Shown piece by piece: positions 1 to 64,000 of a stretch of DNA of 64,000 nucleotides. Source of the stretch: a virus; the IMG/VR virus record IMGVR_UViG_3300049491_000419, positions 27,483-91,482 of that record. One strand, 5' to 3'. The translations under genes were made by a program, and so were the position numbers. The first letter of the stretch is position 1. Each line of letters starts with the position of its first letter. Under the pieces are notes generated by a model that worked only from the letters and a program-made list of their open reading frames with translations, had not been told where the DNA came from and ran no database searches.

Positions 1-3000
1 ATCGTAACCGTAGACAACAAATGTACCATCGGCTAGTGCTCGAACAATAACACCGCTGTATGAATAGGTATCGACAACCGGGCTCTTATGTAGGAATACA
101 TCAAAGTTTGTTGACGGAATGATTAGGGTGTTGGTATTTGCACCAGGTGATACTGATGAAATATAAGTGTTGGTTGTGTCCTTGTTAATGAAACCCGCAA
201 CCTTGTTTGCAAGATTGACATCAAGTGTTCTGATTTTCTGTCCAAAGGTGTCGGCAATATTTTTTCCTAGGAAAAGAATTCTATCACTGATCCAGCACTG
301 ATATCCAAATCTAACTTCGGTTACACTATCAACAATTTCGGCGTGAACATACTGATCCTTATTCTTTGGGCGGAACCATGCAAAGAACGGATCATCAAAT
401 GCGAATATATCATTCTGTACATATTGCCAATTCTTGTTTGACATTACTGGGGTTGCAGATGCAGGTACAGTAATCATGCCAGGAGACAATTCGGTTCCTA
501 GTGTGTCCCACAGAAGTTCACCAAATGGGCCTGGACGCATTAAATATAGGAATTCCTGTGCGCTGTATGCGTATGCAGAAGTAGACATCCAAGCTTGCTC
601 AACTGGGGAACCATCGCCATACACCCACGCATCATCGAAATGATCAAATGGTGCGTAAGGATTTCCACTGTAGGCTAGACCAAACAGTGTAATGATAGGA
701 ATAATTTCGCCGGCGCCATCAACGGGAATCAATGAAGATAATCCCGGACGTACCCACATTTCCTGTGGTTGAACAATCTGGGTATCTGGGTTGTAAATTG
801 CACACGGACCCTGACGGATAATACCAGCCTCGAGATCGGTATACATGATGTGTAAGCCAGCAGAAGTTGAAGTCCACACTTCTTGGCCTGCAAGGTTTAG
901 GACTGGAGGACCATACTCTGTCTCCCACCATTCTGGCTTTGTACTGAATCCCAACATTTCCCATGGGCGTGTATCTGGGTAATAGGTATCATAGTAATAT
1001 TGGAAAATGCCTTTCCAGTTACCAGGCAAGTCAGTTTGACCACCTGTCGGAGTTACTGCGAGACGATAGTTATAAAGTTTCCACAACTGGTTAAGCGGAG
1101 TTGTCAGACTGGCAGTTGGCCAATCATTGACTCTGTAATTTGCTCTGTTCTTGGCAGACCACTTGTTTAGATATGACTCTGTAATCTCTAGATACTCATC
1201 ACGTGAGTAACGAGTTTGTCTAAAGTATCCAGTCTTTACAGATTCAATACGTAGAGGAATATAGTATTCGTTACGATACTTTGTCTGCAAGAAGTTATAG
1301 ATTCTTGTTTCAAGATCTAGAAGTAATTGATCTCTGTAATCACCGTAAGAAATTGTCTTTGAACCATCGTGCCCAATAACAACGTCAGTAGGAATTGCAT
1401 ATGTTGCGTCTAGTTCAATTCTAGGAATATATGCACCCCACGCACCAACCTTTGTTGGTGTTGATGGAATATAGGTTGGCAACGGGTTCTTGTATAGGTA
1501 GACAAGAATATCTTTAACACCCACACCTAGGTTCAGCTGAATATCGATTGCAAGGTTTGTATTAACAATTTCGTAATCAACGCCAACAGTTAGAATTCGT
1601 TCTGTTGTTGGATTTGTAACGTCGTAGAGGTATACAACATTTCGCGGATCTGTAAGGTCGACGTAGTTTGCAAGAGTAATTAATGTGTTACCCGGAACAT
1701 TAAATGTTTCTGATGCAAATGGTGTTCCTTGTGCTGCCATGAAGGAATACGCAAATGCATTTGAGAATTCCTTAGAGACATTGAGGATACGTAGGATTTC
1801 TCCAACCCATGCTGCAATGTCAACAGTGCCAGTGAATACCTGTACAGGATCAAATCCTTGGTTGATTAATTGTAGAGCAGTTGTTAGGAACTTGTTCTTA
1901 AACTTCGTGTACTCATCGGAACTAAAGCGGACACCTTTGATAAAATCTAGATCGTCGGAAGACGATACAAGCATTGATTTTAGTGCAGGAGCAAGGTTTT
2001 GTAGAATATATAAACCGACAGATCTATTCTTTAGGGAATCCCTGTAGTTGTTAATACCACCAAAGGATGATCCAGTAAAGCCTACTTGGTTTTCAATGAT
2101 GGAGGCAAAGTGTTGAATTAGATTACTTGCACTAATTTCAGAAACTTCAAGTTGTGTTGGGTTAGCCTCAAGCTGTTGAGGAATCTCAAAGTATCCCGGA
2201 TAAGCCGGATCTAGCAATCCTCTTGTATATGTTTGTGCCTCAACAACTGGTGGAATTGTTTGAGTTGTGGTTAACAAATTAGTTAGGTAAGCGGTAAGAT
2301 CAATATAGATTCTGTTGTTTAGTTCGAAGAACTCAAACCCGCCAATTTCGTTTTTAATTTCAGTACCGTTGACATTGACGCTAATATCAGCATCAGTTTG
2401 AATTGCACCTCCACCGAGAATATAACCGTATGGTGTGACGCTTAGTCTAAAATTGAATTCGGACCCATAGCCAACAACATACTTGTCAATAACTCTTTGC
2501 TTGCTATAATTTGGGCATGCACCGGCAGCAATAGCATCTTCGCCGAAGATAACCACATCACTGTTTAGGATTAGGCCGGTATTGAACGTGATTTGATTTG
2601 GGCCGGTTACTGTGAAGTTCTTTGTCGCACCCTCAAGTTGGTAGACGCCGTTAACAAATACTTGTAGGTATGAGTTTTCAGTTGTGCCTGCAAGTACAGG
2701 GAAGAGAGTAGTGAAGACTGTCTGGCTAGAAGTTGCAACAAGGCTTGCATAGCTAGGAGGAGTTGTAACCGTCGAATATCCGACAATAACTACATCGCTG
2801 TTTAGAGCCAGGCCAGTATTGAATGTAATCTGATTTGCACCAGTAACTGTGAAGTTCTTTGTAAGTCCTTCGACTTGGAATACACCGTTAACATACACCT
2901 GAATCTGTGTAGCTACTGTGGGAATCGCAGTGTTGAAAACTGTCTGGGCAGCTAAGGATACAAATTCTTCATAGTCAGGAATATCTGTAACAGCAGAATA

Positions 3001-4866
3001 ATCATAGATAACCACATCGCTGCTTAATGGAACACCGACGTTAAAGGTAATCTGGCTTGCACCAGTTACTTGATAATTCTTAGTTACACCCTCTTGTTGG
3101 TAGACACCATTTACAAATACCTGTAGGTATGTCTTACCAGCAGCATTTGCAACTGTAGGAATGTTAGTGTTAAAAACTGTCTGGGCAGCAGTAGCGGAAA
3201 ACTTTTCAAAGTTTGGATTAATACCGTCATCGCAGCCGCAAACATCATATAGATTCCAGTTGTTGAATGTAACTTCACTGGTTGTGATATTGTAGTAATA
3301 ATATCCGTCGATTGGTGTTAATACATTTCCGTTATAGGTGTATCGATTTGTTATTAGATCGTTTTGGAATACAATATCGGTTGCCTGACCAAGTGAGGTA
3401 TAGACGATAGGAAACTTCAACACTGGGTCAACAGTTGCACCTGCGGTTGTGTTTACCTTGTAAGAGAAAATCTCACTACCACGGAAAGTGCTGTCTGGGT
3501 AGGTAACTGGATCATCTAATTCAACGCCGTTGTGATCAAGCAAAACAAACAATGGAGGCTGATTTGTAGAAATTTTTTCGTTGTATGCCTCTTGCCATAC
3601 ACCTGCTTCATAGTACCAGGTTTGTCCGCGCTGGGCTGAATTGTATGGACCATCTTCTGCAACAAATACAATATCACCGTTAAGGGCAGGAGTAACTACA
3701 GAAGTCCATTCTGTGAATGTAACGATACCAAATCCGTCTACGTTTGCTTCATAGATATAGCCATTTGACAAAGGATCATCAAACCAGCAAACCAAGTCCA
3801 GGTCTGCCATTTCAATGTTGTAAGTTAGATTGATTGTTGCAAGTGGCTGACCCTGGAACTGTGCAAGTGTAAGAGGTTGTGCAGCCAAGTCTGTGCCGAA
3901 GCCGAAACTAATTGTTTCTCTAAACTGTGTTCCCGATTTGTACAGAGGAATGTTAGCAACAAATTGGATGATTGGGCGCAATGCGCGTGTAGCATTTGTT
4001 GGGAATGAACTTCCGGTTGCAGCAATCGATGCATTAATGGTTTCAATATGAAACCATTTGTTAGTTCTCGACCATGCGTTTCTGTCAATTGCGCCGCGCT
4101 CAATTGTAATGTAATCTCCATTACCTGGTTGTGCTTGAACTTCCCATGTGTTCATGTCCCAGAATTCGTTTTCGATAATTCTACCAGTGGACAACTCGAT
4201 TGTACCGTCCCATGGCAAGAATTCAAAGATTGTACCGGCAGTTAGGTCTGTGAACTTTTCAATTAAGTCAAAGCCAATACAACCGCCAAAGTTTTCAAGT
4301 ACATGCGGATCCGAAAATGTAGGATCATCAAGCAATGCGATTGTCATGCCCGATGTTAATGTTAGATTAGGTGGGGTTGCGGTAATAGGTGTTGTGTAAG
4401 ACGACTGGCCGATAATATCGGAAGCCAAAACACCAGTAATAGAAATTACAGGTAGGCCTTGCTCAACCCAATAGTAATTCTGATAGTTAATAAACATATC
4501 ATAATCAATTGGAGGGCCAAAGCTGTAGTATTCAGATTCAAACAGTCTATCCTGATTAAGAGTGTTGCCACCGTAATATTCGATGTTCTCTAGAAGATCT
4601 TCATAGAAGAATACATTACTCTTTGTTGTGTCTGCATCACGTGCGTATGCAGTAGCTTCAAGTTGCCACCATGTTCTATTCTTAGAAGGCTCTGGTAGGT
4701 AGAAATCAGTAATAGGATTGTAACTACCAGGATCTCTGCGTCCCAAATAACCAGCAAGCAAGTCGCTGTCTTTCTTTGAAAAGACTTGATCGAATGTTGC
4801 ATCAAAGAATTTCTTTTCAGTTACGGTTTGAAAAACCGCCGGTAGTTTCTTGATATACTGGGTCAT
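1..4866 (-). CDS. Giant virion structural protein, baseplate/fibre-junction position (gp7-like by position), 3' end outside window
   Basis: An open frame runs from the ATG at 4866 to the window edge, so at least 1,622 codons are visible and the C-terminus is missing. The protein begins MTQYIKKLPAVFQ and soon reads LFESEYYSFGPP, a style seen in large T4-like virion proteins. It is the last visible gene of the minus-strand baseplate operon, after gp6, where T4 has gp7. That name is by position only; I could not confirm homology. Between about 2535 and 3215 it holds three tandem copies of a roughly 75-residue module (QTVFNT, then VFVNGVYQ, then VTGA-QITFN). The same module recurs in fibre genes at 35026 and 52772. 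It has its own late promoter at 4904-4912 and a strong leader hairpin, but no clear Shine-Dalgarno sequence before the ATG. Confidence 0.85.
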   Translation of the reverse strand, partial: MTQYIKKLPAVFQTVTEKKFFDATFDQVFSKKDSDLLAGYLGRRDPGSYNPITDFYLPEPSKNRTWWQLEATAYARDADTTKSNVFFYEDLLENIEYYGGNTLNQDRLFESEYYSFGPPIDYDMFINYQNYYWVEQGLPVISITGVLASDIIGQSSYTTPITATPPNLTLTSGMTIALLDDPTFSDPHVLENFGGCIGFDLIEKFTDLTAGTIFEFLPWDGTIELSTGRIIENEFWDMNTWEVQAQPGNGDYITIERGAIDRNAWSRTNKWFHIETINASIAATGSSFPTNATRALRPIIQFVANIPLYKSGTQFRETISFGFGTDLAAQPLTLAQFQGQPLATINLTYNIEMADLDLVCWFDDPLSNGYIYEANVDGFGIVTFTEWTSVVTPALNGDIVFVAEDGPYNSAQRGQTWYYEAGVWQEAYNEKISTNQPPLFVLLDHNGVELDDPVTYPDSTFRGSEIFSYKVNTTAGATVDPVLKFPIVYTSLGQATDIVFQNDLITNRYTYNGNVLTPIDGYYYYNITTSEVTFNNWNLYDVCGCDDGINPNFEKFSATAAQTVFNTNIPTVANAAGKTYLQVFVNGVYQQEGVTKNYQVTGASQITFNVGVPLSSDVVIYDYSAVTDIPDYEEFVSLAAQTVFNTAIPTVATQIQVYVNGVFQVEGLTKNFTVTGANQITFNTGLALNSDVVIVGYSTVTTPPSYASLVATSSQTVFTTLFPVLAGTTENSYLQVFVNGVYQLEGATKNFTVTGPNQITFNTGLILNSDVVIFGEDAIAAGACPNYSKQRVIDKYVVGYGSEFNFRLSVTPYGYILGGGAIQTDADISVNVNGTEIKNEIGGFEFFELNNRIYIDLTAYLTNLLTTTQTIPPVVEAQTYTRGLLDPAYPGYFEIPQQLEANPTQLEVSEISASNLIQHFASIIENQVGFTGSSFGGINNYRDSLKNRSVGLYILQNLAPALKSMLVSSSDDLDFIKGVRFSSDEYTKFKNKFLTTALQLINQGFDPVQVFTGTVDIAAWVGEILRILNVSKEFSNAFAYSFMAAQGTPFASETFNVPGNTLITLANYVDLTDPRNVVYLYDVTNPTTERILTVGVDYEIVNTNLAIDIQLNLGVGVKDILVYLYKNPLPTYIPSTPTKVGAWGAYIPRIELDATYAIPTDVVIGHDGSKTISYGDYRDQLLLDLETRIYNFLQTKYRNEYYIPLRIESVKTGYFRQTRYSRDEYLEITESYLNKWSAKNRANYRVNDWPTASLTTPLNQLWKLYNYRLAVTPTGGQTDLPGNWKGIFQYYYDTYYPDTRPWEMLGFSTKPEWWETEYGPPVLNLAGQEVWTSTSAGLHIMYTDLEAGIIRQGPCAIYNPDTQIVQPQEMWVRPGLSSLIPVDGAGEIIPIITLFGLAYSGNPYAPFDHFDDAWVYGDGSPVEQAWMSTSAYAYSAQEFLYLMRPGPFGELLWDTLGTELSPGMITVPASATPVMSNKNWQYVQNDIFAFDDPFFAWFRPKNKDQYVHAEIVDSVTEVRFGYQCWISDRILFLGKNIADTFGQKIRTLDVNLANKVAGFINKDTTNTYISSVSPGANTNTLIIPSTNFDVFLHKSPVVDTYSYSGVIVRALADGTFVVYGYD
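2535..3215 (-). repeat. Three tandem copies (about 230 bp each) of a fibre module inside the giant virion gene
   Basis: Three successive segments encode the same pattern: QTVFNT, a short linker, LQVFVNGVYQ-EG-TKN, VTGA-QITFN, and SSDVVIYDY. The spacing is about 230 bp and the copies have diverged. The copy boundaries given are approximate. Related single copies close the proteins at 35026-35619 and 52772-54490. Confidence 0.75.
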
Positions 4867-4877
4867 GTAGGGTTCCG

Positions 4878-4907
4878 AATAGTAGGTAGTGTTATCTACC
4901 TACTATT
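4878..4907 (-). promoter_or_regulatory. Perfect 12-bp stem-loop in the leader of the giant virion gene
   Basis: On the plus strand AATAGTAGGTAG and CTACCTACTATT form a perfect 12-bp inverted repeat around a 6-nt loop. On the minus-strand transcript the hairpin follows directly after the late promoter core, whose last bases are part of the stem, and ends about 11 nt before the ATG. There is no U-tract, so it is not a classical terminator. It could stabilise the 5' end or control initiation; that is inference. Confidence 0.7.
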
Positions 4908-4912
4908 TATCA
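4904..4912 (-). promoter_or_regulatory. T4-type late promoter (TGATAAATA)
   Basis: The minus strand reads TGATAAATA, one base from the T4 late core TATAAATA, 38 nt before the start of the giant virion gene. The same motif stands before most late units here. Confidence 0.7.
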
Positions 4913-4930
4913 GCGAAATTATCTACCCAG

Positions 4931-7900
4931 TTAAACTCGGAGATTTTGGTCTGTCAAGTTCGCCACAATCTGAACATTGTTCACTGTAGCTGTAGACATG
5001 AAAAGTTCTGTAGGACTTGCGATGATTTCAAACAAATTACCGAACTGTGAGTTGGCATTTGTTGGGACAATAACAACTGAGCTAATAATTCTAGATAGTT
5101 GTTGGTGAATGAATGCTGACAGTTCTGACCAGAAGAATTTTTCACCAAAGTCCCAGTTTCTAATATCAAAGTAAACATCGATTGCTTGAATAACCTTTGT
5201 CTTAACTTCGTTATCGCTAATACTGGTTGATGGTGCCTTAACGACTTTAATTGTTGCCTGCAATTCAGATGATGCTTGTGTACCAAACAGAATCTTAAAT
5301 GACCCCGAATTCCAAATCATAGAATCACTGACCATTTTATATTGATCCAGACTTTGGAACTGAATACGAAGTTCTTCGGTGGTTGGTGCTTCCGGCATTG
5401 CAGAAATGCTGCCATTACTATTTTTCCAGATTAACATATCTCTGTAGAAACTATCAGTAATAACAACCATATCGATAATGTTTGTAGGCGACGGATCAAC
5501 ACGTTGATCCAATGGTGAATAGTGTGCCCACTTGAAATACAAAGGTAATCTATCGTCATCGGGCACAGATGTATTTTGCGTGAATACCTTACCATTCTTA
5601 TCAAAGTGGTATTTGTCTAGCAATGAAACAAATGTTTGTCCGGACGGATATGTTGACAGGTCTGCAGACGTTGAGCTTTCGATTCCATAATATACACCAA
5701 AGCCCGGAGGACTAATGCCGTATACTAGGAACGATTTACTTAAGAAGTATGCGGTAAGAATATCTGTCTTGTCCACAACTGTTTGAGTTCCAGCTAACCA
5801 AGGGAACAGCAATAGTTGAGATGCAATCGGTCCGTTAAAGAATGCAGTAATCTGATTAGTGATAGAACGTGTTGACGGGATCATCGAGTTGAACAATAGT
5901 TGTTCGACATTATTTACAAACACAAGATCCGGGCTATCTAGATAGACTGTTGTTGCAGGTGGTGGGTCATATTGACTTCCCGGACCAATACCGCCAGGTA
6001 GTAATACACTAGAAAGAAATGGCGGGCTGAATAACTTTGTATTATCGATTAGGTCGACGGGGAAATAAACATACAAATCGGATTCGACGCCCTGCATAGT
6101 TGTATCCCAGTTTGCGATCCACGGACGTGTGCTCTGATATCCTGTAACTTCATTGTCATAGAATTCAAATACAACTCTGTCCTGTGGGGAAACAATCTGA
6201 TCAAATCCTGTGGGATTATCTGGAATACCGTCCTCATTCTCATCGAGCAAAGATACTTCTACCTTTGATGTATCGACATAACCGTCGGGTTGTGTAAACA
6301 CTCCGGTAATATTAAACGGAACCTGTCTACGCAAAAATACATCCTGCGGATTAAGAATGGGTGTCGGTGGTTCATTATTATCAACAAGACTGTTTGTATT
6401 TACAAACGGCATAATCTCAATGGTATCTTGCAATGCCTGCCCAGACGAATTGTCAATAACAATTTGGTTTGGCTCCCAGAAGAATCTAACATCTCTATAA
6501 GATTCAAAAACGTATACACGACCGCGTGCAGTTAGGTCGAATGTTGTGATACCCAATTCATTGTTGCTCGCAATGTTTACATATAACAGACCGCCTGGTG
6601 GATAAGGTGCCCAATTAGAATAAATTTGAGCCACGCCAGCAATAAGAACTGTGGTCGGTCCAAATGGAATAATAGGTTCTTCAGAAACAGTAAATGTGGT
6701 TGGTGTAATACCGCCAGTAACGTAAACATTACCACCAAACAGACCCGGCGTTCCGTACTGAACTTGAATTGAATCTCCAACTGAAAGACCTGCGGTCGAC
6801 GAGACAGTAACTATCAGATTATTGTTTGTTGCGCCAGCTGCTGATGTATATGTCGGTGTCACTGTAGGTGGTGCATATCTAAATGGTTGATCGGATTGAT
6901 CGGACAGCCCCGGGGTTGCAGTAGTTGATGTATGCCATTCGTCAATTAGCAAATCATAATACATCCAGAAAGAAATACCATCATTAATACGCTGAACAAT
7001 TTCCGCAATTTCAGTTGAGTTTAGATCATTTCTAAACTTAGGATACACTTTAAGTGCTTGGAAATTAATCTGCTCTTCAACGCCCAATTCAATCGGGCCC
7101 ACGTTTGCATAAGGATTTAACGGGTTAATAATTAAAGGAATACCGTTCTGAATTACACTTCGAACTGCAGAGGTATTGATTGTGATCGGACTTAATGGAT
7201 TACCAATTTCAATAACAGATCCACCTGTGATAAATTCCCAAGGCTGATATAGGCTTGTGTTGAGAGAATTTGGGTTATTTGAAGTTAAGGTATTAACAAG
7301 TGCCACTGCGGTAGTTGACACTGTTGAATTAGTAAAGAAGCCTGTATCGTTTTTAAACTTTTGTGGACTTGTTTTCCAAATCAATGGAAGTTGATAAGGA
7401 TTACCGATATTCAACAGTGAGTACCCTGAAGCACCAAGAACCTGCTTGTTGACACGAATTGTACTTTCAAACTGTGGCAAATATTCATCGTAAAAGAATT
7501 GAGATACTTGCTGATCTCTTAACATTTCTTGAATAGTGTTAATCAAGATGTTTTCAATGGTCCCGGAGTTTGATGAATCTTCGATAACCTCAACAAGCAC
7601 GTTTTGATTATCGCGATACAACGCACCGTCTTCGCCAAAGATGATTAGGTCACGGTGGAAACCAGTTGGGTCGTTAAGATCGATGTAACGGCTTTGACCA
7701 CTGTATGTTCTGTCGAGTGCTTGAATCTTAGCAATTTGATTTCCGAATACAAGTGGTAGGACGTTATAGTCGCTTCCGTTGACCATGCGCGACTGTGTTG
7801 AAAAGACTTCTGGGGCACGTAATCTAATCTGTTCGTCTGTTTCTGCGGCCGCAGCATTACCGATTGTTTGCTCGAGGTTGAACACAATACGCAATACATA

Positions 7901-9076
7901 TTCTTGTTGGTCTACACCAATGTAAGGGATGTTGATTTGTAATCCTTGTGCATCATCGGGACGAATTACAAGTGCTTGATTTGCGCTAACACGAACCCAG
8001 AATCTAAACAAGCCAGTCGGCACATTACCGAAGTTACCATCAGCAAAGCGAACTGATACTGTATTATTTGCACCGGAGATAACATCAAAAATGTTTCTTT
8101 CAGCAAACTGAATACTGTTGTAAATGATATTCTCACCCGACAATGCAGGTACCTTCAACCACTTGTTGACAACAGTACCGTCATCAGTTGTTTCCTGCAC
8201 ATAGACGTCTTCCTGGTTGATGTTTTGGATATCAATTGGGAATACACGGTTAGGTACAGGGAATTCAAAGTTGGTATCAATGTTAATCAGATTACCTTGT
8301 TTGAAGTATAGGAAGAAGCCAGTATTTGCAGATGCAACACCTAAGCTATCATTTCGATAGATGAAATTAAATGCATCAGCAGGGTCTGGATCGCGTTCGA
8401 AGATTGTTTCATTTGTAACAAAATCCGGGTTGCAAACGTCAATTGGATATTCTTGTCCGCTAATGATAACTGATGTAGGATATGTAACGTTCAGACGCGG
8501 GATGCTGTTTAGCTGATATAGGTCGGTCGGAATTGAGCCAATTGTGCCACTCTTTGTTGGGCGCCCAAACGGGTTAAGCGTACTAAATGCGGCATTGCAA
8601 ACTTGCACAAATTGATCGAACCAATCAGGATTGTTTGGATCATTCCAGAAGATAGCAGTGTCGTTAATGTTTACGCCATTGGCATCTGTTAGTGGCTGGT
8701 TAGTTTGAACTGCGGCGATCTTAAATAAACCGCTTGATGGAATATTTCTACGTGGAACATAGTTAACCATCTGTGCAAGACGTATAATACTTTCACGACG
8801 TTCGGCTGTGTCAATAAAGTTTTCACGGCTATTAAGGTCTGTTCTAAATGCCAAGCTTGTACCAAAATACGCAAGCAATTCAATGATTGCAATAAATTCA
8901 GAACTTTCAATATAGTCGTTGAAGTCTTCTGGGTAGTAAGTCTGAATGTAATTGATTAGGGCTTGCTTTAGAGTATCGAAGTCATAAGCAGTATAATCAA
9001 TAAATTGGAAAGCTTTAAAGACCTTCTTGTAGTCTTCGGCGGCAAATAGATTCGATTGGCGAATTGATTCTGACAT
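4931..9076 (-). CDS. 6: Baseplate wedge protein gp6-like (baseplate J family)
   Basis: The 1,381-residue protein begins MSESIRQSNLFAAEDYKKV and continues with FQFIDYTAYDFDTLKQ and FNDYIESSEFIAIIELLAY, which resemble T4-type gp6 N-termini. A middle stretch with VSVRFADGNFGNVPTG is typical of baseplate J-like wedge proteins. gp6 forms the inner ring of the baseplate around the hub. T4 gp6 is about 660 residues, so this one is roughly twice as long. The extra material includes a beta-rich region near residues 740-1,000. Its ATG overlaps the stop of gp25 (TAATG), which indicates translational coupling in the same operon. The family call is strong; the role of the additional half is unknown. Confidence 0.85.
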   Translation of the reverse strand: MSESIRQSNLFAAEDYKKVFKAFQFIDYTAYDFDTLKQALINYIQTYYPEDFNDYIESSEFIAIIELLAYFGTSLAFRTDLNSRENFIDTAERRESIIRLAQMVNYVPRRNIPSSGLFKIAAVQTNQPLTDANGVNINDTAIFWNDPNNPDWFDQFVQVCNAAFSTLNPFGRPTKSGTIGSIPTDLYQLNSIPRLNVTYPTSVIISGQEYPIDVCNPDFVTNETIFERDPDPADAFNFIYRNDSLGVASANTGFFLYFKQGNLINIDTNFEFPVPNRVFPIDIQNINQEDVYVQETTDDGTVVNKWLKVPALSGENIIYNSIQFAERNIFDVISGANNTVSVRFADGNFGNVPTGLFRFWVRVSANQALVIRPDDAQGLQINIPYIGVDQQEYVLRIVFNLEQTIGNAAAAETDEQIRLRAPEVFSTQSRMVNGSDYNVLPLVFGNQIAKIQALDRTYSGQSRYIDLNDPTGFHRDLIIFGEDGALYRDNQNVLVEVIEDSSNSGTIENILINTIQEMLRDQQVSQFFYDEYLPQFESTIRVNKQVLGASGYSLLNIGNPYQLPLIWKTSPQKFKNDTGFFTNSTVSTTAVALVNTLTSNNPNSLNTSLYQPWEFITGGSVIEIGNPLSPITINTSAVRSVIQNGIPLIINPLNPYANVGPIELGVEEQINFQALKVYPKFRNDLNSTEIAEIVQRINDGISFWMYYDLLIDEWHTSTTATPGLSDQSDQPFRYAPPTVTPTYTSAAGATNNNLIVTVSSTAGLSVGDSIQVQYGTPGLFGGNVYVTGGITPTTFTVSEEPIIPFGPTTVLIAGVAQIYSNWAPYPPGGLLYVNIASNNELGITTFDLTARGRVYVFESYRDVRFFWEPNQIVIDNSSGQALQDTIEIMPFVNTNSLVDNNEPPTPILNPQDVFLRRQVPFNITGVFTQPDGYVDTSKVEVSLLDENEDGIPDNPTGFDQIVSPQDRVVFEFYDNEVTGYQSTRPWIANWDTTMQGVESDLYVYFPVDLIDNTKLFSPPFLSSVLLPGGIGPGSQYDPPPATTVYLDSPDLVFVNNVEQLLFNSMIPSTRSITNQITAFFNGPIASQLLLFPWLAGTQTVVDKTDILTAYFLSKSFLVYGISPPGFGVYYGIESSTSADLSTYPSGQTFVSLLDKYHFDKNGKVFTQNTSVPDDDRLPLYFKWAHYSPLDQRVDPSPTNIIDMVVITDSFYRDMLIWKNSNGSISAMPEAPTTEELRIQFQSLDQYKMVSDSMIWNSGSFKILFGTQASSELQATIKVVKAPSTSISDNEVKTKVIQAIDVYFDIRNWDFGEKFFWSELSAFIHQQLSRIISSVVIVPTNANSQFGNLFEIIASPTELFMSTATVNNVQIVANLTDQNLRV

Positions 9077-9498
9077 TAGAATGTATCCCTGTCTTTGAGA
9101 GAGAACGAAACAAATAGATTATCTGTTATAGATTCGGGTTTGAATAGCAATACCATAATAATGTTCAGTGCTTGGTCTTCTTGGTTTACGTCAATTGACA
9201 CAAGATCAACTCTTGGTTCGGATTGTATAACATTAACGGCATCGGCAATGATTGCATTCTTTGTGTATTCATCAAATGGATCAAAAAGATAATCATAAAT
9301 GCGTGTGCCGAAGTTTGGCAACATGACTCTTGTGCCCATTGGAGTTGCAAACGTATTTTCGATGTCTCTCTTAACCAATTCAATATTATTGAGGTTATAG
9401 GGAGGCGCAGGCTGATTTACAGTGTTGAATCCAACAAAGTAAGGCTTCCTTGTTATGCGTTTAGGTTGAACTAACCCTCGTTGATTTGCTGCGGCCAT
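9076..9498 (-). CDS. 25: Baseplate wedge subunit gp25
   Basis: This 140-residue protein has the gp25/GPW signature: IENTFATPMGTRVMLP, then NFGTRIYDYLFDPFDEYT, then repeated DAVN and EPRV elements. gp25 is a small wedge component that joins gp6 and gp53 and contacts the first sheath ring. T4 gp25 is about 132 residues, so the length fits. The leader has a TGATAAATA late promoter 17 nt upstream and an AAGAGA ribosome-binding site. It is followed without a gap by gp6. Confidence 0.92.
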   Translation of the reverse strand: MAAANQRGLVQPKRITRKPYFVGFNTVNQPAPPYNLNNIELVKRDIENTFATPMGTRVMLPNFGTRIYDYLFDPFDEYTKNAIIADAVNVIQSEPRVDLVSIDVNQEDQALNIIMVLLFKPESITDNLFVSFSLKDRDTF

Positions 9499-9514
9499 AA
9501 AATTCTCTTTTTGT

Positions 9515-9523
9515 TATTTATCA
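9515..9523 (-). promoter_or_regulatory. T4-type late promoter (TGATAAATA) for gp25-gp6
   Basis: TGATAAATA on the minus strand lies in the short gap between gp5 and gp25. This would let gp25 and gp6 be transcribed separately from the upstream hub genes. Confidence 0.7.
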
Positions 9524-9544
9524 AGAGAATTAAGCAGGGTTATA

Positions 9545-11911
9545 TTAAGCGGGGAATTTTTTATCACATCCATTAGGATCAACATTATTCACAATCATTG
9601 TGATAATGTTTGGACCACGACGTGCAACTTGTGTAAACCATTTTGAATCTCTCAACGACTGGCCTGCAAGATTATAGTCACCAGTTTTCATGCCGGCAAT
9701 AAATCTTTTGAATTTAGAAAGTCTTCCTTCGCCAAGGTTGTAACAAAGATCAGCGCATGCACGTTTACGGATATCGGTTAGGTCACCCCAGACATCTGTA
9801 CCGATAAGTCGCATTGCACCCGAGATAGAAATAGCCGCATCTTGTTCAAACCATTGTGACACTTGATCAGCTGTGATCGCAGTCGGTATTGGATATTTTG
9901 TTATTTCGTTTGAACGCAATAGGTGGCCAATACCACCTGTCGGTAAACCAACGCTATCAAGATATGAAACATATTTAACACCCTCGTGTATCTTAAGCTG
10001 GCATTGATATGCTGACATGTTGAAGTCTTTTGTAACTGCACTCTCAATTGCCGGTGTTGGTGGAATGTCGGTATTGTTTGCACCCGGCGTTGTATTTGTA
10101 GGTGGAGATGCTGCTGGTTCATTACCTGCACCACCCGAACCTTCATAGGTTTTCGAACCTTCATTTTGTGTTGGTGTGTACCCTGTGATAGATTTGAATG
10201 AGAATGTTTCGTGTTCCGGACATGGCTCATACGTAGGTAAGGTGCTAACAGTAGTATTCAATGATTGAGAATTTCTTTTGAATTTAGATTCAGCATCGGC
10301 CCAGGTTGCTAGAATATTAATCTTTTCGGTTACTTGTTTAATTTCAGCGGCTGTTGCAGCGGTTGCATCAGTCGCAGGTGAAGCTGAATTAGCAGTCTTT
10401 GGAGGCCCAACTGGGCCTGGTGCACCAAGGCTAACAGAAGTACCAATAATCGCGCCACCTGCAACACCCAACAATCCGTTAATACCGGCATCACCCTGGA
10501 TGTTTGCTGCACCAGAGATATCAACATCTCCCTGCACAACTAAGTCCGAAGTAGTGATGTTTACGGTACCGGAGATTGTCTCCTTAACAGTATCAGCGGT
10601 AAGGTTGTATTCAGCAGCTTGCAATACAATATTGCCTGTTGCGTGATAGTTTTGATTTCCTGTAGTGGTTACGTCATAATCGCCGGTAACAAGGACATCG
10701 CCATTTCCGGATACAGTGATAAACATATTACGACCGACAGTCAGATTATAATCTCGCTTCACAGAGTTAAATGAATCTTGAGTTACTGTGGTGTGCATAT
10801 TATTCAACGCTTGCATAACAATATTGCCGCCTTGACCTGCACCTTCGCCTACATACTTGTAATATGGCAGGTTAGTTACTGGCTTAGGAACATTATTCAC
10901 ATCATATGTAAACGATGTTGTTGATGCTGTTGTATCCTTGGCTGCCTTCATATAGATATTTTGGCCGGCCTCAATATTGATGTTTCTGTCTGCACGCAAG
11001 TTAATGTCTTGTTGTGCTCTCATAGAAATATTTGTTGCGCCAAAAATATCAATATTTCCCTTTTGGTCCATCTGTACCCATGCAGAACCATCGCGGTTGA
11101 TTAGATATACAAAGCCATTGGTTTCATCCAATCTAATCTGCGCACCAGTCTTGGTAGTCAATTGAACATATTCAGAACCTGTCTCATCATCCATAATAAA
11201 TGATGATCCGCCTTTTCTTCTAATATTCGCCGGTGATACATTTTCATCAATGACTGGCCCAGGAGTGATAATACCGAACACACGGCTCGGCGATTCTCTT
11301 CTTGCACTTGCAGAAGTTGTACCACGACCCTGATCATTAATGAGGCCTTGATTTCCTAAACCTTTAAATTTAGTTGCCTCATATGGTTTGATAGTTCGGT
11401 CCGGGTTGGTAACCTTTAGATCCCACTTATTGTATTCGGCAACAGGAATAATTTTTCCGGCATACTGGTAGTTACTAGGGCTTGCAGCCATACCGGGAAC
11501 CATATTATTCATGAATTGGTTATATAGGCAACCGATCCAAAAACCTCTTGCTGGGTCACCGTTGACAAATACAACAAGAACTTGATTATTAATGTCTGGA
11601 GGAACCATCCACATTCCGTAGGAGGTTTGTGTGCCTTCGAAGGTTTGTTGATTCGCTTTACTAATTGTTTCAACATTAGTTGCGCCCGCAAATGGAGAAC
11701 AATAGCTAACAATCATCCAGCCCTGTTCTTCTTCTGGGGCAGAACCTAGTTCCGGGATCCATACACGTAATCTACCGTTACGCTGAACGTCCGAAACATC
11801 CTTAACGAAGCCGACCATAACCCCATTGAGCAGAGACATTCTGCCAATAGGTTTTTGTAGTTCATTTGATGTAGGAGAAACTGTTCTCGTATTTGTGTCA
11901 ATATATGGCAT
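9545..11911 (-). CDS. 5: Baseplate hub/tail-spike protein gp5 with a C-terminal T4-lysozyme domain
   Basis: The 788-residue protein starts with an OB-fold-like region (GVMVGFVKDVSD, RVWIPELGS, then residues to about 150). A long beta-helix-like stretch with evenly spaced polar beta-strands follows (about 260-500), then a linker. A complete T4-lysozyme-type domain lies at about 631-788. Its catalytic residues are Glu643, Asp652 and Thr658, with the same 9- and 6-residue spacing as Glu11, Asp20 and Thr26 of T4 lysozyme, and GGIGHLL follows. The protein punctures the envelope and digests peptidoglycan during injection. In T4 gp5 the lysozyme sits between the OB-fold and the beta-helix; here it is last. 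It starts just after the upstream hub-like gene ends. Confidence 0.9.
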   Translation of the reverse strand: MPYIDTNTRTVSPTSNELQKPIGRMSLLNGVMVGFVKDVSDVQRNGRLRVWIPELGSAPEEEQGWMIVSYCSPFAGATNVETISKANQQTFEGTQTSYGMWMVPPDINNQVLVVFVNGDPARGFWIGCLYNQFMNNMVPGMAASPSNYQYAGKIIPVAEYNKWDLKVTNPDRTIKPYEATKFKGLGNQGLINDQGRGTTSASARRESPSRVFGIITPGPVIDENVSPANIRRKGGSSFIMDDETGSEYVQLTTKTGAQIRLDETNGFVYLINRDGSAWVQMDQKGNIDIFGATNISMRAQQDINLRADRNINIEAGQNIYMKAAKDTTASTTSFTYDVNNVPKPVTNLPYYKYVGEGAGQGGNIVMQALNNMHTTVTQDSFNSVKRDYNLTVGRNMFITVSGNGDVLVTGDYDVTTTGNQNYHATGNIVLQAAEYNLTADTVKETISGTVNITTSDLVVQGDVDISGAANIQGDAGINGLLGVAGGAIIGTSVSLGAPGPVGPPKTANSASPATDATAATAAEIKQVTEKINILATWADAESKFKRNSQSLNTTVSTLPTYEPCPEHETFSFKSITGYTPTQNEGSKTYEGSGGAGNEPAASPPTNTTPGANNTDIPPTPAIESAVTKDFNMSAYQCQLKIHEGVKYVSYLDSVGLPTGGIGHLLRSNEITKYPIPTAITADQVSQWFEQDAAISISGAMRLIGTDVWGDLTDIRKRACADLCYNLGEGRLSKFKRFIAGMKTGDYNLAGQSLRDSKWFTQVARRGPNIITMIVNNVDPNGCDKKFPA

Positions 11912-11914
11912 TCA

Positions 11915-14584
11915 TTATCCGCCGGTAAATTTTGATGGTAGGCCTGCCAAAATACTAGGTACAGATGTTGGAATGTTAGAACCTAAGTTCGGTCCCTTAA
12001 ATTGTACACCCTGTCTAATTGCAATTTCGGCAGCGTTTAATTGTGGATTCAAATAGCTCTGCACACCCGGAATATCAACCTTACCCATAATTCTCGGCTT
12101 GATGCTGAAATCCTTAACTAATGATGTATCAGCAACCAGGGATTCCGGAGATGCAGGTATGTCTCGTGTCTTATTATTTGTTTCAATTTCTTCCATGAAG
12201 TTTAGGATATTGATATTATAATCCATTAAGCATTGCAATTCTTGGTGGAACTTACCTGCCTCAAACTTACTGGTAATACTTACCACCTTGAAGACTCCGC
12301 TAAATGTTTCAACATCAGTTAGTGCATTTGTATCATCAGGCAATGTGCTGCCAATATCAAATACTCTAGGAGTTCTAAATCTAACAATAATGAAGTTATC
12401 TGTGCCGGTAATGTTAACAGCATCTTTCAATTGGAAATGGGCGCGCTTGATCCACTCAAAAGCTTCTGCATCGGGTTTTAGAGAATTGTAAAGTCTTGCG
12501 GTACCGTCAATTGTGGGCTGTGGGAATAACCAAAACGGATCACCCTTGATATTCAAACTAATCTTGGCAAATGATACATCTTGCGTGCTGTGCATCGCTA
12601 CAGAGAAAATGCTAGAGAGTTTCTGAATACCGGAGTTACTGCTCGATTCAATGCCTGCTCCAATCTGGCGTTGTTGCATACTATCAATCCTTGCAACCGG
12701 TCTTAGTTTACCCTTAATACCCTTAACATAATCATTATATGCTTGTTTGGCATCTGCACCGCCGGGATTTACATCAGAAATAAATCTAAGATTTTGATCT
12801 GTAGTTTTATCCTTAATTGGTGTTGCAATACTCTGGGCCCTTAGACGTTGTCTTGCCAGAACACCATCCTGGTCAATGCCACCCACTGCTTGGGCGGATT
12901 TTGCAAAATTTGTCCAACTTTCTGGCTTAGCATTTTCTAATAGCTTTGTATATCTTTCTTTTGCACCAGGTGGCAAGGTGGCAGTATTAATAGCCTCCTG
13001 AGCTTCTTTATATGCTGCCTTACTTGCAACCGACCCAGAATCATTGCTGTGTTGAAACTTAATAGCACTAGAAAGTTTTTCTGTTACAGAACCCTCATCA
13101 TAGGAATGGTTGTGAGTTACAACACCCTTATCTGCCATTGCAGCATTATAATAAATTCCACCCATGCGTGCTGTAGCAGATGCAAATGCATTATTAATTC
13201 TAATATCGAAATTAATAATCTGATCATTAAGTCCGGTAAAGATATAATTGTACTTCTTCTTCAGAATTGCCTTCTTAACATAAGTTTCAAGTCTGCGTCT
13301 CTCAGCCTCAATTGTCTTGTCTCCCGCACTATCCTGGAATGTATTTGTATCGAGAACACCAATATCGTACTGCACAACAAAGATAGTAAATTCGCGTGCG
13401 TAATTGTTTTGTCTTGGGTCAAATTTTATTGGGCGCGATTCAGTAATAATTCTCCAGAATTTTTTCATCTGGCTTACTTGATCATTCATTGTCTTGCCAT
13501 TGGCCCCGGGGGTATTGGAGTTTTTAATCAACTCTTGATACTCTGGTGTTTGAGCTAATAATGTATCGATAATCTTGTCTACTGATGTTCCTGAGACAAA
13601 CGATGCATTCTTACCATCAAATTTAACAGTGTCATCATTACGCACTGAGTCTGTATTGTGATCCGACGGAGTAACTCTGTATTTTGCAATAATTGGATCT
13701 ACCTTAATCTGGTACGTATCCGGAATACTTGCATTATCGATTAATCTATAGATTTGGTCTTCGTTAATACGTTGCTGCAATTTTGCCATTGCATCGTCAA
13801 CTGTTGATAAGCCTTCAAGAACTGTTGTATGTTGCAATGTGAAGTATGCATTACTTTGTGCCAATTCATTATAGACAATTGCAGAAACTTCATACTTTGT
13901 ACCGACCATTGTTACATTAGCCTTCATGTCGTTAAGCTTCAATGCCCACAGCCAACGGAGGTTTCCAATTGCACCAGGGGTGCCGGTATCTGCAGATGAA
14001 TTTACTGGATCTCTGCCCTTAAACTGCAATTGCAGGTAGAATGGCATAACATTCCAGTTACCAATGCCTAGTGCCAAAGACTCGTAGAAAATCTTGTCAA
14101 TAAGGCCTGCGCCAGCAGGTTCTGTAATATTGAATTTTACGTTTGTTGATGTTCCTGTTCCGCTGTCGACAGATGGAGTTGTAAGACTTTCAATAACCAC
14201 ACCATCGATAGTTAAGTCAGACACACCGGATTCAGCAATGATAATTTGCTTGTCTAAATTAAACACATCACCTGTGGCAGATGCATCAGGAGTAACAATG
14301 AATAGTTTCCAATGATAGGTTACAACATCATAGTTGTCTAGCAGATTTGGTATAAACGCTTCGTTGAGTTTGATTGGTCCAACATCAGTGTCTTGCGGTT
14401 TCTGTCCCGAAACAACATAGTTGTTACCTTCGTGCGAATAGTTATTATCAGATCGTGCAAACGCAGAAGCAGCTAGTGCAGGTGCCGATGGCACTGTAGG
14501 CAGGTTTGCAATGTGGGGTTTTGGTCCTAGGACCTTACCACCACTTTCAAACACCTGTTTTGTAAATTGTCCTCCACCCGGCAT
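11915..14584 (-). CDS. Large baseplate hub-like structural protein (gp27 position)
   Basis: I do not recognise this 889-residue protein by family. It is soluble-looking and has a proline/alanine-rich N-terminus. A central region of basic residues and predicted helices (RRRLETYVKKAILKKKYNYI) is followed by a beta-rich C-terminal part containing FKVVSITSKFEAGKFHQEL. That last pattern resembles hub and tube-domain proteins in which an adaptor strand ends in G-F-Q-L. It lies between gp53 and gp5, 3 bp from gp5, where a gp27-like hub partner of gp5 is expected. The hub assignment is inferred from position and style only. Confidence 0.5.
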   Translation of the reverse strand: MPGGGQFTKQVFESGGKVLGPKPHIANLPTVPSAPALAASAFARSDNNYSHEGNNYVVSGQKPQDTDVGPIKLNEAFIPNLLDNYDVVTYHWKLFIVTPDASATGDVFNLDKQIIIAESGVSDLTIDGVVIESLTTPSVDSGTGTSTNVKFNITEPAGAGLIDKIFYESLALGIGNWNVMPFYLQLQFKGRDPVNSSADTGTPGAIGNLRWLWALKLNDMKANVTMVGTKYEVSAIVYNELAQSNAYFTLQHTTVLEGLSTVDDAMAKLQQRINEDQIYRLIDNASIPDTYQIKVDPIIAKYRVTPSDHNTDSVRNDDTVKFDGKNASFVSGTSVDKIIDTLLAQTPEYQELIKNSNTPGANGKTMNDQVSQMKKFWRIITESRPIKFDPRQNNYAREFTIFVVQYDIGVLDTNTFQDSAGDKTIEAERRRLETYVKKAILKKKYNYIFTGLNDQIINFDIRINNAFASATARMGGIYYNAAMADKGVVTHNHSYDEGSVTEKLSSAIKFQHSNDSGSVASKAAYKEAQEAINTATLPPGAKERYTKLLENAKPESWTNFAKSAQAVGGIDQDGVLARQRLRAQSIATPIKDKTTDQNLRFISDVNPGGADAKQAYNDYVKGIKGKLRPVARIDSMQQRQIGAGIESSSNSGIQKLSSIFSVAMHSTQDVSFAKISLNIKGDPFWLFPQPTIDGTARLYNSLKPDAEAFEWIKRAHFQLKDAVNITGTDNFIIVRFRTPRVFDIGSTLPDDTNALTDVETFSGVFKVVSITSKFEAGKFHQELQCLMDYNINILNFMEEIETNNKTRDIPASPESLVADTSLVKDFSIKPRIMGKVDIPGVQSYLNPQLNAAEIAIRQGVQFKGPNLGSNIPTSVPSILAGLPSKFTGG

Positions 14585-14585
14585 A

Positions 14586-14873
14586 TTATTGTTTCAAAAT
14601 GTTAGCTGGAACAAAGATTTCTAGTCCAGAGACAAAATCATTAATGGGGTCAATAATTAAGTCAGGGTTTCTAATGCAAAACACCCACCATAAGCGTGGT
14701 GTACCGTATTCTTGATTGCTCAGTAGATCTGGGCGTTGGTCAAATTCTGGAGGAATGATGATAATTTTATCAAAATCACTCTTTGGGACTTCTCTTGGAA
14801 TCCATAGGTCTAAGTACCAATTCTTAACTGGCGTTAATAGGTATTGACTTGAGTCTTTTGAATTTGCAGCCAT
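14586..14873 (-). CDS. 53: Baseplate wedge subunit gp53-like
   Basis: This 95-residue protein carries the gp53 pattern: a tyrosine-rich start, then YGTPRLWWVFCIRNPD, then a short LysM-like end with SGLEIFVPA. gp53 is the wedge subunit that binds gp6/gp25 arms and helps wedges join around the hub. T4 gp53 is about 196 residues, so this is a compact version, as in several non-coliphage T4 relatives. Its ATG overlaps the stop of the gp48-like gene (TAATG), and the downstream hub-like gene begins 1 bp after it, so the three are coupled. Confidence 0.75.
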   Translation of the reverse strand: MAANSKDSSQYLLTPVKNWYLDLWIPREVPKSDFDKIIIIPPEFDQRPDLLSNQEYGTPRLWWVFCIRNPDLIIDPINDFVSGLEIFVPANILKQ

Positions 14874-15553
14874 TAAATGTATCCATTATTGACAAGCTTG
14901 CCTGACCGAAAGTCATCAAGATTAAATTGATTTCTAAGTTGAATAGGAATATACTGAGTTTCTAATTCTAGGCTTACAGTCATATGTGTTGGAACCCACG
15001 TGAAGCCGCCGGAGTTTGCTGCAGGTAAACTCACACCCATATTTGCAGAATAGTTTAGGTTGTCTTTTGTATTAACTGGAACATAATCGATATTTGCTTC
15101 GTAACTATAGTCAAAATACTTTACGACAACCGGAACGTTATTGAATTGATATTCTCCCAAGTAGTTAAACACCAGTGTTGGTGGCGGTGTACCTGCTTTG
15201 TTATACGGAGAAACACCAAAATAAGATTTCGTAACGGATCGGAAGAAGTGGATGACCGCTAATAAATATAGAGCTTCATCGTTCGACTGTGCTGTGAATT
15301 CCGCAGTAATGCTTATTGGTTTTGGATAAGACCTAACATAGGCATTGTAATTATAGTTTGAATGGATGAAGGGCGTATTGTCGTATTCAGTCACAGAACC
15401 AGTTGAAATTGCTGGAGTATAAGGAAACAAAACACCACCCGTTTGATAAAGCGGAAATAAAATGTTTGAACTATTTCTGGGTCCAAGAATAGACAAGGAC
15501 TCGGCTCTGCCGGATTTCGGTTGTAGACGGGCACGTTGATCTTGTTGTTCCAT
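14873..15553 (-). CDS. Baseplate tail-tube cap/initiator, gp48/gp54-like
   Basis: From the chosen ATG the protein has 226 residues. The segment ITAEFTAQSNDEALYLLAVI followed by HFFRSVTKSYFG matches the conserved core of T4-type tube-cap proteins, which cap the hub and start tail-tube polymerisation. A longer frame begins at 15589. The internal ATG at 15553 is preferred because AGGAGA stands 7 nt upstream and the late promoter TGATAAATA at 15574-15582 would otherwise lie inside the coding sequence. It is the first gene of the minus-strand baseplate operon. I cannot separate gp48 from gp54 by eye. Confidence 0.7.
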   Translation of the reverse strand: MEQQDQRARLQPKSGRAESLSILGPRNSSNILFPLYQTGGVLFPYTPAISTGSVTEYDNTPFIHSNYNYNAYVRSYPKPISITAEFTAQSNDEALYLLAVIHFFRSVTKSYFGVSPYNKAGTPPPTLVFNYLGEYQFNNVPVVVKYFDYSYEANIDYVPVNTKDNLNYSANMGVSLPAANSGGFTWVPTHMTVSLELETQYIPIQLRNQFNLDDFRSGKLVNNGYI

Positions 15554-15573
15554 TAGAAGTTCTCCTATCTTCT

Positions 15574-15582
15574 TATTTATCA
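15574..15582 (-). promoter_or_regulatory. T4-type late promoter (TGATAAATA) of the baseplate operon
   Basis: TGATAAATA on the minus strand lies 21 nt before the preferred ATG of the gp48-like gene, with an AGGAGA ribosome-binding site between them. It would drive gp48-like, gp53, the hub-like gene and gp5. Confidence 0.75.
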
Positions 15583-15615
15583 AGGTCATAAAGTGGGTTG
15601 TTTATCCTGATACCC

Positions 15616-15644
15616 TTGACGAAATGCTCTGCGTGTGCTACAAT
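15616..15644 (+). promoter_or_regulatory. Sigma-70-type promoter for gp55-gp47-gp46
   Basis: TTGACG (15616-15621), a 17-nt spacer and TACAAT (15639-15644) match the host sigma-70 consensus at 5/6 and 5/6 positions. It lies about 30 nt before the gp55 start, with AGGAGA as ribosome-binding site. Unlike neighbouring late genes there is no TGATAAATA here, which fits an early or middle gene. Confidence 0.8.
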
Positions 15645-15673
15645 CTATGAAACCCTAACAGGAGAAGACATTA

Positions 15674-16609
15674 ATGTCCCCAAACCTAGACGAAGAAATC
15701 CTTATTGAAGACGAAGATGGAGAAGAAGCACCGGAAGTTATTGAGGTGATTGCTCCTGTTAAGAAGATCAACTATCTTAACAATAAGGACATGCTTAAAG
15801 AGATTCACCGCAGTAAAAATTCCTTCTGCGAATACATTGATCCAAAGTACAGTGACTACGATGTTATTGTAGAAACACTTCCGGAAATTTTTCTGCCAGA
15901 GACGCAAGAGAGGGGAAAGATTGCTCGTGCAGCAAGAATCGCTGCAATGGGTTACGAAGCTGCAATGGCTGCTAATCCAAACGTTTCAAAAGCAGACAAG
16001 CCAAAGCTTTCAGAATTCAAGATCAAGCCAGACACATTATCTGTTGATGATTTAGTGTTTCGTGTATTGACATTCGACCATATTCCACTTATGCCGGGAC
16101 GTAAGAAGAATCCAAAGAGCGAAGCTGACAAGTATGTTAAGTTGAATTTCTATCCCTTCAAGCATTACATTATCGATCCTGTAGACGGCAAAGAAAAAGA
16201 AGTAGGCCGTTCACATTCAAAGGCAGGTAAGTTCAACCTAGAACGCGGCTCTATTACAAACAAGCTTGCAAAGATGTTCATCCTTATGGTGAACAAATAT
16301 GCACAGCGTGGTAACTGGCGCGGTTACACATACCTAGACGAAATGAAGGGCCAGGCACTATTGCAATTAGCGCAAATGGGATTGCAATTTGACGAATACA
16401 AATCAGACAATCCATTCTCATATTACACAGCAAGCGTCTCAAACAGCTTTACCCGTGTTCTTAACTTAGAAAAGAAGAATCAAGATCTTCGTGACGACCT
16501 ATTAATTGACAGTGGTGCAAGCCCAAGCTTCTCCCGTCAGCTAGCGGTAGAAGAAGAAATTCGTAGACTAAGAGAAGATGCAACGGATTCAGCGAAAGAT
16601 GAACACTAA
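15674..16609 (+). CDS. 55: RNA polymerase sigma factor for late transcription, gp55
   Basis: The C-terminal part, residues about 212-268, carries the gp55 signature: RGNWRGYTYLDEMKGQALLQ, then NPFSYYTASVSNSFTRVLN, then EKK. gp55 replaces sigma-70 on host core polymerase and recognises the -10-like late element TATAAATA; in T4 it needs the sliding clamp gp45 and co-activator gp33. The protein is 311 residues against 185 in T4. The extra length is an acidic N-terminus and a central lysine-rich region. It is transcribed from a sigma-70-type promoter and leads into gp47 and gp46. Its likely targets, the TGATAAATA sites, are scattered through this window. Confidence 0.92.
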   Translation: MSPNLDEEILIEDEDGEEAPEVIEVIAPVKKINYLNNKDMLKEIHRSKNSFCEYIDPKYSDYDVIVETLPEIFLPETQERGKIARAARIAAMGYEAAMAANPNVSKADKPKLSEFKIKPDTLSVDDLVFRVLTFDHIPLMPGRKKNPKSEADKYVKLNFYPFKHYIIDPVDGKEKEVGRSHSKAGKFNLERGSITNKLAKMFILMVNKYAQRGNWRGYTYLDEMKGQALLQLAQMGLQFDEYKSDNPFSYYTASVSNSFTRVLNLEKKNQDLRDDLLIDSGASPSFSRQLAVEEEIRRLREDATDSAKDEH

Positions 16610-17615
16610 TCTATTTGATAAAACTGTAGTCTTTACAGATATTCATTTCGGCTTACGTCACAACTCTGCAGAGCACAATAAAGACTGTTTAGACTTTCTT
16701 GATTGGCTCATTGCAGAGGCGCGTAAATATGGCGCCGAAACCTGTATCTTTATGGGTGATTGGCACCACCATCGTTCGAATATTAATATTCTAACGCTTG
16801 ACTACACTATGCAAGCGTTGAGGAAACTCAACGCTGCATTTAAAAAATGCTATGTCATGGTAGGCAACCACGATCTCTTCTATAGAGAAAAGCGTGATAT
16901 CCACTCCATGGTTGTAGGTAGCGAATTCCCAAACATTGTGTTGGTCGATGCTCCTATGGTCGAGGGTGATGTCGGGCTAATTCCTTGGCTTGTTGAGGAC
17001 GAATGGAAAGATGTAACCGACATTAAAACAAAGTACATCTTCGGCCATTTGGAGCTACCAGGCTTTAAGATGAATGCAATGGTGGAGATGCCCGACCATG
17101 GCACACTTAATGCTGATCATTTCAGACATCAAGATATAGTGTTTTCCGGTCACTTCCACAAGCGTCAAACAAAGGGTAAGATCAATTACATTGGTAATCC
17201 CTTTGGTCACAACTATTCAGACGTATGGGATTTTGAACGTGGTGGCATGTTTTTAGAATGGGGCAAGGAACCTGTGTTTCTAGATTACACAGATGGTCCT
17301 CGTTTCATTACTATCAACCTGACTGCATTGCTTGAGAATCCAGATCTCTATCTAAAACCAAAAACATATCTTCAAGTTACCCTTGATGCTAACATTACAT
17401 ACGAAGAAGCAAGCTTCTTGCGTGAGACATTTCTATCTCAATACAATGTTAGAGAATTCAAACTCGTTAAGAACCAAGACGACGAGCTATCAAAGGATTA
17501 CGCCGGAGACATAACATTCAAAACAGTTGACCAAATTGTTGTCGAACAATTAACTAATATCGAAAGTGACTCATTCGATACTAAGTTGCTGATTGAAATT
17601 TATAATGGACTCTAA
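16599..17615 (+). CDS. 47: Recombination endonuclease subunit gp47 (Mre11-type phosphoesterase)
   Basis: All Mre11 metallophosphoesterase motifs are present in order: FTDIHFG, MGDWHHHRS, VGNHD, FGHLE and FSGHFHKRQ. gp47 and gp46 form an Mre11-Rad50-like complex that resects DNA ends for recombination-dependent replication and host DNA breakdown. The 338-residue form from the ATG at 16599 matches T4 gp47 (339). An in-frame ATG at 16578 would add seven residues and overlap gp55 further; I cannot exclude it. gp46 starts 4 bp after the stop. Confidence 0.93.
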   Translation: MNTNLFDKTVVFTDIHFGLRHNSAEHNKDCLDFLDWLIAEARKYGAETCIFMGDWHHHRSNINILTLDYTMQALRKLNAAFKKCYVMVGNHDLFYREKRDIHSMVVGSEFPNIVLVDAPMVEGDVGLIPWLVEDEWKDVTDIKTKYIFGHLELPGFKMNAMVEMPDHGTLNADHFRHQDIVFSGHFHKRQTKGKINYIGNPFGHNYSDVWDFERGGMFLEWGKEPVFLDYTDGPRFITINLTALLENPDLYLKPKTYLQVTLDANITYEEASFLRETFLSQYNVREFKLVKNQDDELSKDYAGDITFKTVDQIVVEQLTNIESDSFDTKLLIEIYNGL

Positions 17616-17618
17616 TAC

Positions 17619-19406
17619 ATGCTGAATCTGAAAGGTCTAACAATTAAAAACTTCATGAGTATCGGCAACGTTACTCAGTCGGTGAATTTCACTGAGAATG
17701 ATCTAGTCCTTGTGCTTGGCGAAAACCTAGACTTGGGCGGAAATGATAATAGAAACGGTGTTGGTAAATCTACAATTGTGAACGCACTAAGCTATGCTTT
17801 GTATGGTGGTGCTCTAACTAACATCAAGAAAGATAATCTAATCAATAAGACTAATATGAAACACATGTTAGTCACGTTATCCTTTGAGGTTAACAATGTT
17901 GAATACAGAGTTGAGCGTGGACGCAAGCCCGGTATCTTCAAGTTTATCAAAGATGGTGTTGAGAAAGATACCGGTGAAGATGAATCGCAGGGTGAAGGTA
18001 GACACACCCAAGAAGAAATTGAAAGAATTATAGGAATTTCGCATGATATGTTTAAGCATATCTTGGCGTTGAATACCTATGTTGAACCATTTCTTGCTTT
18101 AAGGACAAATGATGCACGGGCCATCATTGAACAATTACTGGGCATAACAAAGCTATCAGAAAAAGCTGACAAACTTAAAGAGGAATCAAAGACTACACGT
18201 GACGAAATTAAAGAGGAAGAGTTTCGTATTTCGGCAGCCACCGAGGCAAACAAACGTATAGAACAGAATATCTTGGGCCTTGAGTCAAAGTCGTCCTTCT
18301 GGGACCGTGCTAAGGCGCAAAAAATAGAGAAGCTACAGAAGTCTATCCTAGAGATGCTTGCGGTAGATATTGATTCTGAAATTTCTCTACACAAGTCTAA
18401 GAAAGAGATTGAGGATTTAGCTGCCGAATATCGTTCCCTGACAAAAGAGCTTTCGGGGTTAGACAAAGAGGTTAGCGAAATCAATCGCATTAAGGTTCGT
18501 CTAGAAAAGAATCTTAACAGTTATTCTGCTGACATTTGCCCTAAGTGTAATCAGCCTATGGATGCTGAGACTCATAAAAAGTTACATGACGAAGATTTAG
18601 CCGACCACGTTGACGCCATAACAAGGCTGACTGATAAGGAAACAAAACGCAATGAAGTTAAGACTCTTGCCGAGTCGGTAGCTTCTATTATCCCAGCAGT
18701 ACCAGCAACTTTCTACAGCACACTTGATGAGGCATATAACCACAAGTCGACTCTTGATACCTTAGGAAATAACCTAAGCCTTGAACTTGATTCTGTTAAT
18801 CCCTTTGTTGACCAAATAGAGGCTCTAAAGAGGGACGGATTGCAGGTTATTGACTTCGCGAAGTTAAATACACTGGTGAAGTTGCGTGACCATCAGGAGT
18901 TCTTAAATAAACTTTTGACGAGCAAGGACAGCTTCATCCGCAAGAAGATCATTGACCAGAATTTAGCATTTCTGAATCACCGACTAGCACACTATCTTGC
19001 GGATATCGGATTACCCCATTCTGTAAAGTTCAAGTCTGACCTAGACGTTGAAATTACAATGTATGGTAAGGAGTTTGACTTTGATAATTTAAGTCGAGGT
19101 GAAAGGACAAGATTGATCTTGTCCTTGTCTTGGTCTTTTAGAGATGTTTTTGAATCCATGAATGATAAAATCAATTTGCTCTTTATCGACGAGCTTATTG
19201 ATTCTGGGCTAGACTCGAGTGGTGTTGAGGCTGCCCTTGCAATCTTGAAGAAGATGGGAAGGGAGAACAAGAGAAACATTTTCTTAATTAGCCATAGAGA
19301 CGAATTGATTGGGCGTGTATCTAATGTACTAAAGGTTATCAAGGAAGGTGGATTTACAAGCCTAGAGACTAACGATACTCTTGACACGCAAAGAGTGTCA
19401 AGCTAA
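17619..19406 (+). CDS. 46: Recombination endonuclease subunit gp46 (Rad50/SMC-type ATPase)
   Basis: The 595-residue protein has a Walker A loop (RNGVGKSTIVNALSYALYG), long coiled coils on both sides of a zinc hook (CPKCNQPM), an ABC signature (LSRGERTRL) and Walker B (NLLFIDELIDSGLD), followed by a switch histidine in FLISHRDE. This is the Rad50 layout. With gp47 it forms the end-resecting nuclease. T4 gp46 is 560 residues. It lies 4 bp after gp47, so the two are one translational unit. Confidence 0.95.
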   Translation: MLNLKGLTIKNFMSIGNVTQSVNFTENDLVLVLGENLDLGGNDNRNGVGKSTIVNALSYALYGGALTNIKKDNLINKTNMKHMLVTLSFEVNNVEYRVERGRKPGIFKFIKDGVEKDTGEDESQGEGRHTQEEIERIIGISHDMFKHILALNTYVEPFLALRTNDARAIIEQLLGITKLSEKADKLKEESKTTRDEIKEEEFRISAATEANKRIEQNILGLESKSSFWDRAKAQKIEKLQKSILEMLAVDIDSEISLHKSKKEIEDLAAEYRSLTKELSGLDKEVSEINRIKVRLEKNLNSYSADICPKCNQPMDAETHKKLHDEDLADHVDAITRLTDKETKRNEVKTLAESVASIIPAVPATFYSTLDEAYNHKSTLDTLGNNLSLELDSVNPFVDQIEALKRDGLQVIDFAKLNTLVKLRDHQEFLNKLLTSKDSFIRKKIIDQNLAFLNHRLAHYLADIGLPHSVKFKSDLDVEITMYGKEFDFDNLSRGERTRLILSLSWSFRDVFESMNDKINLLFIDELIDSGLDSSGVEAALAILKKMGRENKRNIFLISHRDELIGRVSNVLKVIKEGGFTSLETNDTLDTQRVSS

Positions 19407-19436
19407 ACTAGAACTTCAATAATAAGAAAGGATTTT

Positions 19437-20147
19437 ATGGCTACACAAGATGGAAATATTGCATATGATATGTTATTTGTTGATGAATTTTATCATCACG
19501 CATATCCCGATGGCACTGATGAACATAAAAGTTTCTATGTAGATACAGTTCTTCGCGGTGAAATACAAATATCTACATTCATTGAAAATGCCATTGCAAA
19601 GGCTGGTGGCCTTGAAAGAAACAGTAAGTTTGCAATGGATTTAGATGATGGTTCGGAGGTTAAGAGCGCTGTAAGCTCATACAGAAACAATCACGTTATT
19701 AAGGGTCAATGGATGCATACTTATGAAATAAGTAATGTTCATACAAAGACCGGACCATTAAGAATTGTTGGGTATAACAAGATTATCAAAAAGTTTGAGT
19801 TTTATTTTATACCTAATTCTGCATTTTCACATCTAAAGGGAGTTCTAACACTGCCGATAGAAACATATAGTGGATATTATGCATCATTGGGTATGTCTCC
19901 AACTTTTACAGGGGTTCGAACTAGCGATAGCAAATGGCATCAATATCAAGTGGCTGATTTTATCACAATGTGCAAGATGCGAGCACCGACTCCACCGAAT
20001 ATTTCTTTACCAGTTGTTGATTCTGACATTTTGACCAAAAATGATCCCATTCCACAAAACGCCATCCCTTATAGTCAATACATCGAGTGGTTAAAAACTC
20101 GAGATTCTCAGGAAACACCACCCACTGACCCTTGCGTGATATCTTAA
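19437..20147 (+). CDS. Unknown protein, possible PD-(D/E)XK-like motif
   Basis: I do not recognise this 236-residue protein. It follows gp46 after 30 bp with a good ribosome-binding site (AAGGA), so it probably shares that transcript. Around residues 68-77 it reads DLDDGSEVKS. The D...E-x-K arrangement is reminiscent of PD-(D/E)XK nucleases, but the acidic-to-ExK spacing is short and I would not assign function on it. The C-terminal 61 codons overlap the convergent nuclease gene on the other strand by 185 bp. No membrane segment or signal peptide is visible. Confidence 0.7.
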   Translation: MATQDGNIAYDMLFVDEFYHHAYPDGTDEHKSFYVDTVLRGEIQISTFIENAIAKAGGLERNSKFAMDLDDGSEVKSAVSSYRNNHVIKGQWMHTYEISNVHTKTGPLRIVGYNKIIKKFEFYFIPNSAFSHLKGVLTLPIETYSGYYASLGMSPTFTGVRTSDSKWHQYQVADFITMCKMRAPTPPNISLPVVDSDILTKNDPIPQNAIPYSQYIEWLKTRDSQETPPTDPCVIS

Positions 20148-20487
20148 TGAGAATAAGATTTAGATCACCCTCATCCTCGACTTCCTTTTGCTGTGCAATC
20201 CAGGAGTCGAGGATTTTCACATCCGCATACCAGAGTTGATGAAACGGAAAATCAGCATAGGATTTACATTCTATGTTCCAATGCTTCCATGCCTCTGGTG
20301 GATGAATATCACCCTTCTTACCTTGTAGCTGTGCTGAGTCGATTTGAGATTTGCGGAATGTATTCTTCCCGCCAACAAAGGCGCCCGATGATGGAATACG
20401 AAGAAACGATTCTGAATAGGTCTCACTAAGAAACTTAGCTACTTCTAGTTCCCACGCATTACCTTTAGCTTTACTTTTTGATGGCAT
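19963..20487 (-). CDS. Holliday-junction-resolvase/Hjc-like PD-(D/E)XK endonuclease
   Basis: The protein begins MPSKSKAKGNAWELEVAKFL, then has RIPSSGAFVGG, KKGDIHPP and NIECKSY. An N-terminal glutamate, a Gly-Asp (Asp60) and Glu73-x-Lys75 give the order of the archaeal-Hjc-type PD-(D/E)XK resolvase fold. T4 itself uses the unrelated gp49, so this may be the junction resolvase of this phage, next to gp46/47; that is inference. A frame from 20505 adds six residues, but the ATG at 20487 has a better ribosome-binding site (AGGGGT). Its 3' end overlaps the plus-strand unknown gene by 185 bp. Confidence 0.7.
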   Translation of the reverse strand: MPSKSKAKGNAWELEVAKFLSETYSESFLRIPSSGAFVGGKNTFRKSQIDSAQLQGKKGDIHPPEAWKHWNIECKSYADFPFHQLWYADVKILDSWIAQQKEVEDEGDLNLILIKISRKGQWVVFPENLEFLTTRCIDYKGWRFVEWDHFWSKCQNQQLVKKYSVESVLASCTL

Positions 20488-20519
20488 TATAACCCCTGTT
20501 TTCATTATTTACCACCACT

Positions 20520-20528
20520 TGATAAATA
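20520..20528 (+). promoter_or_regulatory. T4-type late promoter (TGATAAATA) for the endolysin gene
   Basis: TGATAAATA is followed 22 nt later by the endolysin ATG, with a perfect AGGAGG ribosome-binding site in the leader. Late expression fits a lysis gene. Confidence 0.75.
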
Positions 20529-20550
20529 TAGAAAATTAATAGGAGGACAC

Positions 20551-21135
20551 ATGTTCCCAGTATCATTTGAAAAAGCTATTGATCATGCCATGCTTTACGA
20601 AGTAGGCGGATTTTGGAAGCTTACACCAGACGTAAGAGCAGGACTTATCGACACACCAGCACAAAGAAAAGCGGTAGGTTATGTCGATGATCCACTTGAC
20701 CGTGGTGGTGAGACAAAATTCGGTGTCGCTAAGAATGCTAATCCAGACCTCGATATTACAAATCTTGATTGGGAAACCGCTGAGGCTGTATATTATGACC
20801 GTTATTGGGTTGCAGGTGCTTGCGGCAGTTTGCCACCGCGAGTTGCCGTTCTACACTTTGACGGCTGTGTTAATCACGGCATTAGTAGAGCTAAGAAATT
20901 CTTGCAGGGTGCAGTTGGTGCTGAACAAGACGGAATTGTCGGGAGACAAACTCTAGCAGCAGTTTCCGCTATGGACCCAATTGCTGTATGTGAAAGTATC
21001 TGCTTACAACGTGCAAAATTCTACCGTGACATTGTCGCAGCTAAACCAGCTCAAGAAAGATTCTTAAAGGGTTGGTTGCGTAGAATTGACGAAATGCATA
21101 TCTTTACAACAGATCCATCAGTCACTTTTGAGTAA
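20551..21135 (+). CDS. Endolysin, glycoside hydrolase family 108 (N-acetylmuramidase type)
   Basis: The 194-residue protein has the GH108 catalytic start (YEVGG, Glu17), then DDPLDRGGETKFGVAKN, then WETAEAVYYDRYW. A C-terminal half resembles the peptidoglycan-binding 3 domain (DGIVGRQTLAAV, FLKGWLRRID). This is the normal architecture and length of the family. It would cleave peptidoglycan at lysis. There is no signal peptide or membrane segment, so a holin elsewhere is expected. It has its own late promoter and is followed by a hairpin. Confidence 0.9.
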   Translation: MFPVSFEKAIDHAMLYEVGGFWKLTPDVRAGLIDTPAQRKAVGYVDDPLDRGGETKFGVAKNANPDLDITNLDWETAEAVYYDRYWVAGACGSLPPRVAVLHFDGCVNHGISRAKKFLQGAVGAEQDGIVGRQTLAAVSAMDPIAVCESICLQRAKFYRDIVAAKPAQERFLKGWLRRIDEMHIFTTDPSVTFE

Positions 21136-21139
21136 GGAA

Positions 21140-21159
21140 ACAGGGCTTTTTAGCCCTGT
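21140..21159 (+). terminator. Hairpin after the endolysin gene
   Basis: ACAGGGCT-TTTT-AGCCCTGT forms a perfect 8-bp stem immediately after the endolysin stop. A U-run after the stem is missing on either strand, so intrinsic termination may be weak. It may simply mark the 3' end of the transcript. Confidence 0.5.
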
Positions 21160-21808
21160 GTCAATATTGTCTGCCCACATGCGGCAGCGATGCTAAAATA
21201 GCTTAACAGTTCATACTGTTCAAGCAAATTTACATAGATAGCGGGACTGACGCGCCCCGTGAACGTACAAGGCCACAGCGTATAGGTTTTACACATCAAA
21301 ACTACAAAGCACACAAAACCCAAATCTTTTCTAACTCCCAAAGCAAAATTTCTTTTACACATTATAAGGTTAGCGAGCCTAGTTAATAATTTCGCCGGCG
21401 TGTCTTTCGGAAAGGAGAGCAACAGCCAGTGTCCGCTGAATGTGCAGTGGCAAGATTGTAAGAACGCCACCACTGTGGTAAGTAAGACGATCGATAAAGT
21501 TTGCAGCAAATATGTGAAAACAGGGTATGGTTTGCTGGTCGCGTAAACATTGGCTGAACGATGTTTGCATTGCGATGAGGACAGAAAGATGTTACAACAT
21601 CCGGTCCCCCTTTCGGAACGCTTAATAGCGTGTAGTTGACATAATCAATCCAACACTACAGAAATATTCCGATTCAGAGTCTGGTGACGCTGTCAAGTGT
21701 TCCCTATCTAAGGTTTTAGATACCCTTGGTCTGACTCCTCCGTCAAACTTATCTCTTCTACTGTAGTTTGAGCGAAGCGGCTAAGCCAGAACGAAAAACG
21801 AGCGTAGT
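21160..21808. other. 649-bp tract without a recognisable gene
   Basis: I see no convincing gene here. Frames in this tract lack ribosome-binding sites and give cysteine-rich or low-quality proteins. It contains small inverted repeats, such as TATCTAA/TTTAGATA near 21704-21722 and GTAGTTG/CAACACTAC near 21632-21660, and one isolated TTGACA at 21636-21641 without a good -10. Its composition differs from the flanking coding DNA. A structured RNA is possible but not shown. Confidence 0.5.
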
Positions 21809-22384
21809 TTACGAAGCGAGTGTTTCGTGAGTGGCGCGGTCTGTAAGACCGACAGCAGTGACATCGCTCTTCTTGTAAATGCGTTTTGCGAGTTTAACCA
21901 CTTCTTGATTCGCTTCTAAGCTAATGTCTACATGTGGTCTCAACTGTATACGAAATATTTCGTTTGAATACGTTTCGACACCCACGACTCCTGTGAACTT
22001 CTGGAAATACAATGTCACAAATGCGCTAAGACGCAACTCCACCTCTCCGATCAGTGATGGTAGTTCTTCCTTCGTTACAGGATCAATGTGACGCATGAGT
22101 TTAATCTCGCCTTTTGTGATGTACATCTCAGTGAACATGTGACGACCTTCTGACTTTTTCATGTAGATGTAACCAGGTTGTCGAACCAATGTCTTTCTGG
22201 AAAATAATTCAATATTGAGTTCTCTATTAGGTAACGTGTCCACTTCATACGGACTCCACTTAATGCTTTGCGCATCAAGTAATCTTGACAGTTCATAAAC
22301 CCAACGGTGCTTAGGATAACGCTCCCAGCATTCGATATCATCCTTAGGGATGTCGAACTCTTGCGTGTCTGTTTTTCTGTGCAT
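21809..22384 (-). CDS. Unknown protein of the gp26 operon
   Basis: This 191-residue protein is not recognised. It starts MHRKTDTQEFDIPKDDIECW and has WERYPKHRWVYELSRLLDAQ near the start, then a beta-rich middle and C-terminus. It follows the gp26 extension frame after 9 bp, with a clear ribosome-binding site (AAGAGG), so it is co-transcribed with gp26. That neighbourhood suggests a baseplate or tail assembly role, which is inference only. Confidence 0.75.
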   Translation of the reverse strand: MHRKTDTQEFDIPKDDIECWERYPKHRWVYELSRLLDAQSIKWSPYEVDTLPNRELNIELFSRKTLVRQPGYIYMKKSEGRHMFTEMYITKGEIKLMRHIDPVTKEELPSLIGEVELRLSAFVTLYFQKFTGVVGVETYSNEIFRIQLRPHVDISLEANQEVVKLAKRIYKKSDVTAVGLTDRATHETLAS

Positions 22385-22393
22385 ATGTACCTC

Positions 22394-22627
22394 TTACATG
22401 TATTCCTTGGCGTTTGGATTTTGCGCCTTTAGTTTCCTGTTGATTACCTTAATAAAAATCTCTCTGTCTTCAAAGCTTGCACCCCATAAGCTATTCCATT
22501 CAATACCGCCACCCATGTGGAGAGCGATCTCGGCCATTTGTTCTCTAAGAGCAAACGAATCCCTGACATATGATTGAATGAGGTCACCTAATTGTTCAGG
22601 TGGTAAAAAGATTAGTGACCTTATGAA
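22394..22627 (-). CDS. Frameshift extension of gp26 (candidate gp51-like tail assembly partner)
   Basis: In the -1 frame relative to gp26 an open stretch of 77 codons runs past the gp26 stop to a TAA at 22394. It reads ...IFLPPEQLGDLIQSYV..., then GGGIEWNSLWGASFEDREIF, then IKVINRKLK. No ATG, GTG or TTG opens the frame near its start; the first ATG, at 22537, would give only 47 codons and has a weak ribosome-binding site. The frame is best explained as the second half of a -1 frameshift product of about 358 residues. gp51 follows gp26 in T4, so a gp51-like role is possible but not proven by sequence. Confidence 0.7.
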   Translation of the reverse strand, partial: FIRSLIFLPPEQLGDLIQSYVRDSFALREQMAEIALHMGGGIEWNSLWGASFEDREIFIKVINRKLKAQNPNAKEYM

Positions 22628-22633
22628 AAATTT
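22581..22633 (-). promoter_or_regulatory. Candidate -1 ribosomal frameshift signal at the end of gp26
   Basis: Read on the minus strand, the slippery heptamer A AAT TTT (22633-22627) lies in the zero frame of gp26, two codons before its stop. After a 5-nt spacer a hairpin begins: AGGTCACTAA (22621-22612) pairs with TTAGGTGACCT (22591-22581) through 10 bp and one bulged G, with a 20-nt loop. This is the standard arrangement of slippery site, short spacer and stimulatory structure. A CCACC in the loop could pair with GGTGG further downstream, which is speculative. Confidence 0.75.
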
Positions 22634-23469
22634 ACAGGATTAAAGTCAATTTCGCTTTCCCATTCGTGAGTGCATTTTTCGCACTTAGCTGTGAAGGAAC
22701 GCTTAATACCAATTTGGTTAATCTCATCGATTAGGTCGCCGATCTTGTCTACACTTTTCTTATCAATATTTTGTAGAAAGTCTTTAATGAACTTTGGGTC
22801 TGAAACATTAATGCCTTGCGAATCATCAACAACCTTAACGACACCAGCAGTCATTAGTTCAAACTTAATGATTGCTACTTGCTTAAATGATGTGGTGAAA
22901 ATTGCAGACCTTTGCTCATCTGAGAGCGTCTGGCTTTCGATTGCTCTTGAAAGCTTTGTTTGTTCAAACTGTGCATGTAACGCTTTTAGCAATTCAGGGA
23001 ATGAATAAGGCTTAACAAATACTGACAATCCGTTATCCAAATTGATAACATATTCTGGCTCAAGTTCTGCCATATTGTCAAGTGCATATTGTAAGTCGAG
23101 TTTGAAGGTATTCTCGTGAGTACATTTTGGGCACTTTAATGTAGTTTCAAGCGCATCGTTGTATGTTGCATAACGAATTGCTGTAATCAGTGCGTCAATG
23201 TCGTTTGTTAATAGAGCGCGTGGCTGCTTCACAGCAGGCACGCAACTTGTAAGGACTTCGATTAAAGCCTCACCATTTAATAATGCGTCTGGATTCTTAA
23301 GGGCAAGTTCGTCCTTGCCAGTCATAGGCAGAATGCCAATTTCACCCTTATCTGTGAATTCAATGATACCCGGCTTGTAATAACTTGTGCCGCTAGGAAC
23401 TTTCAAGTACATCTTGAACTGCCTAAAATATTGCTTTAGCGGGTTGTTTTGCTGTACGGATGGTTCCAT
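22621..23469 (-). CDS. 26: Baseplate hub protein gp26-like
   Basis: The 282-residue protein matches the T4-type gp26 family: a basic N-terminus (NPLKQYFRQFKMYLKVPS), GKDELALKNPDALLNGEALI, and two CxxC pairs (Cys113/116 and Cys263/266) that can bind one zinc ion. gp26 belongs to the hub assembly pathway and, with gp51, has been compared to tail-assembly chaperones. It is divergent from the adjacent tape-measure gene. Its last codons hold a slippery heptamer that would let part of the ribosomes read on into a 77-codon extension. Confidence 0.82.
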   Translation of the reverse strand: MEPSVQQNNPLKQYFRQFKMYLKVPSGTSYYKPGIIEFTDKGEIGILPMTGKDELALKNPDALLNGEALIEVLTSCVPAVKQPRALLTNDIDALITAIRYATYNDALETTLKCPKCTHENTFKLDLQYALDNMAELEPEYVINLDNGLSVFVKPYSFPELLKALHAQFEQTKLSRAIESQTLSDEQRSAIFTTSFKQVAIIKFELMTAGVVKVVDDSQGINVSDPKFIKDFLQNIDKKSVDKIGDLIDEINQIGIKRSFTAKCEKCTHEWESEIDFNPVNFS

Positions 23470-23491
23470 ATTAATACCTCTGAAAATGTTT

Positions 23492-23500
23492 TGATAAATA
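23492..23500 (+). promoter_or_regulatory. T4-type late promoter (TGATAAATA) for the tape-measure/head operon
   Basis: TGATAAATA on the plus strand lies 50 nt before the tape-measure ATG. It sits on the gp26 side of the gap, so its transcript crosses the oppositely oriented gp26 promoter. Confidence 0.65.
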
Positions 23501-23520
23501 GTATTGATTGATCTTTCACT

Positions 23521-23529
23521 TATTTATCA
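23521..23529 (-). promoter_or_regulatory. T4-type late promoter (TGATAAATA) for gp26
   Basis: TGATAAATA on the minus strand lies 51 nt before the gp26 ATG. With the plus-strand copy at 23492-23500 it makes a face-to-face pair whose transcripts overlap. Confidence 0.65.
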
Positions 23530-23550
23530 CGGGACTTAACCTGACTTTTT

Positions 23551-25671
23551 ATGGCTGATAATTCTGTCTTTATTACTGGCGCCGCAGAAGGCGCGTTTGC
23601 AGAAGCGTTAAACGGTATCCCTCCTTGGGCTACACAGAAAACCGCTGAAGACATCGAGAAGGTTCTTAACAAATTATTAGGTGTTCAGTCTAAAGCCTTA
23701 GCACAAGCTATCAAATGCTGCAAGGGTGCAGGTGGTGATAATTCGGGTACTTCAAAGCAAGTTAATGATGAATTAGATAAGCTTGCTAAGAATCTAAAGC
23801 GTACAAACGAAGAAGATGCTAAGAAAAAGAAGCGCGATAAAGAATTAGAAAAATCCGAAAAAGATGAACTAACTCGTGGCAAGAAGAAAAAGCTACAAGA
23901 CGAACTTCTAACACGAGGCCTTAACGCAGTTATTGGTGCTGGTCTAAAGATTAATGCAATTCAGAAACAGTATTTCACTACTTCTGAGGACTTGTTTAAG
24001 TCTGGTGTAAATTTACTAAATGGAAATGATACTACTACAAGTAGTATGATGTCCTTAAATCAAATTGTAACACTTACCGGCCTAAGATTAGAAACATTTC
24101 AGAAAGTTGTTGAAAAGTATAATTCGTCAATTAATGCAGTTGGTGTAAGTAAGTTTGCAAAGACGCTTTCTCTAACATCAACAAAACTAATTGCACTAGG
24201 ATACAATTCTGAGCAGCAGGCCGAATTGCTTGGTACACTTGTTGAATCAGAAAGCGAATACATGGATATTCGCAACAAATCACAGGAGCAACTTGCAGAT
24301 GATGCTCAGCGTCTAGGCAAACAGATGACACGATTGTCTCTTTTAACTGGACAAACCAATGAAAAGTTACAAGAAAACTTAAAATCCCTTGCAAAAAACA
24401 CCGATAGTACAGTCGTTGCGGCTGTGTACGGGGATGAGGCAGCAAAGCGTTTGAACGTTTTTGCATCGTCTTTTAAAGATGCAGACATTGGTGCAATGTT
24501 CCAGAAACTTGCGGCAGCAACACAACCTGCTATTACAAAAACATTCCAAGCATTGGCGCAAGCCGGTCAAGCACCTCTCGCTGAAGAATTTACACGAATT
24601 GCAACAGCAGCAAGAGACGGTGCAATTTCAGCAGAACAAGCACAGAAGCAGACAACAGATTTAGCACAACGAGTAAACAGCACAACACTCCAGAGTTTAG
24701 CATTGCTTGCAGATAAGGGTGTAGAAGGTGCTGCAGAAACTCTAAGCGTAATTACAAAGCTTCGTGCTCAGGGTAATACAACATCAAAGGCAACAGAAGG
24801 ACAGGTTGACGCAGCAATTGCAGCACAATCCTCATTGTCACGATTCTCAACCGCACTTGAGAAGACACAATCTCTTGCACAAAGAGCATTTCCGTTGTTA
24901 GAAAAACAAGTCGACCTAGCGTCAGGAGCATTAGAGAAATTCAATAAGGTAGTCATGGCAGCTACCGATCTTTTCAGTGCCGAGACACGCAGTTGGATTG
25001 CTATTGGTGTTGAAGTGTTTGCAGGTCTTGCTTTCTTAGCTCGAGGTACAAAAGGATTAACGGGTGGTTTTGACCTTTTAAAGACTGGCGCAACAATGCT
25101 ATGGGATGGTATTAAGTTTCTTGGAAGTGGCATTATGAGTGCAGGCCGTGCATTATTTGGATTACTAAACCCAGTTGGAAAGGTAATTGCAGCATTTGCA
25201 GCAGGCTATGCAATTGGCACAATCATTTACGAAATGATTTCTAAATTTGATTGGTTTAATAACATGATGGATAAGATCTTTGCAGGCCTTGATCACGTCA
25301 TGAAATACATTCCTGGATTATCGGGAGATGCCAAGGAACGTATTGCAACAAGAGAAAAGATTGCAGCTCAAGCCCAGGCTCAAGCATCGGCAAAGAAATC
25401 AACAATTTCTGTACCTAAGGAACCTGCACAGACTACTATTAAGAGTCCATCAGCAGTTCCACCAAGTCCAGAAAAAACTACGGTATCTCCTAGTGGCGAA
25501 CCTGTTGCAGCAACACCATCTCTTGCCGCAACCGTACCTCCACCAAGTTCAAACGACATAAATAGCGTAATGACTTACCAAACCTCGATTTTAGTGCAGC
25601 TTCTAGAAACTTCACAAAACTTAGTATCGGTAAACAAAGACATTCTAAGATACACTAAGGCACATTCATGA
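23551..25671 (+). CDS. Tape-measure-like tail protein (gp29 role)
   Basis: The 706-residue protein has a charged coiled-coil region (about 70-130), long alanine/glutamine-rich helices (about 230-480), a hydrophobic stretch with several membrane-like segments (about 475-575), and a Pro/Ser/Thr/Ala-rich tail (about 605-670). This layout is typical of tape-measure proteins, which set tail length and enter the host membrane at injection. It lies next to gp26 and its frameshift extension, as tail chaperones lie next to tape measures in other phages. T4 gp29 is 590 residues. No clear ribosome-binding site precedes the ATG. The stop overlaps gp20 (ATGA). Confidence 0.72.
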   Translation: MADNSVFITGAAEGAFAEALNGIPPWATQKTAEDIEKVLNKLLGVQSKALAQAIKCCKGAGGDNSGTSKQVNDELDKLAKNLKRTNEEDAKKKKRDKELEKSEKDELTRGKKKKLQDELLTRGLNAVIGAGLKINAIQKQYFTTSEDLFKSGVNLLNGNDTTTSSMMSLNQIVTLTGLRLETFQKVVEKYNSSINAVGVSKFAKTLSLTSTKLIALGYNSEQQAELLGTLVESESEYMDIRNKSQEQLADDAQRLGKQMTRLSLLTGQTNEKLQENLKSLAKNTDSTVVAAVYGDEAAKRLNVFASSFKDADIGAMFQKLAAATQPAITKTFQALAQAGQAPLAEEFTRIATAARDGAISAEQAQKQTTDLAQRVNSTTLQSLALLADKGVEGAAETLSVITKLRAQGNTTSKATEGQVDAAIAAQSSLSRFSTALEKTQSLAQRAFPLLEKQVDLASGALEKFNKVVMAATDLFSAETRSWIAIGVEVFAGLAFLARGTKGLTGGFDLLKTGATMLWDGIKFLGSGIMSAGRALFGLLNPVGKVIAAFAAGYAIGTIIYEMISKFDWFNNMMDKIFAGLDHVMKYIPGLSGDAKERIATREKIAAQAQAQASAKKSTISVPKEPAQTTIKSPSAVPPSPEKTTVSPSGEPVAATPSLAATVPPPSSNDINSVMTYQTSILVQLLETSQNLVSVNKDILRYTKAHS

Positions 25672-27410
25672 CCTGGAAGAAATTTTTTAAGCCCGTTAAC
25701 TCTGTCCTACCGGTCACACAGCGAGCAGTCGATTCTACATCGGCCTATGCCTCTACGTCTAAGTATAGTAACTGGCTTCCAGAAGTATATGCAGGTCCAC
25801 CTGATAGATTGCAGCGTTATGCAGTTTATGATCAGATGAACTTTGACCACGAAATTCATGCAGCCCTTGATACCATTGCAGACTTTGGTACAGAACCAGA
25901 TGAAGTGACAGAATTGCCTCTAGTTCTAAAATACAACGATGATCCAACACCCTCTGAAATTCAGATTCTAGAAAAATCGTTGGGACAATGGTGCAGATTG
26001 AATAAGCTTAATAAGCGCATCTGGTCTATGTTCCGTTCTACATTGGTTTATGGTGATCAATTTTTCTTGCGTGATCCGGAAACATTTAAACTCTATTGGA
26101 TTGATCCGGCTAAGGTAGAGAAAGTCATTGTCAACGAATCCGATGGCAAGAAAATTGAATCCTATTTTATTAAGGACATCGATCTAAACATTAAGGGTCT
26201 TGTTGCAACTAATCAGTTGAACAAACTTTCTAATGAAGCATTTGGTGCCAACAGTGTTGTATTTTCACCACCTATGCAAGGTAACATGAATTATGTTTCT
26301 GGTGGCTTTGGCGGAGCAGGTACAGCAAACTATCAAGACGGCGGAGCTACGGCAGTAGATGCTGAACATATTGTGCAACTGTCCCTGACAGATGGCATGA
26401 ATGCTGCTTGGCCCTTTGGTCTAAGTATCCTTGAGCAAATTTACAAGGTTTACAAACAAAAAGAACTGCTTGAAGACTCTATTCTTATCTATCGTGTACA
26501 CCGCGCACCTGAGCGCCGTGTCTTCTTTATTGACGTCGGTACTATGCCACCTAACAAGGCGCAGCAGTACCTTGAGCGTGTTCGTTACGAAGTACAGCAA
26601 AAGCGTATTCCAAGTAGAACTGGCGGCGGCGCTAATGTGGTTGATTCGACATATAATCCAATGTCTATCTTGGAAGACTATTTCTTTGCTGTAACGAGTG
26701 AAGGTCGTGGATCTAAAGTTGAAGTATTGCCCGGCGGTGAGAACTTAGGTGATATTGACGACTTGCGTTATTTCAATAACAAGATGCTACGTGCTTTGGG
26801 TGTTCCAAGTTCGTACTTGCCGACAGGTCCGGAAGATGGTACATCAACCGTTAGTGATGGGCGTGTTGGTTCGGCATTTATTCAAGAGTTTAGATTTGCA
26901 AAGGTTGTAACTCGTTATCAACAACAGGTTATTGAACCGATTGATTTAGAATTTAAGCTTTTCCTTAAGCGTCGTGGGGTAACAATTGATAATAGCTTGT
27001 TTGAGCTTGCGTTTACACCAGCACAATCATTCTCTGAGTATCGTCAGCTTGAACTTGATGCAGCACGTATCAATACATTTACAGCATTGACAGATATTTC
27101 GTTTGTCTCTAAGAGATTCATCTTAAAGACCTATTTGGGTTGGACAGAAGCACAGCTTGAAGAAAACGAGCGTATGTGGAAAGAAGAGCGTAGTCGCCTA
27201 ACTAAGACATTTGCACCTAATGCAGGGGCAGGTGGAGCAGCAGGTGGTGGATTAGGTGGTATGGGCGGTGGCTCAGCACCAGCTGGACTTTCTGATGTTG
27301 GTATTACAAGCTCGGGCATTGATGATATGGCACCCGATGCCGAAGGTGTCGAGGGAGAAGAAGGAGCCCCTGTATCTGATACAGAGGTAGATAGCTTCGG
27401 GGAACAATAA
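25668..27410 (+). CDS. 20: Portal vertex protein gp20
   Basis: The 580-residue protein contains the conserved gp20 segments: DQMNFDHEIHAALDTIADFG, LYWIDPAKVEKV, a stem/crown region, and DDLRYFNNKMLRALGVPSSY followed by LPTGPEDG. Twelve copies form the portal ring that starts head assembly and conducts DNA. T4 gp20 is 524 residues; the extra length is a glycine-rich and acidic C-terminal tail. It overlaps the tape-measure gene by 4 bp and is followed at once by the small gp67-position gene. Confidence 0.95.
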   Translation: MTWKKFFKPVNSVLPVTQRAVDSTSAYASTSKYSNWLPEVYAGPPDRLQRYAVYDQMNFDHEIHAALDTIADFGTEPDEVTELPLVLKYNDDPTPSEIQILEKSLGQWCRLNKLNKRIWSMFRSTLVYGDQFFLRDPETFKLYWIDPAKVEKVIVNESDGKKIESYFIKDIDLNIKGLVATNQLNKLSNEAFGANSVVFSPPMQGNMNYVSGGFGGAGTANYQDGGATAVDAEHIVQLSLTDGMNAAWPFGLSILEQIYKVYKQKELLEDSILIYRVHRAPERRVFFIDVGTMPPNKAQQYLERVRYEVQQKRIPSRTGGGANVVDSTYNPMSILEDYFFAVTSEGRGSKVEVLPGGENLGDIDDLRYFNNKMLRALGVPSSYLPTGPEDGTSTVSDGRVGSAFIQEFRFAKVVTRYQQQVIEPIDLEFKLFLKRRGVTIDNSLFELAFTPAQSFSEYRQLELDAARINTFTALTDISFVSKRFILKTYLGWTEAQLEENERMWKEERSRLTKTFAPNAGAGGAAGGGLGGMGGGSAPAGLSDVGITSSGIDDMAPDAEGVEGEEGAPVSDTEVDSFGEQ

Positions 27411-27418
27411 GATAAATA
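27410..27418 (+). promoter_or_regulatory. Possible late promoter (AGATAAATA) overlapping the end of gp20
   Basis: AGATAAATA covers the last base of the gp20 stop and ends 6 nt before the next ATG. If used as a T4-type promoter, transcription would begin at or next to the start codon, giving an almost leaderless message. Confidence 0.4.
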
Positions 27419-27424
27419 GGTATT

Positions 27425-27649
27425 ATGAAAGCTAAAGATTTACTTGTTGAATTCTATGACCCTGCCGATGATGAACTGGGGCAAGCAAAGATGGATGACA
27501 CTCGTCGTCCACGCTTAACTATGCTTCATTTGCAAAAACTTAGGAAATCACGCGATGCTGAAAAGTACGAAACTGCTCAGCACCTTAACTTCCTACCCGA
27601 TATGTATAGTCCTCCACCCGAGGAAGCTGGCGCGCCCGCCGGCCTATAA
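27425..27649 (+). CDS. Small head protein at the gp67 position
   Basis: This 74-residue protein contains DDTRRPRLTMLHLQKLRKSR, a pattern shared by a small conserved protein found between gp20 and gp21 in T4-like phages. T4 has the 80-residue prohead core protein gp67 at this place. It has an acidic N-terminal part, a basic centre and a proline-rich end. There is no Shine-Dalgarno sequence, because the region before the ATG is the AGATAAATA motif. Function is inferred from position. Confidence 0.75.
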   Translation: MKAKDLLVEFYDPADDELGQAKMDDTRRPRLTMLHLQKLRKSRDAEKYETAQHLNFLPDMYSPPPEEAGAPAGL

Positions 27650-27822
27650 AGTAGTTTTTTATCTCGGCCCGACCGAGACTAAATAACTCTGCGAATCCGC
27701 ACTTCTCTAAAAGTGGCTCTTTTATGGCCATTTCCTCCTATATTCCCCTTCTCCGGGTTAAATACCTAGAATACCACTCTATGTGGAATTTTGGAACTTT
27801 AACTAATCAGGGAGAGATTGGA
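27650..27822 (+). promoter_or_regulatory. Structured 173-nt gap before the prohead core gene
   Basis: The gap holds two hairpins: TCTCGG/CCGAGA at 27662-27678, and CACTT/AAGTG near 27700-27715 followed by CTCTTTT, which is terminator-like. An in-frame ATG at 27724 would extend the downstream gene by 33 residues that do not look like the rest of that protein. I read this segment as a non-coding leader or attenuator, not coding sequence. Confidence 0.45.
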
Positions 27823-28824
27823 ATGTCACAACAACAAAAGCTTGAAAAGGTACTGGACCTTCTGTTATCAGAAGACTCAGACCAGGCTGCTGAACTTCTC
27901 CACCAGATCATCGTCGAAAAGGCCCGTGTAATTTATGAAAGTATCGTCGAAGAAGAAGATACAGTCGTAACCGAAGGGGAAGACGAAGTTGGTGGCGAGC
28001 CAAATAAGGACTTCACAGACGAAATTGCATCCGACAAGGATGAAGTTGATTCTGACGAACAGAACGACGGCGAAGCCGGCGGTGGTGAAGATGATGGCGA
28101 AGGCAGCGATGATGAAGATGAAGAAGGCGCAGCCGATGAATTCGGTGGAGATGCTGGCGGTGAAGGTACTACAGAAGAGCGCGTTGAAGACCTAGAGTCT
28201 CAACTTGCTGAACTACGTGCCGAATTCGACGCACTCATGGGCGAAGAAATGCAAGAACCACAACATGCTGATATGGGTGCTGATATGGGTGCTGAAGTTG
28301 CACCTGCAGACGATGGCATGGGCGGAGCTCCTGATTTCGGTGGCGGCATGGGCGGCGAAGATAAGGTCGTTGGTGAAGTTGTAGCTACTATGTTCGAGAA
28401 AAAGAAGGACAAGAAGCTAGAAGTTGCCCCACAGAAGAAAGATGAAAAGAAGGACAAGAAGGTTGACGAAGAGACACAATTCTTGAGCAAGGTTGGCGAT
28501 ACCGGTCAAAAGGGTACTGCAAAGCTTGTCGGAACTGGTAAGAACACACCGCTAGGTGCTGAACAAACCAAGTCGTCGTTCACTAACATTCCTCCACGCA
28601 AGGATTACGGCGGAAAGCCAACAAATATCCTAGGTAGCAAGTCTACCGGCGGCGAATATGGAAAGTACAATGGTGATTCTGCAAAGGATGACACACCATC
28701 TGACAACGTAAAGGTTGATCCTAAGAAGTCTGGCGTAAAGGCTGATACTACTGCAAAGTGGACAGGCGGCAAGGCATCCGGTGAAGGCTTTACAAAGTCT
28801 CCTCTAACCAAGAAGCCAGCTTAA
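27823..28824 (+). CDS. Acidic prohead core protein (gp68 position)
   Basis: From the ATG at 27823 the protein has 333 residues. That start is chosen for its GGGAGAG site 6 nt upstream. The N-terminus (MSQQQKLEKVLDLLLSEDSD, then LHQIIVEKARVIYESIVEEE) is conserved among T4-like head genes. A very acidic Asp/Glu/Gly-rich region follows (about 55-125), then a short coiled coil, glycine-methionine repeats and a lysine-rich tail. Such internal core proteins are packed in the prohead and often cut by gp21. The role is inferred from location between gp20 and gp21. Confidence 0.75.
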   Translation: MSQQQKLEKVLDLLLSEDSDQAAELLHQIIVEKARVIYESIVEEEDTVVTEGEDEVGGEPNKDFTDEIASDKDEVDSDEQNDGEAGGGEDDGEGSDDEDEEGAADEFGGDAGGEGTTEERVEDLESQLAELRAEFDALMGEEMQEPQHADMGADMGAEVAPADDGMGGAPDFGGGMGGEDKVVGEVVATMFEKKKDKKLEVAPQKKDEKKDKKVDEETQFLSKVGDTGQKGTAKLVGTGKNTPLGAEQTKSSFTNIPPRKDYGGKPTNILGSKSTGGEYGKYNGDSAKDDTPSDNVKVDPKKSGVKADTTAKWTGGKASGEGFTKSPLTKKPA

Positions 28825-28833
28825 GGAACGAAA

Positions 28834-29475
28834 ATGGCCATGGCAAATAAACTGTACGAGTACCTGACATTTAATCAGGCGCACGTTCAACTTCTAGAAG
28901 AAGATAACAAAATGACTGGTGGTAAGGATCTCTGTATGAAAGGGATCTTTATCCAGGGTGACGTAAGAAACCAAAACCAGCGTGTTTATCCTGTTCGTGA
29001 AATTGCTAGAGCTGTGAATTCGATCACTGAGAAATTGAGCGGTGGCCAATCAGTAATGGGAGAACTCGACCATCCGGAAGAGTTGTCTATTAACTTGGAC
29101 CGCGTAAGCCACCTTATCACAGAAATGTGGATGGAAGGTGCAGATGGATACGGTAAGTTGAAAATTGTTCCAACCCCAATGGGCAACATAGTTAAGACAT
29201 TGTTGCAATCGGGAGCAAAGTTGGGCGTTTCATCCCGTGGTTCTGGAAATGTTGGTGATGATGGTAATGTATCGGACTTCGAAATTATTACTGTTGACAT
29301 CGTTGCACAACCAAGTGCTCCAAACGCATTCCCAAGAACGATATATGAAAGTCTTTTTAACATGAAGGGTGGTGCCAGTGTAATGAATACCGCAAGGTCT
29401 GCATTAACTGAAGCCGCTGCACAGAAACAGCTTGTTAAAGACCTTCACAGATTGATCAACGAGTTGAAAATTTAA
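28834..29475 (+). CDS. 21: Prohead maturation protease gp21
   Basis: The 213-residue protein shows the herpesvirus-type protease layout of gp21: VMGELDHPEE with catalytic His80, GVSSRGSG with the nucleophile at Ser133 or Ser134, and ITVDIVAQPSAPNA. gp21 is activated inside the prohead and trims scaffold and capsid proteins. The length matches T4 gp21 (212). It starts 9 bp after the core protein with an AAGGAA ribosome-binding site. Confidence 0.95.
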   Translation: MAMANKLYEYLTFNQAHVQLLEEDNKMTGGKDLCMKGIFIQGDVRNQNQRVYPVREIARAVNSITEKLSGGQSVMGELDHPEELSINLDRVSHLITEMWMEGADGYGKLKIVPTPMGNIVKTLLQSGAKLGVSSRGSGNVGDDGNVSDFEIITVDIVAQPSAPNAFPRTIYESLFNMKGGASVMNTARSALTEAAAQKQLVKDLHRLINELKI

Positions 29476-29487
29476 GGGGAACTCAAG

Positions 29488-30606
29488 ATGGCAAAAAAAC
29501 TAGATGAGATCTTGAGCGAAAGCGTTGGACTATCAGAGGATGTCAGAAGCCAGATCGTTGGCTTGTGGGATTCAAAGCTACTCGAAGCACGTGAAGAAGT
29601 TGCTGCAACACTCCGTGAGGAATTTGCACGTAAGTTTGAACATGACAAGGGTGTCTTAACAGAAGCAATTGATCGCTTCCTATCTGACAAGGTTCGCGTC
29701 GAACTCGAAGAATTCGCCGATGACAAGAGAAAACTTGTCGCTGAACGTGTTGCTTACAAGAGCAAGCTGACAGAGCACACAGGAATGCTAAACAAATTCA
29801 TCACAGAAGCAGTAGCTAAGGAAATGAAAGAGTTCCATGCTGAAAAGAAGGCCATGAAGGAAAACTTTGGTAAGCTAGAGAACTTCCTGTTGAAGCAACT
29901 TGCAGAAGAAATTCGCGAGTTCCGTGCAGACAAGAAGAGCCTAGTTGAACAAAAGGTCAAAATGGTTACCGAAGGTAAGCAGAAGCTACAAGAAACAAAG
30001 GCACAATTCATTAAGCGTGCAGCTCAAATTGTTGAGTCTAACATTGAGAAGACACTACGTACAGAAATTGGACAGTTCAAGGAAGACATTCGTGTTGCCC
30101 GTGAAAACGATTTCGGACGCAAGATTTTCGAGAGCGTTGCCGCAGAGTTCATGACTTCGTATTTGAACGAAGGAACTGAGCTTAAGAAGCTACAAAAGGT
30201 AGTCGAATCCAAGAACAAGGAACTTGCAACACTTAACGAATCAGTTAAGAAGAGCAAGGGATTGATGGAAGGTTTGGATACCAAGTTGAAAGCTACTCAA
30301 GACCTAGTTGAAAGACAGAAAGTCATGAGTGAGTTACTAGCACCATTGTCGAAGGACAAGAAAGCTGTAATGAAAGAATTGCTTGAATCGGTTCAGACAA
30401 AGAACTTGCAAGGTCAGTACAACAAGTATTTGCCAAGCGTTCTAAATGAGGCCGCTGCACGTAAACCTGAATCTGCAAAGACTCAGTTAACAGAGGCGAC
30501 ATTGTCAGCCAAGACAGGCAACAGAGCGGAGGTCGCTCAAGAGGAAGTTACTGAAGAGAGTTCAGAACTACAACACATTTTGTCCTTAGCCGGAATTAGA
30601 AAGTAA
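29488..30606 (+). CDS. 22: Prohead core scaffolding protein gp22
   Basis: The 372-residue protein is almost entirely charged alpha-helix with coiled-coil character, rich in Glu, Lys and Ala, as expected for the gp22 scaffold that fills the prohead and is destroyed by gp21. It begins MAKKLDEILSESVGLSEDVR and ends with an acidic stretch before LAGIRK. T4 gp22 is about 269 residues. It lies directly between gp21 and gp23, the canonical order. Confidence 0.9.
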   Translation: MAKKLDEILSESVGLSEDVRSQIVGLWDSKLLEAREEVAATLREEFARKFEHDKGVLTEAIDRFLSDKVRVELEEFADDKRKLVAERVAYKSKLTEHTGMLNKFITEAVAKEMKEFHAEKKAMKENFGKLENFLLKQLAEEIREFRADKKSLVEQKVKMVTEGKQKLQETKAQFIKRAAQIVESNIEKTLRTEIGQFKEDIRVARENDFGRKIFESVAAEFMTSYLNEGTELKKLQKVVESKNKELATLNESVKKSKGLMEGLDTKLKATQDLVERQKVMSELLAPLSKDKKAVMKELLESVQTKNLQGQYNKYLPSVLNEAAARKPESAKTQLTEATLSAKTGNRAEVAQEEVTEESSELQHILSLAGIRK

Positions 30607-30623
30607 TCTAGGAGAATACTACA

Positions 30624-31796
30624 ATGGCAACAAAGCTATTTGAATCAAACTGGGGCGCTACAAAAGAAGCCCTATTAGAAGGCCTAAAGGGAACCCGTCG
30701 TCAGTCCATGGACGTAGTGTTTGAAAACACTCGTAGATACTTGGCTGAATCGGCAACCGCAGGCGCAACCCAAGCAGGTAACATCGCTGTACTAAACAAG
30801 GTCATGCTACCGCTTATCCGTCGTGTTATGCCAACAGTTATTGCGAACGAAATCATGGGCGTCCAGCCAATGACCGGTCCAGTTGGACAGATCCACACTT
30901 TGCGTGTTCGTTACGCTAACACAGCCGCTGGCGTTACAGCTGGTACTGAAGCACTTGGTCCATTCGAAATTGCTAAGGCATATTCGGGTAACGAAGTTGC
31001 AGCAGATCCAGGCGCAGCATCAACAGCGCGTCTAGAAGGCGTACCTGGTAACAAGCTCAGCATCCAGATCTTGAAGGAAACCGTCGAAGCTAAGACACGT
31101 AAGTTGTCAGCTCGTTGGACCTTTGAAGCCGCTCAAGATGCAAACGCTATCCACGGTATCGACATCGAAGCAGAAATCATGCAAGCACTTGCACAAGAAA
31201 TCACTGTTGAAATCGACCAAGAAATGCTATTCAAGTTGGGTAGCCTAGTTCCAGTCGCACCAACAACCTTCAACCAAGCCGCTGTCTCTGGTACAGCAAC
31301 ATACGTTGGTGATGAAATGGCTGCTCTTGCAGTTATGATTAACCAGCAAGCTAACCTTATTGCTGCACGTACACGTCGTGGTGCTGCTAACTGGGCAGTT
31401 GTTTCGCCAACAGCGTTGACAATTCTTCAGTCTGCAACTACATCTTCGTTCGCACGTACAACAGAAGGTACATTCGAAGCTCCTACAAACACAAAGTTTG
31501 TTGGTACTTTGAACAGCACAATGCGTGTGTATGTTAACCAATACGCATCTGATGGTGATCCAGTTCTTATCGGCTACAAGGGCCCTACAGAAACTGATGC
31601 CGCAGCTTACTACTGCCCATACATTCCATTGATGAGCGTTGGTCCAGTTATGGATCCACAGACATTCGAGCCAGTCGTATCGTTCATGACACGTTACGGT
31701 TACTTGGAACTAACCAACACAGCTAACAGCTTCGGTAACGCAGCTGACTACCTGTCGAAGGTTGGAATCGATTCGTCGACATTGAAGTTCTATTAA
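30624..31796 (+). CDS. 23: Major capsid protein gp23
   Basis: The 390-residue protein contains the gp23 core: VLNKVMLPLIRRVMPTVIAN, QPMTGPVGQIHTLRVRY, AKTRKLSARWTFEAAQDANA, and near the end RYGYLELTN. T4 gp23 is 521 residues; this short form lacks most of the insertion domain and places the phage far from the coliphage branch. LLEG and YLAES in the first 45 residues resemble gp21 cleavage sites, so the N-terminus is probably trimmed. An efficient terminator follows. Confidence 0.96.
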   Translation: MATKLFESNWGATKEALLEGLKGTRRQSMDVVFENTRRYLAESATAGATQAGNIAVLNKVMLPLIRRVMPTVIANEIMGVQPMTGPVGQIHTLRVRYANTAAGVTAGTEALGPFEIAKAYSGNEVAADPGAASTARLEGVPGNKLSIQILKETVEAKTRKLSARWTFEAAQDANAIHGIDIEAEIMQALAQEITVEIDQEMLFKLGSLVPVAPTTFNQAAVSGTATYVGDEMAALAVMINQQANLIAARTRRGAANWAVVSPTALTILQSATTSSFARTTEGTFEAPTNTKFVGTLNSTMRVYVNQYASDGDPVLIGYKGPTETDAAAYYCPYIPLMSVGPVMDPQTFEPVVSFMTRYGYLELTNTANSFGNAADYLSKVGIDSSTLKFY

Positions 31797-31823
31797 TCCG
31801 ACTCCAGGATTAGAAAGAAATTT

Positions 31824-31848
31824 AGGGACCCTCCGGGGTCCCTTTTTG
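31824..31848 (+). terminator. Intrinsic terminator after gp23
   Basis: AGGGACCC-TCCG-GGGTCCCT forms an 8-bp GC-rich stem followed by a U-run. It ends the head operon. A new late promoter begins only a few bases later. Confidence 0.9.
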
Positions 31849-31854
31849 TTTTTC

Positions 31855-31863
31855 TGATAAATA
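31855..31863 (+). promoter_or_regulatory. T4-type late promoter (TGATAAATA) of the first fibre unit
   Basis: TGATAAATA lies 24 nt before the ATG at 31888, immediately after the gp23 terminator, so capsid and fibre transcription are separated here. Confidence 0.75.
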
Positions 31864-31887
31864 TATCAATATTGTAAGGATATCAAA

Positions 31888-32223
31888 ATGGCAGTATCAG
31901 TGAACTCTGTAAAACTAAATTCTGTAAAAATGGGCGCACCCCTTGTAGCACCTACAGGAACATTTACAATTATCCCCGGATCTATTGTAGCTAATGGACT
32001 TAGCACAACAACATTTACCTGGACTTCGTCCAACGCAACATCTGCTGTCGGAACTCAGTTCTCTGGACCAGATTCTGATAATGATTGGCCGGGAACAAAA
32101 TCCCTGTCAGGAAACCAAATTATAGGAGAAGTTATTCTCCTAACAGGTTTATATGTATATGCGATTACATTTACCGGTCCCGGCGGATCTGTTACATATT
32201 ATGCTAACCTAACAAGAACATAA
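31888..32223 (+). CDS. Small Ig-like virion protein
   Basis: This 111-residue protein is not recognised by family. It is rich in Thr, Ser, Gly and Val and contains TTFTWTSSNATS and YVYAITFTGPGGSVTYYANL, the alternating pattern of an immunoglobulin-like beta-sandwich. Such domains decorate phage heads and fibres. It is the first gene after gp23 and is followed 13 bp later by a large adhesin, so a virion-surface role is likely but inferred. Confidence 0.7.
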   Translation: MAVSVNSVKLNSVKMGAPLVAPTGTFTIIPGSIVANGLSTTTFTWTSSNATSAVGTQFSGPDSDNDWPGTKSLSGNQIIGEVILLTGLYVYAITFTGPGGSVTYYANLTRT

Positions 32224-32236
32224 TAAGGAATTCAAC

Positions 32237-34927
32237 ATGGCAGTCAGCATTAGAGGTGCATTTCTAAAAGGTCTAAAAATTAGTAGCAGTAGTGGTGGTA
32301 CTTATTTTATTCTTGATCATTTTAATGGAACAGGAAATATTGGAGATCACACCGGTGACAGTGGTGGTACATGGTCTGATGTTGACGTCGGATATACTCA
32401 ATACATTGTTTCTAATCCTGAGAACTTTGTTACTGTAGGATTGCCTATTCCTGCAACTCCTGCATTTCAAATTGGCTTAGAGGTTACTCTTGCAATAAAA
32501 AATGGTTCTAGATTGATTGCTGCCGCACGAGCATATGACACATCGGGTGGCGGTTTCTTCACAAGTGATGATAACGGAGTCACGTGGATTAAAAGATACA
32601 ATCAGAAAACTAATTCGGCCGGATATCCGCCAAAGTATATTGATATTAACATCGATGGGAATAACCTTTTTGTTACCACAGATGTAACAGGAGAAGGCTT
32701 TAGAAGCACAAATAATGGTACAACTTGGTCAGTAATCGACATATTTTCTTCCTATGCGGTCTCTAATGGATACAATCTTGGGCGCATGGGCACAGATGGT
32801 ACGACAATATTCTTAACTGCTGGTTATGTCCAAGATCCAAACATTCCATTCTTCACAAGCATTGATAATGGTCTAAATTGGGCACCGACTGATAATGATG
32901 CAATATATCCGCGATATGATGTTGCTCCATCATATGTAGGAACAGAATACTCATTTGGACAATACTATACATTTGATAATCAAAATTTTGTCATGTATAC
33001 CAGTCCTGATGCAGCATCAAATAACTGGACTGCATACGAAATTGACCTAACAATTAATCCGGAGTTAGCTGGCCACTATGGTGGATCTGCATTAGGGGGA
33101 TTACTCACCGTCTCAGTCACAACACCCGGTAGTGGATACGTAGACGGGACCTATACGAATGTTCCTCTAACAGGTGCAGTATATGGCGTCGGGGCAGAGG
33201 CAACAATTGTGGTATCCGGCGGTGCAGTTACATCGGTAACAGTTACCACCCCGGGAACTAATTATCAATCAAACCCATTCAATCCGGGTAATCCACCATC
33301 AGACATACTATCAGCAAATAATGCAGACCTCGGTGGTTCGGGATCTGGATTTACGGCAACTGTTCTGACATCGGAATTTGCTGGAGTTACAGTTAACAAC
33401 GTGTGGCAACTTTCTGCAGATACATGGATTATTTCTGTTCCAGTGGATTATTCGGGCGGTACAAATTATGGACTATGGAGATTATCAGTAACAACTTCTG
33501 GATCACCTGGATCACCTGGAAAAATTTCAGGGGTTCAAATTTCAGATATACAAGATGATGCACAATTTTCTGGATATGCCCCGGAAATTGATACACAAGG
33601 TTCGGGAATTCTTATTAGTGGCAATTTATTTCTTTCAAAAGGGCAGGGATACACGAATACATATTTGACAACAGCCGCAGATCCGTCAACAGCAGCATCA
33701 AACAATCAGATGGCATACACATTTACACCATATGAATGGTATACTGGATTGTGGCTTGCAACAGTATTTCCGGGATATATGTTTTATGATGGTACAACAT
33801 TGGCTCTCTCCCCGTCCAGTAATACCACTGTCGGTGATCAAACAATTACTATCGGTACTGGCACACCGCACGGTGCACCACCGGCTGCAATACCAGTTAT
33901 TCAGACCGTAGAACTTTCCGGTGGCCAGGCACAGATGCAATCTAGCTATCAGTATGGTATGTATATGCTTTCGTCACTTGTACCGCCTGCCGGGAACTTC
34001 TACGTTGAGCTCGATATTGATATGACAATCACAGCATATAATTACAATATCATATTGATGCCAGTTCAGGGTAGCACACAATACGGACCTCAACTTATCG
34101 CATTTTTTGACTCAACAGGGTATACACCGTATGATAAATATACCACTTCGATGTCATTAATAGCTGAAGATGGTGAGGCAGTATCCTTAATCCCGCTCAA
34201 TGGCAGTCTGCAAAAGACAACCGGAGTTGGTACAAATGGAATTCACACACTAAGGCTTGAAGTAACAAATAGTAATCAAACATTTACATCATTTTTTGAT
34301 GGAGTTCAACAGGATCAACAAATATTCTTAGTTAATGGCGTTGAATATTTTAATATAACTTCTGTAGGTACAGGCTATACATCTGGTACATATCTCGATG
34401 TTCCGTTAACTGGTGGAACAGGCACAGGGGCAAGAGCAGATTTTGTTATGAGTTTTGGATCTATAGGTGTTATTAATTCTGTAGATACAGGAACAGGTTA
34501 TGGTGATGGTTTTTATTATGATGTTGTTTTAACAGGCGGAACAGGTTCCGGTGCCACAGCTAATTTTCAGGTCTCAACCGGGAATGTTGTTTCTGTAGCG
34601 ATGCAAACAGCCGGGGATGGATACACAGCCGGGGATCATTTATCTGTAAATAATATTGATTTTGGTGGTACTGGTTCCGGTTTTGATCTTCTAGTTGTAA
34701 ATATTAACGAAGACATTACTTTAAACATCACCGACCATGGATCTGGATATAATGTAGCAGATGTAATGAGTGTACTTTCCTCAAATGTCGGGGGTACCGG
34801 ATCTGGATTTACTGCAAGCCCGCAACCAGGACAGATGCCAGTGATTGATTCATTTATGATTTTCTATCAACCAGGTACAGATTTCTCAAAGACAGCATTG
34901 CTTGATTTACGTGGTGGATCATTGTAA
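32237..34927 (+). CDS. Large adhesin with Asp-box (sialidase-like) repeats
   Basis: The 896-residue protein has three Asp-box repeats of the form S-x-D/N-x-G-x-T/N-W at residues 110-117, 157-164 and 208-215. These are signs of a beta-propeller as in sialidases. C-terminal and central parts carry repeated modules of the type GSGY-DGTY-NVPLTG and GGTGSGFTATV (about residues 290-370 and 705-860). It is probably a tail fibre or spike that binds, and may cleave, a surface glycan; catalytic residues cannot be assigned. A hairpin terminator follows. Confidence 0.8.
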   Translation: MAVSIRGAFLKGLKISSSSGGTYFILDHFNGTGNIGDHTGDSGGTWSDVDVGYTQYIVSNPENFVTVGLPIPATPAFQIGLEVTLAIKNGSRLIAAARAYDTSGGGFFTSDDNGVTWIKRYNQKTNSAGYPPKYIDINIDGNNLFVTTDVTGEGFRSTNNGTTWSVIDIFSSYAVSNGYNLGRMGTDGTTIFLTAGYVQDPNIPFFTSIDNGLNWAPTDNDAIYPRYDVAPSYVGTEYSFGQYYTFDNQNFVMYTSPDAASNNWTAYEIDLTINPELAGHYGGSALGGLLTVSVTTPGSGYVDGTYTNVPLTGAVYGVGAEATIVVSGGAVTSVTVTTPGTNYQSNPFNPGNPPSDILSANNADLGGSGSGFTATVLTSEFAGVTVNNVWQLSADTWIISVPVDYSGGTNYGLWRLSVTTSGSPGSPGKISGVQISDIQDDAQFSGYAPEIDTQGSGILISGNLFLSKGQGYTNTYLTTAADPSTAASNNQMAYTFTPYEWYTGLWLATVFPGYMFYDGTTLALSPSSNTTVGDQTITIGTGTPHGAPPAAIPVIQTVELSGGQAQMQSSYQYGMYMLSSLVPPAGNFYVELDIDMTITAYNYNIILMPVQGSTQYGPQLIAFFDSTGYTPYDKYTTSMSLIAEDGEAVSLIPLNGSLQKTTGVGTNGIHTLRLEVTNSNQTFTSFFDGVQQDQQIFLVNGVEYFNITSVGTGYTSGTYLDVPLTGGTGTGARADFVMSFGSIGVINSVDTGTGYGDGFYYDVVLTGGTGSGATANFQVSTGNVVSVAMQTAGDGYTAGDHLSVNNIDFGGTGSGFDLLVVNINEDITLNITDHGSGYNVADVMSVLSSNVGGTGSGFTASPQPGQMPVIDSFMIFYQPGTDFSKTALLDLRGGSL

Positions 34928-34944
34928 ACATAGAAGAAAAAGAA

Positions 34945-34968
34945 AAGCAGCCTTCGGGCTGCTTTTTT
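34945..34968 (+). terminator. Intrinsic terminator after the Asp-box adhesin
   Basis: AAGCAGCC-TTCG-GGCTGCTT is an 8-bp stem with a stable UUCG loop, followed by a U-run. It is bordered at once by the next late promoter. Confidence 0.92.
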
Positions 34969-34992
34969 GTGGCCAAGGATATTTGAATCATC

Positions 34993-35001
34993 TGATAAAT
35001 A
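34993..35001 (+). promoter_or_regulatory. T4-type late promoter (TGATAAATA)
   Basis: TGATAAATA lies 24 nt before the ATG at 35026 and directly after a terminator, defining a new fibre transcription unit. Confidence 0.75.
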
Positions 35002-35025
35002 TAAGAAACGGTAGGTATACATCTC

Positions 35026-35619
35026 ATGGCACAAAGAGTAATAGTTCAAGACGGAATAGTCTTATATACAGCAAGCGATCCATTGTCTGTCGACATGGAT
35101 TTCAGTGTGGCCGGCCAAGTAAACGTCAGCAAACAAGTTAATATCGGTGATGATCTTCTTGCTCCGGGACTTATTGAAACCCCATTAACAAGTGGTGTAG
35201 ATTTAATCCTAAGAACTCACAATGATGGTGGCACCTACGGAAATATTAGACTTGACAGTGCAACCGATGGTAATAGAATTATTCTTAACAATGTTGCATG
35301 GCCCGACGGCACTGTTTCTCCTGTACCCGGTATGTATTTGGGAGTCTCGGCCCTAAATACATTGCAATTCTATACGCTACCTGCTGGATCTACACCTGCA
35401 TACGAAATTCAATCGGCGGTTGCAGCACAAACAGTTTTTAATACATTAATTTCGACAATTGCAAATAGTCCGGGTGTTGCCCACCTTCAGGTTTTTGTCA
35501 ACGGTGTTAAGCAGATTGAGGGGCTTTCTAAAAATTATCAAGTAACAGGCCCAAACCAAATAACTTTCAACGCAGGTTTACTATTAAGTGACGATGTTGA
35601 ATTCTATGCATTCCCATAA
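35026..35619 (+). CDS. Fibre protein with the shared C-terminal QTVFNT module
   Basis: The 197-residue protein has an N-terminal beta-rich half (MAQRVIVQDGIVLYT) and a C-terminal half with the module QTVFNT, LQVFVNGVKQIEG, VTGPNQITFNAG and SDDVEFYAF. The same module closes the fibre at 52772-54490 and is present three times in the giant baseplate-side protein on the opposite strand. It may be a fibre tip or an interaction domain. The gene is 14 bp before the next fibre gene. Confidence 0.75.
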   Translation: MAQRVIVQDGIVLYTASDPLSVDMDFSVAGQVNVSKQVNIGDDLLAPGLIETPLTSGVDLILRTHNDGGTYGNIRLDSATDGNRIILNNVAWPDGTVSPVPGMYLGVSALNTLQFYTLPAGSTPAYEIQSAVAAQTVFNTLISTIANSPGVAHLQVFVNGVKQIEGLSKNYQVTGPNQITFNAGLLLSDDVEFYAFP

Positions 35620-35633
35620 AGTAGGATAAATTC

Positions 35634-37451
35634 ATGACACAACAAAAAATTCTAAGCAGTCAGTTGGCAGATTCGGGCGTTGTACCCGGCGCTTACACAT
35701 CATCTAACGTAACTGTTGATGCCGCCGGTAGAATTACAGCAATTGCAAACGGATCAAGTAGTCCAATAATACCATTGAACGAGATACCATATGGTACAGG
35801 TTCGGGTATTACATCGGAGCCGGCATTAACATATAATCCTACCACCAATACAGTTAACGGAACAAATATTATTCTTACAGGTGATGCATTCACACCTGGC
35901 ACACTTATAGCCAGTAACGGTATAAGTACGGTTTCTTATGGTATTCCAAACCGTGGCTATATTTACATGGCACCTAACCTCTATGTAGAGGATATTACCG
36001 GTGTTTTATATTTTAATGGATCGGACAATAATCCAAGAGCGTCAATTGGTTGGGCAGATACCGCTGGCGAATTAAGATATACCGGCACCGGAAACTCATT
36101 TGATGGTTATCTTGCAGTGGGATCAAGCGCCGGGCCCGGCGCTGGCCGAGGAGTATTTACACCTACACTTAAGATATTGAGTACAGGCGGTATTGACGCA
36201 AGTGGAGAAGGCACTGCAGGGCAGGTTCTTACATCGGGCGGTCCGGGTAACCCTCTAACCTGGACAACCGCATCCGGATCTATTTCTGCTCCTGTAAATG
36301 AGATTGTATATGGAACCGGTGCAGGAACAACTTCCGATCCGGCATTTACATATGATTCCGGAACCGATACTCTTACTATTGCGAGTGCAGGACCTGGATT
36401 GATCACAACCGATGCCGGCCAAGCCTTAACAATTCAACCCGGCGGAGCATTAAATCTTTATTCGGGAACCAATCCTACAGGAAGTAATCTAACTATCACT
36501 GCCGGTCTTGGATCTGCAGGCAACGGTGGCCAACTAGATATATCTGCAGGCCAGGCCCTTGGTGGCCAGGGTGGTAATTTAACCATTGCTGGTGGTAGTG
36601 CTGTAACAGGAAGCTTTGCCGGCGGCGCGGTCTCTATCTCTGCAGGCACCTCCACTGGAACTGTTCAGGGCGGAATAGCAATTCTTCAGGGTGGCGCATC
36701 TGTGGCGGGTAAGGGAGGTGATGTTCTTGTCGCCGCCGGGTTATCATCAACACCTGTCCAGCAAGATGGTGGACTTACACTTCAGGCTGGTCAGTCGGGA
36801 CACAACGGTGGTCACGTTAAGGTAATGACAAATGGAACAGAACGTTTGCGTATAGGCAGTCAAGGAACATGGAAAATCAATGGCACTAGCGGTGGCGCCG
36901 GACAGGTATTAACATCCAACGGTCCAGCTGCAACCCCGACATGGGAAGATGCAGGCGGCGGAGGTGGATATCTATTCGTTGCAAGTCTTAGCGCATCGGG
37001 CGTCACATTTAATGGAAGCCCCGTTACAACATGGACAGCTGGCGTATCATCGACCGCATCATATTGCCACTGGGATGCTTATTCAAGTTCTATCATCTTT
37101 GATACTGCCGGGGAATACAGAATCTCAATTATTGCATCAGCAAGTGGTAATGGATCTTGGCCAGACGGATTAACCAGTTATGGTACCACAGTAACAAATT
37201 CTAACTCGAACTATGAAACAAGACATTCATCATATGCCGCTGCTTATCCAAATAATTTCCAAGGAATTGCTGATTTTACCAGTGCCCCATATCAGTATAA
37301 CGAACAATGGACAGATGTCTTTGTTTTTGATCGTGGAGTCGGCCAATCTCAGCAAGTAGGTGTCTACGCTGCTAACTATCCGTCAAGCGGAAGTGTTCTA
37401 TATGTCCAGGCAATTGTTATTGTTGAATTGATTGGCCCACCGGGATTCTAA
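35634..37451 (+). CDS. Tail fibre protein with glycine-rich beta repeats
   Basis: The 605-residue protein starts MTQQKILSSQLADSGVVPGA and holds two NEI-YGTG-G-TSDPAFTY segments. From about residue 245 to 395 it has many short glycine-rich repeats of the kind GG-LTI-AG-A, which would stack as a narrow beta-helix shaft. The C-terminal 150 residues form a globular, tyrosine-rich tip. It looks like a trimeric fibre. A related shaft is found in the fibre at 52772. Confidence 0.8.
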   Translation: MTQQKILSSQLADSGVVPGAYTSSNVTVDAAGRITAIANGSSSPIIPLNEIPYGTGSGITSEPALTYNPTTNTVNGTNIILTGDAFTPGTLIASNGISTVSYGIPNRGYIYMAPNLYVEDITGVLYFNGSDNNPRASIGWADTAGELRYTGTGNSFDGYLAVGSSAGPGAGRGVFTPTLKILSTGGIDASGEGTAGQVLTSGGPGNPLTWTTASGSISAPVNEIVYGTGAGTTSDPAFTYDSGTDTLTIASAGPGLITTDAGQALTIQPGGALNLYSGTNPTGSNLTITAGLGSAGNGGQLDISAGQALGGQGGNLTIAGGSAVTGSFAGGAVSISAGTSTGTVQGGIAILQGGASVAGKGGDVLVAAGLSSTPVQQDGGLTLQAGQSGHNGGHVKVMTNGTERLRIGSQGTWKINGTSGGAGQVLTSNGPAATPTWEDAGGGGGYLFVASLSASGVTFNGSPVTTWTAGVSSTASYCHWDAYSSSIIFDTAGEYRISIIASASGNGSWPDGLTSYGTTVTNSNSNYETRHSSYAAAYPNNFQGIADFTSAPYQYNEQWTDVFVFDRGVGQSQQVGVYAANYPSSGSVLYVQAIVIVELIGPPGF

Positions 37452-37452
37452 T

Positions 37453-38070
37453 ATGAGGAGATTGGTTATTACTCCCTGGGACGGAAAAAATGCCAATCTT
37501 TTAGACAGATGTGTTGAAAGCGTAAAAGAAAGCGGAATAGAACATCGCGTAGTACAGTGTGGTCCCGAGTGGGAACTAACAATGTATTCCATGAGAAATG
37601 ATGCTGACGCAATAGCCTGGGTAGATGCTGACGATATTGTGTATCCTGGCGCCATTGTTCTTGCATTTGATATGCTTGAGCAACATGATGTCGGCCTCGC
37701 CTATACAAATGAATGTAGAATAGATCTTAATGATAAACAGACCTATTCATTTACAACAATTCCGAGAACTACATGGGACCTTGCAAGTCATCCAGGATCT
37801 GTACATCACTTAACAGTTACAAGAAAAGACACAATTACTGATCGCGTATTAGAGGTCCATAAAAGAACTAGAACACCGCTCGATTGGGCTATGCGTGTAG
37901 ACGCAGCAGCGCACAGGGGAATGGTTCATGTTCCAATTCTTGGATACGGATGGAGAGAGCATCCGACGCAAATCACGGCAAATCCAAAATGTCAGCTTGA
38001 GATGAGAGAAAGTATTCCACAAGCACGTAATAGTTTTCGAGAATGGATAACCGGAATTAAGCAGACCTAA
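37453..38070 (+). CDS. Glycosyltransferase, GT-A fold (family 2-like)
   Basis: From the ATG at 37453 the protein has 205 residues and begins MRRLVITPWDGKNANLLDRC. The segment AIAWVDADDIVYPGAI carries a DxD motif (Asp58-Ala-Asp60) that binds a metal and nucleotide sugar in GT-A enzymes. It sits between two fibre genes, 1 bp after the stop of the preceding one. It may glycosylate a virion protein or modify host glycans; the acceptor is unknown. A TTG 21 bp upstream is in frame but would overlap the fibre gene and adds nothing conserved. Confidence 0.75.
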   Translation: MRRLVITPWDGKNANLLDRCVESVKESGIEHRVVQCGPEWELTMYSMRNDADAIAWVDADDIVYPGAIVLAFDMLEQHDVGLAYTNECRIDLNDKQTYSFTTIPRTTWDLASHPGSVHHLTVTRKDTITDRVLEVHKRTRTPLDWAMRVDAAAHRGMVHVPILGYGWREHPTQITANPKCQLEMRESIPQARNSFREWITGIKQT

Positions 38071-38073
38071 CTA

Positions 38074-38094
38074 TTATCACAAAAGTGATAAATA
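38074..38094 (+). promoter_or_regulatory. Late promoter (TGATAAATA) embedded in a perfect hairpin
   Basis: TTATCAC-AAAA-GTGATAA is a perfect 7-bp inverted repeat at 38074-38091. Its right arm is the start of the late motif TGATAAATA (38086-38094). The next fibre ATG is at 38129. The palindrome could also end the incoming transcript. Confidence 0.7.
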
Positions 38095-38128
38095 ATGAAA
38101 ACACCGATAAGGTAACGGGAAATTCATT

Positions 38129-39310
38129 ATGGCAATCAAGGTTAGCACGCTATTAGGACACAATACCGTCGTACAAGACGATGCTACGCCGATACTCGGT
38201 GGAGATCTTGACACTGATGGTTTTGAAATTGCTAATGGTGCGTCTCCAGTAACAATTTCGGGAAATGATTACCCAACAAATACAGGTACGAACGGTCAGG
38301 TCTTAACAACTGACGGTTTTGGTAACCTATCTTGGCAAAGTGCTGCATCTGGATCAATCACCCTAGTAGGTGATGTAACTGGTACAGGATTTTCTCCTGT
38401 AACTACCACTCTAAATAATACAACCGTTACCCCCGGTACATATGGATCAGCCTCATCGGTTGGTGTATTCACAGTAAATTCCCAGGGAAGACTTACAGCA
38501 GCGTCAAATGCTCCAATTTCTATCACACCTGCACAAGCAGGATTGGGTAATGTAACCAATTCATTGCAGGTTATCAATGCGGGTGGAGCACCGAGCATCA
38601 GGGAAGGTACCGGTGCTCCAGTAGGATCCGACACACTCGGTGCAATTTATATTGACAGGGCCACCACTGGCGGCAACGGTATTCTTTATTATGATGGATC
38701 TGCATGGCAAGTTATTGGGCAGAAACTTAACCTATATGATGAAAATTCTGCAACTTTTGTTGCCCCTGTAGCTACTGGAACAGCTTCTATTGCATTAGGG
38801 TCTGGTGCAGAAACATCAGCAACTGCGCCAGGCTCGTTGGCTATTGGTCTTCAATCACTAACAAGAAATCAGGGTGCAGTTGTTCAAGCAAGTGGAAGAT
38901 TTGCAAGCAACGGTGATGCACAAGCTGGTAGGTACATGCTTAGAAATGTTACCACAAGTAATACATCACAAGAACTTTTCATTGACGGTAGCGGCGGTTC
39001 AGTAAGATTGACTCTTCCGGACGATTCAACTTGGACTTTTAGGGTTACCGTAACAGCACACAGAACAGATTTGGGAAATGGACATGCGGGCTATACAGCC
39101 CAAGGGGTGATCTATAGAGGGGTAGGTGCTGCCTCTGTAGCAATCCAAGGATCGGTGAATAAGACGGTGTTAGCCGAGTCAAACCTATCCTGGGATATAA
39201 ATATAACAGCAGATACCACGAACGGTTCATTAAGAATTCTTGTGACTGGTGAAAATGCAAAAACAATTCGCTGGGTCGCTTTAGTCGAAACTGTAGAAAT
39301 TACCAACTAA
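38129..39310 (+). CDS. Tail fibre protein (short member of the fibre paralogue array)
   Basis: The 393-residue protein contains NGQVLTTDGFGNLSWQ, then LVGDVTGTGFSPVTTTL, typical of phage fibre shafts. It ends in a domain of about 110 residues: LFIDG, TWTFRVTVTAHRTD, TAQGVIYRG, NITADTTNGSLRI, IRWVALVETVEITN. The same C-terminal domain ends the next two genes, so the three are paralogues. The terminal domain is probably the receptor-facing tip. Confidence 0.82.
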   Translation: MAIKVSTLLGHNTVVQDDATPILGGDLDTDGFEIANGASPVTISGNDYPTNTGTNGQVLTTDGFGNLSWQSAASGSITLVGDVTGTGFSPVTTTLNNTTVTPGTYGSASSVGVFTVNSQGRLTAASNAPISITPAQAGLGNVTNSLQVINAGGAPSIREGTGAPVGSDTLGAIYIDRATTGGNGILYYDGSAWQVIGQKLNLYDENSATFVAPVATGTASIALGSGAETSATAPGSLAIGLQSLTRNQGAVVQASGRFASNGDAQAGRYMLRNVTTSNTSQELFIDGSGGSVRLTLPDDSTWTFRVTVTAHRTDLGNGHAGYTAQGVIYRGVGAASVAIQGSVNKTVLAESNLSWDINITADTTNGSLRILVTGENAKTIRWVALVETVEITN

Positions 39311-39323
39311 GGAAAACAATAAA

Positions 39324-42074
39324 ATGGATTTTGATTTTGACACGGGCACGATTTACGGCGGACTTTCAGCCCTAGACGTAACAACTCTACCACCACTAGG
39401 CGGACAGCTTGGCGTCCTAACTGTTTATGGAACAGGCGCTATTACAATTCCAAAAGGATCGACAGCACAAGAACCGTCTATTCCAGTATCGGGCATGTTC
39501 CGTTACAATACAGACATTAATCAGCTTGAATATTACGACAGTACAACCTGGCAGCAGCTAACCTCTACTGCAGGAACTGTTTCATCATTTCAGACTACAT
39601 TATCAGGATTAACTCCGAATACAGCGACAACAGGTGCTGTAACTCTGTCTGGCACATTGGGCGCAACGTCCGGAGGTACTGGCACATCCACTGCTCCCGC
39701 GGCTGGCCAGTTTCTATATTCCACTGGTGGCAGTACATATTCTGCGACCGCCTTGTCGGGATTTGCTGTAACAACATTCAGCGCAGGTACAACTGGATTC
39801 ACACCAAGTTCGCCAACAAGTGGCGCAATCACACTTGCAGGTCTTCTGGGACTCGCAAATGGTGGTACAAATGCCTCCTTAACTGCAATCGCCGGCGCCC
39901 CAATTTATAGCACTGCGTCAGCATTTGCACTTGGAACTGCAGGCACAACAGGGCAGGCATATATTTCAGGCGGATCAGGAACCCCAACCTGGAGAAATGT
40001 CTCATCTGACATTGACACGGATCCGAGTGCAATTCTTGCAGGAAATGGCTCCGGCGCATTTACTGCAACAGGTGGAACATTTCAAGGTTCGGGATCATTC
40101 TCAGGTGTCACTCTAAATGGTACTGTTACAAATGGAACAGACGCAACGACAAAGAATTATGTCGACAATGTCGCAAATGGTCTTTCATGGAAACAAGCAG
40201 TTCGTGCAGCAACAACAATTAACGGTACATTGGCAACAGCATATGAAAATGGCGATACTATCGATGGTGTAACACTTGTTACTGGCGATCGTATCCTTAT
40301 TAAAGATCAGAGTACCCAGACAGAAAATGGAATCTATGTTGTAAATGCAACAGGGGCGCCAACTCGTTCATCTGACGCCGATACCGGAACTGAACTTGTG
40401 GGTGCAGCAGTATTTATTGAAGAAGGAACAGTTAATGATAACACTGCATGGACTCAGATTACAAATGCACCTATTACAATCGGTACATCGAATATTGTTT
40501 GGACACAATTTGCTGGTCCGGGATCATACACAGCCGGCAACGGATTAACACTCATAGGTAATCAGTTCTCATTAATTTCCCCAGTAACTGTTGCAAATGG
40601 TGGTACAGGTGTTACAACCGCTCCAACAAATGGTCAGTTATTGATTGGTAATGGTACTGGATACACACTATCGACATTGACAGCTGGTTCGGGAGTTTCT
40701 GTAACAAACGGCGCGGGCACAATCACTGTTGCAAACACAGGTGTTCTATCGGTAACAGGTACAGCTTTCCAAATTGATGCAAGTCCGACAACAGGTGCGG
40801 TAACTCTAAGCATTCCGTCAACATTTATTGCTCCGGGATCAATTCGTGCAACAACTACACTTCAGGTTATTGGTAACATTGCAAAATCGTTCCTATACTC
40901 CGATAACTCGTTGCTTGTAACAACAACCGCAGCACCACTTGATGGAGAATTGCTAATTGGTTCAACTGGTAATAGTCCTTCTAAATCAACTATTACTGCC
41001 GGCACAGGAGTCGTTGTTACCAACGGACCGGGATCAATCACACTTTCTGTAGATTCGGCAGCAGTTGTAACATCATTCAGCGCAGGTACAACTGGTTTCA
41101 CACCAAGCACACCGACAAGCGGTGCAATTACTCTCGCAGGTACATTGAATTTTGCAAATGGTGGTACAGGACTTTCAGCACTTGGTTCAGCTAACCAATT
41201 CTTATCTGTGAATCCGGGTGCAACAGCACTTGAATATAAAACAATCACTGCTGGTACAGGTATTTCTGTAACTCCGGGTGCAGGTGTTCTAACAATTGCT
41301 AACACTGGTGTTACATCGGTCGCACTAGCACTACCAGCATCGGTGTTCAGTATTGCAGGATCACCAGTCACAACAACTGGTACTTTGACAGGTGCATTCA
41401 TTTCGCAATCTGCAAATACAGTATTTGCAGCACCTGACGGATCTTCGGGTACACCTACCTTCCGCGGATTGATATTCAATGATATCTCCAATGCAATTCA
41501 ATTATATAGAGAAAATCCATCAACACCGACAACACCTGTGGCAACTGGTACAAATGCGATTGCTGAAGGTAGTGGATCAACCGCCTCTGGTACAAGCAGC
41601 TATGCAAACGGCGACGGTACAAATGCAAGTATTTTTGGATCAAAGGCCTGGGCTAACGGTTCGTTTGCAACAGCAGGTGATGCTCAATCGGGAATGTATG
41701 TTCTTCGTAATGAAACAACAAACAACACCGCAACAGCATTGTTCCTTGATGGTACAGCAGGAACTCTACGTCTAGTAGTTGGTAATAACTCTGTATGGAC
41801 ATTTGATATTCTTGTTACTGCACGCAGAACAGATGCAACAGGTGGTGGGGCAGGTTATAGATTTGTTGGTGTTATCCGTAAGGATGCAACTGCAGGATCA
41901 ACAACATTTGTTGGTACACCTTCTAAGACAGTTATTGGTGAAACAGATGCAGCGTGGGATGCGGCAGTTACAGCAAACACAACAAATGGTGATTTGAGAG
42001 TTACTGTTACAGGGCAAAATGGAAAAACGGTTCGCTGGGTTGCGGTAGTGCAGACAGCCGAAGTTACAAACTAA
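39324..42074 (+). CDS. Large tail fibre protein (paralogue array)
   Basis: The 916-residue protein begins MDFDFDTGTIYGGLSALDVT. The opening MDFD(F/Y/S) and a P-SGMFRYNTDINQLEYYD segment are shared with the fibres at 42089 and 44746. A central domain reads NYVDNVANGLSWKQAVRAA, GDRILIKDQSTQTENGIYVV, and APITIGTSNIVWTQF. Repeated shaft segments and the shared tip domain (VRWVAVVQTAEVTN end) follow. It lies 13 bp after the previous fibre and 14 bp before the next. Confidence 0.85.
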   Translation: MDFDFDTGTIYGGLSALDVTTLPPLGGQLGVLTVYGTGAITIPKGSTAQEPSIPVSGMFRYNTDINQLEYYDSTTWQQLTSTAGTVSSFQTTLSGLTPNTATTGAVTLSGTLGATSGGTGTSTAPAAGQFLYSTGGSTYSATALSGFAVTTFSAGTTGFTPSSPTSGAITLAGLLGLANGGTNASLTAIAGAPIYSTASAFALGTAGTTGQAYISGGSGTPTWRNVSSDIDTDPSAILAGNGSGAFTATGGTFQGSGSFSGVTLNGTVTNGTDATTKNYVDNVANGLSWKQAVRAATTINGTLATAYENGDTIDGVTLVTGDRILIKDQSTQTENGIYVVNATGAPTRSSDADTGTELVGAAVFIEEGTVNDNTAWTQITNAPITIGTSNIVWTQFAGPGSYTAGNGLTLIGNQFSLISPVTVANGGTGVTTAPTNGQLLIGNGTGYTLSTLTAGSGVSVTNGAGTITVANTGVLSVTGTAFQIDASPTTGAVTLSIPSTFIAPGSIRATTTLQVIGNIAKSFLYSDNSLLVTTTAAPLDGELLIGSTGNSPSKSTITAGTGVVVTNGPGSITLSVDSAAVVTSFSAGTTGFTPSTPTSGAITLAGTLNFANGGTGLSALGSANQFLSVNPGATALEYKTITAGTGISVTPGAGVLTIANTGVTSVALALPASVFSIAGSPVTTTGTLTGAFISQSANTVFAAPDGSSGTPTFRGLIFNDISNAIQLYRENPSTPTTPVATGTNAIAEGSGSTASGTSSYANGDGTNASIFGSKAWANGSFATAGDAQSGMYVLRNETTNNTATALFLDGTAGTLRLVVGNNSVWTFDILVTARRTDATGGGAGYRFVGVIRKDATAGSTTFVGTPSKTVIGETDAAWDAAVTANTTNGDLRVTVTGQNGKTVRWVAVVQTAEVTN

Positions 42075-42088
42075 TAGGATAAAATAAA

Positions 42089-44716
42089 ATGGATTTTGAT
42101 TATTCAACGGAAACGATTACCCCCGAGTTAACAAATTTGTTGACAATCGGGGGAACAGGTGCTCTTGAAGTACCAATTGGTATTACAAGCGAAAGACCTG
42201 TTACAGGATTGGCCAATGGTGCCCTACGGTACAATACTACATTAAGCGTGCTAGAAGGATACATAAACAGCAGTTGGTATACTGTTACCACTGCTGGTAC
42301 ATCGACTCCATTGGTTCTATCTGGTGATGTCTCGGGTACCGGAACAACTTCAGCAGTCACAACAACTCTTGCAACAGTTAATGGAAACGTTGGCACATTC
42401 GCATCTGTAACTGTTAATGGCAAGGGGTTGGTTACTGCGGCAGCAGCACTTTCGGGTGATGCAACCACATCTGGTTCAGTTCTTACATTTGCAACAGTCA
42501 ACGGAAACGTTGGTCAGTTTACTGCTCTTACTGTAAACGGTAAGGGTTTAGTCACCGCAGCAACTAACCTTGCAGCAACAGGTGATGCAACTGGTACAGC
42601 ATCGGGAGCAGGCATTGCATTAACATTGGCAACTGTTAACGGTTCGCCACAAACTGACACATTCCGCAAGATTACTGTTAACGGTAAGGGTCTAGTGACA
42701 GCTACATCGGCAGTCACATCATCTGACATCACCACAGCATTGGGATTCACACCCGTAAATAGGGCCGGCGATACAATGACTGGTATTCTTAATGCCGGTG
42801 GATTTGTTATTTCTAACGTTGGAACTCCGGTAGCAGGTACAGATGCGACAAATAAGAATTATGTTGACGCAGCAGTTTCGGGTCTTTCATGGAAACAAGC
42901 AGTTCGTGCAGCAACAACAGTTAATGGAACTTTGGCAACAGCATTTGCAAATGGACAAACTATTGATGGTGTAACCCTTGCAACAGGCGATCGTATCCTT
43001 ATCAAGAACCAAACAACGCAGACAGAAAATGGAATCTATATTGTTGCGGCATCCGGTACCCCGACACGTTCCACAGATGCCGATACAGGTGCCGAACTTG
43101 TAGGGGCAACAGTTTATGTTGATCAAGGAACAGCAAATGCAGATACTGGTTGGACACAAACAACAAATGCACCTATTACAATCGGTACATCGAATATTGT
43201 TTGGGCACAGTTTTCCGGTTCTGGAGCATATACAGCTGGTACAGGTTTAACACTCACAGGTAATCAGTTCTCCCTTACTTCTCCGGTAGTTGCAACTCTT
43301 GGTGGTACAGGTACAACAACTGCTCCAACAAGCGGACAATTCTTGTATTCTTCGGGTGGTACAACTTATGCACCAACCACACTTACTACGGTAGCAGTCA
43401 CAACTTTTGCAGGTGGTACAACTGGTCTAACTCCAGCCGCCGCAACAAGTGGTGCGATTACGTTGGCAGGAACTCTTGTAGCTGTCAACGGTGGTACAGG
43501 TCAATCAGTTTACGCGGTTGGTGATATTCTATACGCAAGCACAACAACAGCACTTTCCAGACTCGCTGATGTTGCAGCAGGTAGCTATCTACGTTCCGGA
43601 GGTGTCAACACAGCACCTGTTTGGTCAACAACAACATTGCCAAACAGTGCAACAACTGGTGATATTTTGTTTGCTTCAGCAGCTAATACATATACCAATT
43701 TGGCCGATGTTGCAACAGGTAACGTGGTTATCTCTGGCGGTGTTGGTACTGCTCCATCATATGGTAAGGTTGGTCTAACAACTCACGTTTCGGGTACATT
43801 GCCAATCGCAAACGGTGGTACAAATAGTGCTACAGCCCTTTCGGGTAGCTCAATTATGGTTTCTAACGGTACCTCGATTATTCAGGGTGCTGCTGGTACA
43901 ACCACAACAGTTCTACACGGTAATGCAGCTGGTACTCCAACATATGGTGCAGTTTCTCTAACAGCTGATGTCTCCGGTATTCTTCCACTTGCAAACGGTG
44001 GCTCAAATGCTAACTTGACAGCGGTAAACGGCGGCATCGTTTACAGCACGGCTACAGCAATGGCTATCACAGCAGCAGGTACATCTGGACAGGTGTTGAC
44101 ATCCAGCGGTGCAGGTGCTCCAACTTGGACAAGTACATCGGGTCTATTGCAACTCTACAAAGAAAATCCATCATCACCTACAGCACCATCTGCTACAGGT
44201 ACAAATGCTGTGGCAATTCTTTCGGGATCAGCAGCATCCGGTACAAACGCAATCGCAATCGGTGCAGGTACATCAGCAAACGTCGCTAATATCTTTGCTT
44301 ATGCAAATGGAAACTTTGCAACAGCAGGCGATTCCCAGAATATTAGAACCATGTGCAGGAATAGTACAACCGACGCTACAGCAACTCAACTATTTGTAGA
44401 TGGCTCATCACAAAGACTTGTTCTTCCTAATAATTCTGCCTGGACATGTATTATTCGTGTTGTTGGTCGCAGAACTGATGCGACCGGCGGCAACGCTATG
44501 TATAGTTTTCTCGCCGGCGTCACTCGTGATGCTACCGCAGCAACAACCACATTGCAGAACTCTTCAAGAACAATTATTAATGAATCATCTGGTTCATTAA
44601 ATTGTACAATTGCCGCCGATACAACAAACGGATCCCTAAATATCACCGTAACAGGTATTGCTGCACAGACGTGGCGCTGGGTTGCAACTGTTGAAATCAC
44701 ACAGGTAACTAACTAA
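42089..44716 (+). CDS. Large tail fibre protein (paralogue array)
   Basis: The 875-residue protein begins MDFDYSTETITPELTNLLTI and has the RYNTTLSVLEGYINSSWYTV segment of this family. Its shaft repeats LATVNGNVG-F-(S/T)-TVNGKGLVTAA several times. The central domain (GLSWKQAVRAATTVNGTLAT through APITIGTSNIVW) is nearly identical in parts to the previous gene, down to stretches of about 40 identical bases. It ends with the same tip domain. Recent duplication or exchange is likely. Confidence 0.85.
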   Translation: MDFDYSTETITPELTNLLTIGGTGALEVPIGITSERPVTGLANGALRYNTTLSVLEGYINSSWYTVTTAGTSTPLVLSGDVSGTGTTSAVTTTLATVNGNVGTFASVTVNGKGLVTAAAALSGDATTSGSVLTFATVNGNVGQFTALTVNGKGLVTAATNLAATGDATGTASGAGIALTLATVNGSPQTDTFRKITVNGKGLVTATSAVTSSDITTALGFTPVNRAGDTMTGILNAGGFVISNVGTPVAGTDATNKNYVDAAVSGLSWKQAVRAATTVNGTLATAFANGQTIDGVTLATGDRILIKNQTTQTENGIYIVAASGTPTRSTDADTGAELVGATVYVDQGTANADTGWTQTTNAPITIGTSNIVWAQFSGSGAYTAGTGLTLTGNQFSLTSPVVATLGGTGTTTAPTSGQFLYSSGGTTYAPTTLTTVAVTTFAGGTTGLTPAAATSGAITLAGTLVAVNGGTGQSVYAVGDILYASTTTALSRLADVAAGSYLRSGGVNTAPVWSTTTLPNSATTGDILFASAANTYTNLADVATGNVVISGGVGTAPSYGKVGLTTHVSGTLPIANGGTNSATALSGSSIMVSNGTSIIQGAAGTTTTVLHGNAAGTPTYGAVSLTADVSGILPLANGGSNANLTAVNGGIVYSTATAMAITAAGTSGQVLTSSGAGAPTWTSTSGLLQLYKENPSSPTAPSATGTNAVAILSGSAASGTNAIAIGAGTSANVANIFAYANGNFATAGDSQNIRTMCRNSTTDATATQLFVDGSSQRLVLPNNSAWTCIIRVVGRRTDATGGNAMYSFLAGVTRDATAATTTLQNSSRTIINESSGSLNCTIAADTTNGSLNITVTGIAAQTWRWVATVEITQVTN

Positions 44717-44724
44717 GATAAATA
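44716..44724 (+). promoter_or_regulatory. Late promoter variant (AGATAAATA)
   Basis: AGATAAATA begins within the stop codon of the previous fibre gene and lies 22 nt before the ATG at 44746, with AGGGGA between as ribosome-binding site. Confidence 0.6.
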
Positions 44725-44745
44725 GTTGATTATCAGGGGATTTAA

Positions 44746-45339
44746 ATGGATTTTGATAGCAATCTAGAGACAATTACACCTAATACCCTTACTACCTTAA
44801 CAATAGGTAGTACGGGTGGTGTCGTCGCACCTTCTGGAACCACGGCCCAACGCCCTGGTTCACCAGTTAGTGGAACCTTAAGATACAACACAACAACTTC
44901 TCTAATCGAAATATATCAGAATGGTATTTGGATTAATATTGGATCAACGGTCCCTGCAGGTGTATCTACTAACATTCAATTTAACAATGGTGGAATATTT
45001 GGTGGAACATCTAATTTTAATTACGTCGCCGGAACAAATCCACAGGTAAATTGTATTGGAACAGCGGCTACCACGCAACTTGCAATAGGCTCACCCACAC
45101 CTACAAATACAAATGTCACCCTTGGATCGAATAACTCGACAGTCTTTATTGAAGTTCCTGCTGATACAATATCTGAGGGACTTCGAGTATATTTCCATAG
45201 ATCTACGGCAGGCATCAGCGGATGGATTACATATGATTATGATGGTGCAGCACCAAATATTCGTCTGACAGATGAGGACGACGATCCACCGTATATTCAA
45301 TTTAACACTATTGGTACCGGAACATATTTATTGCCATAA
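44746..45339 (+). CDS. Fibre protein, N-terminal part before an in-frame stop
   Basis: The 197-residue product begins MDFDSNLETITPNTLTTLTI and has the family segment RPGSPVSGTLRYNTTTSLIE. It ends GTGTYLLP at a TAA (45337-45339). The same frame stays open after that TAA to 46119. The first codons beyond it, YTSLFGGRGPAAGRTTGFEW, look like the direct continuation of the same fibre domain. The stop therefore falls inside a domain rather than between genes. Either readthrough, a recent mutation or a base error explains it. Confidence 0.75.
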   Translation: MDFDSNLETITPNTLTTLTIGSTGGVVAPSGTTAQRPGSPVSGTLRYNTTTSLIEIYQNGIWINIGSTVPAGVSTNIQFNNGGIFGGTSNFNYVAGTNPQVNCIGTAATTQLAIGSPTPTNTNVTLGSNNSTVFIEVPADTISEGLRVYFHRSTAGISGWITYDYDGAAPNIRLTDEDDDPPYIQFNTIGTGTYLLP

Positions 45340-45444
45340 TATACTAGCCTATTTGGAGGTAGGGGTCCGGCCGCCGGCCGCACAACCGGATTCGAATGGA
45401 AACTTGGTACAAATACAGCCGATTGGTCTGCCGCATCAACAATA

Positions 45445-46119
45445 ATGTTAATGGATACGCAATTCTTAACACTACCCGGTGGTTCATTTAATGGTGCCGC
45501 CGCAACCGGTACAACTGCAAATCGTCCGACACCTGCTTCGGGAATGATAAGATATAACGGAACTCTGAACCGATTTGAATCATATGAACAATCTGCCTGG
45601 TTGACCTCCTCTGGAGTGTTAGATAAATCAACAACCTCGGTAACGGCGACCACCGCCGCCGCGACAACGTTGTTTACCTTTTCTGTTCCCGGAAATACAT
45701 TAAACACCGACGGTATATTAAGATTAACTATGAATGGCTCATTTACCGTCGGTGGAACAGGACGAACATGCACTATAACTATTTCCTATGGTGGTACTAC
45801 AATGTGGACCGACACCACTGCAACCGTCACTAACGGATTGGTAATGGGTTGGTCGATGGATCTAATGTTAGCAGCAAATAACTCCGCCAATGCTCAGACA
45901 CTTAGTGGGAATATTACACTGGGAACACCTGGTGCACCAACAACTGGTACTGCTGGTAATTTTGCAGCCGCATTAAATACGGCGCCAACCGCAACCACAA
46001 ATATTTTGGGTTCGGCTGCATTTGCCTCAGCAGGTGCAGGCACATTCTTAGTTCAGGTAAGTTTTAGTGGAACAGTTACCGGATTCATTAAAAATATTCA
46101 TATCTTAGAGAAATTATAA
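45445..46119 (+). CDS. Fibre protein, C-terminal part after the in-frame stop
   Basis: This segment is in the same frame as the gene ending at 45339, and the frame is open from 45340. The first ATG (45445) has no ribosome-binding site; a purine-rich GGAGG at 45355-45359 has no start codon close behind it. From that ATG, 224 residues include LTLPGGSFNGAAATGTTANR, the repeated RPTPASGMIRYNGTLNRFES segment, and a beta-rich tip (FTVGGTGRTCTITISYGGTT). It is probably the second half of one 457-codon fibre. Its stop overlaps the next start by 1 bp. Confidence 0.65.
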   Translation: MLMDTQFLTLPGGSFNGAAATGTTANRPTPASGMIRYNGTLNRFESYEQSAWLTSSGVLDKSTTSVTATTAAATTLFTFSVPGNTLNTDGILRLTMNGSFTVGGTGRTCTITISYGGTTMWTDTTATVTNGLVMGWSMDLMLAANNSANAQTLSGNITLGTPGAPTTGTAGNFAAALNTAPTATTNILGSAAFASAGAGTFLVQVSFSGTVTGFIKNIHILEKL

Positions 46120-47678
46120 TGGCAACAATATATAATAAAGTTACGAGAGAATGGGGATCAATAGATGATACGTCTTCCCTTTCAACCGATTGGTTAATTA
46201 ATCCTATATTCACAGACCAAAACTTAGCAATGGCGTTGGGACAAGATTATTGGCAATTTACTGGAAATACGATTAGTACAATTACTCAGAACGAATATGA
46301 TATTATTAAAGTTACGCAATCTAAAGATAGAGCGTGGACTTTAATACAGGCCGAAAGAGAACGTAGAATATATACATTAGGTGTACAAGTTTCCTCAGAC
46401 CGATTTCATAGTGATCCTACCTCGCGGGTTCAATTTGTTGCTTTAGCATCTTATGGAAATACAATGCCAAACACCATCTATTGGAAAACAATGTCGGGTT
46501 CTTTCGTCTTAATGACTCCGACATTGGCCTCTCAAATTGTTTCGGCAGTTGCTAGTATGGATTCGGGTATTTTTGCTTATGCTGAGCAATTAAAGTCGGC
46601 TCTTTATGCAAGTACAGATCCATCAAATTTTGATATCTATACAGGTTGGCCAACCACATTCACATCTTTAACAATTGGTAATTTATCGGGAACATTTTCT
46701 AAGGTAACTACTGATTCGGTAGGAAGGGTAGTTTCAGGATCAAATCCAACAACACTTCTCGGATACGGAATAACTGATGCAATTAGTTCATCTGAAAAGG
46801 CAGCTATCAATGGTGTAGCTACATTAGGGGCTGATGTTAAAATCACACCAGCACAGTTACCCTCTGTTGTTTCGGCAATATCTACACAGAATATTGCCCA
46901 AAGATCTTTTCTATCGCAGACTGTAGATATCTCGGGAATACTTCAACCTATGTTGGCACGTAATAAAGTAGGTTATTGGGCGCCACCCGGTAACGGAACA
47001 ACTGTGCCTGGTGTTTTCGGAATTACAGCACCGACCGCCCTCGGGACCGCAACAGCAAGAACCGTTGCTACCACTAATTTAGCCAACAGAATGAGACGAA
47101 TTGGGTATCCCAGCGCGTCCACAGCAGCATCATTTGCTGGTGTGAGAACTGCTGTAGCACAATTCACATGTGGATCGGGAATAGTTCGTGATGGATCGGG
47201 ATTTACTCTTGTCGAACGATGGGTAGAAAGCACACCCGCACCTGTCGCAGGACAACGAGCCTTTGCTGGCATGTCTAGTACCACGGCAGCACCATCAAAT
47301 GTAGAGTCAAACACATTAACTAATTCGATAGGTATTGGTCAACTATCAACAGATGCTACACAATGGTATTGGATACAAGGCGGATCATCGGCACAATCGG
47401 CAATGGCTATTGGGGCATCTATAGGTGCTCCGGCCGGAAACTCGACAACTGTTTGGGAATTAGCTATCTATTGCCCCAATAATATTGCCAATACATATTA
47501 TCTATTACTCACAAATGTAACCACAGGTGTTACAGCGAGTACCACAATGTCGGGTACGTCGGCACAGATACCTTTATCAACGACATTATTGGCTCACAGA
47601 CACTGGATTTGCAATAATGCAACCGCCCTCGCAGTGAGTATGGACCTTTGCTCATTGTATATTGAAACGGACAACTAA
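46119..47678 (+). CDS. Fibre/adhesin protein with a DUF4376-like domain
   Basis: The 519-residue protein has an N-terminal region, then a DUF4376-like domain at about residues 68-165 (DRAWTLIQAERERRIYTLGV, VQVSSDRFHSDPTSRVQF, WKTMSGSFVLMTPTLA). A shaft segment follows (VTTDSVGRVVSG, LLGYGITDA), and then a large beta-rich tip from about 290 to the end. DUF4376 domains are found near the ends of phage fibres and in fibre partners. The following gene carries a second copy of this domain. Confidence 0.78.
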   Translation: MATIYNKVTREWGSIDDTSSLSTDWLINPIFTDQNLAMALGQDYWQFTGNTISTITQNEYDIIKVTQSKDRAWTLIQAERERRIYTLGVQVSSDRFHSDPTSRVQFVALASYGNTMPNTIYWKTMSGSFVLMTPTLASQIVSAVASMDSGIFAYAEQLKSALYASTDPSNFDIYTGWPTTFTSLTIGNLSGTFSKVTTDSVGRVVSGSNPTTLLGYGITDAISSSEKAAINGVATLGADVKITPAQLPSVVSAISTQNIAQRSFLSQTVDISGILQPMLARNKVGYWAPPGNGTTVPGVFGITAPTALGTATARTVATTNLANRMRRIGYPSASTAASFAGVRTAVAQFTCGSGIVRDGSGFTLVERWVESTPAPVAGQRAFAGMSSTTAAPSNVESNTLTNSIGIGQLSTDATQWYWIQGGSSAQSAMAIGASIGAPAGNSTTVWELAIYCPNNIANTYYLLLTNVTTGVTASTTMSGTSAQIPLSTTLLAHRHWICNNATALAVSMDLCSLYIETDN

Positions 47679-47683
47679 CCATT

Positions 47684-48208
47684 ATGTATACTATTTTTTT
47701 AGACTCGGGCGAGGTAATGCGTATCTCGGATTCTAAGATTGTCGCGCCAGCTCAAGATGAAAATGATTTAGATTTTATAGAGTATAAGACATGGATCGCC
47801 CAGGGCAATTCACCTACTGTAGGATCAACCTCTGCAGCGGGATTATCCGAGCAAAAAATTGATAAATGGCGTCTAATACAAATTGAACGAGATAGAAGAA
47901 AGGCCGGTGGTGTTCAAGTTGGAGCTAATTGGTTCCATTCTGATGATACATCAAGAATACAGTTTATTGGATTATTGCTGTATGGTGCTAATATGCCAGC
48001 TAATATTATGTGGAAAACAATGTCTGGATCTTTTGTTCAAATGACACCTACATTAGCTCAGCAGATTTTTGGATCCATAGCAGCTAAGGATACATTAATT
48101 TTTACAATAGCAGAAACACACAAGGCCCAGGTATATGCATCGTCGACACCAGGTGTATACAATATCTTTAATGGCTCGCCAGCCTGGCCACTAATATATG
48201 GAGAATAA
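47684..48208 (+). CDS. DUF4376-domain fibre-associated protein
   Basis: The 174-residue protein has a short N-terminal part (MYTIFLDSGEVMRISDSKIV) and then a DUF4376 domain (WRLIQIERDRRKAGGVQVGA, WFHSDDTSRIQF, MWKTMSGSFVQMTPTLAQQI). It is clearly related to the middle of the preceding protein. Short proteins of this type act as fibre-tip or assembly partners in several phages; the role here is inferred. It starts 5 bp after the preceding gene. Confidence 0.75.
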   Translation: MYTIFLDSGEVMRISDSKIVAPAQDENDLDFIEYKTWIAQGNSPTVGSTSAAGLSEQKIDKWRLIQIERDRRKAGGVQVGANWFHSDDTSRIQFIGLLLYGANMPANIMWKTMSGSFVQMTPTLAQQIFGSIAAKDTLIFTIAETHKAQVYASSTPGVYNIFNGSPAWPLIYGE

Positions 48209-48209
48209 A

Positions 48210-48833
48210 ATGAAAAATCTTTGGAAATCTTTTGCTAATTGGGCAGTTATTACCATTGGAAAGATACATTGGGGATATAAGAAAGGCCTAACAGCATCAG
48301 AACTTGATGATATTAGAAAACTTCTAACGCCTCACTATTATGTAATCCTTACCCATAGGAAGAATCACCTGTCGACATTCTTTGTTGGTCTTGCAAGTTG
48401 GTTACTAACTCTGAAATGGAGTTATTGGGCTCACGCACTAATGAATCTGGAAGACGAAGTTAAATCTGATGATGACTTTAGGCTTGTAGAAGCAACAGGT
48501 GCTGGAGTTAACTATTCACCATTTGATCTTGTATTTGAAGTTCACGGAGTAACTTTACTCAAGCCTAAGAACATGTCTGCAGATCAGTGGACAGTTGTTA
48601 TGGATAAGGCAATGACCGAAGTTGGCAAGCCTTACGATTCGTTGTTTGATTTGAAGAATGACAGCGCCCTAAGTTGTGTCGAACTTGTTCGTACAGCACT
48701 AATGGCCGAACCAGACTACGAGAAGAACTTTGCTAACTTTGAAGAAATGATCAAGAAGCGTAAGAATCTAACACCACAGATGTTTTACGATTGCCCAGAT
48801 TTTGAAATCGTTTACGAAGTTAGACACCGCTAG
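48210..48833 (+). CDS. Permuted NlpC/P60-like (YiiX/DUF830-type) cysteine hydrolase
   Basis: From the ATG at 48210 (GGAGA six bases upstream) the protein has 207 residues. A His in SYWAHALMN comes before a Cys in SALSCVELVRTA, the reversed order of catalytic residues typical of permuted papain-like YiiX proteins. WLLTLKWSYWAH gives a hydrophobic patch near the His. Such enzymes may hydrolyse peptide or lipid amide bonds. It is the last gene of the fibre run, and its end overlaps the convergent Nudix gene by 14 bp. Target unknown. Confidence 0.6.
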   Translation: MKNLWKSFANWAVITIGKIHWGYKKGLTASELDDIRKLLTPHYYVILTHRKNHLSTFFVGLASWLLTLKWSYWAHALMNLEDEVKSDDDFRLVEATGAGVNYSPFDLVFEVHGVTLLKPKNMSADQWTVVMDKAMTEVGKPYDSLFDLKNDSALSCVELVRTALMAEPDYEKNFANFEEMIKKRKNLTPQMFYDCPDFEIVYEVRHR

Positions 48834-49275
48834 GATGTTGATTGATTATTAGTTTAATCTTTTCAATAGACTTTAGACTACAGAAACTTATTTTAGCACC
48901 TTGGTGCATTGGCTTCGGCCATTCTCCAAGATCTATCCAACAGTACCCGCAGCTCTCAGCATTCAATTCGGGTACAAACTCATCTTCGACTACACTCACG
49001 AAAGAATAATACTTGAAATGTTTATCTTTACTCTGATATACATCAAAGGGATAGATTTTTTCAATATCGGGAACAGATCCCATTTCTTCTGTTAGTTCAC
49101 GAAGAAGCGCATCCTTAGGTTGTTCCCCGTTTTCTACCATTCCACCCCAAAGTGACCAACACATTGAATGCGTCTTATGTGGCGCGCGAAGATTTAGTAA
49201 AACTCTTTTAGTTTTTGTAGAAACAAATATTGTTCCTACACCGGTCTTATTCGTAATTTGATTGACATTGTCCAT
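48820..49275 (-). CDS. Nudix hydrolase
   Basis: The 151-residue protein has a Nudix box at residues 45-66: Gly45, Glu51, Arg59-Glu60, Glu63-Glu64 and Gly66, in the order GX5EX7REUXEEXG. Nudix enzymes hydrolyse nucleoside diphosphates linked to another group, such as damaged dNTPs, NAD-like compounds or mRNA caps. T4-type phages often carry one (T4 NudE), but the substrate cannot be read from sequence. It is alone on the minus strand between plus-strand genes. Its ATG follows TATAAATA by 5 nt. Confidence 0.85.
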   Translation of the reverse strand: MDNVNQITNKTGVGTIFVSTKTKRVLLNLRAPHKTHSMCWSLWGGMVENGEQPKDALLRELTEEMGSVPDIEKIYPFDVYQSKDKHFKYYSFVSVVEDEFVPELNAESCGYCWIDLGEWPKPMHQGAKISFCSLKSIEKIKLIINQHPSGV

Positions 49276-49280
49276 AAAAC

Positions 49281-49288
49281 TATTTATA
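49281..49288 (-). promoter_or_regulatory. Exact T4 late core (TATAAATA) before the Nudix gene
   Basis: The minus strand reads TATAAATA, the exact T4 core, ending 5 nt before the Nudix ATG. A transcript from it would have almost no leader, so either the message is leaderless or the site is fortuitous in an AT-rich gap. Confidence 0.4.
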
Positions 49289-49300
49289 ATAAATAAATCT

Positions 49301-49909
49301 ATGAACTACACATTACACTATGAGAGATTGATTGAACGGGCGCAGGAACGATCAATTTTACCAGATGAATATTTTGAAGAGCATCACATTGTTCCTAAAT
49401 GCCTGGGTGGTGATAACTCGGACGAAAATCTTGTTAAGTTATTTCCCGAAGAGCATTATGTTGCACATCAGTTATTGGTTAAAATTTATCCAAAGGAGAA
49501 AAGTCTTGTATATGCTGCCCACATGATGGGTAACACAAGAAAAGGCAACAAGTCATATGCCTGGCTTCGATTAAAGTTTGCTAAAATTCGATCAAAAACA
49601 AAACATTCAGAAGAAACTAAAAGAAAGATATCCGAAACTCAAAGAGGAAGAATTGGACCGCCTATGCCCGAATCTACTAGATCGGCAATTATTTTAGCAA
49701 ATACTGGGAGATCGCCATCTAATAAAGGTGTTCCTATGTCTAAAGAAACTAAAAGAAAGATTACAGCAACGATGGAACCAATTTATGAATCAAAGCGCGG
49801 GATACCTATGCAAATTATTGAATGTCCACATTGTAATAAATCTGGAAATAAAATTGTAATGCATAGATGGCATTTCGATAAGTGTAAATCAATTATTCAT
49901 AATTATTGA
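49301..49909 (+). CDS. HNH homing endonuclease with NUMOD3-like repeats
   Basis: From the ATG at 49301 the protein has 202 residues. HHIVPKCLGG followed by Asn43 and EHYVAHQLL forms an HNH nuclease core (His28/29, His52, His56). Basic NUMOD3-type DNA-binding motifs follow (HSEETKRKISETQRG and SKETKRKITATM), and then a C-terminal CPHC...H...C zinc-finger-like end. This is the layout of free-standing phage homing endonucleases. It lies between two oppositely oriented virion units and overlaps the gp15-like gene by 17 bp, consistent with insertion as a mobile gene. Confidence 0.85.
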   Translation: MNYTLHYERLIERAQERSILPDEYFEEHHIVPKCLGGDNSDENLVKLFPEEHYVAHQLLVKIYPKEKSLVYAAHMMGNTRKGNKSYAWLRLKFAKIRSKTKHSEETKRKISETQRGRIGPPMPESTRSAIILANTGRSPSNKGVPMSKETKRKITATMEPIYESKRGIPMQIIECPHCNKSGNKIVMHRWHFDKCKSIIHNY

Positions 49910-51341
49910 TCACGGTACCATCGGGTGCTTGAATAATATTATCGATTCTCCAGAAGCCGGGTCCAAATTGCCCATAATAAGTATATGTCCAGTCACTTGT
50001 GGAAGAATCAAATCTATATTGACTCGAATTTGCGTTGTTGACCACATAATTCATTCCAGATGCAGTTCGTGAATCAAAGGAGACCATCCAATTCACGCCG
50101 TTGTATTCAATGATGTCATTAGGGTAAGCAACAATGAATTGCCCCCACGGACTTGTTGGAACGTTTAACGGAATAGCTGGTTCTTCGCCTGTACTGTTTG
50201 CTGAAGTTAGAAGATACCGCTGGCCCGCAGCAGCCAGCGGTAATCCGTGCCCGGGCCACACTTCTGTAGGATCGATAATGTTTGCAATCGGTAACATTGT
50301 GGTTGCAGGCAATGTATCAATGTCCGGAGTAAAAATCAAGACGTTTTGATTCATTGGGTCTTGCACAATGCCGCCGATGATGTCTGTATCAGTAACATCG
50401 AGATCGGGGTCAAGCTTTAGCCTAATTTTGGTGATATTAGGCGTGATCTGCCCGTATTTTTGTATTAGACTTCCCCAGCTTAGTGCAGGATCAACTTGTC
50501 CAAACTCGTTAAGCAATGTAATGGTATCTGTTGGGCCTGCATTGGCTACTGAAATTTTATAGTTGCCTTCTGATGTAACAATCTGAATAGGAATGCCACC
50601 GTAACATTTGAACGGATCATATTCCTTATCAATTCTATTACGTAGGTCATCAACATCGGCCACGTTGTAAACCTGTGTAACAATTTCAGCAATAAGTCCG
50701 CTTCTCTTAAGTTTAGCAGGCGGATTAATCCAAGCTTCGACCTTGAACTTGAAACTCATTACATCACGTTCTTCTGTGCCACCTTGTGGAATAGAACGAT
50801 TGGTCCAGCTAAAATCTTCCAGCCAGACTTCAAAAATACTTGTCCAGTCTAGTAGATTACTGTTCTGTTGAAGTTGAATAGATGGATTGAAGATGGTCAT
50901 AATCTGTTCCATCAACTGAAGTTTTGTGGTTGTATTGGTTGTCCAAACATCAAGCTTGAACATGATATCAATAGGCACAGGCATGTAACGTTCTACATCT
51001 TGTCTTACGCCCGGCTCTGAACCATAAGTCTGTGTAAGTGGATCAAACTGACGTTCTACCGTAGAAACTTTACCTACGTATTGCGTATCTTGTCTACGCT
51101 TTGGTTGATGCTTAATACTTTCAATCCATGCACTGAACATAGGTGCGGGTAGCATTGTATTCTCACTACCACCCTTGATAAGTTGTGCAACAAGCCATGA
51201 TGGATCACCGTATAAAATAGGTACTTGTTGAATAGTGTAAAGCCCGTTGGCGTCTGGACCGTTTCTAACTTTGATATCAGAAAAGATTCGCATAAACTGT
51301 AGTAGGTAACGTCTTACCTGGCCATCATAGAAAAAATCCAT
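49893..51341 (-). CDS. 15: Tail sheath stabiliser/completion protein gp15-like
   Basis: The 482-residue protein starts MDFFYDGQVRRYLLQFMRIF and has SDIKVRN, then VPILYGDPSWLVAQL, the recognisable order of gp15 N-termini (aromatic start, VPI-YG-P). gp15 caps the finished tail and binds the neck. T4 gp15 is about 272 residues, so this one carries some 200 extra residues at the C-terminus, a beta-rich part with repeated Tyr/Trp near the end. It is the second gene after gp14-like, which it meets at 51341. Confidence 0.7.
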   Translation of the reverse strand: MDFFYDGQVRRYLLQFMRIFSDIKVRNGPDANGLYTIQQVPILYGDPSWLVAQLIKGGSENTMLPAPMFSAWIESIKHQPKRRQDTQYVGKVSTVERQFDPLTQTYGSEPGVRQDVERYMPVPIDIMFKLDVWTTNTTTKLQLMEQIMTIFNPSIQLQQNSNLLDWTSIFEVWLEDFSWTNRSIPQGGTEERDVMSFKFKVEAWINPPAKLKRSGLIAEIVTQVYNVADVDDLRNRIDKEYDPFKCYGGIPIQIVTSEGNYKISVANAGPTDTITLLNEFGQVDPALSWGSLIQKYGQITPNITKIRLKLDPDLDVTDTDIIGGIVQDPMNQNVLIFTPDIDTLPATTMLPIANIIDPTEVWPGHGLPLAAAGQRYLLTSANSTGEEPAIPLNVPTSPWGQFIVAYPNDIIEYNGVNWMVSFDSRTASGMNYVVNNANSSQYRFDSSTSDWTYTYYGQFGPGFWRIDNIIQAPDGTVINNYE

Positions 51342-52639
51342 TATACTCCAGATCCGGGATCAATAACGCCCGGACTTCCTGTGTTAGAACTGTTACCACG
51401 CAGAGCAGCACGGTCATCCGCAATTGCAGATCTTGCAGCTTCGGCAGCGGTAGTTTGGGTTTTACGCTCTGCGTAAAGATCGACTTTCTGTTTAACAACT
51501 TGTGACAATGCTTGTTTCTCTGGTAGAATTGTTCCATCAGAAAGAACGGTATCTCTATTGTTATCAATGAATGTATCGAGAACTCTATTGTATGCAGTCC
51601 ATGCCTTCAAAACGTTCACCTCTATAAGTTTGAAACAGTTTCCCTGCTTCTGAAATAGTCTTTCTGGATAATAGTCAATACGTAGATAGTATTGCCCATC
51701 TTGCATTCCGGGCGGGAAAGTAATACCCGCACCAACAAGTGGTCCCGATGGAACTAAATTGTCCGTATTATCTGTAGAAAGGTTTGGAGGAGCGCCATCG
51801 CCGCTGAAATAGTTGCTGCCAACAATAGGATATCCTGTTTCATCTAGGTAGATGTATAGGTTAGCACTTTCAAAGAACTTAGGATCAAAGAAAGCATTCT
51901 TTTCAGCTTCTGCGACAACAGCATCATTGATGCCAATAATCTTGCAGAATAGGTCTAGTGAGTTCTTAATATCTGGGTTACATCCTAATCCTGGATTGCC
52001 ATTTTTATCTGAAACTTCTGCAAAACCGTCTGGCATAACTCCAATGCCTTGTCCAACACCACCAGCAGTTTGTCCTGTAGCAGCCTGATCGATAATCTCT
52101 GTGAACTCTACAGAAGCAGTCATCAACTTAGCCCTTACAAGCCAAATATGCGGAAACCATTTCTGTCCATATCCGGCAGCAGCATAAAGCGCATCCTGCA
52201 CAACATAGTAACGATTGATACCAACTGCATTATCAAAAATGGGAACATCACGCATGCTTGGAAACTCTAATACATCACCTGCAATAAGTTTTCTACCTAA
52301 CGAATCAAGCATATCATTATAGTGAAAAGTAATACGGATGACATCTGAACTCAAAAACACACCAAACTGTGATAGGTCGTAGTTTACGTCCTGTGGTTGG
52401 TGATGTCCGCGTAGCTCAATAACATTAGGATTGTATTTACGATTGTTGTTTGTTAGAAACAAAACGTCTTGAATAGTTGTTAACGAGGTGTCTGTATTTC
52501 CTGCGGAATCAGTTGTTGGACCCTCGTACATATGCACAAGAATACCGTCACCGGCAATTCTAAAATTTTCGCCAATGGCACGATCTATGAAATTAAAATC
52601 TGTACCCTTAACTGGATTCCAAAGTGAAATTCTTGCCAT
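51341..52639 (-). CDS. 14: Neck protein gp14-like
   Basis: The 432-residue protein begins MARISLWNPVKGTDFNFIDR. Its segments VFLSSDVIRITFHYNDM, LGRKLIAGDVLEFPSMRD and an aromatic stretch VRAKLM resemble gp14 neck proteins, with the SDxIxI...GRKL-GD-L-FP pattern. gp14 with gp13 forms the neck collar that joins head and tail. T4 gp14 is about 256 residues; the C-terminal extension ends in an Ala/Ser-rich tail. It has a late promoter and leads into gp15-like. Confidence 0.65.
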   Translation of the reverse strand: MARISLWNPVKGTDFNFIDRAIGENFRIAGDGILVHMYEGPTTDSAGNTDTSLTTIQDVLFLTNNNRKYNPNVIELRGHHQPQDVNYDLSQFGVFLSSDVIRITFHYNDMLDSLGRKLIAGDVLEFPSMRDVPIFDNAVGINRYYVVQDALYAAAGYGQKWFPHIWLVRAKLMTASVEFTEIIDQAATGQTAGGVGQGIGVMPDGFAEVSDKNGNPGLGCNPDIKNSLDLFCKIIGINDAVVAEAEKNAFFDPKFFESANLYIYLDETGYPIVGSNYFSGDGAPPNLSTDNTDNLVPSGPLVGAGITFPPGMQDGQYYLRIDYYPERLFQKQGNCFKLIEVNVLKAWTAYNRVLDTFIDNNRDTVLSDGTILPEKQALSQVVKQKVDLYAERKTQTTAAEAARSAIADDRAALRGNSSNTGSPGVIDPGSGV

Positions 52640-52667
52640 ACCTGCCCTCGTTTTATGTATTTATCAA

Positions 52668-52676
52668 TGAAGGAGA
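52668..52676 (-). promoter_or_regulatory. T4-type late promoter (TGATAAATA) for gp14-gp15
   Basis: TGATAAATA on the minus strand lies 29 nt before the gp14-like ATG. It is back to back with the plus-strand promoter at 52703, with only 26 bp between them. Confidence 0.75.
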
Positions 52677-52702
52677 TATAAAATCGCAGTAATTCTGTTT
52701 AT

Positions 52703-52711
52703 TGATAAATA
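52703..52711 (+). promoter_or_regulatory. T4-type late promoter (TGATAAATA) of the second fibre cluster
   Basis: TGATAAATA on the plus strand lies 61 nt before the ATG at 52772, giving a leader of about 55 nt. Confidence 0.75.
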
Positions 52712-52726
52712 AGTGATAAGACATGA

Positions 52727-52743
52727 CTAGCACCGTGTGCTAG
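52727..52743 (+). promoter_or_regulatory. Leader hairpin of the second fibre cluster
   Basis: CTAGCAC-CGT-GTGCTAG is a perfect 7-bp stem placed just after the late promoter and 28 nt before the ATG. It has no U-run. Its place is similar to the hairpin before the giant virion gene at 4866. Confidence 0.6.
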
Positions 52744-52771
52744 ACAGGATAATACCTGAACAGGAGAGCTT

Positions 52772-54490
52772 ATGTCAGTAACAATCAACGCCAAAGGCAC
52801 GAGCGTATCAACCTTCATGGTTGGTAAAGGTGGACTTCAATTATCACAAGCTGGTGAAATTACCCCACCACCAACTAATGATTTGGTATTTAATCTTGGC
52901 ACAGACAAAAATGTTATTTTTGATGCTGGTGTAGCAGGTCCGGCCCTAATCACCACCTCTGATGATCAAGATTTACACATCAACCCCGCTGTAGGCGGCG
53001 GCCAGTATCTTATTCTAAATGCACTTCGCTGGCCAACAACCGATGGTACAGTTGGTCAAGTTGTAGGTACAAACGGTGCTGGAATTCTAACATTTGTTGA
53101 CCAGGGTAACCTTGCAATACCGGATAAAGAGATTGTATTTGGCACCGGTCCGGGCACAGATAGCAGTTCGGATCTAACATTTAATTCAACCTCATTATTA
53201 ATGACACTCGGTGTTACCGGATCCGGTAAAATTGTTAGCGGTGTAGGGAATGACCTAGAAGTAAGAACTGGAATCAATAGTACATATCTTGGATTATACG
53301 GCGGCGATGGGGCAAGTTTCGGTGCCGACGTTGAAGTGGGTGCAGGTGCAGGTACATCAGATTTTGGCGGAAACATTACGGTATATGGTGGTGCCGGAGC
53401 AACCAGTGGTGGTTCGATTAGTCTAACTGGTGGTGCAGGAACTACATTAATTGGTGGTTCGATAACTCTTACTTCGGGCACTGGAGTTACAGGTGCCGGC
53501 CCGATAAATGTTACTGCGGGCGATGCTACAGGAACAGGTGCAGCCGGCGCAAATATTACATTAACTGGCGGAACCTCAGTTGATAGTGAGGCCGGCGGTG
53601 TAACCTTGCAGGGTGGCGTATCAACCAGCAATTATGGCGGACTTCTTTATCTTGCCGGCGGCACCGGTGACTCAGGTGGTTCTGTCACTATTAATGGTGG
53701 CTCAACTGTTGGATCGGGACCTGCAGGATCTGTAACTATTGCCGGCGGATTTGCCCAATCTGGTGGATCAATCTTCGCAGGATCAGCATTTTTGTCCGGT
53801 GGTGTGGCTATCGATGGCACTGTCGGAAGTCCGCTAGGTGGTGTAGTCACTATTACAGGTGGGGTACACGATAATGCAGCACAGGATGCTTCTAATGGTG
53901 ATGGATCAGCAGTATATATCAACGGTGGTTACGGAAATTATGGAGCCGCAGCCTATGACGGTGGCTCTGTAAATATTAAAGGCGGCAACGGTGACCTCGG
54001 TGGAAATCTAAATCTCAGTGCTGGTGACTCCGACGGAGCAACCGGTGCCACTGTGGCAATTAATGGTGGTGTAGCAGCAACAACTGGCGGAAATATTATC
54101 CTCAGCACCGCAACCTCAACCACATTATCTGAACGTTTTCGGATTCTCGGAAATGGTTCCTGGTCCATTGGATCGACAGGAACAGAGACGGGAACCGCAG
54201 GATTTGTCTTAACTACCAATGGATCGAGTGCCGCACCGACGTGGCAGGCACCGGTACCGGCAGCACCAAATTATCAAGAATTTTCAGCTACAGCATCACA
54301 AACTGTGTTCAACACATCAATTCCAACTGTGGCTAAAGCAGGTACAAAAGCGTATCTTCAGGTATTTGTTAATGGTATCTTCCAACAAGAGGGAGCCACA
54401 AAGGCATTTACTGTTACAGGTGCAACTCAGATTACCTTCAACGCTGGATTAGCTGCGACAGACGATGTTGTTATATACGGGTACGTATAA
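52772..54490 (+). CDS. Tail fibre protein: glycine-rich shaft and QTVFNT module
   Basis: The 572-residue protein begins MSVTINAKGTSVSTFMVGKG. Residues about 180-430 are short glycine-rich beta repeats (GG-ITL-GGTS and variants), likely a triangular beta-helix shaft. Residues about 500-572 are the shared module QTVFNT, LQVFVNGIFQQEG, VTGATQITFNAG, DDVVIYGYV. It combines the shaft seen at 35634 with the tip seen at 35026. It precedes the next fibre by 9 bp. Confidence 0.82.
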   Translation: MSVTINAKGTSVSTFMVGKGGLQLSQAGEITPPPTNDLVFNLGTDKNVIFDAGVAGPALITTSDDQDLHINPAVGGGQYLILNALRWPTTDGTVGQVVGTNGAGILTFVDQGNLAIPDKEIVFGTGPGTDSSSDLTFNSTSLLMTLGVTGSGKIVSGVGNDLEVRTGINSTYLGLYGGDGASFGADVEVGAGAGTSDFGGNITVYGGAGATSGGSISLTGGAGTTLIGGSITLTSGTGVTGAGPINVTAGDATGTGAAGANITLTGGTSVDSEAGGVTLQGGVSTSNYGGLLYLAGGTGDSGGSVTINGGSTVGSGPAGSVTIAGGFAQSGGSIFAGSAFLSGGVAIDGTVGSPLGGVVTITGGVHDNAAQDASNGDGSAVYINGGYGNYGAAAYDGGSVNIKGGNGDLGGNLNLSAGDSDGATGATVAINGGVAATTGGNIILSTATSTTLSERFRILGNGSWSIGSTGTETGTAGFVLTTNGSSAAPTWQAPVPAAPNYQEFSATASQTVFNTSIPTVAKAGTKAYLQVFVNGIFQQEGATKAFTVTGATQITFNAGLAATDDVVIYGYV

Positions 54491-54499
54491 GGATAGAAT

Positions 54500-57400
54500 A
54501 TGGCACAAAAGAAAATCACTGGAGTTCAACTTGATACAACCACTATCACCTTGTCGGGTGGTGCATTAACTCCATCGAGTATAGCTGCAACTGGTACGGT
54601 TACCGGTTCTAACCTTTCCGGCACTAATACAGGCGATCAAACAATATCACTTACTGGTGATGTTACGGGATCTGGTACAGGTTCTTTTGCTGCAACTCTT
54701 GCAACAGTGAATAGTAATGTTGGATCATTTGGTACAGCAAGCTCAACCGGAACTTTTACTGTAAATGCAAAAGGATTAATTACCGCAGCAAGCAATACGT
54801 CAATTCAGATTGCAGAAACTCAAATTACCGATGGCGCTCTTCTTGCCCGCGTAAATGCAAATGAAACCATTACAGGAAACTGGACGTTCAATAACGTTGT
54901 TGTTGGCGTTGATCCTGTCTCTGCAAGCAATTTCACAACGAAACAATATGTCGATAATGCGCTCCTTGGTCTGACATGGAAAGCACCTGTATTAGCGGCC
55001 ACTACTGCAAACATTACACTTTCCGGTGCTCAGACAATTGACGGAGTGTCATTGGTTGCCGGAAATCGTTGTCTTGTAAAGAATCAGACATCATCACAGA
55101 ATAACGGAATTTATGTTGTTGCATCTGGTGCATGGACACGAGCAACTGACTTCGATTCTATTACTCCTATTGATGAAATTAACGGCGCAGCCGTCTTTGT
55201 AACACTTGGTACAACACAGGGTGATACTGGTTGGGTTGAAACTGCAACCGTTGTCACCGTCGGGACCGATCCAATTATCTTTGTTCAGTTCTCGGCTGCT
55301 GGTGCTTATACAGCAGGTGCCGGCCTGTCACTGTCAGGTAATACATTTAACGTAGGCACAGCATCAAGTTCACGTATCGTTGTAAACGTTGATGATATTG
55401 ACCTTGCAACTGTTGGAACAGCAGGAACATACAAATCAGTAACCACAGATGCATACGGCAGAGTGACTGCTGGAACAAATCCTACAACACTTGCCGGATA
55501 TGGCATTGTTGATGCTCAACCGTTAGACGCAACACTAACATCACTTGCAGCATATAACACCAACGGTCTTCTCACCCAAACCGCAGCAGATACATTTGTC
55601 GGCAGAACCATTACAGGCACAGCAGGCAACATTACTGTTTCAAACGGTAACGGAGTTTCTGGAAACCCAACGCTTGACCTTGCAACAGTTACTGATGCTG
55701 GTACAGGAACATTTCTAAAGCTTACTAGGGATTCATATGGTCGTGTTAGCGGGACAACTGCGGTTGTAGCAGCCGACATCACTGCTCTAGTAAATGCGAC
55801 CTATGTAAATGTTACAGGCGATGTAATGTCGGGTCCACTGCAATTAGATGCAAGCACACAGGTAACATCAAGCGGTTCAGCCGGATCATTGCAGCTCGGA
55901 TTTCTAAATAGTGCCATCACATCAACTACAGATGCATTTGTAACTTGGGCCGGATCGTCGCAGCCATTAATTAGCTCATTTGGTGGAGCTAACGGGTCAT
56001 TATTACTTGCAGCTAGAAATATTTCTGGTTCTGCAATTGTGATGTCCACCGGTGGTGTAAATGCTGCTATGATTGATAGCAACGGTAATTTTGGTATTGG
56101 AACTACAAATCCGCAGTTCCAGTTTGATCTACAAGGTACAGGTGGATCACCAATGTCATTGACACGTTTTTCTAATACTGCATCTAGTACATCTATTAGC
56201 TTGAGACACTCTCGTGGCGCCGCAGTTGGGACAAATACTATCGTTCAAAACGGTGACACTTTGGGAAGTCTTATTTTTAGTGGTGCGAATGGCACCGGTT
56301 ACGACAGTAGCTCAGCAGTTCGAGGTGAAGTTGATGGAACCCCCGGTGCTTCTGCAGACATGCCCGGTCGCCTCATTTTCCTAACATGTGCAGATGGTTC
56401 GGCAACTCTTTCTGAACGTCTGAGAATTGACAATGCTGGGCAGATTGGTGTCGGTGGTGTGGTTCCGGGCTCCTGGTCGGCCTCCGCAAAGGCACTCGAA
56501 TTTTCATATCCGACATTTGGCATGGACGGTGCCGGCCAGGCATTTATGGGCTTCAATCTACGTGAACAAACCTCCGGTAACTGGTTTTACAAATCAACTG
56601 ATTATGGATTATTGTTCCGTAGTGGAGGTTCTTCGGGTTGGTTGTGGTCCACGGCACCAAGTGGAACTGTTAATACGGCAGCCACATTAACTGAGCGTAT
56701 GCGTCTTGATCAAAACGGCATGCTCGGATTAGGTACTACACCATCGGCCTGGTCAACCAGCATGCGTGCCATTGATATCAGCACGGGTGCAGCAATTCGT
56801 GGCACCAGTACCGGTATTTCAATGGAATGCAATACGTATTATAACGGTTCGAATTTTATTGCTAAAAATACGGGTGCAGGTGGTGAACTTGCAGTTGATG
56901 CAGGCACAATGTATTTCTTCAATGCCGCATCTGTATCTGGTGGTGCAACACAAACAATGGTTGAACGTTTGCGCGTTGATACCAGCGGGGTGTTGACGTT
57001 AGGTAATGCCGGAACATCAAATCTCTTTTTAGGATCTGCCTCATCACTCGGAGGTGGTGCAACCAATAGAGCATATATTAATATGAATGGCACAACAGAT
57101 AGTACCATTTATATGGGCGCAAGCAATTCCGCAGGATTTTATATCTATAACAATGGTGCATCGGGGCTTACACAATTTGTCAATCCGGGTACCGCCACAA
57201 TGGACTTCTACACAAACGGAAGTCTTCGACAGCGTATCACCTCCTCCGGTGACGTGTTGGTGGGCCGTGCGTCTGGTGGACTTGATAACACCTCGGGAAC
57301 AACTATCGTCAGCGGTACTATTCAATCTGAGAGATCCTCCGCAACTTCGCTGTTCTTAAATCGTTCAACATCAGATGGAGCGGTTGCTGAATTCCGTAGA

Positions 57401-57742
57401 CAGAACACTCCTGTCGGTACGATCTCAGTTACTGGTTCAGCAACCGCGTACAACACCTCGTCTGATATTCGCCTCAAGGAGAATATTGTTGATGCGGGAC
57501 CTGCAGGTTTGGTGATCGATGCTATACAGGTGCGAGAATTTGACTTTAAGAACGGTGATCATCAACGTTTCGGATTTATTGCACAGGAGCTTGTTGTGGT
57601 TGCACCCGAGGCAGTAAAGGTAGGTGATAATGCTTTGGAGATTGTTGAGGCCTGGGGAGTCGATTATTCCAAGCTTGTACCACTTCTAGTTAAGGAAATC
57701 CAAGAGTTGAGAGCTCGTGTTGCTCTCCTGGAAACAAAATAA
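54500..57742 (+). CDS. Tail fibre with C-terminal S74 chaperone domain
   Basis: The 1,080-residue protein has shaft repeats (SLTGDVTGSGTGSFAATL, VNAKGLITAAS), the central NYVDNALLGLTWKAP...NQTSSQNNGIYVV domain shared with other fibres, and a long middle with repeated TLSERLRID and ERMRLDQNGMLGLG segments. It ends in a peptidase S74 domain (TSSDIRLKENI, FGFIAQELVVVAPEAV, then a coiled coil). S74 domains trimerise the fibre and then cleave themselves off before the Ser of the SDIR motif. Mature length is therefore about 985 residues if cleaved. Confidence 0.9.
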   Translation: MAQKKITGVQLDTTTITLSGGALTPSSIAATGTVTGSNLSGTNTGDQTISLTGDVTGSGTGSFAATLATVNSNVGSFGTASSTGTFTVNAKGLITAASNTSIQIAETQITDGALLARVNANETITGNWTFNNVVVGVDPVSASNFTTKQYVDNALLGLTWKAPVLAATTANITLSGAQTIDGVSLVAGNRCLVKNQTSSQNNGIYVVASGAWTRATDFDSITPIDEINGAAVFVTLGTTQGDTGWVETATVVTVGTDPIIFVQFSAAGAYTAGAGLSLSGNTFNVGTASSSRIVVNVDDIDLATVGTAGTYKSVTTDAYGRVTAGTNPTTLAGYGIVDAQPLDATLTSLAAYNTNGLLTQTAADTFVGRTITGTAGNITVSNGNGVSGNPTLDLATVTDAGTGTFLKLTRDSYGRVSGTTAVVAADITALVNATYVNVTGDVMSGPLQLDASTQVTSSGSAGSLQLGFLNSAITSTTDAFVTWAGSSQPLISSFGGANGSLLLAARNISGSAIVMSTGGVNAAMIDSNGNFGIGTTNPQFQFDLQGTGGSPMSLTRFSNTASSTSISLRHSRGAAVGTNTIVQNGDTLGSLIFSGANGTGYDSSSAVRGEVDGTPGASADMPGRLIFLTCADGSATLSERLRIDNAGQIGVGGVVPGSWSASAKALEFSYPTFGMDGAGQAFMGFNLREQTSGNWFYKSTDYGLLFRSGGSSGWLWSTAPSGTVNTAATLTERMRLDQNGMLGLGTTPSAWSTSMRAIDISTGAAIRGTSTGISMECNTYYNGSNFIAKNTGAGGELAVDAGTMYFFNAASVSGGATQTMVERLRVDTSGVLTLGNAGTSNLFLGSASSLGGGATNRAYINMNGTTDSTIYMGASNSAGFYIYNNGASGLTQFVNPGTATMDFYTNGSLRQRITSSGDVLVGRASGGLDNTSGTTIVSGTIQSERSSATSLFLNRSTSDGAVAEFRRQNTPVGTISVTGSATAYNTSSDIRLKENIVDAGPAGLVIDAIQVREFDFKNGDHQRFGFIAQELVVVAPEAVKVGDNALEIVEAWGVDYSKLVPLLVKEIQELRARVALLETK

Positions 57743-57751
57743 AGATAAATA
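57743..57751 (+). promoter_or_regulatory. Late promoter variant (AGATAAATA)
   Basis: AGATAAATA lies immediately after the stop of the previous fibre and 20 nt before the ATG at 57771, with GGAG as ribosome-binding site. Confidence 0.6.
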
Positions 57752-57770
57752 TAAAAACGGAGTTTTAACT

Positions 57771-60700
57771 ATGCCAATTCAAATTTCAGGAGTACAAATG
57801 GGGGTCATCACAGGTGGCCCGTCGTCATTGGCGCTCGAAGACCTTAGCGATGTTAGCATCGTTGCACCAGCAACGGGTCAATATCTAAGATACAATTCTG
57901 GCATCAGCGAATGGCAGAATGCATACTTAGGCTCTGACATTTATGATTTTCTAGATACCAATATGTTCGGCTCAAACGGTGTCGCAATAACTTACACACC
58001 GGGACCTAACACGATTGATGTTGCATTAAGCCTTACTGCGTCTGGCGATGCAACCGGCTCAGTATCAAGTGGAAATCTTCCACTAACACTTGCAACAGTC
58101 AACGGAAACGTTGGAACATTTGGATCTGGATCAGCAATCCCGGTTGTGACAGTTAATGCAAAGGGTTTGATTACCGCAGTCTCAACAGTAGCCTTTTCTG
58201 GTACATCACCACTAGCAACAAGCTTGGCAGGTGGTACAACAGGTGCGCTGCCATATCAATCAGCAGCAAGCACAACAGCATTTCTAACAGCCGGTACAGC
58301 AAGTCAAGTTCTTATTGGTGGTGCATCAGCACCGTCATGGTCTAGTTCCCCATCTGGTCTAACTTCTGTTTCGGCAACAACTTTTATTGGTGCTCTTAGT
58401 GGTAATGCAACCACAGCAACCACAGCCGGATCTTTGGCAACTCCTCGCAGCATTACAGCAACCGGGGATGCTTCTTGGACGGTAAACTTCGACGGTTCAT
58501 CAAACGTTTCAGCAGCACTAACACTTGCAACTGTCAACAGTAATGTAGGTACCTTTGCAAGCGTAACAGTTAATGGAAAGGGTCTCGTTACCGCTGCTAC
58601 AGCATTGTCTGGTGATGCAACAACATCTGGATCAACAATCACGCTTGCTACTGTGAATGGTTCGCCACAATCAGATCAATTCCGTAAGGTTACTGTGACC
58701 GGTAAGGGTCTAGTGACAGCGACAACAGCAGTCTCTGCATCTGACATCACAACAGCATTAGGATTCACACCTGTCAATAAAGCAGGCGACACGATGTCAG
58801 GCTACTTGATTCTAAATGCCGACCCAGTTTCGGCACTTGGTGCAGTTACAAAACAATATGCTGATAACATTGCAGCCGGTGTAAATGTCCATCCTGCTTG
58901 TGTAACTGCAACCACAGCAGCACTACCTGCATCTACCTACAATAATGGTGCATCCGGTGTCGGAGCAACATTAACAGCCAATGTCAATGGTGCAATTGGA
59001 ACTGTAGGTGGTTATGGATCTCTTGCTGTAAATGATCGTGTACTTGTCAAGGATCAAGCATCTCAATTGCAAAATGGTATCTATGTGGTGACTCAGCTCG
59101 GATCTGGTGGTACACCATGGATTTTGACACGTGCCTCAGACTTTGATGGAGCCCCTTCTTCCGAAATTGAGGCAGGCGACCTAACCTATGTTCAGTCTGG
59201 TACACTAAATGGAACACAATGGGTACAAACTACAACAGGATCAATTACCGTAGGTACAACCGCAATTGTATTCTCTCAATTCTCTGGTGCAGGAACTTAT
59301 ATAGCTGGTTCAGGAATTGATATTTCTTCTAATGTTATTTCTAATACAGGTGTTCTAAGCAACATTGCTGGAACAGGTATTGGCGTATCTGGTGCAACTG
59401 GTAACGTAACAATTTCTAACACTGGTGTAACTGCTCTTGCAGGTACAGCCAGCCAAGTATCTGTATCAGCTTCAACAGGTTCAATCACAGTAAGTTTGCC
59501 AAGTTCGGTCACAATTGGTGGCACAATGACTGCTGGAACATTCAGCGGAGCAGGTACAAGCTTGACAGGCACAGCAGCATCATTGAGTATCGGTGGTTCA
59601 GCCCCGGCAGGTTCTTTAACTGGTGCAACACTGGCAGCAGGTGTAACAGCTTCAAGCTTGACAAGCGTTGGTACATTGGTATCGTTGAATGCAACCGGAT
59701 CAATCCAGACTAACGGCGGTGTGTATGCGAGATCGGCTACAGCCAACGATGGATATATTAATATTGTTCCTGGTACCGCATCTAACTCGGGATACGTTCA
59801 GTTTCTTGCAGCAGCATCTGGCAATACAAGACAGGGTTACATTGGATTCTCAACAACTAACAATTCAATCGACACTGGCACAATTCCATATGTAGCAGGA
59901 ACTCACGCATTTACTGGCGCAATAACAGCAACAGGAAATATTACTACTTCTGGTGGTGCATTCTCTGGAGCAGGTACAAGCTTGACAGGCACAGCAGCAT
60001 CATTGAGTATCGGTGGTAATGCAGGTACAGCAACTGTTCTACAGACAGCAAGAACAATTAACGGAACTTCGTTTAACGGTTCTGCCAACATCACAGTTAC
60101 AGCCTCAACAACAGCAGCATTGACAATGAATAACGGTGGTGCAGGTGTTGCATCTGGCACAACCTTTGATGGTGGTACTGCAAGAACACTTTCATACAAC
60201 ACTCTTGGAGCACCTTCTACAACAGGTACAGGTGCATCGGGCACTTGGGCAATCAGTATTACTGGTAACTCAGTAACTGTTGGTGGTTTCACACCAACAG
60301 CAACAGCCGGAACAGCTAGTCGTGTTGTGGTCGCTGATGGATCTGGTTATATCAACAATACATATTTCAACGGAACTGATGAAGGTACAGCAGGTACAGC
60401 AGGTACAGTTACCTCTATTCTAACAAAGCGTGGTGATAACTATTACCGCGCTACTTCAGCACAGAGCGTAATGAACTATTTGTTAGGAACCAGCAATACC
60501 TGGACTGGCACAAATAACTACCTATCGAGCAGTGCAGTTGGTGTAGCAACACAATCGGGCACGTTAGTTGCTTATGGTAATTCTGCAGGTACAAATGCAG
60601 CAACAATGTCATTTCACAGGCCTGGTGTATATGCTATCAACATGGGTCTTGATACGGATAACGTATTTCGCGTTGGTGGTTGGTCTGATGGTGCATCCGT

Positions 60701-61628
60701 GTATAGAATGCAGGTTGATGCATCTGGTAACCTATATTCTCGCGCAACAATGTTTCCAACAAACGGTGCCAACGGACTTCGTTCTAACAGTGGAACCTAT
60801 GGGTCACTTGAAGTTACTGGAATACAAAATAGTTATTCCGGTATCTATTTCAGTGGTGGTGGAGCCTCAACAACAGGTATGTTTGATGGTTCGGGCAACG
60901 GTGGTGATTACGATACAACAACTGGCTGGCACTATTACTGGAATCGTTCAAACGCATGTCTTGGCATCGGTGGTTCAACAACATTAGGTGGATATAGATC
61001 ATATGTAAATGGTAATGAATATGTTGCGGGAAGTGTCGAAGTTACTGGCGGTATTAACGTAGCTACAAACATTACCAATTCTAACTTTACTGTTACAACT
61101 GCCGGTACCATTACAAAAATCACTGGCAATTCTCCGCCAAATGGAGCAATTCGTTGCACACCAAACCTACATTTAAATGGCGGTGCCGGAAATGCAGTTA
61201 TCTGTTCATGGGATAACGGTAATGGTGGTTCGACAGCTAACCTCGCATTCCGCGTCGGTTCTGGGGCATCAGTCGATGTCTTTACTGTGACATATGCAGG
61301 TACAACAATTGCAACAGGCGATATCACGGCTTTCTCTGATATTCGTGTCAAGAAAAATATCAATGTTATCCCAGATGCTCTAAATAAGGTATCAAAGATC
61401 CGCGGTGTTACATTCCAGCGTACAGACAATGTCGATGATGTAAAATATCACACTGGTGTTATTGCACAGGAAGTTGAAGAAGTCCTACCGGAAGTTGTCC
61501 ACGAAAATGCAGAAGGTATGAAGACGGTTGCTTACGGTAATATGGTTGGTCTTTTGATTGAGGCAGTTAAGGAACTAAATGCTAAGGTCGAAATGCTTAA
61601 GGCAGAAATCAGAACTCTAAGGGAATAA
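57771..61628 (+). CDS. Largest tail fibre, with C-terminal S74 chaperone domain
   Basis: From the ATG at 57771 (GGAG site) the protein has 1,285 residues. It starts MPIQISGVQMGVITGGPSSL and contains LEDLSDVSI, shaft repeats LATVNGNVGTFGSG and VTVNGKGLVTAAT, and a NYN...DRVLVKDQASQLQNGIYVV domain. Many Thr/Gly/Ala repeats follow, including two identical 51-bp DNA segments. The end is an S74 domain (FSDIRVKKNINVIPDALNKV, GVIAQEVEEVLPEVV, then a coiled coil). It is the best candidate for the long receptor-binding fibre. Confidence 0.9.
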   Translation: MPIQISGVQMGVITGGPSSLALEDLSDVSIVAPATGQYLRYNSGISEWQNAYLGSDIYDFLDTNMFGSNGVAITYTPGPNTIDVALSLTASGDATGSVSSGNLPLTLATVNGNVGTFGSGSAIPVVTVNAKGLITAVSTVAFSGTSPLATSLAGGTTGALPYQSAASTTAFLTAGTASQVLIGGASAPSWSSSPSGLTSVSATTFIGALSGNATTATTAGSLATPRSITATGDASWTVNFDGSSNVSAALTLATVNSNVGTFASVTVNGKGLVTAATALSGDATTSGSTITLATVNGSPQSDQFRKVTVTGKGLVTATTAVSASDITTALGFTPVNKAGDTMSGYLILNADPVSALGAVTKQYADNIAAGVNVHPACVTATTAALPASTYNNGASGVGATLTANVNGAIGTVGGYGSLAVNDRVLVKDQASQLQNGIYVVTQLGSGGTPWILTRASDFDGAPSSEIEAGDLTYVQSGTLNGTQWVQTTTGSITVGTTAIVFSQFSGAGTYIAGSGIDISSNVISNTGVLSNIAGTGIGVSGATGNVTISNTGVTALAGTASQVSVSASTGSITVSLPSSVTIGGTMTAGTFSGAGTSLTGTAASLSIGGSAPAGSLTGATLAAGVTASSLTSVGTLVSLNATGSIQTNGGVYARSATANDGYINIVPGTASNSGYVQFLAAASGNTRQGYIGFSTTNNSIDTGTIPYVAGTHAFTGAITATGNITTSGGAFSGAGTSLTGTAASLSIGGNAGTATVLQTARTINGTSFNGSANITVTASTTAALTMNNGGAGVASGTTFDGGTARTLSYNTLGAPSTTGTGASGTWAISITGNSVTVGGFTPTATAGTASRVVVADGSGYINNTYFNGTDEGTAGTAGTVTSILTKRGDNYYRATSAQSVMNYLLGTSNTWTGTNNYLSSSAVGVATQSGTLVAYGNSAGTNAATMSFHRPGVYAINMGLDTDNVFRVGGWSDGASVYRMQVDASGNLYSRATMFPTNGANGLRSNSGTYGSLEVTGIQNSYSGIYFSGGGASTTGMFDGSGNGGDYDTTTGWHYYWNRSNACLGIGGSTTLGGYRSYVNGNEYVAGSVEVTGGINVATNITNSNFTVTTAGTITKITGNSPPNGAIRCTPNLHLNGGAGNAVICSWDNGNGGSTANLAFRVGSGASVDVFTVTYAGTTIATGDITAFSDIRVKKNINVIPDALNKVSKIRGVTFQRTDNVDDVKYHTGVIAQEVEEVLPEVVHENAEGMKTVAYGNMVGLLIEAVKELNAKVEMLKAEIRTLRE
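59547..59597 (+). repeat. 51-bp exact direct repeat, copy 1
   Basis: The segment starting GGAGCAGGTACAAGCTTGAC and ending ATCGGTGGT is repeated base for base 420 bp downstream in the same frame. It encodes GAGTSLTGTAASLSIGG. Confidence 0.9.
59967..60017 (+). repeat. 51-bp exact direct repeat, copy 2
   Basis: This copy is identical to 59547-59597. Because 420 is a multiple of three, recombination between the copies would delete or add 140 residues of fibre without breaking the frame. Confidence 0.9.
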
Positions 61629-61631
61629 TAG

Positions 61632-61832
61632 ATGACAGTTCTACCAGCAACAGGTACAGCAATTTCTATGGGGCGTATGGGTCGTGCCTATTATAACGGC
61701 ACGGCAACAGTAAACGTCAGTGTTGGAAATGCCGGAACAAGAAAACTTAATTCCCAAATTGGTCGTGGCGTAACAACCACAACTGCCATTAGCTCTGTCT
61801 ACGGCGGAAGAACAGCGCCGTTCACTTATTAA
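61632..61832 (+). CDS. Small virion-type protein after the long fibre
   Basis: This 66-residue protein begins MTVLPATGTAISMGRMGRAY and ends GGRTAPFTY. The PATGTAISMG(R)MG style is common in small phage structural proteins and at the start of some fibre proteins. It starts 3 bp after the long fibre, with a GGGAA ribosome-binding site, so it is made with it. A role as a fibre partner or tip is possible; no family is certain. Confidence 0.7.
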   Translation: MTVLPATGTAISMGRMGRAYYNGTATVNVSVGNAGTRKLNSQIGRGVTTTTAISSVYGGRTAPFTY

Positions 61833-61851
61833 GAGTTAGTGTGCTTTTCGC

Positions 61852-61860
61852 CCATAAATA
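61852..61860 (+). promoter_or_regulatory. Possible late promoter variant (CCATAAATA) at the start codon
   Basis: CCATAAATA overlaps the ATG at 61860. It keeps the ATAAATA core but leaves no room for a normal leader, so it may be fortuitous or drive a leaderless message. Confidence 0.3.
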
Positions 61861-62342
61861 TGGGAATGAGCACACCTAACCCCTTAATCGATATTCCGGC
61901 TACGAAATATTATTTTGATAACTTTGTAGTAGCCTCACATCATTCAGTTCCACATCTCATTGCCGATCTTAAGAAACGTAGAGACATGGCCATGCATCGT
62001 ATGACATGGAGTCTCGATGAAAGTACAAAGGCCGGCTATTGTAAGCTTATTGAACTCATTGATGAAAAGTTAAGCACTCTTAACCTCGATGAACTTAACG
62101 ACCTCGAACTTGCCGAGCCTGTATATTGGGTTAACGAACTAGCAAGACGTTCTGCAATTGAGATCAACACTTATGGTAGAATTCGCCCGGATACTCTGTC
62201 TTTGCTTCTTTGTGTTAGCGAAGAAGATTTCGGCACGATTATGCATATTGCGTCAGGCATCACGAATAGATTGAAACTTATCTCCGATCTAGCCGAAGCG
62301 TCAGTCGCGCCAGTCCCAACACAAATGCCGAGACAAGAATGA
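61860..62342 (+). CDS. Unknown protein upstream of a glycosyltransferase
   Basis: The 160-residue protein is not recognised. It begins MGMSTPNPLIDIPATKYYFD and is mainly helical, with KKRRDMAMHRMTWSLDES and a leucine-rich middle (DLNELDDLELAEP-like). Two in-frame ATGs (61860 and 61866) are possible starts; neither has a proper ribosome-binding site. Its stop overlaps the ATG of the glycosyltransferase (ATGA), so the two are coupled and may work on the same substrate. Confidence 0.7.
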   Translation: MGMSTPNPLIDIPATKYYFDNFVVASHHSVPHLIADLKKRRDMAMHRMTWSLDESTKAGYCKLIELIDEKLSTLNLDELNDLELAEPVYWVNELARRSAIEINTYGRIRPDTLSLLLCVSEEDFGTIMHIASGITNRLKLISDLAEASVAPVPTQMPRQE

Positions 62343-62995
62343 GCATCCAAAGTAACTTTATTCCATCACTTGCAGTAACTAAGAAGAAGATTCTTATAGC
62401 AGTCCCATGCAAGGACATGATGTATTCTCACTTCGCATACTGTTTGCAAGAGCTGGTTGAGTATCATACAAGGCGTGGTATTGAAACTCAGGTTGAGTTC
62501 AATATGGGAACACTTATTGGTAGCCAAAGAGAAAAGTTGGCTGACAAGGCGCTTGAAGTTGAAGCAACACACATCCTGTGGTTAGATAGCGACATGATGT
62601 TTCCAAAGACAATCTGTGAAAAACTTTTGTCTCATGATTTGGATTTTGTCGCATGTAACTATTCAACACGGGCCCTGCCAACACGTTCAGTGGCTTTCGC
62701 AGAGATTGGAGAGTGGGATTCGTTTATTGGTAAAGATGAAACTGGCTTGATTTCGATTGCCGGTGTTGGATTAGGTTGCGCACTGATAAAAACTGCTATG
62801 CTAGATGATATACCTAAACCCTGGTTCCCTATTACATACAATGTAGATGCTAATGATTACCTAGGTGAAGATATGAACTTTTGCCAAAAGATTATTGAAT
62901 CCGGATATGTTGTGGCAATCGATTGTGATGCTTCAAGAGAAGTCTACCATATTGGATCCATTGCATTTGGCTGGAAGCAGGTTGACAAAGCGTAA
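62339..62995 (+). CDS. Glycosyltransferase, GT-A fold
   Basis: The 218-residue protein has KKKILIAVPCKDMMYSHFA, a THILWLDSDMMFP segment with a DxD motif (Asp83-Ser-Asp85), and later ANDYLGEDMNFCQK and VYHIG, an order seen in phage and bacterial GT-A enzymes. It would transfer a sugar from a nucleotide sugar to an unknown acceptor. It is the second glycosyltransferase next to a fibre cluster in this window. A sigma-70-type -35 element lies within its last codons. Confidence 0.8.
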   Translation: MSIQSNFIPSLAVTKKKILIAVPCKDMMYSHFAYCLQELVEYHTRRGIETQVEFNMGTLIGSQREKLADKALEVEATHILWLDSDMMFPKTICEKLLSHDLDFVACNYSTRALPTRSVAFAEIGEWDSFIGKDETGLISIAGVGLGCALIKTAMLDDIPKPWFPITYNVDANDYLGEDMNFCQKIIESGYVVAIDCDASREVYHIGSIAFGWKQVDKA

Positions 62996-63009
62996 CGCTA
63001 ATATACAAT
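62982..63009 (+). promoter_or_regulatory. Sigma-70-type promoter 1 of the right-end array
   Basis: TTGACA (62982-62987), a 16-nt spacer and TACAAT (63004-63009). The -35 is perfect and the -10 has 5/6 matches. The -35 lies inside the end of the glycosyltransferase gene. Confidence 0.7.
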
Positions 63010-63151
63010 AGCGACAGAACACAGTTGTTTATGGATTCTTTACCGGCGAATAGTCGTTCGGAATAGGTCCCTGTCTAAACGACTCCCTGGATTACTTGTC
63101 TTATGGTGATGACAGAAGAAAACTTAACATTCAAGCAAAATAGAATGTGGC

Positions 63152-63180
63152 TTGACACCTTAACTAAGACACGTTACATT
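63152..63180 (+). promoter_or_regulatory. Sigma-70-type promoter 2 of the right-end array
   Basis: TTGACA (63152-63157), a 17-nt spacer and TACATT (63175-63180): perfect -35, 4/6 -10, ideal spacing. Confidence 0.6.
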
Positions 63181-63275
63181 TAGTGACGATATGAGTTAGC
63201 AAGATGCACCATATGGTTCATGTCCGCTATCCTGTTGTGATGCCCAACGCAAACTTGGCATCAAGGATGAATGAT

Positions 63276-63304
63276 TTGACACCGGTTCTAAAAGGTGTCA
63301 AAAT
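63276..63304 (+). promoter_or_regulatory. Sigma-70-type promoter 3, with dyad symmetry
   Basis: TTGACA (63276-63281), a 17-nt spacer and CAAAAT (63299-63304). The region is also an inverted repeat (TTTGACACC / GGTGTCAAA), so it may be an operator or a hairpin rather than, or as well as, a promoter. Confidence 0.45.
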
Positions 63305-63325
63305 CGCAGATGATAAATAACTTTG
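63304..63325 (+). repeat. Repeated late-promoter cassette, copy 1
   Basis: CGCAGATGATAAATAACTTTG occurs at about 63305-63325 and again at 63441-63461. It contains the late core TGATAAATA at 63311-63319. In both copies a short hairpin lies just upstream. Confidence 0.75.
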
Positions 63326-63367
63326 TCGCAACCAATATATCTGTCTGAAGAAGATAACTTGAATGAC

Positions 63368-63396
63368 TTGACAGAGTCTCTATTACTTGTTAAACT
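63368..63396 (+). promoter_or_regulatory. Sigma-70-type promoter 4 of the right-end array
   Basis: TTGACA (63368-63373), a 17-nt spacer and TAAACT (63391-63396): perfect -35, 4/6 -10, ideal spacing. Confidence 0.5.
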
Positions 63397-63440
63397 TGCG
63401 GCTTGGTTGTAACAAATGCCTATTTGGTAGGTGTTTGATA

Positions 63441-63461
63441 CGCAGATGATAAATAACTTTG
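63441..63461 (+). repeat. Repeated late-promoter cassette, copy 2
   Basis: Second copy of the cassette, with TGATAAATA at 63447-63455, 136 bp after the first. It lies 55 nt upstream of the 54-aa gene at 63511, for which it could be the promoter. The hairpin AAATGCCT/AGGTGTTT (63414-63436) precedes it. Confidence 0.75.
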
Positions 63462-63510
63462 TAAGCAAAGTCTTACACCCTTTAACTTAACTTGAATTTT
63501 TGGAAACAAA

Positions 63511-63675
63511 ATGTTGAACTTTAACCTAAAATCAGCGAATGAGCATATGGTGGCGTTAGCCTCCAAGCGCCTCTGCGCCGGTCGCGGTTATTGGGCACTG
63601 GTCGGGTTTACACCAAGTAATATTGAACAAAACCCTGATATGATGGCTTCCTTCTATAAGGAGTCTGGAAACTAA
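63511..63675 (+). CDS. Small unknown protein (54 aa)
   Basis: An ATG preceded by GGAAA opens a 54-codon frame beginning MLNFNLKSANEHMVALASKR, with RGYWALVGFTPSN in the middle and ending FYKESGN. The composition is that of a soluble folded protein. It has a late promoter cassette 55 nt upstream and an intrinsic terminator 31 bp downstream, so it is a compact single-gene unit. The function is unknown. Confidence 0.6.
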   Translation: MLNFNLKSANEHMVALASKRLCAGRGYWALVGFTPSNIEQNPDMMASFYKESGN

Positions 63676-63709
63676 AGAAAAGTATCCAGAACACTTACAA
63701 AAGGAAGCC
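63645..63709 (+). other. Nested RNA stems overlapping the terminator of the small gene
   Basis: GGCTTCCTT (63645-63653) pairs perfectly with AAGGAAGCC (63701-63709), enclosing TCTGGA/TCCAGA (63664-63669 with 63685-63690). The outer stem uses bases that also form the left arm of the terminator at 63705-63733, so the two folds exclude each other, like an antiterminator and terminator. The left arm lies inside the end of the small gene, so its translation could influence the choice. Confidence 0.5.
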
Positions 63710-63733
63710 GCTAGGAAACTAGGCGGCTTTTTT
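63705..63733 (+). terminator. Intrinsic terminator after the small gene
   Basis: AAGCCGC-TAG and CTAG-GCGGCTT form a GC-rich stem around GAAA, with one bulge, followed by six T. This is a strong rho-independent terminator. Confidence 0.88.
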
Positions 63734-64000
63734 GTTGGCTCCAGCATAGCTGAAAACCAACTGTCGGGATAGTGTGATAGGGAAACGAGTTCCCTGGCAG
63801 GCACTGTAAAAAACATCTGTCGAAAGGGCGTGTCGGGGGCATAAAAGCGTGGCGATAACACGTGAGTCAGAACCCGATTGTAAAGTGTACCGATTTGAGA
63901 TGGTCTGAAACGACGCAAACGGTATCTTTTACAATAGGCATTTCACATGAAGTGCTTACAATGAATAATGGGTGCGCGACCGAGTTGGAGAGCGCGTGGC
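63734..64000. other. 267-bp tract to the window edge without a recognised gene
   Basis: The tract has short hairpins (AGGGAA/TTCCCT near 63779-63795). At the very end it has AGTTGG next to GCGCG/CGCGT, which resembles a D-loop but does not give a tRNA D-stem. An ATG at 63961 opens a frame that runs off the edge without a ribosome-binding site. Nothing can be assigned. Confidence 0.4.

Follow-up and report, generated by a model that had tools for sequence, protein, structure and literature searches.

What does a single stop codon in the middle of an otherwise open, fibre-like phage gene represent: a boundary between two proteins, a site of readthrough or recoding, a disabling mutation, or a wrong base? 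The question is raised by an interrupted frame in a 64,000-nucleotide stretch (the window; positions 27,483 to 91,482 of IMG/VR record IMGVR_UViG_3300049491_000419), to which all coordinates below refer.

Results

The interrupted frame and its genomic setting

The record, a viral contig of 91,482 bases, comes from a large T4-like myovirus. It encodes baseplate wedge and hub proteins, a late sigma factor, a portal, a tail sheath and a major head protein, the last being 78% identical to that of the Pseudomonas jumbo phage PA5oct and 95-99% identical to that of many uncultured contigs. The record probably covers about one third of the genome, most of which would be missing from it.

The interrupted gene sits in a cluster of fibre-like genes (Table 1). 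Reanalysis reconfirmed the coordinates and frame given in a preliminary description made from the DNA letters: the TAA is the sole internal stop. The gene is well started, with a Shine-Dalgarno-like hexamer upstream, and no terminator-like site was found within it. Several neighbours were recorded in their own right. Between two fibre-like genes lies a 212-codon open reading frame (37432-38070, +) that resembles a small glycosyltransferase (AWVDADDIVYPGAIV) and that a codon-usage gene call trained on the structural genes had missed. Adjoining the baseplate genes, an uninterrupted frame of about 3,700 codons occupies positions 1-4866 (-) and continues 6.2 kb upstream of the window. The gene that follows the interrupted one and the gene adjacent to it in turn (47684-48208, +) each carry DUF4376, a tail-associated domain, which suggests a duplicated fibre-tip or assembly-protein module; after this pair comes a Peptidase_C92-like gene at 48198.

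Table 1. Features of the interrupted fibre-like gene and its immediate surroundings (window coordinates).
Feature	Coordinates	Strand	Remarks
Shine-Dalgarno-like AGGGGA	44735..44740	+	Five bases 5' of ATG 44746; read from sequence
Fibre-like gene frame	44746..46119	+	457 codons including the internal TAA, plus terminal TAA; intact single-gene homologues
N-terminal module	44746..44940	+	MDFD..ETITP..LTIG..P.GTTAQRP...RYNT..W
Conserved middle domain	44953..45405	+	Interrupted by the stop; QFNNxGxFGG...GWITYxYD...DEDDDPPYIxF...FGGRGP...TTGFxW
Internal TAA	45337..45339	+	Codon 198; tetranucleotide TAAT; sense codon in 10/10 relatives
GGAGG, Shine-Dalgarno-like	45355..45359	+	Encodes the conserved Gly-Gly of FGGRG, which accounts for it
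GC stem CGGCC-GCC-GGCCG	45368..45380	+	13 nt
First ATG after the stop	45445..45447	+	35 codons on
C-terminal beta-sandwich domain	45595..46116	+	Missing from the truncated product
Next gene (DUF4376)	46119..47678	+	Start overlaps the terminal stop of the fibre-like gene (TAATG)

The sequence after the stop is coding in character

The 259 codons 3' of the TAA are open, an outcome to which the base composition of the window gives a probability of about 1e-7. The 35 codons that separate the stop from the next ATG had been described as coding in style, and codon usage bore this out: they score 0.43 bits per codon in frame, a value at the median for genes of this phage (0.42), and -0.15 and -0.82 in the other two frames. 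We then scanned the whole 91.5-kb record for stops with coding-like flanks in the same frame and on the same strand. The TAA at 45337 was the sole convincing case.

Relatives carry a single gene through the stop position

Relatives were retrieved with the N-terminal half and with alignments; the post-stop half, used as a single-sequence query against viral contigs and isolated phages, gave no matches. For the middle domain, ten distinct relatives were compared; all align without gaps through the stop position, each inside an unbroken open reading frame (441-1471 aa), and have glutamine (seven), leucine (two) or glutamate (one) in its place. The position comes right after an invariant proline and a few residues ahead of an invariant phenylalanine, inside the most conserved block of the domain (DEDDDPPYIxF...FGGRGP...TTGFxW). 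Because the alignment shows no added sequence at the stop, an intron or translational bypassing was rejected.

Among the relatives is a syntenic orthologue on contig IMGVR_UViG_3300037322_000452 (G010), which belongs to the same clade as this phage (98% identity between the major head proteins). This orthologue is a single, stop-free open reading frame of 436 aa in the equivalent slot, within a run of fibre genes and before an open reading frame resembling the DUF4376-bearing gene at 46119. Together with the other intact relatives it strongly supports the earlier view that the stop lies within a domain of one gene. Since the relatives carry one gene, the opposite arrangement named in the preliminary description, two separate and well-initiated genes, was not seen. 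One further locus, L138, had been considered as a second interrupted case on account of its late first ATG; this was rejected, as it reads as intact from a non-ATG (TTG-type) start.

Domain content and the case for a fibre

Matches of the interrupted gene to PHROG families are mostly of unknown function, with one cyanophage match annotated as a tail fiber. Its N-terminal module is common to the fibre-like gene at 42089, more loosely to that at 39324, and to the genes in the corresponding slot of relatives. A structure model of the full-length protein (mean pLDDT 53) was too weak for use, and its PDB matches, with TM-scores below 0.2 when normalised to the query, were set aside. The C-terminal beta-sandwich modelled separately (mean pLDDT 66) resembles, at modest confidence, phage spike C-termini and TNF-like lectins. 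In a viral structure library its best matches were mostly phage proteins, many of them unnamed, including spikes and a depolymerase; those in the PDB included TNF-like lectins and lambda-type tail-fibre domains, and none reached an E-value of 0.001. On the model, this domain is probably the receptor-facing or trimerising tip, and a trimerising, surface-binding role can reasonably be proposed for it. We speak of a fibre gene because of the weak family matches, the N-terminal module common to the fibre-like cluster and the fold resemblance; a tail fibre is a reasonable if tentative assignment, and the gene may act in host range.

Comparable fibre-like genes occur on uncultured phage contigs, of the PA5oct clade and others. 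A similar N-terminal module is found in G012 (L105) and L137, and the same middle and C-terminal modules are found in G010 (L102), L135 and L137. In contrast to the gene studied here, all four are uninterrupted, and the modules are shuffled among them. In L138 (2665-3528), a fibre N-terminal module leads straight into a relative of the C-terminal domain, with no middle domain between them, which is evidence of module shuffling in the fibre family. In close relatives, differing C-terminal modules stand behind related N-termini (L105 and L112 of G012; L102 and L109 of G010). The fibre cluster is likely to be a recombination hot spot.

Separate synthesis of the C-terminal domain

If the TAA ended a first protein, the C-terminal domain could be made as a second one by reinitiation or from an internal start. 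An isolated C-terminal domain is imaginable because one distant phage encodes a stand-alone relative of it (L139, 179 aa), and a GGAGG is present at 45355. However, no start codon lies near this GGAGG, and the ATGs at 45445, 45451 and 45544 are without a ribosome-binding site at useful spacing; for the first of them this confirms what had been noted from the letters. Moreover, the 35 codons ahead of that ATG are mostly conserved middle-domain sequence, and none of the relatives of the full gene is split. We therefore regard a two-protein arrangement as highly improbable.

Readthrough and recoding of the TAA

An undamaged, coding-like frame beyond the stop also fits a functional readthrough product, and the preliminary description had proposed that readthrough might yield short and long fibres. 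In such a scheme programmed or leaky decoding of the TAA would add a minority of long fibres to the short ones. The proposal found no support in the context of the stop, in its conservation or in RNA structure. In bacteria, UAA is the stop codon least often read through, and UAAU is considered the most powerful termination signal (PMC5289835). None of the ten relatives has the stop, and the short form would end within a conserved domain. The GC-only stem noted downstream is indeed located as described; its unusual character was not upheld, as the folding is insignificant (z = -0.72) and 40 of 200 shuffled sequences fold as well. The stem belongs to the coding sequence for the conserved GRGPAAG segment, and the GC-rich hairpin was not seen in the relatives that were folded. 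Hairpin-driven readthrough was rejected on these grounds, and programmed or leaky readthrough is judged to be as improbable as separate synthesis. A variant peculiar to this phage, in which low-level UAA readthrough would furnish a small number of long, tipped fibres amid a majority of short, tipless ones, is slightly less credible again; were it true, the virion population would be mixed in adsorption ability.

Stop reassignment is known in phages, with TAG read as glutamine in crAss-like phages (PMC9523058), and the relatives mostly have glutamine at the stop position. TAA might be decoded as an amino acid by the phage or, late in infection, by its host. Yet almost every gene of the adjacent structural cluster ends in TAA, as do 46 of the 64 genes called in the record as a whole, TAAT being the commonest stop context. 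No other convincing in-frame TAA was found in the 91.5 kb, nor any tRNA gene, in a record that is probably about one third of the genome. Because TAA serves as a normal terminator and is found only once inside a gene, reassignment is contradicted; recoding, including by a suppressor tRNA, was rejected as the least probable of the explanations considered.

A nonsense substitution or a wrong base

The likeliest accounts are thus an ordinary disabling mutation and an error in a single base, rather than a programmed two-protein scheme. A clean single substitution, an intact frame and otherwise stop-free genes fit both of these readings, a nonsense allele and a consensus error, each of which the preliminary description had listed. 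In the latter case, a base-calling or assembly error, the true virus would have a sense codon and an intact gene. This is suggested by the isolated, substitution-type nature of the difference, by the intactness of all ten relatives and by the lack of other damage in the frame. The stop was seen in one metagenomic record only, and exact-flank pattern searches of viral and genome contigs returned no second copy, that is, no near-identical contig with the same site; this counts against a nonsense allele and in favour of an error. On the other hand, the record contains no further internal stop in 91.5 kb and so is not of low quality overall. In an assembled consensus, substitution errors occur rarely, and no more than a few percent of such errors create a stop. 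We accordingly rate an error as unlikely, while giving it far more weight than readthrough, recoding or separate synthesis.

Our preferred reading is that codon 198 probably carries a real nonsense substitution in an ancestrally continuous, 457-codon fibre gene of a PA5oct-like jumbo myovirus. Provided that the base at 45337 is real, translation from 44746 would give a 197-residue product containing the N-terminal module and most of the middle domain, and this truncated fibre would be tipless or non-functional. The remainder of the gene would receive trace translation at most, through weak reinitiation or leaky termination. Since the 259 codons beyond the stop are otherwise undamaged, the change would be recent or polymorphic. 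Several other fibre-like genes may allow the phage to tolerate the truncation.

Discussion

Loss of accessory tail fibres by mutation is already well documented, in lambda stf and in kayvirus orf119, which makes the interrupted gene an ordinary event. Laboratory lambda and plaque-selected mutants have both lost side tail fibre function; the loss is tolerated, lowers the adsorption rate and is selectable (PMC2762979). The likeness to the present gene is one of kind of event, the loss of an accessory fibre gene's function by small mutations. The stf mutations are mostly one-base insertions or deletions in homopolymers, whereas here a nonsense substitution is proposed. In kayvirus 812K1/420, the tail-fibre gene orf119 is split by a premature stop and the ribonuclease H gene by an in-frame nonsense mutation (PMC6445280). 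The former resembles our case in that a premature stop divides a fibre gene into two open reading frames, but it stems from a 77-bp deletion and belongs to another phage family; the latter shares with the interrupted fibre gene the in-frame nonsense split.

Nothing about the interrupted gene points to a novel mechanism of translation. Gene calling will present such a locus as two 'hypothetical proteins', a matter that comparison with relatives settles. If the base is real, the gene would represent natural loss of the tip from an accessory fibre gene in an uncultured jumbo phage, in agreement with the view that fibres are acquired and lost by phages when their hosts change.
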